Shown here in pieces: positions 1-31,928 of a DNA stretch of 31,928 bases. The translations under genes and the position numbers were made by a program. The notes below the pieces were generated by a model. That model saw only the letters and a program-made list of their open reading frames with translations, was not told the DNA's origin and did not search any database. Numbering within the stretch: position 1 is the stretch's first letter; each line of letters opens with the position of its first letter. The DNA is from a virus, in IMG/VR virus record IMGVR_UViG_3300027671_000004, positions 1-31,928 of that record; one strand, 5' to 3'.

Positions 1-432
1 CGTCGCCAGTCCCGCCGCGCAACCCGCCGCCGCTTTAAGCTCACCTTCTGTAATGTAAAGATCGACCTTGACATCACTTGCCATTTCTTCCCAAGATCGT
101 TTGAACAGCGGCGGTAAGTATACCTCGTTAAGAGTGTTGGCTGCTTGAGCATAGCGTTGGGGCTTCTTCAGCTGCCCGGCGAAGCCGGGAAGAGGTTCCA
201 GATAACGAACCCGGAAGAACTGAGTCGGCTTACCTTTAAGATCAAAATAGGGGATATACAGGGATCCGCAAGCAGCAAGTCCGGTCCCCAATGCGGCAGT
301 CTGGTCGGCATTGAGAGCGCGGTACTTAAGCCTCTTTGCGATCTTGTCGGACAGACCACTTGATCGCCACTTGGCCTGTGCGAGTTGTTGGATTGTCGTG
401 CGCTCATCCTCAGCCACCTTTCGCAGAGCCAT
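1..432 (-). CDS. Primase/helicase-type protein with DUF3854-like segment (3' part outside window)
   Basis: Reading leftward from the ATG at 432, the frame stays open for 144 codons to the window edge, so only the N-terminal part is present. After a basic, helical start, a block reads SLYIPYFDLKGKPTQFFRVRY, then a YLPPL motif, then LYITEGELKAAAG. This pattern (FDxxG, RVRY, PP, ITEGExKA) is typical of the DUF3854 domain, a TOPRIM-like fold in phage and plasmid primase/helicase proteins. The expected role is priming or unwinding of phage DNA. It is the most distal leftward gene here, which fits an early replication gene. Family assignment is by motif recognition; the catalytic C-terminal part cannot be seen. 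A GGGGA stretch about 10 bases upstream is a weak ribosome binding site. Confidence 0.72.
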   Translation of the reverse strand, partial: MALRKVAEDERTTIQQLAQAKWRSSGLSDKIAKRLKYRALNADQTAALGTGLAACGSLYIPYFDLKGKPTQFFRVRYLEPLPGFAGQLKKPQRYAQAANTLNEVYLPPLFKRSWEEMASDVKVDLYITEGELKAAAGCAAGLAT

Positions 433-466
433 GCGCTGGAGTCCCCAGGTTGGAGGGAGGGGAGCG

Positions 467-496
467 AACCTACTCGCCTAGCAGCTAGCTGGTCAA
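467..496 (-). promoter_or_regulatory. Weak promoter candidate before the primase-type gene
   Basis: On the minus strand a TTGACC (491-496) is followed after 18 bases by TAGGTT (467-472). It lies in the 97-base gap between the HTH gene and the primase-type gene. The spacer contains CTAGCAGCTAGCTGG, which is partly palindromic but is not the CATAGC-type operator seen elsewhere. Box matches are moderate, so this is a candidate only. Confidence 0.3.
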
Positions 497-529
497 GCGC
501 ACAAGCGGTAGTAGTGAGCGACGTACCGA

Positions 530-727
530 CTACACCCCGTCGAGTAGCTCGCTGAGAGTGAGACCAAAGGCCCTGGCCAGCCGGCGCATCACGATCCACC
601 CGGGGTAGCGGTCGCCGCTCTCCAACATAGAGATCCCAGAGGTACCCAGGTGGCAGAGGGTGCCCAGGTGGGTCTGGGTCCAGCCCTTTGCCTCCCGCAG
701 TTCTCGCAGCCGTTCCGCGAAGGTCAA
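530..727 (-). CDS. XRE-family helix-turn-helix protein (65 aa)
   Basis: A small DNA-binding protein of the XRE/Cro-CI type. The visible core is LRELREAKGWTQTHLGTLCHL, a turn, then GISMLESGDRYPGWIVMRRLARAFGLTLSELL, which gives the usual five-helix fold. I chose the TTG at 727 because it overlaps the TGA of the upstream gene as TTGA and has AGGAG about 6 bases upstream. The longer ATG-started frame would run back through most of the upstream gene. It is the last gene of the coupled operon that begins at 2767 and comes before the primase-type gene. It is a candidate regulator of the palindromic operators, but the sequence alone cannot prove that. Confidence 0.75.
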   Translation of the reverse strand: MTFAERLRELREAKGWTQTHLGTLCHLGTSGISMLESGDRYPGWIVMRRLARAFGLTLSELLDGV

Positions 728-918
728 AGCAGTTCTCCTACTTTGTACTGACGGATGGGCATATCCAAGATCGGCCACCCATTCTGCCGGTTGAGTTGAA
801 TCCGCGCTCCCCGCGCCGCGCCCAAAGAGGTGCCGATGTAGTGAACACCCCAAACCTCGGGACAGTCATCCGGCGCGAACCACACCAACCACACCCTAGT
901 CAATTTCTCTTTTCTCAT
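724..918 (-). CDS. Small hypothetical protein (64 aa)
   Basis: Not recognised. The protein starts MRKEKLTRVWLVWFAPDDCPEVWGVHYIG and has a mixed, tryptophan-rich, soluble-looking composition. The start ATG at 918 is supported by GGAGG nine bases upstream. The gene overlaps the end of the preceding membrane-protein gene by 23 bases and ends in a 4-base TTGA overlap with the HTH gene that follows, so translation is probably coupled. It sits between a membrane peptide and a DNA-binding protein in the promoter-2807 operon. Confidence 0.6.
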   Translation of the reverse strand: MRKEKLTRVWLVWFAPDDCPEVWGVHYIGTSLGAARGARIQLNRQNGWPILDMPIRQYKVGELL

Positions 919-1102
919 CTAGTTCTCGCCTCCACTTGTCAGCAATTCGAACGAACGCCCCTGTCAGCAAAACCATCAGCAGCGCAACCCACAGTCGATC
1001 AATTCTACGTAGATAGGGGAAGATTTTTCCACGCAGTATGTTGTCAAACTCGTTGGACGCCCGGTCAAATTGTATCAGCAGTTCTACCGAAGGTACGCTC
1101 AT
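896..1102 (-). CDS. Single-span membrane protein (68 aa)
   Basis: A short protein with one clear hydrophobic segment, LWVALLMVLLTGAFVRIA, around residues 37-54, followed by a charged tail (DKWRRELDEKREID). The start at 1102 is chosen because ATG overlaps the upstream TGA as ATGA; a longer in-frame start would sit inside the preceding HTH gene. A membrane peptide between two HTH genes is unusual. It could be an early host-membrane or exclusion protein, but no family is recognised. Confidence 0.6.
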   Translation of the reverse strand: MSVPSVELLIQFDRASNEFDNILRGKIFPYLRRIDRLWVALLMVLLTGAFVRIADKWRRELDEKREID

Positions 1103-1338
1103 TTCGATCCCCCATTGAAGAGTGCTTCCCACTTCACCTTCAATGCCTTGGCCAGCTTCCGGCTGGTCGCCAGGCTAGGCTCCCGCACTCCCGACTCCAG
1201 CTGGGCGATGTAGGCTTGTGCCAGTCCACCGCACATCTCCCCCAGCTGCTCCTGCCCCAGCTTGCGCTCTTCGCGCAGGGCGCGGAGCGTCTGACCAAAA
1301 GCTATCGAGTTCCCCGTCCGCCTTTTCTTGCCTGTCAT
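1099..1338 (-). CDS. XRE-family helix-turn-helix protein (79 aa)
   Basis: A second XRE-type DNA-binding protein. A basic N-terminal arm (MTGKKRRTGNS) comes before the HTH core: GQTLRALREERKLGQEQLGEMC, a turn, AYIAQLESGVREPSLATSRKLAKALKVKWEALF. The SGxREPS turn is typical of the family. The start at 1338 overlaps the stop of the upstream gene by four bases, and its own stop overlaps the next start as ATGA. Together with the HTH protein at 530-727, it is one of two obvious repressor candidates for the CATAGC-N5-GCTATG operators. It is too short to carry a cleavage or dimerisation domain like that of lambda CI. Confidence 0.75.
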   Translation of the reverse strand: MTGKKRRTGNSIAFGQTLRALREERKLGQEQLGEMCGGLAQAYIAQLESGVREPSLATSRKLAKALKVKWEALFNGGSK

Positions 1339-2153
1339 GTTGGCTCCATGGCGGTGGCGATTTCTTCGCCCGCCTCAGTCAGTCGATAGTTCTTATCTAT
1401 CCACCCCAACCGAAGGGCTGCCCAGATCTTCAGTCGATGGCTGCTCTCCTCCCCACCCAGCTTCTCCGCCATCGCGTGGGAGAGACTAGCTCGATTCCAC
1501 ACCTCATCCGCTCGGTCCGCTCCTCGGTCCACCGGGTGGTCAGCAAGGAAGTGCACCACCGCCGCCCCCAGACCTTTCATGGCTTTGAGATCTGTCTGCA
1601 CTCCCTCCAGTGGAGCTGGATCGTAATCCTCCGGTACATAGACGCCAGCTGCCACTCGCTTGAGCAGCCCACGCCTCTCGGCTTCAGCGAAGCGATGAGC
1701 CAGGTTCTGCACCCCGGGTACGGTCAGGTACTTTCGTGCCTCCTGCCACTTCACCGGACGCCCGTAGTGCTGGAAAGCGATGACGACGGCCCGCGCCGCG
1801 TCCAGCGTCGCCATCGGCTGCACTCGTGCTCCCTTGAGGTAGGGCAGGGGAATCCCCTCTTCCTTAAGCGCCGGTTTAGGCAGTGCAGGTGTGCCCTCCT
1901 TACCCATCAGCCTGCGCCCCAGCGCCCGCTCGAATTCGCGTTGGGCAGCGTCTTCGTCCACCTCGGTCAGCAATTCATAAGACGGCTCTGGACGACGTGG
2001 CAGCGACGGTGACGGAGCCAGCTTGGGTGGAGAGACCTTAGGTGGTGCAGGTGCAGCTGGAATGAGTCCGGCCAGTGCTCGCACTTCCTCCAAGGTGCCC
2101 ACCTCAATCTCCACTCCGTTGATCTTTACCTTATAAGACATGGCTTCCCTCAT
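1335..2153 (-). CDS. Hypothetical protein with Pro-rich N-terminus and two winged-helix-like segments
   Basis: About 272 residues, family not recognised. Residues 5-30 form a small beta-type start (MSYKVKINGVEIEVGTLEEV), then a proline-rich linker (about 32-58). Around residues 118-178 and 190-268 are two compact regions, each ending in a strand-turn-strand (for example RGLLKRVAAGVYVPE and LGWIDKNYRLTEAGEEI), which look like winged-helix DNA-binding units. This reading is inference. The ATG at 2153 overlaps the upstream stop as ATGA; the ATG at 2141 (residue 5) with AGGG upstream is an equally good start. It is the second gene of the promoter-2807 operon and is followed directly by an HTH gene. 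Confidence 0.6.
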   Translation of the reverse strand: MREAMSYKVKINGVEIEVGTLEEVRALAGLIPAAPAPPKVSPPKLAPSPSLPRRPEPSYELLTEVDEDAAQREFERALGRRLMGKEGTPALPKPALKEEGIPLPYLKGARVQPMATLDAARAVVIAFQHYGRPVKWQEARKYLTVPGVQNLAHRFAEAERRGLLKRVAAGVYVPEDYDPAPLEGVQTDLKAMKGLGAAVVHFLADHPVDRGADRADEVWNRASLSHAMAEKLGGEESSHRLKIWAALRLGWIDKNYRLTEAGEEIATAMEPT

Positions 2154-2767
2154 GCCCCCTTCACGGGTTTAATAAGCTCTCCGTTCAGATCGCGACCGTT
2201 GGCCCTGAGCACAGCGATGACATCGGACTCGACGTAATTATTGCCAGGCCCAGCTGCTTCCTCTGCCATCTGCCTGGCCTTGTTGAGCGCCACCCCCGCC
2301 CCATCCAGCATGTCGATCTTGACGACCTTCTTAGGATGGACTACCGCCTTCTTTCTCAGCTTGGGCGGTGTCGGCTTGAGTGTAGGCGTGGAGCGCGCGG
2401 GAGTCGAACCCGCGTTCTCGGCTTGAAGGGCCGGAGTCTTGACCGCTGGACGAGCGCTCCCCTTCTTCATCTTCGCCTTCTTCGGGCGGGGCGGACCTTT
2501 GCGCAGCTGAGTCCTGGGGACCGGGGCGATGCCCTGCGCGATGGCGTCGGTCTTGACCTTCTCCCGCCCCTTCAGTTTGAGCGGTGCGTAAGGACGGAAC
2601 TTGGCCCCCGATTGCTTGCGTCGCTCCGCGTACTTGTGAGGAGCCTGGGTGCGGCCCCACCAGATGGCTACGATAGCCTCCTCGGGTTCCTCCAGTCCCT
2701 TCTCTTCGGCCTGCTCCTCCAGCCGCTCGTACTGCGCCTTGGTCACTTCCACTCTCAGTGTCGGCAT
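2150..2767 (-). CDS. RHH-like protein whose linker is encoded by a tRNA-like sequence (205 aa)
   Basis: Three parts are visible. Residues 1-84 (TLRVEVTKAQYERLEE, AIVAIWWGR, AKFRPYAP, GIAPV) are clearly homologous to the complete 89-residue protein at 6965-7234. The start, a short strand followed by two helices, resembles a ribbon-helix-helix DNA-binding fold. Residues 85-145 are a Lys/Pro-rich linker, and residues 103-126 of it are encoded by the tRNA-like sequence at 2390-2460. Residues 146-205 form a separate C-terminal unit of unknown function. The ATG at 2767 has GGGAGG seven bases upstream and lies behind the promoter at 2807-2835. It is the first gene of a coupled operon running to 530. 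Function is unknown; DNA binding is inferred. Confidence 0.65.
   Translation of the reverse strand: MPTLRVEVTKAQYERLEEQAEEKGLEEPEEAIVAIWWGRTQAPHKYAERRKQSGAKFRPYAPLKLKGREKVKTDAIAQGIAPVPRTQLRKGPPRPKKAKMKKGSARPAVKTPALQAENAGSTPARSTPTLKPTPPKLRKKAVVHPKKVVKIDMLDGAGVALNKARQMAEEAAGPGNNYVESDVIAVLRANGRDLNGELIKPVKGA
2390..2460 (-). tRNA. tRNA-Glu(TTC)-like sequence inside a protein gene, same strand
   Basis: The reverse complement folds as a 71-base cloverleaf. The acceptor stem GGAGCGC/GCGCTCC has seven perfect pairs. The D arm has A14, G18G19 and A21. The T arm has five perfect pairs (GCGGG/CCCGC) with loop TTCGACT. The anticodon stem is 5'-CCGGC/GCCGA, with one C-A mismatch at the outer pair. The loop CCTTCAA gives anticodon TTC, with C instead of the near-universal U at position 33. 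No 3' CCA is encoded; the following bases are ACGC. The sequence lies in sense orientation inside the 2150-2767 gene. Either it is a functional tRNA cut from a messenger, or a decayed copy now serving as coding linker. Confidence 0.6.
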
Positions 2768-2782
2768 CTCATCCTCCCATGC

Positions 2783-2819
2783 GGTGTGCTATGTCACCGA
2801 AGCGATAACATAGCACACC
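2783..2819. repeat. 12-bp perfect inverted repeat in the leader of the RHH-like gene
   Basis: GGTGTGCTATGT at 2783-2794 and its exact complement ACATAGCACACC at 2808-2819 are separated by 13 bases. The right arm is the left half of the operator at 2808-2826, so the left arm adds a third GCTATGT half-site downstream of the promoter. It could form a leader hairpin or give a regulator an extra half-site to bind. Confidence 0.7.
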
Positions 2820-2835
2820 GCTATGTGACTGTCAA
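2807..2835 (-). promoter_or_regulatory. Leftward promoter with nested palindromic operator
   Basis: On the minus strand TTGACA (2830-2835), a 17-base spacer and TATGTT (2807-2812) make a good sigma70-like promoter. The palindrome ACATAGC-ACACC-GCTATGT (2808-2826) fills the spacer and part of the -10 box. The stop codon of the gene at 2832-3239 is the TGA inside this TTGACA. It drives the operon 2767 to 530. Confidence 0.75.
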
Positions 2836-3239
2836 GCGTCGAACTTCAGTCCGAAGTCAGTCGCCAGTCCTTGAAGTTCCTTTTTCCACGAACTCACTTC
2901 ACGATCATCATGAATGCGCTGAAGCTCAAGGAGCAGGGCAAAGACGGGAACCTTCTCTCTTCGTACTAATGGAGCGATGTAATCCTTGTTCTTGTCTTCT
3001 TCGACCGGCACGCCGGATGCGCGCAGAGCATCCTGGATCACCGGGTTGCGTGCGCTCTTCCCCTCGAACTCCGGCCGGTAGAACTCATCGAGGATGAGCG
3101 CTCCTACCGGGCACTTGCGCCCGCTTCCACTGGGGTCCCGGTAGAAACAGACTCTCGGTCGGTCCGGGTCATTGGCCTTGGCGTTCTGCCTGAGCAGATG
3201 CTCCTTAGCCTTGGTGAATACCTCTTGGATCGTCATCAT
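2832..3239 (-). CDS. Phage protein of unknown function with KCPVGALI motif (about 135 aa)
   Basis: The protein starts MMTIQEVFTKAKEHLLRQNAKA and continues VCFYRDPSGSGRKCPVGALILDEFY. This resembles a common uncharacterised phage/bacterial protein with a TxQEVFxKxxxHLLxQ start and a CxYR...KCxVGxLI core. No function is known to me. The start is placed at 3239 (3236 is equally possible, giving one residue less) because a GGGGAAGG ribosome binding site lies just upstream; a longer frame to 3290 would extend into the -10 box of its own promoter at 3281-3309. The gene forms a one-gene cassette, and its TGA stop is embedded in the next promoter. Confidence 0.65.
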   Translation of the reverse strand: MMTIQEVFTKAKEHLLRQNAKANDPDRPRVCFYRDPSGSGRKCPVGALILDEFYRPEFEGKSARNPVIQDALRASGVPVEEDKNKDYIAPLVRREKVPVFALLLELQRIHDDREVSSWKKELQGLATDFGLKFDA

Positions 3240-3280
3240 TTCGTCCTTCCCCTTTTCTGCCACGTCATGTGGCATGCTAT

Positions 3281-3309
3281 CACATAGCACACAGCTATGT
3301 TTACGTCAA
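3281..3309 (-). promoter_or_regulatory. Leftward promoter with nested palindromic operator
   Basis: TTGACG (3304-3309), a 17-base spacer and TATGTG (3281-3286) on the minus strand. The operator ACATAGC-ACACA-GCTATGT lies at 3282-3300. The upstream gene ends in TAA at 3301-3303, next to the -35 box. It serves the gene at 2832-3239. Confidence 0.7.
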
Positions 3310-3501
3310 GTCACCATTGCGCATCCGCTTGAAGGCTTCCTTGAGCGCATTCTCGATGAGCCGCTCAGCCATCTGTTGATACTGGACCTTGGAGAACTTC
3401 TGCCTGCCGGCGAACCGTGCCCGCTCCACCGCCCGCACGTAGGCTTCCCGGCGTATCAGGTCGGAGAGCGCCGCCGCCGCGTCGGGGCGATAGGCGGTCA
3501 T
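3301..3501 (-). CDS. Small hypothetical protein (66 aa)
   Basis: A highly charged, Arg/Ala-rich helical protein (MTAYRPDAAAALSDLIRREAYVRAVERARF, then KEAFKRMRNGDLT). No family is recognised. Its ATG at 3501 shares one base with the TGA of the upstream gene (TGATG), so the two are probably translated as a pair from the promoter at 3726-3753. Confidence 0.55.
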   Translation of the reverse strand: MTAYRPDAAAALSDLIRREAYVRAVERARFAGRQKFSKVQYQQMAERLIENALKEAFKRMRNGDLT

Positions 3502-3686
3502 CAGCAGCTTTGCGCAGTCACCGACACCGTTTCTCCCAGGTTGGTCACCGCTCGCAGCCCTTCCCGCTGCATGGTCACCGCCAGCTTGGCGATGTCAGCT
3601 GCGATCTCCTTGTGCCCCTTGTTGCTGGCTTGGTACTCGCGGAGCAAAGAACTGACCTTCTCCCACTTGTGCGTCCTCAGTTTCAT
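3501..3686 (-). CDS. Small hypothetical protein (61 aa)
   Basis: The protein starts MKLRTHKWEKVSSLLREYQASNKG and looks helical and soluble. No family is recognised. The ATG at 3686 has GAAGGGAAGG upstream and lies about 40 bases below the -10 box of the operator-bearing promoter at 3726-3753, so it is the first gene of a two-gene cassette. Confidence 0.55.
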   Translation of the reverse strand: MKLRTHKWEKVSSLLREYQASNKGHKEIAADIAKLAVTMQREGLRAVTNLGETVSVTAQSC

Positions 3687-3725
3687 GTTTTCCTTCCCTT
3701 CCGCCGTCTGATACGGCTATGCTAT

Positions 3726-3753
3726 CACATAGCACACAGCCATGCGATGTCAA
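3726..3753 (-). promoter_or_regulatory. Leftward promoter with nested palindromic operator
   Basis: TTGACA (3748-3753), a 16-base spacer and TATGTG (3726-3731). The operator ACATAGC-ACACA-GCCATGC (3727-3745) is slightly degenerate in its right half. The TGA stop of the gene at 3750-4124 lies within TTGACA. Confidence 0.7.
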
Positions 3754-4124
3754 GCTGCTCGTCTGCGATTCTCTCCTGCATGCGGGTCGAAGATGCGTCT
3801 CCCCTGGTAGAGGAGTCCTTCGTCCACCTCGTGCGCCATCGCTCTCTGCAAGCCATTACGAATTCTTTGCCCGATGTTGTCCATGCTCAGATCGTATGGA
3901 CCAATCTTGATGTGGTGCTGAAATCCTTCTGGGCGAATAGGCAACGACCCATCCTCTCGATCTGGCACCTTGGAGAAATACAATAAGATCTCCACCGTTC
4001 CATCCGGTTGCCCGAAAATGTAATCCCTTCCTTTCGTTGCTGAGATCTCCAATCCCAGGGCTTTGAGGGAACCATTCCCAACGCTGAACTCGCCTACGAA
4101 CTTGATCGCCTCATCTATCGTCAT
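3750..4124 (-). CDS. Hypothetical protein (124 aa)
   Basis: Starts MTIDEAIKFVGEFSVGNG and contains a long middle with KGRDYIFGQPDGTVEILLYFSKVP and a C-terminal NIGQRIRNGLQRAMAHEVDEGLLYQG. No family is recognised; the fold looks alpha/beta and soluble. The start at 4124 is chosen because its ATG overlaps the upstream TGA as ATGA. The 45 extra bases to 4169 would lie wholly inside the upstream gene. It is the last gene of the operon from promoter 5137-5164. Confidence 0.6.
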   Translation of the reverse strand: MTIDEAIKFVGEFSVGNGSLKALGLEISATKGRDYIFGQPDGTVEILLYFSKVPDREDGSLPIRPEGFQHHIKIGPYDLSMDNIGQRIRNGLQRAMAHEVDEGLLYQGRRIFDPHAGENRRRAA

Positions 4125-4450
4125 TGTCCTTCCCTCCATCTGATCGAAATATAGTATCCCTTGTCGCACTCCTCGTCATTCTCCGGACAGTCCACCTCGT
4201 GCACGCTGGTGGTCATCCATTTGGGGACGTTGACGGTGGGGCGATGCTCCATCTCGATCTCGAGAAGCATCGCCTCCACCTCTTCAGTCGTTCCTGCCTG
4301 CTCAGCGACCTGCTCCAGGGCGTCGTCCAGGGCGTCGAAGTAGCTCGCGCCTACCCCGGTAACGGCATGCTTAAAAGTCGTGCCTGCCGTGCCTACCCCG
4401 GCGAAATACTGGGCGTACTCGGAGCCGTAATCGAGCAGTTCCCACTTCAT
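4121..4450 (-). CDS. Hypothetical acidic protein (109 aa)
   Basis: Starts MKWELLDYGSEYAQYFAGVGTAGTTFKHAVTGVG, then an acidic helix (DALDDALEQVAEQAGTTEEVEAMLLEIE) and a tail with CPENDEECDKGYYISIRWREG. No family is recognised. The ATG at 4450 overlaps the previous stop as ATGA, and its own stop overlaps the next start in the same way, so it is an internal cistron of a coupled four-gene operon. Confidence 0.6.
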   Translation of the reverse strand: MKWELLDYGSEYAQYFAGVGTAGTTFKHAVTGVGASYFDALDDALEQVAEQAGTTEEVEAMLLEIEMEHRPTVNVPKWMTTSVHEVDCPENDEECDKGYYISIRWREGQ

Positions 4451-4641
4451 GGCATGTCCTCCTTGCATTTGATGCAGAAGCGGATGCTGCCCAGCTGAAC
4501 GATGTAGTGCACCCCAGCCCGTTGGCAGTGCGCCAGCGGGTGGGGCTTGGTCTGCTTGCGGTAGCGCTCGGCCATCCGCTCCTCGAAAGTCTCGCGGAGC
4601 TTGACCGGCGCCTGACTCTTGCTTTTGCTCATCTTGCTCAC
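4447..4641 (-). CDS. Small zinc-ribbon-like protein (64 aa)
   Basis: A basic N-terminus (MSKMSKSKSQAPVKLRETFEERMAERYRKQ) is followed by HPLAHCQRAGVHYI and RFCIKCKEDMP. The His/Cys group and the CxxC near the end suggest a small zinc-binding ribbon; this is inferred from spacing only. The start is GTG at 4641, overlapping the upstream TGA as GTGA; the ATG at 4632 is an alternative. Confidence 0.5.
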   Translation of the reverse strand: MSKMSKSKSQAPVKLRETFEERMAERYRKQTKPHPLAHCQRAGVHYIVQLGSIRFCIKCKEDMP

Positions 4642-5114
4642 GGCTTCACCACCACCAGCTGCCCGGCGAGGGGGAGCGCCGGAATGGCCACTCCCTCTTC
4701 GGTCCGCTCGCCCACGATGGGCGGGAGCGGGGTGGCAGTCTCCCGCACCGTCCGCTTGCGCGGCGCACCCTTCGTGCGCTCGAACACGCCCACGTAGATC
4801 TGGAACTGGCCTTCCTCGATGATCCCGAAACCGTATCCGGGATTCTCGCGAAGTAGCTCCTTCACCCGCTCCTTGTAGCCGCGCACGGTCAGGGCAAGCT
4901 CATCCTCAGCCCCGAACCCGCTTTTGTCTACAAAGAGATCACGTCCCTCCAGGTGCCGCCAGCCCTTGGGCGCGTAGTCGCCAAGGTTGGGAACCTTGGC
5001 GAACTGCTCGTCCACTTCCTGCTCGCTGGCGAAAGTCTGGGGCTTGCGCCCCAGACGCCTGGCCTTGCGCCCTGCTTCCTTTGAGAGTGCAACAATCGTT
5101 TCGATGCTCATCAT
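4638..5114 (-). CDS. Hypothetical protein (about 158 aa), first gene of a four-gene operon
   Basis: Starts MMSIETIVALSKEAGRKARRLGRKPQTFASEQEVDEQF and continues through LGDYAPKGWRHLEGRDLFVDKSGFG to a beta-rich region (YGFGIIEEGQFQIYVGVFERT) and a basic, proline-containing tail. It is not recognised. The start at 5114 (or 5111) has a strong AAAGGAGG upstream and lies downstream of the promoter at 5137-5164. A longer frame starting at 5147 would begin inside that promoter and is rejected. Confidence 0.6.
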   Translation of the reverse strand: MMSIETIVALSKEAGRKARRLGRKPQTFASEQEVDEQFAKVPNLGDYAPKGWRHLEGRDLFVDKSGFGAEDELALTVRGYKERVKELLRENPGYGFGIIEEGQFQIYVGVFERTKGAPRKRTVRETATPLPPIVGERTEEGVAIPALPLAGQLVVVKP

Positions 5115-5136
5115 GTTTCCGTTCCTCCTTTGCGAG

Positions 5137-5164
5137 AGCATAGCCATTGGCTATGCTCTGTCAA
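5137..5164 (-). promoter_or_regulatory. Leftward promoter with near-perfect palindromic operator
   Basis: TTGACA (5159-5164), a 16-base spacer and TATGCT (5137-5142) on the minus strand. The palindrome GCATAGC-CATTG-GCTATGC (5138-5156), extended by one A/T pair, fills the space between the boxes. The TGA stop of the gene at 5161-5397 is part of the TTGACA. It drives the operon 5114 to 3750. Confidence 0.78.
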
Positions 5165-5397
5165 ATGACAATCTTCGCCTCGATGAGGGCAATCCGGAAT
5201 GCGCCCGTCCAGCGATTAAAGGTGAAGCGCGTACACTTGCAGCCGCCCTCCAGGCAGCGCCCGTGTCCGTTGTCCACCAAGCCGGGAACGGTTCCCTCGT
5301 GCTGGGTCTCGCTCCCGTCTCCGACGTGCTCGCACTCACAGACCGACTTCGGTCCCCGCCAAGCTGCCACCACATCTCGCTTCTCGTTGTAGCTCAT
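5161..5397 (-). CDS. Cys/His-rich small protein, probable zinc binder (78 aa)
   Basis: After MSYNEKRDVVAAWRGPK the sequence carries CECEHVGDG, TQHEGTVPG, NGHGRC and GGCKCTRFTFNRWTG. The six cysteines (in CxC and C-x4-CxC arrangements) and several histidines suggest a metal-binding fold, but no named family is recognised. The ATG at 5397 overlaps the upstream TGA as ATGA, and its stop lies inside the next promoter. Confidence 0.6.
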   Translation of the reverse strand: MSYNEKRDVVAAWRGPKSVCECEHVGDGSETQHEGTVPGLVDNGHGRCLEGGCKCTRFTFNRWTGAFRIALIEAKIVI

Positions 5398-5609
5398 GCG
5401 TCTCCTCCCTCGACGGTCAAGCCGTCGTTCCTGATTCCTTCGATGAGATCGTCAACGTATCGGTGCTCCACTGAGAAGCGGGGACCGAGCCATTGCCAAG
5501 GCTCCAGCGGTACGTTCTGCCGGACCCACTTTTTCGCCTGGGGCGTGCGCGGCTCAATCATGAAGATCGTGCCACCACCACCCACTCTGAAGTCCACTTG
5601 CTTTGCCAT
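5394..5609 (-). CDS. Small hypothetical protein (71 aa)
   Basis: Starts MAKQVDFRVGGGGTIFMIEPRTPQAKKWVRQNVPLEPWQWLG. The IFMIEPRTPQAKKWVRQNV stretch and the following RYVDDLIEGIRNDGL resemble small phage proteins of unknown function, but I cannot name a family. An AGGGGAAGG ribosome binding site precedes the ATG at 5609. The 74-base gap upstream shows no CATAGC operator, so it is probably co-transcribed with the gene at 5684-5911. Confidence 0.55.
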   Translation of the reverse strand: MAKQVDFRVGGGGTIFMIEPRTPQAKKWVRQNVPLEPWQWLGPRFSVEHRYVDDLIEGIRNDGLTVEGGDA

Positions 5610-5683
5610 GCCTGCCTTCCCCTTTCAGTTAAGTTTGGCGCGTGTTGTTCACCCGGGCATGCGCGCCGCCCGCCCGTCTGCGC

Positions 5684-5911
5684 TTAGGTGCGCAGGAACT
5701 CGTCAATCCTCTGGGAGAGCTTGAGTCGGCGGGGCCGCACTCGTGCATGCGATAGCTCCTCGCTGGCAAGTTCGCCCTGTAGCTCCTTCAAGAACTCCAG
5801 CGCATGCAGGCCGTGACTCAGAGCGGCGAAGGCTCGTGCGTCTCCCCCGTCGCCGCTTTCCCTGATGTCGTCCAGCCACTTTCGTGCGTGCCAGATGTCG
5901 CCCGCTTTCAT
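5684..5911 (-). CDS. Small hypothetical protein (75 aa)
   Basis: Starts MKAGDIWHARKWLDDIRESGDGGDARAFAALSHGLHALEFLKE, a helical soluble protein of unknown function. The ATG at 5911 is preceded by AGGGAGGG and overlaps the upstream TGA as ATGA. The longer frame to 5944 would begin inside the promoter at 5934-5961 and is rejected. Confidence 0.6.
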   Translation of the reverse strand: MKAGDIWHARKWLDDIRESGDGGDARAFAALSHGLHALEFLKELQGELASEELSHARVRPRRLKLSQRIDEFLRT

Positions 5912-6171
5912 CGTCGCTCCCTCCCTGTCAGACACCATAGCCATGGGCTATGCGATGTCAAGACCAACGCACCCGCCGGCATGTCGCGGTCCGACTCTTC
6001 TGCGATGGAATTGACGGCGAGGACGGGGGCGGGGCTGAGGTGCACGCGGCACAATCCGCGTTCCAGGCAGATGGCATGCAACAGAGCGCGCGAGAGTGCG
6101 TGGGTGATACCGTTGTGTTGGACAGCTGCGCGGTAGGTGGCGCGGAGGATTCCCAGCTTGCTGGTCTGCAT
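5908..6171 (-). CDS. Hypothetical protein (87 aa), first leftward gene
   Basis: Starts MQTSKLGILRATYRAAVQHNGITHALSRALLHAICLERGLC. It has an AAGGGAAGG ribosome binding site before the ATG at 6171, GC-rich third codon positions and a coupled ATGA stop. It is the gene closest to the control region, behind the tandem operators at 6223-6276. Its last 18 residues are read across the promoter/operator at 5934-5961, unlike the other cassettes, where coding stops at the -35 box. A different frame ending at the TTGACA of that promoter has poor composition. Function is unknown. Confidence 0.5.
   Translation of the reverse strand: MQTSKLGILRATYRAAVQHNGITHALSRALLHAICLERGLCRVHLSPAPVLAVNSIAEESDRDMPAGALVLTSHSPWLWCLTGRERR
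5934..5961 (-). promoter_or_regulatory. Leftward promoter with nested palindromic operator
   Basis: TTGACA (5956-5961), a 16-base spacer and TATGGT (5934-5939). The operator CCATAGC-CATGG-GCTATGC lies at 5935-5953. It is placed to drive 5911 and the two genes after it, and lies inside the 3' end of the preceding gene. Confidence 0.7.
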
Positions 6172-6222
6172 TTTGTTTTCCTTCCCTTTGAGGGGGCGAA
6201 CGCCCCGCACCATGGACGTGCA

Positions 6223-6276
6223 AGATAGCTACCAGCTATGAGATGGTGATTCATGACGCATAGCTACAAGCTATGA
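6223..6276. promoter_or_regulatory. Two tandem palindromic operators before the first leftward gene
   Basis: AGATAGC-TACCA-GCTATGA (6223-6241) and GCATAGC-TACAA-GCTATGA (6258-6276) have centres 35 bases apart. No good TTGACA stands at the usual distance, so the promoter here is weaker or uses another factor. The spacing of about three and a half helical turns suggests co-operative binding, which is inference. Confidence 0.6.
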
Positions 6277-6281
6277 GCTAC

Positions 6282-6343
6282 TGCGCAGTGGGATGCGCAC
6301 CTGATCCGCGTAAAATAGTGCGCAGTGCGCAAACATTTGCGCA
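6282..6343. repeat. Cluster of five TGCGCA motifs
   Basis: TGCGCA occurs at 6282, 6294, 6319, 6326 and 6338, five times in 62 bases. It is a palindromic hexamer, so each copy is a symmetric site. The cluster borders the AT-rich inverted-repeat core and could be an array of initiator or regulator sites. Confidence 0.6.
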
Positions 6344-6346
6344 GAT

Positions 6347-6574
6347 GTGCCAAACATAGCAAATACAGAAGCCAAAATACTGTAGGGTCTCGGAGTTGCT
6401 GGGGGAAAACAGCAATACGGAAAAACGCCACAAGTTCTATATGGGAGAGTGTGTATATATTGAGTATGTGAGTATGCGCGTATGAGAATATTAAAGAAAA
6501 CTGTATTGCCGTATTCTCCGTGTAAAATCAATACCCTACAGTTTTTTACCTCGGTGTTTTGCTATGTTTGGCAC
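6347..6574. repeat. 41-base imperfect inverted repeat around an AT-rich core
   Basis: The arm at 6347-6387 matches the reverse complement of 6534-6574. The outer 17 bases are identical (GTGCCAAACATAGCAAA) and so are the inner 8 (CTGTAGGG); the middle 16 share 7 positions. Each arm holds one ACATAGC operator half-site (6354-6360 and 6561-6567). Inside, GCAATAC at 6412-6418 recurs inverted at 6503-6509. The core (about 6421-6500) is rich in TATAT, GTATG and AATATT. Confidence 0.75.
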
Positions 6575-6680
6575 GTCTGAGACGCTGCGCGCTCCCTCTG
6601 TCCCCCCTCCGCCGTCCCTCTGAGCGCAGTTGTGAGCGCGGGTCAGCGCACCGAGTGAATCGCTCATTTCTCCAGTGAAA

Positions 6681-6699
6681 ACATAGCGTGTAGCTATGT
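6681..6699. promoter_or_regulatory. Palindromic operator on the rightward side
   Basis: ACATAGC-GTGTA-GCTATGT, flanked by one more A/T pair. It is the only complete copy on the rightward side of the AT-rich core. No convincing -35 box stands next to it on either strand. It lies about 200 bases before the rightward promoter candidate. Confidence 0.65.
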
Positions 6700-6740
6700 T
6701 ATCCGACGGAAGGTCTCTGCTCTCAGGGCAAGCATGCTTT

Positions 6741-6794
6741 CCCCGGGCGACGGGGTAGCCCGGGGTTTGTGCCCGGCCGGGGCGGCCGGGCTAC
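6741..6794. repeat. Two GC-rich hairpins, terminator-like or REP-like
   Basis: Hairpin 1: CCCCGGGC (6741-6748), a 9-base loop, GCCCGGGG (6758-6765), then TTTGT. Hairpin 2: GCCCGGCC (6771-6778), a 5-base loop, GGCCGGGC (6784-6791). A larger outer pairing of GGTAGCCCGG with CCGGGCTACC encloses the second. The short T run after hairpin 1 would make only a weak rightward terminator; the nested form looks more like a mobile extragenic palindrome. Confidence 0.6.
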
Positions 6795-6879
6795 CGCACC
6801 AAAGATCTGCTCCCATTCACTGACTTCACTCTACGTGAATTCCACGGCGCTGCTCTGCGTACTGTCACCTGTGACCCAC

Positions 6880-6899
6880 TTGACACATTTGACTACAAT
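6880..6899 (+). promoter_or_regulatory. Rightward promoter candidate for the right arm
   Basis: TTGACA at 6880-6885 and TACAAT (one mismatch to TATAAT) at 6894-6899 are present, but only 8 bases separate them, so they cannot be a pair. TACAAT has a weak GTGACC-like -35, while TTGACA pairs with a poor -10. The region is AT-richer and directly precedes the first rightward gene, but the exact promoter is uncertain. Confidence 0.35.
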
Positions 6900-6964
6900 G
6901 ACCAAAGTCTCATAGAGTTTCACTCTGGGTCCCATCGGAGGATGGGCTGAAGAGGGGATGTAAC

Positions 6965-7234
6965 ATGAAGAAGCTACAGATCGAATTGTCCGCACGTCAG
7001 CACAGGGTCGCTCAGGACTACGCCAAGCTCCACGGTACTTCGGTGGAGACGGCGGTGGTGAAGATCTGGTGGGGCCGGGTCTGCGCTCTCTCCAAGTACC
7101 GCCAGCGCATCCACCAGGCCCACGCCAAGTTCCGCCCTTACGCCCCTCGCCAGATGGACGAGCGGGTCCGCCGCCGCATCAAGCGGACTGCGGTTCGGGC
7201 CGGGATTGCTCCGGTTAACGGGGTGCGGCGGTGA
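6965..7234 (+). CDS. RHH-like protein, paralogue of the left-arm gene (89 aa)
   Basis: The protein matches residues 1-84 of the 205-residue protein at 2150-2767. Shared blocks are IWWGR, KY, AKFRPYAP and GIAPV in the same order and spacing. The start KKLQIELSARQHRVAQDYAKLHG followed by a second helix suggests a ribbon-helix-helix fold, in which the first strand contacts DNA; this is inference. The C-terminal half is very basic (DERVRRRIKRTAVRAG). The ATG at 6965 has GAGGGG eight bases upstream. It is the first gene of the rightward arm, a place typical of a regulator. Confidence 0.65.
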   Translation: MKKLQIELSARQHRVAQDYAKLHGTSVETAVVKIWWGRVCALSKYRQRIHQAHAKFRPYAPRQMDERVRRRIKRTAVRAGIAPVNGVRR

Positions 7235-7350
7235 ACTCGCGACAAGATTGGGTTGGGATCGTAGGGGTAGTCTTCTGCGTTCTCGGGTTGTTGTTCTGGG
7301 TTTGGGGGTTCCTGCTCTGGGTTTCTGCAGGCCACCTGAGTGGGCCTTGA
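7231..7350 (+). CDS. Single-span membrane peptide (39 aa)
   Basis: A short frame starting at GTG 7231, which overlaps the stop of the upstream gene as GTGA. The product is nearly all one hydrophobic helix (VGIVGVVFCVLGLLFWVWGFLLWV) between a polar start and a short tail. No family is recognised. The translational coupling and the clean membrane helix support a real gene. Confidence 0.5.
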   Translation: MNSRQDWVGIVGVVFCVLGLLFWVWGFLLWVSAGHLSGP

Positions 7351-7415
7351 CACGAATGGTACATCTGTGGCATACCTGCTTCCCAGTGAGGGGATCATCC
7401 CTCCTGGGAGGCAAA

Positions 7416-7700
7416 TTGGCTGACGGTCCGAGGATCATCAACCCCTTCGCAACTCCGCCCAGCAAGGACGAGCTTGCTTATAACTGCTCCCGCTGGGCAC
7501 AGGTGGCCAAGGCCGAGTTCACCAAGCAGCACATCACCAAGCTCGGCTTCATCTTCCAGTTCTTCTACAAGGACTCCATCGGGCGCGGGGTGGGGGTGCT
7601 GGCCTCCAACGTGAATAACTCTGCGGTGAAGGACGAACTGGCGGCGGTGGTGCGCCGGTTCAGTGACCAGCGAAGGATCGTGGTACCAGGAGGGGACTGA
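7416..7700 (+). CDS. Hypothetical protein (94 aa)
   Basis: The product reads ADGPRIINPFATPPSKDELAYNCSRWAQVAKAEFTKQH and continues with FIFQFFYKDSIGRGVGVLASNVNNSAVKDEL. No family is recognised. The start is set at TTG 7416 because GGGAGG lies five bases upstream; the frame is open much further upstream, but there it reads through the membrane-peptide gene in another phase with poor composition. An ATG at 7360 remains possible. Confidence 0.55.
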   Translation: MADGPRIINPFATPPSKDELAYNCSRWAQVAKAEFTKQHITKLGFIFQFFYKDSIGRGVGVLASNVNNSAVKDELAAVVRRFSDQRRIVVPGGD

Positions 7701-7702
7701 CC

Positions 7703-8005
7703 ATGGCCTTGCGCACTTTTCAGGTTCTCAATGCTGCCTGGCCAGGGCTCTGGGTCCAGAATCAGTTCTTCCGTCCCGGTGACCTGGTGCAGATCGATAG
7801 CGCCAACTACAACACTCAGCTTCCCAAGTGGTCCTCCTTCGTGGTCACTCCCGGGGCCAAGGGATGGATTGCTCCCAAGTTGGTGGGGACCGACGCTGCC
7901 TCTACTGCCGACTTGGCGACCAGCGCCGCTACTCTCGGCGCCCAGGCCAGCGAGGCGACCACCACCGACAACATGAACCCGCTCGGCACTACCGGAGGAG
8001 GCTGA
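7703..8005 (+). CDS. Hypothetical protein (100 aa)
   Basis: Starts MALRTFQVLNAAWPGLWVQNQFFRPGDLVQIDSANYNTQLPKW. The RPGDLVQI turn suggests a small beta-barrel (SH3-like) fold. The tail is Ala/Thr/Gly-rich. The ATG has AGGAGGGG upstream. No function can be assigned. Its stop overlaps the next ATG (TGATG). Confidence 0.55.
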   Translation: MALRTFQVLNAAWPGLWVQNQFFRPGDLVQIDSANYNTQLPKWSSFVVTPGAKGWIAPKLVGTDAASTADLATSAATLGAQASEATTTDNMNPLGTTGGG

Positions 8006-8310
8006 TGCGCAAGAAGCGACTCACCCTGCGCCAGAAGTACGAGGCCGATCTGCAGGACGCCAAGCTGGCGATGGCCCATCGGTTCACCGCGCTGGAGGCG
8101 GAGCTTGCCCGGGTCCGGGAGGTGTACGAGCAGGAGCATACCGAGGTGGTCAAGTTTCGCTTGGAGTACCAGCGGCTCAGCGCCACCTACAACGCCCTCC
8201 AGGCTCACGAGCGGTTCGATCCCACTGAGAAGGAGCTACTGGGCTACTCTGCCCAGGCTATCGCCAACCATCTCTTCCGTCTCTACGGGGTGACCGGAAA
8301 GGGGCACTGA
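8005..8310 (+). CDS. Coiled-coil-like hypothetical protein (101 aa)
   Basis: A charged helical protein: RQKYEADLQDAKLAMAHRFTALEAELARVREVYEQEHTEVVKFRLEYQRL looks like a coiled coil over residues 9-60. The second half is more globular (FDPTEKELLGYSAQAIANHLFRLYG). The ATG at 8005 shares one base with the preceding stop and has GGAGG upstream. No family is recognised. Confidence 0.6.
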   Translation: MRKKRLTLRQKYEADLQDAKLAMAHRFTALEAELARVREVYEQEHTEVVKFRLEYQRLSATYNALQAHERFDPTEKELLGYSAQAIANHLFRLYGVTGKGH

Positions 8311-8486
8311 TGTTCAAACCAGGGGACGTGGTGCGTAGCCAGTTCAAGAACAGTGAAAAGATGACGGTGGAGAAGAAGATTGACGATAAGATCTTCCTCT
8401 GCACCTGGTTCGATGACAAGAACAAGCTCCACCGGGCCGCTTTCCACCTCGACGTGCTGCAGCTGGTGCCCAAGGAAGCGATCTGA
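8310..8486 (+). CDS. DUF2158 (YodC-like) small protein (58 aa)
   Basis: The product starts MFKPGDVVRSQFKNSEKMTVEKK, then FLCTWFDDKNKLHRAAFHLDVLQLV. This is the DUF2158/YodC pattern: FKxGDVVxLKSGGPxMTVE, CxWF, and a closing FxxxxLxxV. The family is a small SH3-like beta barrel of unknown role, found in many bacteria and phages. The ATG at 8310 shares one base with the stop before it (TGATG), and its TGA shares one base with the next ATG. Confidence 0.75.
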   Translation: MFKPGDVVRSQFKNSEKMTVEKKIDDKIFLCTWFDDKNKLHRAAFHLDVLQLVPKEAI

Positions 8487-8890
8487 TGGACGACTACGGC
8501 CAGAGCGTGTCCAAGTGCCCGGCCTGCGGGAACAGCATCTCCACCCCCGCCGAGGCTGCCGCTCACGTCTGCCCCAACACCGCCATCGACCCCACCCCGG
8601 AGCATGTGCACAACGCGGATTTGGCCACGAAGATCAAAGCTGCGGCCCGGGCTTCCATCCAACCCACTAGGGAGCACTTGACCGCCGACGCCAGGAGGAT
8701 GGTGCAGGCTGTGGTGGACGGGTGGGACCAGGAGGTGGAGACGATAGTGATCTTGGTTCCCAAGGGGACCCTGGACAACATGGCGGTGATGAGGTTTTTG
8801 CAGGGGGAGCATAAGCAGCGCATGAGGCAGATATTTGATCTTATCCTCAAGAAGCTAGGAGGCTACCGGAGGATGAATGGTAGTTCTTAG
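8486..8890 (+). CDS. Hypothetical protein with N-terminal zinc-finger-like motif (134 aa)
   Basis: Residues 11-29 read CPACGNSISTPAEAAAHVC, a CxxC...HxxC/HxC-like group suggesting a zinc finger. The rest is helical (NADLATKIKAAARASIQPTREHLTADARRMVQAVVDGW and LQGEHKQRMRQIFDLILKKLGG). The ATG shares one base with the preceding stop. No family is recognised; a nucleic-acid-binding role is possible. Confidence 0.55.
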   Translation: MDDYGQSVSKCPACGNSISTPAEAAAHVCPNTAIDPTPEHVHNADLATKIKAAARASIQPTREHLTADARRMVQAVVDGWDQEVETIVILVPKGTLDNMAVMRFLQGEHKQRMRQIFDLILKKLGGYRRMNGSS

Positions 8891-9230
8891 GTGCGCGAAC
8901 CCGCCCAGCCACGGCATCCTGCACGGCTGCGGGTGCAAGACGAAGATGGTCTGCTACCGCTGCCGCCAGTTCCTCGCCAGGCCGCCTCAACCCATCCAGG
9001 AGCGGGATGCCTTGCGCTTGTGGGCGTCGGTGATGCAGACTGCGATAGGCGATCTTAAGGACAAGTCAATCGGTATCCGTAGCAGGACCAACAGCTGGTT
9101 CCTTTCCAGCAACCACGGAATCGGGTCGTTCATCTGGTGCTGTGATCAGTTGTCGCTCAATCCCGAGCGGGTGCTGAAGGCTCTTGAAAGACGAGGGTTA
9201 GCCGCATGGCCAAAGGCAGTCGCTGGGTGA
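8877..9230 (+). CDS. Hypothetical Cys-rich protein (117 aa)
   Basis: The N-terminus MVVLRCANPPSHGILHGCGCKTKMVCYRCRQFLARPP has five cysteines in a ribbon-like spacing. The remainder (ERDALRLWASVMQTAIGDLKDKSIG, then SLNPERVLKALERRGL) is globular. The ATG overlaps the previous gene by 14 bases, with GGAGG just upstream, and its end overlaps the next gene by 25 bases. No family is recognised. Confidence 0.55.
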   Translation: MVVLRCANPPSHGILHGCGCKTKMVCYRCRQFLARPPQPIQERDALRLWASVMQTAIGDLKDKSIGIRSRTNSWFLSSNHGIGSFIWCCDQLSLNPERVLKALERRGLAAWPKAVAG

Positions 9231-9391
9231 GTTTTTCCGAAGTGGCCAAGCTCCTGGGCTGCTCCCGGGCCACCGCCAGGAAGAGGGTGCTGGACAAGAC
9301 CATCCCCGGGGCTGCCACCTTCCTCCGCCGCCTGAGAGTGGACCGGATGAAGTTCGAGAAGTGGTTGAAAACTCAGCCGGTTTCTCGGTGA
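9206..9391 (+). CDS. Excisionase/MerR-like helix-turn-helix protein (61 aa)
   Basis: WVSFSEVAKLLGCSRATARKRVLDKTIPGAATFLRRLRVDRMKFEKWLKTQ is the usual pattern of small winged-helix proteins of the MerR/Xis (HTH_17) type: a helix-turn-helix for DNA, then a wing and a C-terminal helix. It lies directly before the terminase small subunit. It may act as a late-gene regulator or a packaging accessory protein. With no integrase in the window, an excisionase role is not supported. Confidence 0.6.
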   Translation: MAKGSRWVSFSEVAKLLGCSRATARKRVLDKTIPGAATFLRRLRVDRMKFEKWLKTQPVSR

Positions 9392-9430
9392 ATTGATCCC
9401 AACGTAACAACTGATACAAATGCTCGATCA

Positions 9431-9460
9431 TTGACGGTGCGTCCAGCTACCTGCTAGACG
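9431..9460 (+). promoter_or_regulatory. Weak promoter candidate before the terminase small subunit
   Basis: TTGACG (9431-9436), an 18-base spacer and TAGACG (9455-9460) lie in the 78-base gap after the small HTH gene. The -10 match is poor. The gap is the clearest break in the otherwise coupled rightward run, so a promoter here is plausible. Confidence 0.3.
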
Positions 9461-9469
9461 CATCGGTCC

Positions 9470-9970
9470 ATGGACAGGGGCCGCGCTCGCAGTCCCATTG
9501 ATGGTCTCACTCCCAAGGAGCGAGACATCGTTCAAGCGCGCCTGGCCAAGCCCCGGGCCACCCTTCTAGAGATCGCCAAAGCAGTGGGGATGAAGGGCGA
9601 CAAGACCCAGCTGCAGGCCAGCATCACCCGCACCCTCCGCCGCCCCCGCTGCGTCGCCGCCCTGGTCCTGGCCCAATCCCCACCCCCGCCCGAGCAGGCG
9701 GTTGACAGGAAGAAGCTCTCGCAGATGACCGATGCGGAGCGGAGGGTCTGGCTGCTCGACTTCTACCAGACCGTGGCCGATAACAAGATCGTTCCGACGG
9801 CGGAGCGCATCCGTGCCGCCAACACCGTGGCCGAGATGACCGCCGGGGCCAAGGTCCCGGTAGGGATCAACCACAGCGGCGTTTTCAACCTGGAGCAGTT
9901 CGTAGCCGCAGCGGGCGGCAAGCCCGCAGACGCGCCGGGGCGAACCCCGGAAGGCGAGATGCCGAACTGA
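9470..9970 (+). CDS. Terminase small subunit-like protein (166 aa)
   Basis: The N-terminal half (LTPKERDIVQARLAKPRATLLEIAKAVGMKGDKTQLQASITRTLRRPRC) has the helix-turn-helix layout of phage terminase small subunits, which recognise the packaging site on phage DNA. A basic/helical middle (DRKKLSQMTDAERRVWLLDFYQTVADNKIVPTAERIRAANTVAEM) fits the oligomerisation part. The gene lies about 0.9 kb before the large subunit, separated by three small genes, where a small subunit is expected. No strong ribosome binding site is seen before the ATG, so a later start cannot be excluded. Confidence 0.6.
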   Translation: MDRGRARSPIDGLTPKERDIVQARLAKPRATLLEIAKAVGMKGDKTQLQASITRTLRRPRCVAALVLAQSPPPPEQAVDRKKLSQMTDAERRVWLLDFYQTVADNKIVPTAERIRAANTVAEMTAGAKVPVGINHSGVFNLEQFVAAAGGKPADAPGRTPEGEMPN

Positions 9971-9982
9971 AGGAGAAAGATC

Positions 9983-10336
9983 ATGGCAGAAGCAGTCTCA
10001 GGCAAGACCCCTGCGATTCTCGACGGCACCGCGCAGGCGGAACCCGCTCTCCACTCTCTCACCGATGCGACCCTCACCGATGTGATCGAGGACAACAACG
10101 GGAACCTTCCCGCTGCTCGCTATCCTCGCTCCAGTCGGGAACTGGGGAATCGGTTCTACGTGGCCAATCCCGAGGCGGCTGGCGACATGCGCGCCAAGCT
10201 CGTTTCCGGAGAGAAGTTCCCCACCCCCCGCCCGAACGAGGCCAGCAGCACCCCCGACGTGCAGCAGGGTGGAATGTGGGATTCGGGTGACACCGGCGGC
10301 GGAGCCCGGGGCAAGGATACCGGGGGAGGGAAGTAG
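9983..10336 (+). CDS. Hypothetical protein (117 aa)
   Basis: Starts MAEAVSGKTPAILDGTAQAEPALHSLTDATLTDVIEDNNG and ends in a Gly-rich, probably disordered tail (GGGARGKDTGGGK). AAGGAG lies upstream of the ATG. No family is recognised. Low-complexity genes between the two terminase genes are common in phages and are often virion or scaffold-associated, but nothing here shows a role. Confidence 0.5.
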   Translation: MAEAVSGKTPAILDGTAQAEPALHSLTDATLTDVIEDNNGNLPAARYPRSSRELGNRFYVANPEAAGDMRAKLVSGEKFPTPRPNEASSTPDVQQGGMWDSGDTGGGARGKDTGGGK

Positions 10337-10339
10337 GCC

Positions 10340-10717
10340 ATGGCCAAGGGTCCAGGCGTTCCCTCTCGCAACGAAGTCACTCACGAGACCCGGACCACCT
10401 CCCGCTTCCACACCCGCAGCGACGGGATGGTGGAGAAGCACTTCTCGGTGATCGAGGAGCGGAACGAGTATCCCGCTTCTCCGCTTCACCAGGAAATGAT
10501 CGAGCCGGTGCAGCCCAACTCCAGCCGGGGGGCGGTAGACGACTACGAGCCGGGTGGGAACCACTACGAGATGTACGACAACGGCAACGGGAATTCAGGG
10601 CCGGAGGCTTGCGCCCGCTACCCGCGTATGTCTCACGAGATCGGTGGAGTGGAGCACAGCGACGGAGCCGACCGCATCACCCTGGAGCACGACGACCCGC
10701 TCATCCACCGGAGGTAG
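10340..10717 (+). CDS. Hypothetical polar protein (125 aa)
   Basis: A hydrophilic protein rich in Asn, Gly, Glu and His (MAKGPGVPSRNEVTHETRTTSRFHTRSDGMVEKHF, then YEPGGNHYEMYDNGNGNSGPE). It has no hydrophobic core stretch and looks disordered. It lies three bases after the previous gene. No family is recognised. Confidence 0.5.
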   Translation: MAKGPGVPSRNEVTHETRTTSRFHTRSDGMVEKHFSVIEERNEYPASPLHQEMIEPVQPNSSRGAVDDYEPGGNHYEMYDNGNGNSGPEACARYPRMSHEIGGVEHSDGADRITLEHDDPLIHRR

Positions 10718-10718
10718 C

Positions 10719-10874
10719 ATGCCGTACGGGATCGCAAAGAGTCAGGGAGGTGACACCGGCAAGAACGTCGCCAAGATGGAGAAGCAGGTCAAGGGGATCA
10801 TGAAGAGTGGTCACTCCAAGGTGTCAGCCATCAAGATCGCCAAAGCGCAAGCAGCCAAGCGGGGTCACGTATAG
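10719..10874 (+). CDS. Small basic protein (51 aa)
   Basis: Product MPYGIAKSQGGDTGKNVAKMEKQVKGIMKSGHSKVSAIKIAKAQAAKRGHV. Lysine-rich and helical, with the MEKxVKxIMKSGHSKxSAIxIAKAxA pattern that recurs in small phage proteins of unknown function. GGAGG precedes the ATG at 10719. The net positive charge suggests nucleic-acid contact, by inference only. Confidence 0.55.
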   Translation: MPYGIAKSQGGDTGKNVAKMEKQVKGIMKSGHSKVSAIKIAKAQAAKRGHV

Positions 10875-10897
10875 ACACCATCATCAATCCGCAGGAC

Positions 10898-12412
10898 TTG
10901 AAGAAGGCGGGGGTTCCTCGCGGAGCCCCCGCCCGCTGGCGTGCGGACTGCCGCCAGTTCGCCCGGGATGTCTGCAAGGTCGAGCCGGACGGCTGGCAGG
11001 ACGAGTTCTTCGCCGCCGCTTCTGGGATTACCGAACCGGGGATGCAGCCAGCCAAGACCCGCCTGGCCCTCAAAGCCTGCAAGGGGCCGGGCAAGTCCTT
11101 CGCCATGTCCATCGTGATCTGGTGGTGGATGATGACCCGCTGGCATGCCAACTGCATTGCCATGTCGATCACAGAGGACAACCTCAAGACCAACCTCTGG
11201 CCGGAACTGGCCCGGGTCCGGCAGCGCTCCTGGGCGCTCCAGCAGGCTTTCCACCACACCGCCGAACAGATCACTGCCAAGAAGTTCGAGCAGACCTGGT
11301 TCTGCAAGGCCCGCTCGTTCCCCCAGAACGCCGATAAGACCCAGCAGGCCAACACCATCGCCGGCCTGCACGGGCGGCATCCGGCCGTCTTCTGCGACGA
11401 GGTGGGTGACTACCCGGAAGGTGTGATCGTTGCAGCTGAGGCCATCTTTTCCAGCATGATAGACGGCCTGCCAGTGGAGGGCCTCCTAGCCATGGCTGGC
11501 AACCCCACTCGCACCGATGGGCCGCTCTACCTGGCCTGCATGGATCCCGAACATCGGAAGAACTGGTGGGTGAAGGAGATTACCGGCGACCCGCTGGACC
11601 CCAGCCGGGCCAGCCGCATCGACCCGGTGTGGGCGCAGAGTGAGATCGACAAGTGGGGCCGGGAGAGCGACTTCATCAAGGTCAACATCCTGGGCAAGTT
11701 CCCCTCCCAGCAGGCCAACAAGCTGCTCGGTCCTGAAGAGATCGCAGTAGCAGCTAGCCGGGAAGTGAATCCTCGCATGGTGGAGCAGGACCCGGTGGTG
11801 ATGAGTCTGGACGTGGCTCGCTTTGGCGATGACGAGAGCGTGCTCACCCGCCGCCAGGGACTGCAGGCTTTCCGGCAGATGACCTGGCGCGAGACCGACC
11901 TGATGACCTTGGCTGACCAGGTGATCAATCAAATCCTGCTGCACAAGCCGGTGGCGATGTTCGTGGACCAGACCGGACTGGGTGCTGGGATCATCGACCG
12001 GCTACGCCAGCTGGGCACCCCCAACGTCATCGGGGTGGACTTCGGGGGCGGGCCGATGGACCCCCGCTTCGCCGACCGCCGCTCGGAGATGTGGTGGCTG
12101 ATGGCGGAGTGGGTGAAGAAGGGCGGCTCCATCCCCAACGAAGTGACTCTGCGCAACGAACTGTCCACTCCGCTCTTCGATTATAAGATCACTGGGAAGA
12201 CCAGTAAGTTCATATTGGAGTCGAAGAAGGAGATGCGCAAGCGCGGAGTCCATTCCCCCAGCCGGGCCGACTCCCTGGCCCTCACCTGGGCCGCCCCGGT
12301 CTATGCTCCGATGAGCCTGATGCAGATGGGTGATCCTCGCTATTTCGCCGGTGCCTATGCCCAGCAGAGGATTCGCGGCGGGACCGAGGAGGATTGGGAT
12401 CCCTATGGGTAG
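10898..12412 (+). CDS. terL: Terminase large subunit (504 aa)
   Basis: This is the ATP-driven DNA packaging motor with a headful or site-specific nuclease. Residues 59-67, KACKGPGKS, form the Walker A loop. Residues 161-171, HPAVFCDEVGD, form Walker B with D167 and E168. The RNase H-like nuclease half shows the expected aspartates in LDVARFGDD (D305), MFVDQTG (D357) and SRADSLA (D458). The length is normal for the family. The only start in frame is TTG at 10898 with a poor ribosome binding site, so the exact N-terminus is uncertain by a few residues. The product docks on the portal encoded 0.4 kb downstream. Confidence 0.93.
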   Translation: MKKAGVPRGAPARWRADCRQFARDVCKVEPDGWQDEFFAAASGITEPGMQPAKTRLALKACKGPGKSFAMSIVIWWWMMTRWHANCIAMSITEDNLKTNLWPELARVRQRSWALQQAFHHTAEQITAKKFEQTWFCKARSFPQNADKTQQANTIAGLHGRHPAVFCDEVGDYPEGVIVAAEAIFSSMIDGLPVEGLLAMAGNPTRTDGPLYLACMDPEHRKNWWVKEITGDPLDPSRASRIDPVWAQSEIDKWGRESDFIKVNILGKFPSQQANKLLGPEEIAVAASREVNPRMVEQDPVVMSLDVARFGDDESVLTRRQGLQAFRQMTWRETDLMTLADQVINQILLHKPVAMFVDQTGLGAGIIDRLRQLGTPNVIGVDFGGGPMDPRFADRRSEMWWLMAEWVKKGGSIPNEVTLRNELSTPLFDYKITGKTSKFILESKKEMRKRGVHSPSRADSLALTWAAPVYAPMSLMQMGDPRYFAGAYAQQRIRGGTEEDWDPYG

Positions 12413-12803
12413 CGCGCCTGCACAGGTCAACTACAAGGGTGAGGTGCTCACCGATGAGATGAAGAACTATCTCTTCGGCAATCCCAGCACGTCGGGGCGC
12501 TGGGGTGGACTACCAGCTGACCGCGCGCAGGAGATCCTTACCAACTGGATGTACGGTATCAAACCCAAGGCGATTGACCCCACTGAGGCGATCTCTCGAG
12601 AGTCTGCGGTGGGTGGGGTGAAGTCGCGGGCGGCGGCGGGGACGGGAATGACCGGCCTCTTCGGTTTCGCCAAGTACATCGGTGACAGTGCCCCCAAGCT
12701 GGAGTCCATCCAGCCCCTCGACGCGGGGCCGATGGCGCCGGGGGTGCCCTACAGCGTGCCACCGCTGCCCAAGCTCAGACCGATGGCGCCGAGGGGTGGC
12801 TGA
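12405..12803 (+). CDS. Hypothetical protein between terminase and portal (132 aa)
   Basis: Starts MGSAPAQVNYKGEVLTDEMKNYLFGNPSTSGRWGGLPADR and ends in a proline-rich tail (YSVPPLPKLRPMAPRGG). The start is the ATG at 12405, overlapping the terminase end by eight bases, with GAGGAG about 10 bases upstream. No family is recognised. The position suggests a minor head or connector component, but this is context only. Confidence 0.55.
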   Translation: MGSAPAQVNYKGEVLTDEMKNYLFGNPSTSGRWGGLPADRAQEILTNWMYGIKPKAIDPTEAISRESAVGGVKSRAAAGTGMTGLFGFAKYIGDSAPKLESIQPLDAGPMAPGVPYSVPPLPKLRPMAPRGG

Positions 12804-14629
12804 TGCCTGAGATCAACTACGGTGCCACGGCGGAGACCGGCAGCCCATTCTACATGGGCATCGACAAGATGGTGGTCCGCCCCAACGACATCCTGGAGCG
12901 GCGCCGCCGCTACCTGGTGCGCTGGACCAGCATCAAGGCGGAGCGTTCGCGGCAGTGGCAGAAGTGGATCGATCTGACCGACTACATCATGCCGGAGCGG
13001 GGCCGTTTCCTCACCACTGACCACAACAAGCCCAAGGTCACCGCGAAGATCATGAACAACACCCCCACCCGGATGGCGCGGGTGCTGGCGGCGGGGCTGA
13101 TGTCGGGATGCACGCCGCGTGCGAGGCCCTGGCTGGAGTTGACCATCCCCGATGATGATCTGGCGGAGTACGGCCCGGTCAAGATGTGGCTCTGGGAGTA
13201 CACCCGCCGGATGCGGAAGGTGATGGAGATGAGCGGGTTCTACCGGGCCATGTCCCAGGGCGTCTACCCGGACATGGCTACTTACGGGTTGGGCGCCTGC
13301 ATGCAGGAGGAAGATCCGATAAAGGTGATGCGGTTCATTCCGCTCGCTATCGGGTCTTATGGTCTGGCTCAGGATGGGGAGCAGGAGATCGATGCCATCC
13401 TCTACGAGGAGCCCTGGACCATCGGCGAACTGGTCAAGGAGTTTGGTTGGGAGAACGTCTCCAACTCCGTCCGGGTGGCGTGGAACGCCGGTTCGTACGA
13501 GCAGTACATGGTGGTGCTGCGGGTGATCGAACCGAACAGCGAGTTCGTTCCTGGTGGGTTCGGGCGTAGGGGGATGAAGTGGGGTTCGGTGTGGATGGAG
13601 CTTGGTGGCCTGGGCTCCGCTTCCGGTTCGCTGCTCCAGCCTTCTGCTGATCCCACCATCGGATTTCTCCGCGAGGCTGGCTATCAGGAGTTCCCGCTCA
13701 TGTGCGGGCGCTGGGCAACCACCGCCCGCGACGTGTATCCCACCGGCCCCGGCCACGACGCTCTCCCCGACGCCAAGGGTTTGATGGTCCTGGAGAAGCG
13801 CACGCTCCTGGGGGTGGCCAAGCTGGTCAACCCGCCCATGTTGATCCCTGACACCATGCGCCTCACCCGGCTGTCCATGCTCCCGGGTGACCCGGTGTAC
13901 GTACCCGGCGGGATGATGGAGTCCATCAAGCCCGCCCAACAGGTGCACCACGACGGCGTGCAGCGGACCCAGGAGACCATCCGCTTCTATGAGGACCGCA
14001 TCGCGGCTGCTTTCTATGCCGACCTGATGCGGCGCCTGGTGGACAAGCCGGAGTCGGCCGGCAAGCAGCCGGTGACGGCGGAGGAGATTGCCGAGACCAA
14101 GCAGGAGATCATGCTCCAGCTGGGGCCGGTGCTGGACAACGTGAACGACTTCCTCGCCAAGTGCGTCTATCGCACCCACGGCATGATGGACCGCCGTCAC
14201 CTGGTTCCGCCCGCTCCCCGTGAGATTCGCGGGCAGGCGCTGGTGCCACGGTTCATCTCCATCCTCTTCCAGGCCCAGAAGATGATCGGTGTACAGGTGA
14301 AGGAGCGGGCCATTCAGTTCGTCGGCCAGATGGCCCAGTTGAAGGGGCAGGAGGCCACCGACTGCCTGGACACCGACAAGACCATCGATGGTTACTTCGA
14401 TGAGATCGGTCTTCCGCCTAACTGCGCTGTCCCGCTCCAGGCTCGCCAGCAGGCCCGAGCGGCGCGAGCACAGAAGCAGCAGGCGATGGAGCAGGGCCAG
14501 GCCATGCTCGCGGCCACCGAGGGGGCCAAGAACCTCTCCAAGGCGCAGACCGGCAGCGGCGACGGGCAGAACCTCCTCGCCCGACTCCTGGGTCCGCAGG
14601 CTGAGGCGCAGGCGGGAGGTGGGGCATGA
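12803..14629 (+). CDS. Portal (head-to-tail connector) protein (608 aa)
   Basis: Forms the dodecameric portal at one vertex, through which DNA enters and leaves. The sequence matches the bacteriophage head-to-tail connecting family (as in T7 gp8 and epsilon15/BPP-1): an early YLVRWTSIKAERSRQWQKWIDLTDYIMPERGRF, then NNTPTRMARVLAAGLMSGCTPRARPWLEL, and later VYPTGPGHDALPDAKGLMVLEKRTLLG and PGDPVYVPGGMMESIKP. The C-terminal barrel region is helical and Gln/Ala-rich. Length is typical. It starts in a TGATG overlap and ends in a 4-base overlap with the next gene. Confidence 0.92.
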   Translation: MPEINYGATAETGSPFYMGIDKMVVRPNDILERRRRYLVRWTSIKAERSRQWQKWIDLTDYIMPERGRFLTTDHNKPKVTAKIMNNTPTRMARVLAAGLMSGCTPRARPWLELTIPDDDLAEYGPVKMWLWEYTRRMRKVMEMSGFYRAMSQGVYPDMATYGLGACMQEEDPIKVMRFIPLAIGSYGLAQDGEQEIDAILYEEPWTIGELVKEFGWENVSNSVRVAWNAGSYEQYMVVLRVIEPNSEFVPGGFGRRGMKWGSVWMELGGLGSASGSLLQPSADPTIGFLREAGYQEFPLMCGRWATTARDVYPTGPGHDALPDAKGLMVLEKRTLLGVAKLVNPPMLIPDTMRLTRLSMLPGDPVYVPGGMMESIKPAQQVHHDGVQRTQETIRFYEDRIAAAFYADLMRRLVDKPESAGKQPVTAEEIAETKQEIMLQLGPVLDNVNDFLAKCVYRTHGMMDRRHLVPPAPREIRGQALVPRFISILFQAQKMIGVQVKERAIQFVGQMAQLKGQEATDCLDTDKTIDGYFDEIGLPPNCAVPLQARQQARAARAQKQQAMEQGQAMLAATEGAKNLSKAQTGSGDGQNLLARLLGPQAEAQAGGGA

Positions 14630-14988
14630 GCCGCGAAGAAGGCTTCCTCTCCGACGCCAAGCAGCAGAGGACCAAGCAGCAGACGGAGAAGTACGTTACC
14701 GATCTGTACACGGAAGACATCCGCATGCTCAGCCGCGACGGTCGATTCCGTCGTTGGTTTGGCAAGTTCGCAGAGCCGCTGCTGATGATGGACGTGCGCA
14801 CCAACAACGGAGGAGATCTTCAACACTTCGCTGGTCGCCGCTCACTGGTGCTGGAGATCATCAAAGAATTCGACGAAGTGGAGCCTGGGTTCTACGGGCT
14901 GGTTCTTTCTGCCCGCCAGGCTCTCAAAGCAGAGTTGAAGGAGATCGACAAGAAACTGCGGCCTGAACAGCCGCCAGACGAGGAGTGA
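14626..14988 (+). CDS. Bbp19-like phage protein (120 aa)
   Basis: Residues about 35-105 (LSRDGRFRRWFGKFAEPLLMMDVRTNNGGDLQHFAGRRSLVLEIIKEFDEVEPGFYGLVLSARQ) follow the Bbp19-like pattern: RxFRRWL, a central N...GRRsxxLEli, and a later Pxxyxxml. In BPP-1-like phages this small protein lies between portal and scaffold genes, exactly as here. Its function is not established. The N- and C-terminal ends are charged and probably flexible. Confidence 0.6.
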   Translation: MSREEGFLSDAKQQRTKQQTEKYVTDLYTEDIRMLSRDGRFRRWFGKFAEPLLMMDVRTNNGGDLQHFAGRRSLVLEIIKEFDEVEPGFYGLVLSARQALKAELKEIDKKLRPEQPPDEE

Positions 14989-14991
14989 ATC

Positions 14992-15705
14992 ATGCCAGAC
15001 CCCGTACCGCAGCCAGGAGCACAGCCGCCAGGCCAGCCTCCGGCCCCCGTAGCACCCCCGCCGGCACCACCGGCAGGGCTAACCTTGGAAGGGATGACTT
15101 CTGAGAAGCTTCAGGAGTTGTACAAGAATTCCCCTGATCTCTTCAAGGGTCTAGTGCCGGCCGTACCTCCGGCCCCTCCCGCCCCACCGCCGCCCGCGCC
15201 GAGCGCTGGCGACGACCTGAAGCTGGAGCTTCCGAAGGACGCGCAGGTGGACCAGAAGGTGATTGATCGCTTCAAGGAGCGGTGGAGCAAGACTGCTCCG
15301 GAGAAGCGAGCCCAGGAAGTGGTGAACTTCTACCTCGAATTGAACAAGGAGGCGCAGGCGTCCAACCGCGCTTCTTTTGACGAGTGGAGGAAGAAGAACG
15401 AGGAACTGCTGAAGGCTGATCCCGATTGGCGAGATTTCGAAGCAGCCAAGGCAGTCGCTCAACGACCACTGGCCAAGTACGCCACTCCAGAGCTTGCCAA
15501 GGCGCTGGCTGAATCCGGTTGGGAGAACCACCCGGAGATGGCCAAGTTCCTTCACAAGATCGGAAAGGCGATGGGTGAGGACTCCACCAGACGGCCCCCG
15601 CCGGTGTCCGCAGAAGCCACTGCACAGGCGCAGGAGTACGGCAGGCGGTACGATCATCCCTCATCCCGAGGGATGTCGGGAATGCCGCCCGCCCCAACCG
15701 AATAG
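14992..15705 (+). CDS. Probable scaffolding protein (237 aa)
   Basis: Assigned by position (just before the major capsid gene) and by composition. The N-terminus is a Pro/Ala-rich disordered stretch, and a second one follows around residues 57-72. The middle is charged and helical (DQKVIDRFKERWSKTAPEKRAQEVVNFYLELNKEAQ), with WRDFEAAKAVAQ and a helical C-terminal part ending in a short disordered tail. Scaffolds of podoviruses are typically such elongated, acidic/helical proteins that guide procapsid assembly and then leave. No protease domain is visible. Confidence 0.7.
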   Translation: MPDPVPQPGAQPPGQPPAPVAPPPAPPAGLTLEGMTSEKLQELYKNSPDLFKGLVPAVPPAPPAPPPPAPSAGDDLKLELPKDAQVDQKVIDRFKERWSKTAPEKRAQEVVNFYLELNKEAQASNRASFDEWRKKNEELLKADPDWRDFEAAKAVAQRPLAKYATPELAKALAESGWENHPEMAKFLHKIGKAMGEDSTRRPPPVSAEATAQAQEYGRRYDHPSSRGMSGMPPAPTE

Positions 15706-15717
15706 GAGGAGTTTCAA

Positions 15718-16743
15718 ATGGCGGCTGCACTTTCCATCGTCTCTCCCACGTTGCTGGACGTGGCGAAGCGGACGGACCCCAACGGCAAGATCATGCCGGT
15801 GGTCGAGGCGCTCCAGCAACGCAACACTTTCATCCAGAGCATGGTCTGGAAGGAAGGGAACACTGACACCGGGCACCGGGTGGCATCCCGCAACTCGCTT
15901 CCGTCTGTGTCGTGGGTGCGCTTCAACGAAGGCGTGGCGCCTTCGAAGAGCACCTCTGACACCTACGATGAGAACTGCGGAATCCTCGAAGGACTGTCGT
16001 CCATCGATACTCGGGTGGCGGAGATCAACGGCAATGCCGCCGCATTCCGGGCAAGTGAGGATGACGCCTTCCTCGCGCAGATGGCCAACACGCTGGAGTC
16101 GGCGTTCTTCTACGAGACCACCACCGTCAACCCGGAACGCATCCTGGGCTTGGCGGCGCGTCTAGGGGCGACTGCCTCCGCGTACGGCAAGCAGATCCTC
16201 AAGGCGGACTCCGGCGCCTCCGGTGCGAACCAGTCGAGCATCTGGCTGGTCGGCTGGGGCGAGCGGACGGTGTACGGCATCTCGCCGCGCGGGCAGGCCA
16301 CTGGTCTGACCATGGAGGACATGGGCAAGCAGCGGGTCCTCGACGCCAACAACAACGTTCTCTTCAAGTACGAGACGCTGTTTCGCTGGCGCTGCGGACT
16401 GGCGGTAGAGGATTACCGCTACGTAGTCAGGATCGCCAACATCGACATGAACCGCATCGCGGCGAGCGGCACGCTCAACTCCGACCTGGTGGACGTGATG
16501 GTGCAGGCGTACTACCAGATCTACGACCCGATGGCGGTTCGGTTGTCCTGGTACTGCGACCGCAAGGTGGGGGCGTTCCTCCACCGGCAGGCGATGAACA
16601 AGGTGGCCAACTCTACCCTGAGCATCGACCCTGCTCCAATGATCGGCGCACCTGGCGTTTTCGGGCGTCCGCTCATCCGCTGCCTGGGGGCTCCGATCTA
16701 CATTTCCGACGCACTGACCAACACGGAGGCCGTAGTCGTCTAA
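15718..16743 (+). CDS. Major capsid protein (341 aa)
   Basis: Forms the icosahedral shell. The start SIVSPTLLDVAKRTDPNGKIMPVVEALQQRNTFIQSMVWKEGN, the TGHRVASRNSLPSVSWVRFNEGV segment and the late YYQIYDPMAVRLSWYCDRKVGAFLHRQA match the gp7-type major capsid family of epsilon15/BPP-1-like podoviruses with HK97 fold. The length is right for that family, and the sequence shows no long N-terminal pro-domain. A strong AGGAGG precedes the ATG, consistent with high expression. It is flanked by scaffold and cement genes. Confidence 0.88.
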   Translation: MAAALSIVSPTLLDVAKRTDPNGKIMPVVEALQQRNTFIQSMVWKEGNTDTGHRVASRNSLPSVSWVRFNEGVAPSKSTSDTYDENCGILEGLSSIDTRVAEINGNAAAFRASEDDAFLAQMANTLESAFFYETTTVNPERILGLAARLGATASAYGKQILKADSGASGANQSSIWLVGWGERTVYGISPRGQATGLTMEDMGKQRVLDANNNVLFKYETLFRWRCGLAVEDYRYVVRIANIDMNRIAASGTLNSDLVDVMVQAYYQIYDPMAVRLSWYCDRKVGAFLHRQAMNKVANSTLSIDPAPMIGAPGVFGRPLIRCLGAPIYISDALTNTEAVVV

Positions 16744-16765
16744 CGGCGCCGAAAGGAGGATCAAA

Positions 16766-17260
16766 ATGCTACTGGACAAGTTCGCGCTGTTCGAGGACAA
16801 GTTGGCGCTTTCCGCGCTGGCGGTGGCGACCACCGTCTCTACTGGCAGCTACGACACCTTCGCGGCTGGGTCTCCGAACCCGGTCGGTCCAGGTGGGGCC
16901 ATCGGCGGCACGCTTCTGCACGACGTGGGGCGTGGCCGTCCAATCTTGCTGCTGGCGCAGATCGGTTCGGCTGCGACCAGCGGTGGAGCGCCTACCTTCG
17001 AAGAGGACTTCGTAGCGGCGGATGACGGGGCGCTGGTCACCAACAAGTACGTGGTGGCGCCGGGTCCGGCGGCCATCCCGCTGGCGACGTTGGTGGCCGG
17101 GTATCGCTTGCCGTTCCACGCGATTCCTGGAAAGATCCAGCGACGCTTCATCGGGACGCAGCACATCGTCGGTACGGCCGTCTACACCGGCGGCACCCTG
17201 AGCGTGGGGCTCGCGCTCGGTACGGATGACCACGCCGACATTCTCGGCCCTCAGCCGTAA
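16766..17260 (+). CDS. Bbp16-like capsid cement protein (164 aa)
   Basis: The start MLLDKFALFEDKLALSALAVATTVSTGSYDTFAAG matches the BPP-1 Bbp16 cement family (LDxxxxxSDxQAxT..AVSTxxIDLG pattern). These jelly-roll proteins decorate and stabilise the capsid at symmetry axes. The rest is beta-rich (RPILLLAQIGSAATS, YRLPFHAIP, GTAVYTGGTLSVGLALGT). A very strong AAAGGAGG lies upstream, and the gene follows the major capsid gene by 22 bases, as in BPP-1. Confidence 0.75.
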   Translation: MLLDKFALFEDKLALSALAVATTVSTGSYDTFAAGSPNPVGPGGAIGGTLLHDVGRGRPILLLAQIGSAATSGGAPTFEEDFVAADDGALVTNKYVVAPGPAAIPLATLVAGYRLPFHAIPGKIQRRFIGTQHIVGTAVYTGGTLSVGLALGTDDHADILGPQP

Positions 17261-17270
17261 GGAGGAGATC

Positions 17271-17516
17271 ATGGGTCTGTTCATGGTGAACGTAAACTGT
17301 GCGCCTGGGTTCCAGTACGGTGGGTCGATGTACAAGCCTGGCGAGACAGTGGTGATCCCGAAGGATGACGCCGGCGATTGGGTCGAGGCGATGGCTTTCA
17401 GCTTGGGTGGAGACAACGGCAAGACTAAGATCTTTGACAAGCTGACGCCATTGGACGACGAAGCCGCTGTGATGTCAGGACGCAGCGTTGGGAAAGCAGT
17501 TCCCGGCGTTCGTTGA
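17271..17516 (+). CDS. Small head-region protein (81 aa)
   Basis: MGLFMVNVNCAPGFQYGGSMYKPGETVVIPKDDAGDW suggests a small beta-barrel (PGE-V-IP turn). It has a strong GGAGG five bases before the ATG at 17271, which decides the start over earlier in-frame codons. It shares a layout with the next gene: M-LF-V, G-x-YKPG/HKQG, and the block PLDDEA near the end of the domain. The two may be diverged duplicates. No named family. Confidence 0.6.
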   Translation: MGLFMVNVNCAPGFQYGGSMYKPGETVVIPKDDAGDWVEAMAFSLGGDNGKTKIFDKLTPLDDEAAVMSGRSVGKAVPGVR

Positions 17517-17522
17517 CAACCT

Positions 17523-17546
17523 GGGAGGGCGGTTCGCCGCCCTCCC
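17523..17546 (+). terminator. Perfect 10-bp hairpin with TTCG tetraloop after the capsid genes
   Basis: GGGAGGGCGG-TTCG-CCGCCCTCCC, ten perfect pairs closed by the very stable TTCG loop. No T tract follows, so it is unlike a textbook intrinsic terminator. It may act as an mRNA 3' end stabiliser, processing site or attenuator that keeps capsid messages high relative to downstream tail genes. Confidence 0.65.
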
Positions 17547-17563
17547 TACTACAGGAGAGAACC

Positions 17564-17989
17564 ATGCCGCTGTTTCAGGTGACGGAAGAGAAGGGGTTCT
17601 GGGACGGTGCCCATCTGCACAAGCAGGGCACCAAGTTGAGGATCTCCAAAGAGAAGTATGAAAGGCATCTGAGCCTGACCTTCAAGCCGCTGGATGACGA
17701 GGCCAAGCGGGATTTGGAGATCTTCCGTAAGAAGGCTTCGTCCGCGAAGGTGCAACGCATCAAGCGCGATTCTGACGGGAACATCGTCATGAAGAACGGC
17801 TCGCCGATCTGGGAGGAAGTGGTGGTGGAGGTAGAACCGCCACAGTGGCAGCAACCTGAAAGCGGGAATCTGAATCCCAACGACCGCGATGACATGCGTC
17901 GGCTGGCAGCCAAAGCGTCGGAGGGCGTGGAGGTGGTAGAGGCTCCCCCCAAGGCAGAGGTGGTGGAGAAGATCGTCTCGCTGGAATAG
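17564..17989 (+). CDS. Hypothetical head-tail region protein (141 aa)
   Basis: Starts MPLFQVTEEKGFWDGAHLHKQGTKLRISKEKYERHLSLTFKPLDDEAKR, resembling the preceding 81-residue protein, then a Lys/Glu-rich part (RIKRDSDGNIVMKNGSPIWEEVVVEVEPP) and a charged helical tail. The ATG at 17564 with AGGAGAG upstream is chosen over an earlier frame start that would run through the hairpin. A role in head completion is possible from position only. Confidence 0.55.
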   Translation: MPLFQVTEEKGFWDGAHLHKQGTKLRISKEKYERHLSLTFKPLDDEAKRDLEIFRKKASSAKVQRIKRDSDGNIVMKNGSPIWEEVVVEVEPPQWQQPESGNLNPNDRDDMRRLAAKASEGVEVVEAPPKAEVVEKIVSLE

Positions 17990-18001
17990 CGGAGGTGAGC
18001 C

Positions 18002-18802
18002 ATGCCGGCGGACAGTGTAGAAGTCATCTGCAACATGGCACTTGGCTATGCCGGGATACGGACTCGCATCAACTCCATTGAGGATGCGTCCGCGTCTGCC
18101 CAGGCATGCAAGGTGTACTACGCCCAGTACCGTGACGATCTATTGAACGACTATCGATGGCCGTTCGCCACTCATCGGGCTGATTTGGTACCGTACACCG
18201 GGGTGGCTTGGACGGCGGCGCAGACGTTCAACCTTGGAGACCTTACTCTGTTCGGTGTGACGGTCTACCGCTCGCTTCAGGCGGCGAACCTGAACAACCA
18301 ACCCAATGTCTCACCGGCTTTCTGGTTCCAGGTGACTCGGGATGGCTGGGCTTTCGCCTGCCCGCTCCCGCCCGACTTTCTGGATGAGCAGTGGGTGTAC
18401 AACAAGCCGACCCTCACCAACACTGCTGTGATCAATAGCTTTCAGCCTCCCAAGTTCAGTCCTATCCGCAACCCCCGCCCCGAAGAGCGGGTACCGTTCG
18501 CCATCGAGGATGCCAACGATGGGTCAGGGAACCAGATTCTTCTCACTGATGCAGACAAGCCCACGCTGGTCTACACTGCTCAGATCACTAACCCAAGGTC
18601 GTTCTCCGGCCCCTTTACCAAGGCGCTGGCCTGGCGGCTGGCCAAGGCTCTTGTTCCCGCCTTGCGAGCAGACATCAAAGCGGCGGAATGGATCAACAAA
18701 GCGGCGGAAATGGAAGTGCGAGAATCGGTAGCAACAGAACAGCGCGGAATCCGGGAAGACGTGGAGCCCGCCAGCGAATTTGAGGCGGCGAGGGAGTCGT
18801 GA
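18002..18802 (+). CDS. Tail tubular protein A, T7 gp11-like, with carbohydrate-binding-like insert (266 aa)
   Basis: Forms the ring that joins the portal to the nozzle. The start (SVEVICNMALGYAGIRTRINSIEDASASAQACKVYYAQYRDDLLNDYRWPFATHRADL) is the standard tail tubular A pattern: NxALxxLG, then AxxCxxxYxxxRDxLLxxxxWxFA. Residues 66-109 (YTGVAWTAAQTFNLGDLTLFGVTVYRSL, ending SPAFW) interrupt the family pattern and look like a CBM5/12-type carbohydrate-binding module. The C-terminal helices (FTKALAWRLAKALVPAL, then IKAAEWINKAAEMEVRES) are again family-like. GGAGG precedes the ATG. Confidence 0.88.
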   Translation: MPADSVEVICNMALGYAGIRTRINSIEDASASAQACKVYYAQYRDDLLNDYRWPFATHRADLVPYTGVAWTAAQTFNLGDLTLFGVTVYRSLQAANLNNQPNVSPAFWFQVTRDGWAFACPLPPDFLDEQWVYNKPTLTNTAVINSFQPPKFSPIRNPRPEERVPFAIEDANDGSGNQILLTDADKPTLVYTAQITNPRSFSGPFTKALAWRLAKALVPALRADIKAAEWINKAAEMEVRESVATEQRGIREDVEPASEFEAARES

Positions 18803-21430
18803 GTGAGCGTTCCTGTCTACCAGAAAAAGTTCAAGAAGGGCGAGATCACTCCTCTGCTCTACGGGGATACGTCTCAGCCCTGGTACGGGGATGCACTTCG
18901 CCTTTGTAAGAACTGGATACCGATCAGTCAGGGTCCGCTGGTTACACGTCCGGGAACTAAGTTCATTGCAGACACTCCAGGCGATGCGGTGGTCAAGACC
19001 AAGGGATTTCTTTTCCCTGATGGTCGATCTTATGTCTTCGAGTTTAGTAATCTCTTGCTGCGTGTCATCCGCAACGGCGCGTTGGTGGGGGCTCCCTACA
19101 CATTGGCTACACCTTGGACGACGGCGATGCTGCCGTTCCTCAAATTTGCCCAGGTAGGTAACACCGTTACGATCACCTACGGTGGGCAGGCGGCTGGGGA
19201 TGCCGGTATTTCTCCTCGCGATTTGATCCATAGTGCGAACACTGACTCGCCTTGGCAGTTGATTGTGACTCCACTTGCTCCGCTGGTGGTGACGTATACC
19301 CTTGCTCCATCGATCAAATTTTCTAACAGCCAACAGTCTAGTGCGGTGGATTGGCCGGCTTGGAGCGGTGCTGGTGGTGTCATCTACGTTATTGGGGATC
19401 GTGTACGACAGGCGAATCAATCGTGGATCTCTATCCAGAACGCGAATAACGGCAGCCTTCCCGCTTCTGGTTCTTTGTTCTGGACTCTGGCCAATGATGT
19501 TTCTCACCCCGGTGTGGCGGCGGAGTGGCGGCTGACTACGGTGGTGCAGGATAACGTCACCGGACAGGTGTTCGAGACTTCGACTTTTGCTACCTTGTCT
19601 ATGAATGATCCATTGAGTGCGGACCGACCGGCACGTCTGCAGTTCGTGGTGGGTTCTAGTGCAGCCTACCGGATTCTCTTCTCTCGCCTGTACCGAGGGA
19701 CCAATGGCGTCTTCGGTTGGCTTACGGATCTTGTAGGTGCCCCGTTCAACGCTACTTACACCGACTTCGGAGTTGCTCCAGACTTCACTCAGCAGCCTCC
19801 GCAGGCGACGGACCCGTTTTTAGTGGGTGTGACTGACAACTTCCCTGCGGTGGTTTCGCACTACGAGCAGCGCCGGATGTTCTTTCGCTCCTCAGTGTTG
19901 CCGCAGACCTTCTGGGGGAGCAGAATCAACAACATCTACAGTTGGGATCGATTCACTCCTGGCTCGGACGCTGACTCCATCCTCTTCACTATCGTCTCCG
20001 AGGTGCTGGAGGAAATCCGCGCTTTTGCTCCGATGCGGGTCGGTATCATCATGAGCGGACTGGGGGAGTGGACTCTGCGCGGCTCCCAGGGTGCTGCCAT
20101 CTCCCGCTCCAATGTGGATTTGAAGCGGCAGAGCGCGTGGGGTTCTTCTTGGCGTGATCCAATCATCATCGGGAACGGTCTCATCTACAATACCGCCAAG
20201 TCCAACATGGTGCGGGATTTCTTCCCGCTCTACGGTCTCTATACTGACATCTGGGATGGAGATGATCTATCCTGGCAGGCTCGGCACTTCATGGAAGGCC
20301 ACACCATCGTGGACTGGGCCTACCAGAGCGTACCGTATTCGATCATCTGGATGGTGCGTGACGATGGAGTGCTGCTCTCCATGACCTACGTGCGTCCCTC
20401 GCGCGGGTCTATCTCCGATAATGCCACCCCCATCGTAGCCTGGGCGCAGCACTCGACTGGGGTGGGGGACGGCTTCGTGGAGAACGTGGCGGTGGTGCCG
20501 GAGCCGCCCGAGGACGCGGTGTACTTGGTGGTTCGGCGGGTCATCAACGGTGCGACAGTTCGCTACCACGAGCGGATGAACAATTTGATCCCACCGACTG
20601 ACTTTCGTAATGCCCTGGCGCTGGATGCGGCTTCGACGTATGACGGGCACATTAGTGGGACGACGATTCAGTTTTCTGGTGGCACCTACCAAGCTGGAGC
20701 GCAGGCTCTTGTTGTGTCGTCTAATCCGATCTTCAACCCCATTGATATTGGAACCGGGGCAGTAGTTATTGATCCTGATGTGGTGCAACCGAATGGCACA
20801 TTGGGTGTTTCTGCGCGCATTCTTGCCATGGTTCCTTTTGATCTTTTCCACGCAACGGTGGAGTTCGACGGGAATCTAACGCAAGATCAAATCAATCGAT
20901 TCGTTGCTACTGCTGGCAGCACTTGGGCGGTGGCTCGGTCAGTCTTCACCGTCAACCAGTTGACCAACTATCCGGTGGATTCCTTCCAGGTGAACGGTGC
21001 GCGAGGTTTGGCGGCACTGGTAGATGGGAACGTGACCAGCGGCATCATCGTGGCGGGAGCGACAGTCACCCTCCCCATCCCTGGGGTGGTGGTGGCAATT
21101 GGGATCTCTTACAACTGCGACGCGCAACTGCTCGACGCTTACCTGCCAAATGCGGAGATCAGAAATAGGTTCAAGACAGTCCTCAAGGTTGGCTTCAACG
21201 TGGCTACTTCGCGTGGGCTCTGGGCGGGGAAAGATTTCGACAACCTCTTCGAATGGCAGCAACGGCAGGTATCGGACTCTTACGGTACGATCTTACCGGG
21301 AACTGGGTACTTCGAGAATGAAGTGTCGGACGACTGGAACAAGGCTGCCACGGCGGCGGTGCGGCAGTGGGAGCCGCTGCCGGTGTCGCTCTTAGGTGTG
21401 CTGAGGGAGATGGAAATTGGTGGAACTTGA
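18803..21430 (+). CDS. Tail tubular protein B, T7 gp12-like nozzle (875 aa)
   Basis: Makes the tail nozzle. It starts MSVPVYQKKFKKGEITPLLYGDTSQPWYGDALRLCKNWIPISQGPLVTRPGTKFI, the characteristic tail tubular B start (F-x-x-GEISP-L-GR...Y...L-x-x-NF-P...GP-xRRPGT-F). Later family blocks are present, such as YEQRRMFFRSSVLPQTFWGSR and WTLRGSQGAAISRSNVDLKRQSAWGS. Residues 184-229 (WPAWSGAGGVIYVIGDRVRQANQSW to LFW) look like a carbohydrate-binding-type insert. The start is GTG at 18803, directly after the previous stop. Length is at the upper normal range. Confidence 0.9.
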   Translation: MSVPVYQKKFKKGEITPLLYGDTSQPWYGDALRLCKNWIPISQGPLVTRPGTKFIADTPGDAVVKTKGFLFPDGRSYVFEFSNLLLRVIRNGALVGAPYTLATPWTTAMLPFLKFAQVGNTVTITYGGQAAGDAGISPRDLIHSANTDSPWQLIVTPLAPLVVTYTLAPSIKFSNSQQSSAVDWPAWSGAGGVIYVIGDRVRQANQSWISIQNANNGSLPASGSLFWTLANDVSHPGVAAEWRLTTVVQDNVTGQVFETSTFATLSMNDPLSADRPARLQFVVGSSAAYRILFSRLYRGTNGVFGWLTDLVGAPFNATYTDFGVAPDFTQQPPQATDPFLVGVTDNFPAVVSHYEQRRMFFRSSVLPQTFWGSRINNIYSWDRFTPGSDADSILFTIVSEVLEEIRAFAPMRVGIIMSGLGEWTLRGSQGAAISRSNVDLKRQSAWGSSWRDPIIIGNGLIYNTAKSNMVRDFFPLYGLYTDIWDGDDLSWQARHFMEGHTIVDWAYQSVPYSIIWMVRDDGVLLSMTYVRPSRGSISDNATPIVAWAQHSTGVGDGFVENVAVVPEPPEDAVYLVVRRVINGATVRYHERMNNLIPPTDFRNALALDAASTYDGHISGTTIQFSGGTYQAGAQALVVSSNPIFNPIDIGTGAVVIDPDVVQPNGTLGVSARILAMVPFDLFHATVEFDGNLTQDQINRFVATAGSTWAVARSVFTVNQLTNYPVDSFQVNGARGLAALVDGNVTSGIIVAGATVTLPIPGVVVAIGISYNCDAQLLDAYLPNAEIRNRFKTVLKVGFNVATSRGLWAGKDFDNLFEWQQRQVSDSYGTILPGTGYFENEVSDDWNKAATAAVRQWEPLPVSLLGVLREMEIGGT

Positions 21431-21926
21431 GTTGAAGTGTCTGGCGGCGGGAGTCCGACTGGAGCGGGCCAATAAGCGGCACGCGCGGGAGTTCGCGCGC
21501 CAGGTGCGCCCCCAGGACAAGGCTGAGGTGTGGGCCTCCGGAAAGCTGATGCCGGAGCAGGCCGCGCGCGGGTCCATCAACCGCTCCATCTACGCCTACG
21601 CTGGGTACGCCGAAGACAGGAGTCTGCTGGCGGTGTTTGGGATCGTTGACTACAGGAATGGTTGGGCGGCCCCCTGGGCGCTCAGTACCATCCATGTGGA
21701 TACCCACCCGCTGACTTTCTGGCGAGCGAGCAAGATCATCTTGGCGCATATGCGGGACAGCTATCCGCAGATGGTGCAGATGATCGATAGCCACTACACC
21801 AGTGCGCTCCGCTGGATAGAGCGGCTGGGCTTCACTTTGGAGGGGGCGGAGCCGCACGGCTGGCAGAAGCGACTTTTCTGCCGGGCACAGATACTCACTC
21901 CTAGGTTGATCTTGGAGGCAGGCTGA
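21417..21926 (+). CDS. GNAT-like T7 gp13-type protein (169 aa)
   Basis: ELKCLAAGVRLERANKRHAREFARQVRPQDKAEVWAS, followed by a central beta-region (SLLAVFGIVDYRNGWAAPWALSTIHVDTHPLTFWRASKIILAHM) and the typical GNAT ending TSALRWIERLGFTLEGAEP. The position, between nozzle and gp14-like genes, matches T7 gp13, which is required for correct virion assembly. Catalytic acetyltransfer is uncertain, since such phage members often lack a clear acetyl-CoA loop. The start is TTG (21417) or GTG (21420), with GGGAG upstream, overlapping the nozzle gene by 14 bases. Confidence 0.72.
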   Translation: MVELELKCLAAGVRLERANKRHAREFARQVRPQDKAEVWASGKLMPEQAARGSINRSIYAYAGYAEDRSLLAVFGIVDYRNGWAAPWALSTIHVDTHPLTFWRASKIILAHMRDSYPQMVQMIDSHYTSALRWIERLGFTLEGAEPHGWQKRLFCRAQILTPRLILEAG

Positions 21927-22474
21927 TGTGTGAAATTGTCACCATGACTGCCATCGGAGTTACCCTGGCAGGGACCGCCGTCCAAGCCAGCGCGGCAGCT
22001 TCACGCGGGGAGGCGGCCCAGGCGACGGCCAGGCGCGCCGCTGGGATGGCGGAGCGGCAGGCGGCTGACGCCATCGCTCGCGCCGACCTTCCCGCCTCCC
22101 GGGTGCGGATGCGGGCTGGGCAGTTCATCGGGGTGCAGGAAGCGCACTTCGCCGCCTCTGGTGTGGCGGTGGGGGTGGGAAGCGCGGGCGACGTGACCCA
22201 GGAGACGCGCATTCTTTCGGACCAGGACGAACAGGTGGTCCGCAGCGATGCGGCTCGCGAGGCGTACGGTTTTCGTACCAAGGCGCAGGCGTACCAACAG
22301 GAGGGTGAGATCGCGAAGTCCGAGGCCAAGAACGCCGTGCTGGCTAGCGTCATCGGTGGGGTAGGCAAGATGGCCTTCATCGGCGCCAAAGGCTGGCTGG
22401 ATCTACCGAAGGAAGAGGCGCCGGAAGAAGTGCTGCGTCCAACAGAGACTCAATTCAACGAGCAGGGGATCTGA
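21926..22474 (+). CDS. Internal virion protein, T7 gp14-like (182 aa)
   Basis: An Ala-rich protein with a hydrophobic N-terminal segment (MTAIGVTLAGTAVQASAAASRGEAAQATARRAAGMAERQAADAIARADL) followed by FIGVQEAHFAASGVAVGVGSAGDV, which is the usual pattern of the gp14/core protein family. In T7, gp14 leaves the capsid first and makes a pore in the outer membrane. The order here (after the gp13-like gene, before two large ejection proteins) is the same. The ATG shares one base with the preceding stop (TGATG). Confidence 0.78.
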   Translation: MCEIVTMTAIGVTLAGTAVQASAAASRGEAAQATARRAAGMAERQAADAIARADLPASRVRMRAGQFIGVQEAHFAASGVAVGVGSAGDVTQETRILSDQDEQVVRSDAAREAYGFRTKAQAYQQEGEIAKSEAKNAVLASVIGGVGKMAFIGAKGWLDLPKEEAPEEVLRPTETQFNEQGI

Positions 22475-24171
22475 TGGATATTCCCATCATCGGCATCCAC
22501 CCGAATGAAGAGCAGCCGACTCCAATTACTCCGGAGCCGACGCCTGGTGCGGCCGCTTTCCCCGGCCAAGTGGGGGCGGTGACCGAGCAGGCTAGTATGG
22601 AGGCGGCTACCATCGCTCAGAACCAGCGCATGCTCACCGCTCAGGAGCAGGCGGTGAAGGCGGAGTCTGACTATCTCGGCTATGCGATGCAGGCTCGAGA
22701 TCGGTTCTCTGAACTGCGTGGGTTGGATGCTTTGTCGGTGTCCGAGGAAGTGAAGGAAGGACTCAAGACCAAGCTGTATGAGATCCGTGATTCACTTCGC
22801 AGCCGTCACGCCCGCGACAGCTTCATGGCCAGTTCGATGCGCAACTGGCGAATCTTTGAGAGTCAGATCAATACACACGCCGGCCAGCAGCGTGTTGCGT
22901 TGGACGCGGGGACTTACACCAACGGCATCCAAGAGCAGGCCAAGTTTCTTGCTGGCTACGGTGCTACAGCTGGTGCTGATCTTAGTAGGGCTCACGATGT
23001 GATAGAGGCTAAGCAGATGCAGGCGTACCAGCGGGCGGCTCTACTCGGCTACCCCGAGGAGGCAGCCCACGCTTTCGCCGCCAAGACTCTGGCCCCGATG
23101 CTGGATGCTTGGGTGGGCTCTCTGGTTGGCGCTGGGCACCCTCAAGCGAAAGAGGAGTTCGAGCGTTGGCAGGAGTTCATGTCTCCGGGGAAGATCCAAT
23201 CCGTGAACATGAAGCTTGACGTTCATCAGGGGAAGCAGATAGCGGCTGACATCGTGTTCAACGCTCCTAAGTTGAATTTCTCCCGCAAAGGTGAACCGGA
23301 CAAGGACGGGATGCCAGATGAGAACTGGGTGAATGATCGATTGTCCAAGTTGTCTGATGAAGAGCGACGGGTAGCGGAGCCGATGGTGAGTAAGCTGATG
23401 GGGGAGGAATCGAAGCGGTTCAATCTGGCCGTCAACGCCAGGATTGGTCAGATCATGGCAGACGGTCATACGGTAGACGGTAACTTTGAAATGGATCGAG
23501 AGAAGTCTTCTGATGAGATAACCTGGATGGAGCGCAACGCGCCTGGTGGTCCGGGACAGAAGCCTGGGCTGCGGGAGTTGGAGAAGTTGGAAGGGCGGGA
23601 CGCTAAGCAAGCGGAGGCGAAGGCGGATGAAGAAGGTCTGCGGATGCTCCGCCATGATTTGATCAAGACGCTGGAGTCTGACCCTGAAGGTTTCAGAAAG
23701 CTGACTCCGGTAGACCTGGATAACCAGATGCTCGGTGACGGCATCCTTAGCTCCAAGGGGATGCGGGCTGGCCAGCAGATGCTCAAGGGTCTGCAGAACA
23801 GCCCCAAGTTGCAGCTGCTTCAATCCGTCCCCGCCCATGTGCAGAAAGGTCTGCTGCAGATCTTCCAGGGTCAAGGCGATAAGGACCAGCGAGATCTATA
23901 CGAGCCTGAACTGATTTCGGAGTTGAGCGAATTCATCCAGCAATCTGGTAAGGAGCACATCGATGATGTAGCTATCAACCAGTTCATCCACCACGCCTTC
24001 GACCGCAAGGCTGTTCCTGGAAAGATCTGGGGAGAACACTGGCCAAACCATCCCTACCTCATCGAACTGCGGAAGGAAGCGCGGGACAAGACAGGTGGCG
24101 GGCGACTCCCGGTTCGGATACTCCGTGACAAAGCAACTGGCGAGTTGAGGGTGATCTATGGCACGGACTGA
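22474..24171 (+). CDS. Internal virion protein, T7 gp15 position (565 aa)
   Basis: A mostly helical protein without membrane segments. A Pro-rich N-terminus comes before a long helical body (TEQASMEAATIAQNQRMLTAQEQAVKAESDYLGYAMQARDRFSELRG). The C-terminal region has VPAHVQKGLLQIFQGQGDKDQRDLY and a globular end (GRLPVRILRDKATGELRVIYG). It lies exactly where T7 has gp15, the periplasmic tube protein of the DNA-ejection apparatus. Sequence similarity to gp15 itself is not obvious; the assignment is mainly by order, size and helical nature. The start shares one base with the preceding stop (TGATG). Confidence 0.72.
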   Translation: MDIPIIGIHPNEEQPTPITPEPTPGAAAFPGQVGAVTEQASMEAATIAQNQRMLTAQEQAVKAESDYLGYAMQARDRFSELRGLDALSVSEEVKEGLKTKLYEIRDSLRSRHARDSFMASSMRNWRIFESQINTHAGQQRVALDAGTYTNGIQEQAKFLAGYGATAGADLSRAHDVIEAKQMQAYQRAALLGYPEEAAHAFAAKTLAPMLDAWVGSLVGAGHPQAKEEFERWQEFMSPGKIQSVNMKLDVHQGKQIAADIVFNAPKLNFSRKGEPDKDGMPDENWVNDRLSKLSDEERRVAEPMVSKLMGEESKRFNLAVNARIGQIMADGHTVDGNFEMDREKSSDEITWMERNAPGGPGQKPGLRELEKLEGRDAKQAEAKADEEGLRMLRHDLIKTLESDPEGFRKLTPVDLDNQMLGDGILSSKGMRAGQQMLKGLQNSPKLQLLQSVPAHVQKGLLQIFQGQGDKDQRDLYEPELISELSEFIQQSGKEHIDDVAINQFIHHAFDRKAVPGKIWGEHWPNHPYLIELRKEARDKTGGGRLPVRILRDKATGELRVIYGTD

Positions 24172-27100
24172 AACACCCGTTCCGACTGACAAACCCATCG
24201 GTGAGCCGATGGCCGCGTCCTACTATAACCGCAAGGGGCATCAGGATTACCGGGGTCCGAACATGGATGAGAACACCACCCCGCTCGGTCCACCCCCCGC
24301 GCTGCCGGCTGGATACGACTCTGAAAAGTGGGAGGATGTAACTCCGAAGTCTGCCGGTCAGTGGGAAGATGTCACCCCTCGCCCCTCCGCCCTGGTGGCA
24401 CTGGACGGTACTCGGCATACGACCGACAAAGCGATCCAGGCGCTGGAGGAAGCTTCACGGACCGGTTATGGGGCGGAGCACTTCGCCGGGGAGGGTACTA
24501 TTGCCGATCCAGGGACTCCTGGTTACCAGCACATTCTTCAGACTTTCCGCCAGTCCTTGGACGATACTCCGGGGCTCTACGCCTACGCTTCACGCACCAA
24601 GGTGCACGCCTCCGCTGTGGCCGCTGACGCGGAGAAGTGGAGTGCGGTGGAGAAGTTTCTTTCTGGTAGGATCGACATACTGCCGGTTCCGCCAGACTGG
24701 ACTCCGTACGGTCCTAATGGTGTTTATGATCCTGGAATGGCTGATTACGTCCGCCTTCATGGTGGGCTTCCGGTGTCGGATGCGCCTCCGGTGTGGATGG
24801 CAGCCATGGCCCAGGGCAGTGAGCGGGCCTGGCTTTCCCTGAAGAGCTTCGCTCAGTTCGCTTTCGGTCCTGGGCTCTCCAAAGAACAGAAGCAATCGCT
24901 CGCCCAGTCCATCGAGGAGACCGCGTTGGAGACGCAGAAGCCCATCCGTGGCATCGCCGGGCCGGTGAGTGCCGGGGTGGCCAAGGTGGCGTCCCTGGCC
25001 CCGCAGATGGCGGGGTTGGCGGTGGCGAGCCTGGCCGGACCGGAGGCGACCTTTGCCGCCTTTTGGGCGCAGGGGATCGGGAATCTGAAGCTAGCTGGAG
25101 TGGACGACGTGCTGGCTATGGGTGGTGGGTTCGTCTCCGCCAGCATGGGCACCTGGTTGATGGGCGGGTTGCTCAAGTCTCTGCTGCCGCGACAGATTAT
25201 TTACGACACCAGTCTGATTGGTGTGATGGCGATGCGGCAGGCGATCAAGAATCCCAGCATCATCAGCGGCGTCGGCAAGTTCGGCCGCCACGCCATCTTC
25301 GGCTACCTGGGCATGCTGGGGATGGGGCTTTCCGACTCCCTCACCATCCAGGCCCAGCAGGGGAAGTTCGACGGCTCCAAGCTCTTCAACGACGCCGTTC
25401 AGACCAGTGAAGACTACGTAGCCATGCTCCCCTACGCGATGCTGGGACCGCTGCGGGATCACTTCGACATGCGGGGGAAGTGGCTAGAGGCGCACGCCGA
25501 CTCCATGCGCATCGGCAGTGGCTTGGCGGGATTGAATGCCACCAAGCTGGCAGAGAAGTCGCCGCAGGAAGCCAAGCAGTTGATGGGGCTGATGGGCTCC
25601 CGTCCCATCTACCTGGACCCCAAGGTGGTGGAATCGGCCGCCAGGGTGCTCAACGTAGACCCCGCCGCCCTGGCCAGGCAGATGACTGGGCGCGCGGGAG
25701 CCCTGGAGGCGGCCCAGAACAGCAACACGCCGCTGCGGGTGCCGGGGGCGGCCCTGGTGGACCTGAAGGACCACCCCCAGGTGGCGGAGAACGCCAAGTT
25801 CGAGCCGGATGGCGTGACCCTGAAGGAAGCGCAGAAGTTCCCCATCGAGGACGCGGAGCTTGACGCCTTCCTGGCGGCGAACAGGAAGAAGGCGCCGCAG
25901 AAGCCGCTCACCGATGAGGAGATCGTGAAGACCGTCAAGGAGGCCAAGGAGAGCTTCCAGGGTCCGCTACCCGGCACTGGCGAGGGGACCAAGCCGGAGC
26001 TTCGCCGCTACGCCGACGATGCAGTCAAGCGGATGACCGTCGGTGAGATTGCCGCCAGTGGTCAGATCTACAAGCAGGCCATGGAGCGCTCGCAGGGGGC
26101 GCTGGAAGCTCTGCACCAGCAAGTGATCGAGAAGCTAGCCAAGGCCCAGGAGACGACTCAGAAGGGGGTAGAGAAGGGTACCCAGGCCACTGAGGAAGCT
26201 CAGGCGTCGGCGCGGATGAACGAGCAGTTCGCTCGCACCGCTCGTCTCCGGGAATGGCTGAAGAGTCTGAATATCGCAGATCGCAAGCCAGAGAAGATGC
26301 CGGAACCGTCCAGCGCCGAGACTGGGCTCTACGACATCCCTGGTCTTCCCGGCGTTCAGGTGGAGAAGTCCCTGGCGGAGAAGTGGTACTCGCTGGGTGA
26401 GGCGCAGCGTAAGCAGGCGATCTCTCTCTACAAGCTGTCGGAGAACACCAAGACGAAGGCGGAGGATCTGTCGGTCAAGGCTACCCAGAAAGTGGTTGAG
26501 GCTGGCGACGCCGCCCAGGAGGCTCTGCGGCAGGAGCGACTCCGGGACCTGAACCGGGCGATGGAGCAGGCCCGGGCCAGGGCGGAGAAGGAGAACGATA
26601 AGATCGAGAAGTACATTGACCAACAGAAAGCCGACCCCATCCGCGAGTCCACCTACGCCTCCGGGATGGAGCTTGGGGTCATCTACGACACGGTGATGGA
26701 GGGCCTAGGCAAGCGGGTGTCGGATGGTCGCGCCCCGCGCATCGGCATTGATCAGGCCATCAACATCCTTATCGATGGCGGAGATGAGCCAGGCTTCAAC
26801 GTAGACCACCTCCGGGAGTTGTCCGCTCGCCCACGCGGGTTCGAAGGGCTGCTCCCCTGGGAGGCTGATAACCTGGAGAACGTCCTCCGCACCGTCCGCC
26901 GCCTGGCCCTCCAGCGGAGCAAGACTTACCGGAGCGGCAAGGAATTCGAGCGTGATGCGGAGATCACCAACATGGACAGAGAGCTTGCCAAGGGCTCCAA
27001 GGGAGGCAAGTTCAGCTACGAGCACGGCGATACCGGGGCGAAGGCTCCGTTCATGCAGAAGCTGGTAGCGGAGAACGCCAACGCCGATTCCCTCCTCCGC

Positions 27101-29092
27101 CCGCTCGGTCCTTGGGGCGTTGATCGTCTGCACCAACTCGACTATGCCCTCAAGCTGCAGTCTGACCTTCAGGGCAAGTTTCTCCCACAGATCGAGGTTC
27201 CCAAGGAGTTGAAGGAGCTTTCTGAGAAGACTGTCTCCATGCCGGACATAGACCGGAGCGGTCGGCTCAGCTTCCTCCCCGAGACCGTGCCGATGAAGGA
27301 TCTGTGGAGGGCAGCCAGGATGGCGGGGAGCAAGGACGGCATGGCCAAGCTCTCGGCTGGCTTCGGTGTGCCGGAGATGGAGATCGAACGATGGCTCAAA
27401 GAGCACATCAAGACCAAGGCGGCGTGGGACTTCGTTGACAAGGGCTGGGCGGCCAACGATGAGTTGTACGGTCTGGAGTCAGTGGTGCACGCCCAGCGCT
27501 CCGGTCTGCTCCCGCAGAAGCTGGAGCCGCGACCGATGACGGTCCGCTTCGAGGACGGTACCGAGCAGACCTACAAGGGTGGTTACGATCCTTTCCGCTG
27601 GCACGACGGGCGGGATGGTGCCCCCAAGCCGGTCAGTCCGCAGGACATCTTCATGGGTTCGCGCCAGGGCTTGGACACTCCCCACCGCTTCCTGATGGAG
27701 CGGGGATTGGGTACGGAGTACACCGGGGTGCCGGACATCTCCTGGGGTGCGCTCAAGGCCCACTATGAGTCGATCTTCCACGACATCTCGCATAGTAACA
27801 TGGTGCGGGATACCTATCGGATGATCTACGACCCAGCCTTCAAGGACATGATACGCAATCGTCTCGGCGCTCCCTGGCACGAGGCGATGAAGGACATGCT
27901 CAAGGTCTGGACCTTGGGCCACGTCGTCCCCGATGCGGGCGGTGCTCGGCAGTACAACGCCATCTTCCGCGAGGCCAAGGGGCTGGCGGCGGCGTCTGTC
28001 TTCAACTTGAACTTCCCCGTCATCGGTGGACAGATCGCTCACTTCATCATTGGCAAGTACGGTCTGGACATCTCCTACCGGCACATGAGTGCCGGCTTCG
28101 CCCATGCCATGACCCCGGAGGGCTGGCGGGAGGCGATGGAGTCGCCGGTGGTGGGGTTCCGTAATGATCGCTACACACCGAAGATGAACCAGATGTGGCA
28201 GGAGACGATGGGCTACGGTCCCAACCGCTACCGGGAAGCCCTCTCCAAGGGTTCGCAGGAAGCCCAGCACCTGATGGACACCTACCTCTCCCGGGGCTTC
28301 TATCACGCCGCCAAGTACGATTTCCTCGCCCGCAACCCGGGGGATGAAGCGGGGGCCAGGGCGTTTGGGGACGAGACTGTCCGCCGGGCCATGCCCTCCA
28401 TGCACGTCGAGACTGGCTCGGAGATCACTCGCAGCCGCCAGTACGGTCTCCTCACCATGGTGAAGAACTTCCCCAACACGGTGCTGAATATGAAGGGGAT
28501 GATGAACTGGGAGACCCGTGTGAAGATCGGTGAGGGTGACAGTCCGGTCTGGGCGCGCACTCAGCAGATTGGCCGGTTGGTGGGGATGGCTGGAGGCTTG
28601 GGGTTGGGCCTGTACCTGATGGGTCACGGCAAGCAGGAGAAAGAGGAGTGGTGGCAGTTCGCCGGCCGGACTGCTTTCACCGAAGCCACCTACGGCAATC
28701 CGCTCCTGCACCTGACCGCTCAGGCGTTCGGTCCCACCCTGGTGGGCGAGGGAATCGGCCGGGTCAACTTCTTCTCTACCCCCGCTGGGGACATGCTTGA
28801 TCGAGTAGTGCGAGACGTGGGCCACCTGGCCCAGCGCGACCGGCCGCTGGACAAGAAGATGTGGGATGCCTTGGACGCGGCGGGGCGCGTCTTCGGTGCT
28901 CCCCTTCCGCCTCCCTTGCTTCGATCCGCCCAGGGGATATATAAGCTGGGCCGGTACCACTTGCTCGACCGCAACGACTTCTACAAGACGCCGCGCGGAT
29001 TCTTGGACGAACTCTCCATCGCCGGCTACGGGGAACGCCGCACCGGCACCCCAGCTACTGATTTGCAGACCTTGATTGGAGGTGGACGATGA
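24158..29092 (+). CDS. Giant internal virion protein, T7 gp16-like ejection protein (1644 aa)
   Basis: The largest gene. The N-terminus carries a tandem WEDVTP motif at residues 58-63 and 69-74. Residues about 265-405 hold a run of hydrophobic segments (MAGLAVASLAGPEATFAAFW, MGTWLMGGLLKSLL, HAIFGYLGMLGMGLSDSL) suited to crossing the inner membrane. Residues about 610-840 are long charged coiled-coil helices. The C-terminal third is globular with further hydrophobic stretches (IGRLVGMAGGLGLGLYLMG). In T7, gp16 ejects last and spans the inner membrane. No transglycosylase catalytic motif is recognised. It overlaps the previous gene by 14 bases and the fibre gene by four. Confidence 0.82.
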   Translation: MARTETPVPTDKPIGEPMAASYYNRKGHQDYRGPNMDENTTPLGPPPALPAGYDSEKWEDVTPKSAGQWEDVTPRPSALVALDGTRHTTDKAIQALEEASRTGYGAEHFAGEGTIADPGTPGYQHILQTFRQSLDDTPGLYAYASRTKVHASAVAADAEKWSAVEKFLSGRIDILPVPPDWTPYGPNGVYDPGMADYVRLHGGLPVSDAPPVWMAAMAQGSERAWLSLKSFAQFAFGPGLSKEQKQSLAQSIEETALETQKPIRGIAGPVSAGVAKVASLAPQMAGLAVASLAGPEATFAAFWAQGIGNLKLAGVDDVLAMGGGFVSASMGTWLMGGLLKSLLPRQIIYDTSLIGVMAMRQAIKNPSIISGVGKFGRHAIFGYLGMLGMGLSDSLTIQAQQGKFDGSKLFNDAVQTSEDYVAMLPYAMLGPLRDHFDMRGKWLEAHADSMRIGSGLAGLNATKLAEKSPQEAKQLMGLMGSRPIYLDPKVVESAARVLNVDPAALARQMTGRAGALEAAQNSNTPLRVPGAALVDLKDHPQVAENAKFEPDGVTLKEAQKFPIEDAELDAFLAANRKKAPQKPLTDEEIVKTVKEAKESFQGPLPGTGEGTKPELRRYADDAVKRMTVGEIAASGQIYKQAMERSQGALEALHQQVIEKLAKAQETTQKGVEKGTQATEEAQASARMNEQFARTARLREWLKSLNIADRKPEKMPEPSSAETGLYDIPGLPGVQVEKSLAEKWYSLGEAQRKQAISLYKLSENTKTKAEDLSVKATQKVVEAGDAAQEALRQERLRDLNRAMEQARARAEKENDKIEKYIDQQKADPIRESTYASGMELGVIYDTVMEGLGKRVSDGRAPRIGIDQAINILIDGGDEPGFNVDHLRELSARPRGFEGLLPWEADNLENVLRTVRRLALQRSKTYRSGKEFERDAEITNMDRELAKGSKGGKFSYEHGDTGAKAPFMQKLVAENANADSLLRPLGPWGVDRLHQLDYALKLQSDLQGKFLPQIEVPKELKELSEKTVSMPDIDRSGRLSFLPETVPMKDLWRAARMAGSKDGMAKLSAGFGVPEMEIERWLKEHIKTKAAWDFVDKGWAANDELYGLESVVHAQRSGLLPQKLEPRPMTVRFEDGTEQTYKGGYDPFRWHDGRDGAPKPVSPQDIFMGSRQGLDTPHRFLMERGLGTEYTGVPDISWGALKAHYESIFHDISHSNMVRDTYRMIYDPAFKDMIRNRLGAPWHEAMKDMLKVWTLGHVVPDAGGARQYNAIFREAKGLAAASVFNLNFPVIGGQIAHFIIGKYGLDISYRHMSAGFAHAMTPEGWREAMESPVVGFRNDRYTPKMNQMWQETMGYGPNRYREALSKGSQEAQHLMDTYLSRGFYHAAKYDFLARNPGDEAGARAFGDETVRRAMPSMHVETGSEITRSRQYGLLTMVKNFPNTVLNMKGMMNWETRVKIGEGDSPVWARTQQIGRLVGMAGGLGLGLYLMGHGKQEKEEWWQFAGRTAFTEATYGNPLLHLTAQAFGPTLVGEGIGRVNFFSTPAGDMLDRVVRDVGHLAQRDRPLDKKMWDALDAAGRVFGAPLPPPLLRSAQGIYKLGRYHLLDRNDFYKTPRGFLDELSIAGYGERRTGTPATDLQTLIGGGR

Positions 29093-30285
29093 TCGCTCTA
29101 CTCGCAGCACTCCTGGCTACGGTTCCCGCCGCTTACACTCCACCCTCCTACGCCTGCGACGGGGTGACCACCGTCTACACCGTCACCTTCCCCTACCTGG
29201 CGTCGGCCGACGTGAAGGTCACCTCCACCACCGCCGGTCAGGTGACCACCACCCTGGTCCTGACCACTGACTACACGCTCTCGGTTACTAGTACCGCCAC
29301 TACCGCCTTGGTGACCTTGGCTGCAGGATCTCGATGCCCGGCTGGGTCTACCCTCAAGATTGCCCGCATCATGTCCTGCTCTCAGCCGACCAACTTGCGC
29401 ACTCAAGGGCAGTATCTCCCAGCTACTCATGAGTTGATGTTTGATCGCGCCATCATGTGTATGCAGCAGGTTCAGGCCCAACTCTCTGGCGCCCAGCCGA
29501 CCGTCAACTTCGGGCTCGCCAACACCTGGACCGCCACCCAGACCTTCACCCCCACCCCCAGCAACGACGCCTTGGTGGTCACCATCAGCAGCGGTTCTGG
29601 TCGGGGATTGGTGGTCAACACGGCTTCTGGTACCGCAGTACAGGCGACGGCAGGCACCACAGGTCGGGGAATCAGTGCAATTGGTGGGATCACGTCTGGA
29701 GTAGCTGGACAGTTCGACTCGGGAAACACCAACAACGGTGCTATCCGTATCGTAGGTATGACCAATGATCCTGTCGCGCCGGCTGATGGCGAGGTGTGGC
29801 TGAACCTCACTCAGCAGACTGCCAAGATGAGGATCAATGGTACGACCAACGTTTTCCTCGGTCAGCCTAGCGTAAGCGTGAACTCCGGCACCGGAGGTGG
29901 CGGACCCTTCATCACCGGTACCACCAACGTGGTGGTCTTTGGTTCGGTGCTGAAGAATTTCCCGGCCGGCTCCTATAGCACCGCCACTGGGGAATTCACC
30001 GTCCCAGCGGGAAGAGGCGGCGATTACTACGTCAGTTCCTGCGTGTCCTGGAACAACGCGAACGCGAGCATTGGAATTCTTCAGATCGATGTGGCGGGAA
30101 TAGTGCAGATGGACTCTATCAGCAGCAACTACTCTGCATTGGAATCGACCTGCGTCTCCGGGGTCGTCCAAGCCGCTGCCGCGCAGCTTATCGATGTACG
30201 TGTCTTCCAGAGTTCTGGTAGCAACCAGGCACTCACCAGCACCACCTCAGACAACTGGATGGTCATTCGTCGCCTAGGCGACTAA
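29089..30285 (+). CDS. Tail fibre with T7-fibre-like N-domain, C1q-like C-domain and a signal-peptide-like start (398 aa)
   Basis: The receptor-contacting fibre. Residues 20-130 (YACDGVTTVYTVTFPYLASADVKVTS, DYTLS, VTLAAGSRCPAGSTLKIAR) follow the T7-type fibre N-domain that attaches to the tail. Residues about 145-260 are Gly/Thr/Ser-rich shaft. Residues 283-397 (FTVPAGRGGDYYVSSCVSW, ASIGILQIDVAGIVQ, LIDVRVFQSSG, WMVIRRLG) look like a C1q/TNF jelly-roll. The first 16 residues, MIALLAALLATVPAAY, resemble a signal peptide, unusual for a fibre. Six cysteines are present. The ATG overlaps the preceding stop as ATGA. Confidence 0.78.
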   Translation: MIALLAALLATVPAAYTPPSYACDGVTTVYTVTFPYLASADVKVTSTTAGQVTTTLVLTTDYTLSVTSTATTALVTLAAGSRCPAGSTLKIARIMSCSQPTNLRTQGQYLPATHELMFDRAIMCMQQVQAQLSGAQPTVNFGLANTWTATQTFTPTPSNDALVVTISSGSGRGLVVNTASGTAVQATAGTTGRGISAIGGITSGVAGQFDSGNTNNGAIRIVGMTNDPVAPADGEVWLNLTQQTAKMRINGTTNVFLGQPSVSVNSGTGGGGPFITGTTNVVVFGSVLKNFPAGSYSTATGEFTVPAGRGGDYYVSSCVSWNNANASIGILQIDVAGIVQMDSISSNYSALESTCVSGVVQAAAAQLIDVRVFQSSGSNQALTSTTSDNWMVIRRLGD

Positions 30286-30294
30286 GGAGATCAT

Positions 30295-30765
30295 GTGAAG
30301 CGTCTTCTACTCGTTCTCTTCCTGCTCGCTCTTCCCGTTTCTGCTGGGCTCCCCGGCGTCCAGACTCTCCCCGGTGGCGAGGCTGGCGTCACGGTCGGAG
30401 ACCCCTGCGTCTCCACTGGGATCGTCAAGTCCAGCGTCCCGGTCAACGTCGTCACCGTCGCCACCACCCAGCTGGTTGCTCTCTCCGGCACCCAGACCAT
30501 CTACGTGTGCGGGTTCCAACTCTCCCTCACCGGGGCCACCACCAACACCACTGCTCAGTTCGAGTACGGCACCGGAGCCGCCTGCGGCACCGGCACCACC
30601 GTGTTGACCGGAGCGATGGGCGGCAACTCGGCTACCAGCGCGGTGGTGGTTGACATGCCGCCCGCCTCGACCCAGCTGAAGACGCCGGCCGGCAACGCGC
30701 TCTGCCTGGTCTCGGCCGGAACCACCGTTTCGATCCAGGGCTTCGTTACTTACGTGCAGATGTAA
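30295..30765 (+). CDS. Secreted Cys-containing beta-rich protein (156 aa)
   Basis: MKRLLLVLFLLALPVSAG is a textbook Sec signal peptide with likely cleavage after residue 17 or 18. The mature part is beta-rich and Thr/Gly/Ala-rich with four cysteines (38, 72, 97, 137) and blocks VVTVATTQLVALSGTQTIYVCGFQ, YGTGAACGTG and NALCLVSAGTTVSIQGFVTYVQ. This pattern recurs in phage/metagenome proteins of unknown function next to tail fibres. It would be exported and disulfide-bonded, so it may act at the host envelope or coat the outside of the cell. The start is GTG at 30295 with AAGGAG upstream. Confidence 0.65.
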   Translation: MKRLLLVLFLLALPVSAGLPGVQTLPGGEAGVTVGDPCVSTGIVKSSVPVNVVTVATTQLVALSGTQTIYVCGFQLSLTGATTNTTAQFEYGTGAACGTGTTVLTGAMGGNSATSAVVVDMPPASTQLKTPAGNALCLVSAGTTVSIQGFVTYVQM

Positions 30766-30776
30766 GGAGGGCCACC

Positions 30777-31016
30777 GTGAAGCGACTGCTGGCATCCGCG
30801 TTTCTTGCAGGGTCGATCAATGCAGCCGCGTTTACTGTGGACTCTAACCTCATCGGTGCGGTGGGTGCCCTGATTGCCACCGTCACCCTGACCATGGCGG
30901 TGGTGGCTTGGATAGACAAGCGCATCGCCAAGCAGCTTGAGCCAGTGCAGAAGCAGTTGGAGGAACTGAAAGAGATCATACTTAGGGCAGAATTGTCCGC
31001 TGAAAAGCGAGGCTGA
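30777..31016 (+). CDS. Small membrane protein with C-terminal coiled coil, lysis-region candidate (79 aa)
   Basis: A first hydrophobic stretch (LLASAFLAGSINAAAF) is followed by a clear membrane helix (NLIGAVGALIATVTLTMAVVAWI, residues 24-46) and a charged helical tail (KRIAKQLEPVQKQLEELKEIILRAELSAEKR). The layout suits a holin-like or spanin-like lysis protein, but it is not a recognised family. The start is GTG at 30777 with AAGGAGG upstream. It lies three bases before the peptidoglycan enzyme. Confidence 0.6.
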   Translation: MKRLLASAFLAGSINAAAFTVDSNLIGAVGALIATVTLTMAVVAWIDKRIAKQLEPVQKQLEELKEIILRAELSAEKRG

Positions 31017-31018
31017 CC

Positions 31019-31393
31019 ATGTGGCTTTACAAGCAGAAGACCGGCGGATTTTTCCACAACGACATCTGGCTGCACGATGGCTACTCCGGCTTCGGAGACC
31101 TGGGCAAGAACCGGCCCGGTGCCCAGAGCCAGGTGGGAATCGGCCCCATCCCGGTTGGCGCCTATATCATCGGTGGATTGGCTGACGAAGATCAGCACGG
31201 GCCAGTGGCTCTGCACCTCATTCCCGAGCCTGGTACCGAGACTTTCGGACGGAGCGGCTTCCTCATGCACGGCGACTCCCGAGAGCATTTTGGCAGCGCC
31301 TCGCATGGCTGCATCATCATGCCCCGTGAAGTGCGAGAAGCGTCAGAGGCTTCACGAGACCGACAACTCATTGTCATTTCTGGCAACGTATAG
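31019..31393 (+). CDS. DUF2778/L,D-transpeptidase-like peptidoglycan enzyme, probable endolysin (124 aa)
   Basis: The sequence shows GYSGFGDLGKNRPG, then VGIGPIPVGAYIIGG, then GRSGFLMHGDSREHFGSASHGCIIMPREVRE. This is the DUF2778/YkuD-like pattern: GPIPxGxY, HGD with the catalytic histidine (H84), and SxGCI with the catalytic cysteine (C98). The family has L,D-transpeptidase fold and includes peptidoglycan-cutting enzymes such as Tlde1 effectors. Here, among small membrane proteins at the end of the late region, it most likely degrades the cell wall at lysis. It has no signal peptide, so a holin would be needed. Confidence 0.75.
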   Translation: MWLYKQKTGGFFHNDIWLHDGYSGFGDLGKNRPGAQSQVGIGPIPVGAYIIGGLADEDQHGPVALHLIPEPGTETFGRSGFLMHGDSREHFGSASHGCIIMPREVREASEASRDRQLIVISGNV

Positions 31394-31401
31394 GAGGATC
31401 T

Positions 31402-31632
31402 ATGTGGACCTGGTTTGTCAACGCGCGGCACGCATTCTTCTACGATGAGCTTGCCTTCAAGCGCTGGGTTCGGGGTGGGTTGGGCTTCGCCGCCGGGGTA
31501 CTCACCCAAGTGGTGGCCGACTCGCTTTGGACGACTTGGAGCGCCAGGCAGTGGGTGCTCAAGTTGATCCCGGCAATGGTGATGTTCGCCGCCGGCTCCG
31601 TCACCGCTCCGGGAGCGAAGAAGCCGCAGTGA
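31402..31632 (+). CDS. Small two-span membrane protein, holin candidate (76 aa)
   Basis: MWTWFVNARHAFFYDELAFKRWVRGGLGFAAGVLTQVVADSLWTT is followed by a second hydrophobic stretch, LKLIPAMVMFAAGSVTAP, and a basic tail (GAKKPQ). Size, two membrane segments, charged tail and position next to the wall enzyme fit a holin; no named family is recognised. AGGAGG lies upstream of the ATG. Confidence 0.55.
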   Translation: MWTWFVNARHAFFYDELAFKRWVRGGLGFAAGVLTQVVADSLWTTWSARQWVLKLIPAMVMFAAGSVTAPGAKKPQ

Positions 31633-31724
31633 GCTTGCTGAAGACACTGCTCTTGATGCTGGCTGGGTTCAGCATCACCATGGCCTGGGTCCTCTTGACC
31701 TGGCTCTTGGAGGGCTACTCGTGA
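31629..31724 (+). CDS. Tiny membrane peptide (31 aa)
   Basis: GTG start at 31629 overlapping the previous stop as GTGA. The product MSLLKTLLLMLAGFSITMAWVLLTWLLEGYS is almost entirely one membrane helix. It is part of a chain of small overlapping membrane ORFs after the wall enzyme. The coupling and clean helix support it; function is unknown. Confidence 0.5.
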   Translation: MSLLKTLLLMLAGFSITMAWVLLTWLLEGYS

Positions 31725-31861
31725 GCATCGCCGGTTACGTCATCCTGGGATTGAGCATCCTGCTTAGCATGACCTTCCCCTTCCACCCCGCTCCGGTCGC
31801 CGCCGTCATCGCCATGATGTTGTGCGGAACGGCGCTGGTCCTGCGGGGGACCCTTAAGTGA
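31721..31861 (+). CDS. Small two-span membrane peptide (46 aa)
   Basis: GTG start at 31721, again a GTGA overlap with the stop before. Product MSIAGYVILGLSILLSMTFPFHPAPVAAVIAMMLCGTALVLRGTLK has two hydrophobic helices joined by a His/Pro turn. No family is recognised; a lysis or membrane-modifying role is possible from position. Confidence 0.5.
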   Translation: MSIAGYVILGLSILLSMTFPFHPAPVAAVIAMMLCGTALVLRGTLK

Positions 31862-31928
31862 TCCTCACCTGGTCACTCATCTGGGTCCTCTTCGGCCACC
31901 CCGACACGACCGGGAATGCCGCCATTGA
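31858..31928 (+). CDS. Start of a further small ORF, cut by the window edge
   Basis: GTG at 31858 overlaps the preceding stop as GTGA. The 23 visible codons read MILTWSLIWVLFGHPDTTGNAAI, with a hydrophobic beginning. The end is outside the window, so length and nature are unknown. Confidence 0.4.
   Translation, partial: MILTWSLIWVLFGHPDTTGNAAI

Follow-up and report, generated by a model that had tools for sequence, protein, structure and literature searches.

Palindromic operator-like sites nested in early promoters of an uncultured phage suggest a regulon under a small phage-encoded repressor

The virus record IMGVR_UViG_3300027671_000004 raises the question of why one palindrome recurs throughout its early region, and which protein might read it. 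The window analysed here is the whole of that record (31,928 bases), which is classed as linear, as fragments often are, and is not closely matched by any record of the named phage collection. From about 7.7 kb onward the genes for terminase, portal, major head and tail proteins are read rightward, and these predicted products assign the phage to the podoviruses with a head-tail connector of T7 type. Small genes occupy the leftward strand from position 6171 to the left edge, where the last gene, which weakly matches primase/helicase, is cut off by the end of the record; non-coding DNA makes up 18% of the left arm (positions 1-6964). A preliminary description had placed eight palindromes of the form ACATAGC-N5-GCTATGT across the control region and the leftward early arm, and all were located, each with 0-2 mismatches and a centre of constantly 5 bases:

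Operator 1, 2808-2826: ACATAGC-ACACC-GCTATGT, a perfect 7-5-7 palindrome; gene 2150-2767 starts 41 nt downstream
Operator 2, 3282-3300: a perfect palindrome preceding gene 2832-3236
Operator 3, 3727-3745: two mismatches, preceding genes 3501-3686 and 3301-3501
Operator 4, 5138-5156: GCATAGC-N5-GCTATGC, preceding genes 4638-5111 to 3750-4124
Operator 5, 5935-5953: preceding gene 5684-5911
Operator 6, 6223-6241: gene 5958-6171 starts 52 nt downstream
Operator 7, 6258-6276: 35 bp upstream of operator 6, without promoter boxes of its own
Operator 8, 6681-6699: a perfect palindrome in the control region, on its rightward side

The eight sites are confirmed as genuine and far beyond chance. With up to two mismatches allowed, positions 1-6964 hold eight sites versus a mean of 0.003 and a maximum of 1 in 300 dinucleotide shuffles, which bears out the earlier impression of a regulon-like set, and the nine sites of the whole window were reached by none of 100 whole-window shuffles. 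A weight matrix built from the eight sites with the centre masked gives nine sites in the window a score of at least 20.5 bits and the next best one 5.8, a gap of 15 bits to the remaining matches, and in a motif-free scan CATAGC-5-GCTATG is the largest family of perfect inverted repeats in the window (6 copies, versus at most 2 for each independent family). The ninth match (18033-18051, ACATGGCACTTGGCTATGC, 2 mismatches), whose matrix score equals that of 3727, corrects the earlier statement that the structural genes contain none: it lies within tail-protein gene 18002-18802, 31 bp into the coding sequence, where it encodes M-A-L-G-Y-A and has no promoter, and it is probably a coding coincidence.

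All eight operators of the arm fall in gaps between gene calls, and operators 1-6 stand 24-52 nt upstream of a leftward start codon. The sequence of the centre is variable (ACACC, ACACA, CATTG, CATGG, TACCA, TACAA, GTGTA) and the 30-nt flanks are just 13-42% identical between sites, so that selection on both half-sites is the simple explanation of the family. Operators 2808, 3282 and 3727 have their centre and near flanks in common, enough to be old duplicates, and some copies may thus have arisen by duplication, which would favour reading the sites as promoter cassettes, mobile or duplicated, or as chance occurrences, in either case lacking a common regulator; but symmetry has been retained where centres and flanks have diverged, so the sites are not merely recent copies, and together with the shuffled expectation this makes such an origin highly improbable.

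Five of the operators were said to be nested between -35 and -10 boxes 16 or 17 bases apart. Exactly five are, with boxes at each:

Promoter 1, 2835-2807, minus strand: TTGACA-17-TATGTT with an extended -10, heading the six-gene operon 2767-530 that includes both XRE genes
Promoter 2, 3309-3281, leftward: TTGACG-17-TATGTG, operator 2 nested
Promoter 3, 3753-3726, leftward: TTGACA-16-TATGTG, operator 3 nested
Promoter 4, 5164-5137, leftward: TTGACA-16-TATGCT, operator 4 nested
Promoter 5, 5961-5934, leftward: TTGACA-16-TATGGT, operator 5 nested

The operator takes up the spacer of each of these promoters, and the -10 box coincides with the operator's right half. TTGAC-N17/18-TATG occurs five times in the arm (versus 0.05 expected from shuffles) and nowhere in the window outside it, and every TTGAC(A/G)-16/17-TATG promoter of the arm (5/5) carries an operator. 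The other three operators (6223, 6258 and 6681) have no recognisable promoter: TATCTT is placed as a -10 at operator 6, where the -35 is poor and TTGAC is absent, and operator 8 lacks a -35 box on both strands. Five leftward transcription units, probably six, start at an operator, which upholds the proposal that many early cassettes are controlled at once, except that two of the eight sites are promoterless; sites 6223, 6258 and 6681 need a role other than that of a nested promoter operator. The leader of the XRE operon also contains an extra half-site, GCTATGT (2787-2793), which pairs with operator 1 as a long inverted repeat (2781-2821).

The nesting supports the proposal that a bound protein would interfere directly with the promoter, while the remodelling suggested alongside it is less likely with spacers of normal length. 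Sites between -35 and -10 boxes are like those of MerR, and the poor -35 of 6223, with 6258 upstream of it, could also suit a MerR-like activator or remodeller in place of a repressor. Such a protein is nonetheless improbable here, since MerR promoters have stretched spacers of 19-20 bp, whereas those of the window are 16-17 bp with near-consensus -35 boxes, and none of the proteins scanned looked like a MerR-type protein. With such boxes and spacers the promoters are predicted to be active unaided, and an occluding repressor therefore fits best.

Site 2808 precedes six genes that overlap end to end (2150-2767, 1335-2153, 1099-1338, 896-1132, 724-918 and 530-727) and thus constitute one operon from promoter 2808, which puts two HTH genes under one site. 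The candidate regulators are:

XRE protein, 1099-1338, minus strand: 79 aa, HTH_3, leading candidate
XRE protein, 530-727, minus strand: 65 aa, HTH_31, second candidate
RHH-like protein, 2150-2767, minus strand: C-terminal extension, opening the XRE operon, third candidate
RHH-like protein, 6965-7234, plus strand: 89 aa, first rightward gene, third candidate

Both XRE proteins have clear Cro/C1-type HTH domains by Pfam match (52.1 bits for 1099-1338 and 51.8 bits for 530-727, versus cut-offs of 23 and 27). The solved proteins nearest to 1099-1338 are the controller proteins C.AhdI and C.BclI, and the one nearest to 530-727 is the DdrO DNA-binding domain. A predicted model of 1335-2153 (pLDDT 48) was set aside. 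The N-terminal part of 2150-2767 is 41% identical to 6965-7234, and the two are paralogues; a tRNA-Glu gene (anticodon TTC, 2388-2460) lies inside ORF 2150-2767 in the same direction, the ORF staying open across it, and this part is absent from the paralogue.

A distance of 11 bp, about one turn of DNA, separates the centres of the two ATAGC half-sites, and this spacing suits a dimer on one DNA face. It suits RHH tetramers, such as Arc, as well, and the readers of the same regulon might be the two RHH-like paralogues, protein 6965-7234 and, through its N-terminal part, protein 2150-2767, acting as paired dimers on the half-sites, Arc-style; one paralogue opens the rightward arm beside 6681, and the other follows 2808. 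The RHH-like label derives from sub-threshold matches to ParD (15.2 bits for 6965-7234, versus a cut-off of 27.3), NikA-like and DUF6290 families and from a predicted model of 6965-7234 in which two helices are placed as in RHH, but the fold is not established at the best Pfam E value (0.03, full protein) and the low pLDDT of the model (55). Moreover, upstream of 6965 there are four copies of TGAC at exact 9-bp steps (6872-6902), overlapping a promoter-like rightward GTGACC-17-TACAAT, and this array resembles a tandem RHH target more than the palindromes do. The RHH-like paralogues are thus rather unlikely readers of the palindrome.

Relatives give little comparison. By protein (terminase, portal, RHH-like, XRE) the relatives of the window are distant or none, with terminase at most 48% and portal 35-38% identical. 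The motif search of the full genome and its relatives that the preliminary description had proposed returned the nine sites in the window, and the palindrome (at most one core mismatch) in none of nine terminase or portal relatives; no relative with the same operator regulon was found. Two XRE relatives (L048 and L049) are 35-40% identical, with TAGC-N5-GCTA absent nearby. In viral and bacterial collections the promoter-nested operator yields scattered single matches in approximately the number expected by chance, except in L023 and L027. The first, L023, has two TTGACA-17-TATGAT promoters (2026-2052 and 3667-3693) with the identical core CATAGCCATGTGCTATG, apparently upstream of tRNA-rich stretches. 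The second, a viral contig of high GC, has three TAGC-N5-GCTA sites (7364, 8420 and 8445, versus 0.07-0.13 expected), of which one adjoins the start of an XRE-type protein of CI-like length and layout, picked out by eye, and two precede the next gene. The L027 regulator has a differing recognition helix, as judged by eye, and the contig offers an independent hint that XRE repressors may use this half-site and spacing.

The binder could also be a repressor encoded in a missing left part of the genome, beyond the window, or a regulator of the host put to use by the phage. In favour of this, the record is a fragment whose left edge cuts through an open primase/helicase-like gene, and 15 TTGACA-nested copies occur among 84,980 bacterial genomes of many phyla (L029-L043, TTGACA-N2-4-CATAGC-N5-GCTATG). 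Fourteen of the 15 have a 4-base gap, which gives the 17-bp promoter spacing, a preference that may only mirror promoter structure. Against an outside binder, the window itself has two HTH genes in an operon headed by one of the sites, and the bacterial matches are single in each genome and selected by the search pattern itself, so that this origin of the regulator appears quite unlikely. The likeliest binder would be an XRE protein, ahead of the RHH-like proteins and of an unseen or host protein, with 1099-1338 preferred to 530-727.

The operators are probably bound, as we infer, by one phage-encoded dimeric HTH repressor, most likely a small XRE protein, that would occlude RNA polymerase and regulate its own synthesis. 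One dimer would contact the two ATAGC half-sites, and at the five early promoters, where the operator overlaps the -10, a bound dimer would exclude RNA polymerase. If either XRE protein binds, site 2808, at the head of the operon of both, would create negative feedback. Operators 6223, 6258 and 6681, on either side of the control region, would either regulate the major promoters that point outward or stop transcripts issuing from them.

The control region (6.2-6.7 kb) contains, beyond what the preliminary description listed, an imperfect inverted repeat, 73% complementary, with an AT-rich centre and its axis at 6460.5:

Left arm, 6342-6418: 77 nt, with half-site ACATAGC at 6354
Right arm, 6503-6579: 77 nt, with half-site GCTATGT at 6561

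The longest block identical in both arms (17 nt, GTGCCAAACATAGCAAA) includes half an operator and, outward from the centre, reads TTTGCTATGTTTGGCAC, which gives each arm an extended -10, TGCTATGTT. The repeat looks like a divergent promoter pair or a replication origin. Downstream of the left outward -10 come operators 6 and 7, and downstream of the right outward -10 comes operator 8. The idea that 6223-6699 is a single 477-bp palindrome centred on 6461 was rejected, as a gapless mirror test backs the 77-nt arms only and the outer sites are half a base off the axis. A cluster of TGCGCA/GTGCGC palindromes occupies 6282-6345, between operator 7 and the inverted repeat.

A bolder and more speculative arrangement is a plug-in module, in which each early cassette would bring its own promoter with a nested operator, newcomers would enter the regulon as they arrive, and a stand-alone XRE protein of 65-79 aa would act as the sole timer through negative feedback, around a mirror-symmetric divergent promoter region. 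The wiring plan is known from other phages, and the motif and host lineage look new. The novelty claimed earlier for the motif holds within the searches made: it has no match in the relatives or the nearest named-phage records, and it is not met in the P1 and cluster A papers cited below. If the repressor model is true, the phage offers a compact pair of operator and repressor, together with several natural promoters graded in strength, that could be used as orthogonal parts, and dispersed palindromic control of early cassettes is present in an uncultured phage lineage with T7-like heads, which suggests a route by which mosaic early genes come under common control.

Compared with known systems, the window has no lambda-type CI/Cro arrangement of a divergent repressor pair, shared operator cluster and S24 repressor; its XRE genes share one operon and one direction and encode only 65 and 79 aa, although a repressor beyond the window could conceivably form part of a lambda-type switch. 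In the Streptomyces phage phiC31, conserved inverted repeats are palindromic repressor sites that overlap many early promoters; its operator sequence differs from that of the window, and its repressor is a larger protein. Controller (C) proteins are small single-domain XRE dimers, as the window XRE proteins would also be, but their C-boxes consist of inverted repeats in pairs, with AGTC/GACT at the core (PMC5282649), whereas the window has single sites with the half-site ATAGC, and no restriction-modification genes were recognised among the proteins scanned. Cluster A mycobacteriophages (L5, Bxb1) have dispersed operators or stoperators, some within promoters and some outside (PMC6550527, PMC9283540), and the sites of the window are likewise dispersed and only partly inside promoters; unlike stoperators, which are 13-bp, asymmetric, monomer-bound, mostly outside promoters and oriented with transcription, they are palindromic and mostly in promoters. 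Phage P1 has 22 C1 operators, 17-bp and asymmetric (ATTGCTCTAATAAATTT), dispersed over its genome (PMC8546580). The window, with its 19-bp 7-5-7 palindromes, departs from the P1 type in operator form but resembles it in having dispersed operators through which one regulator, here a putative one, would serve many promoters. One feature of dispersed-operator systems, a single motif at several early promoters, is present in the window as five promoter-nested sites.
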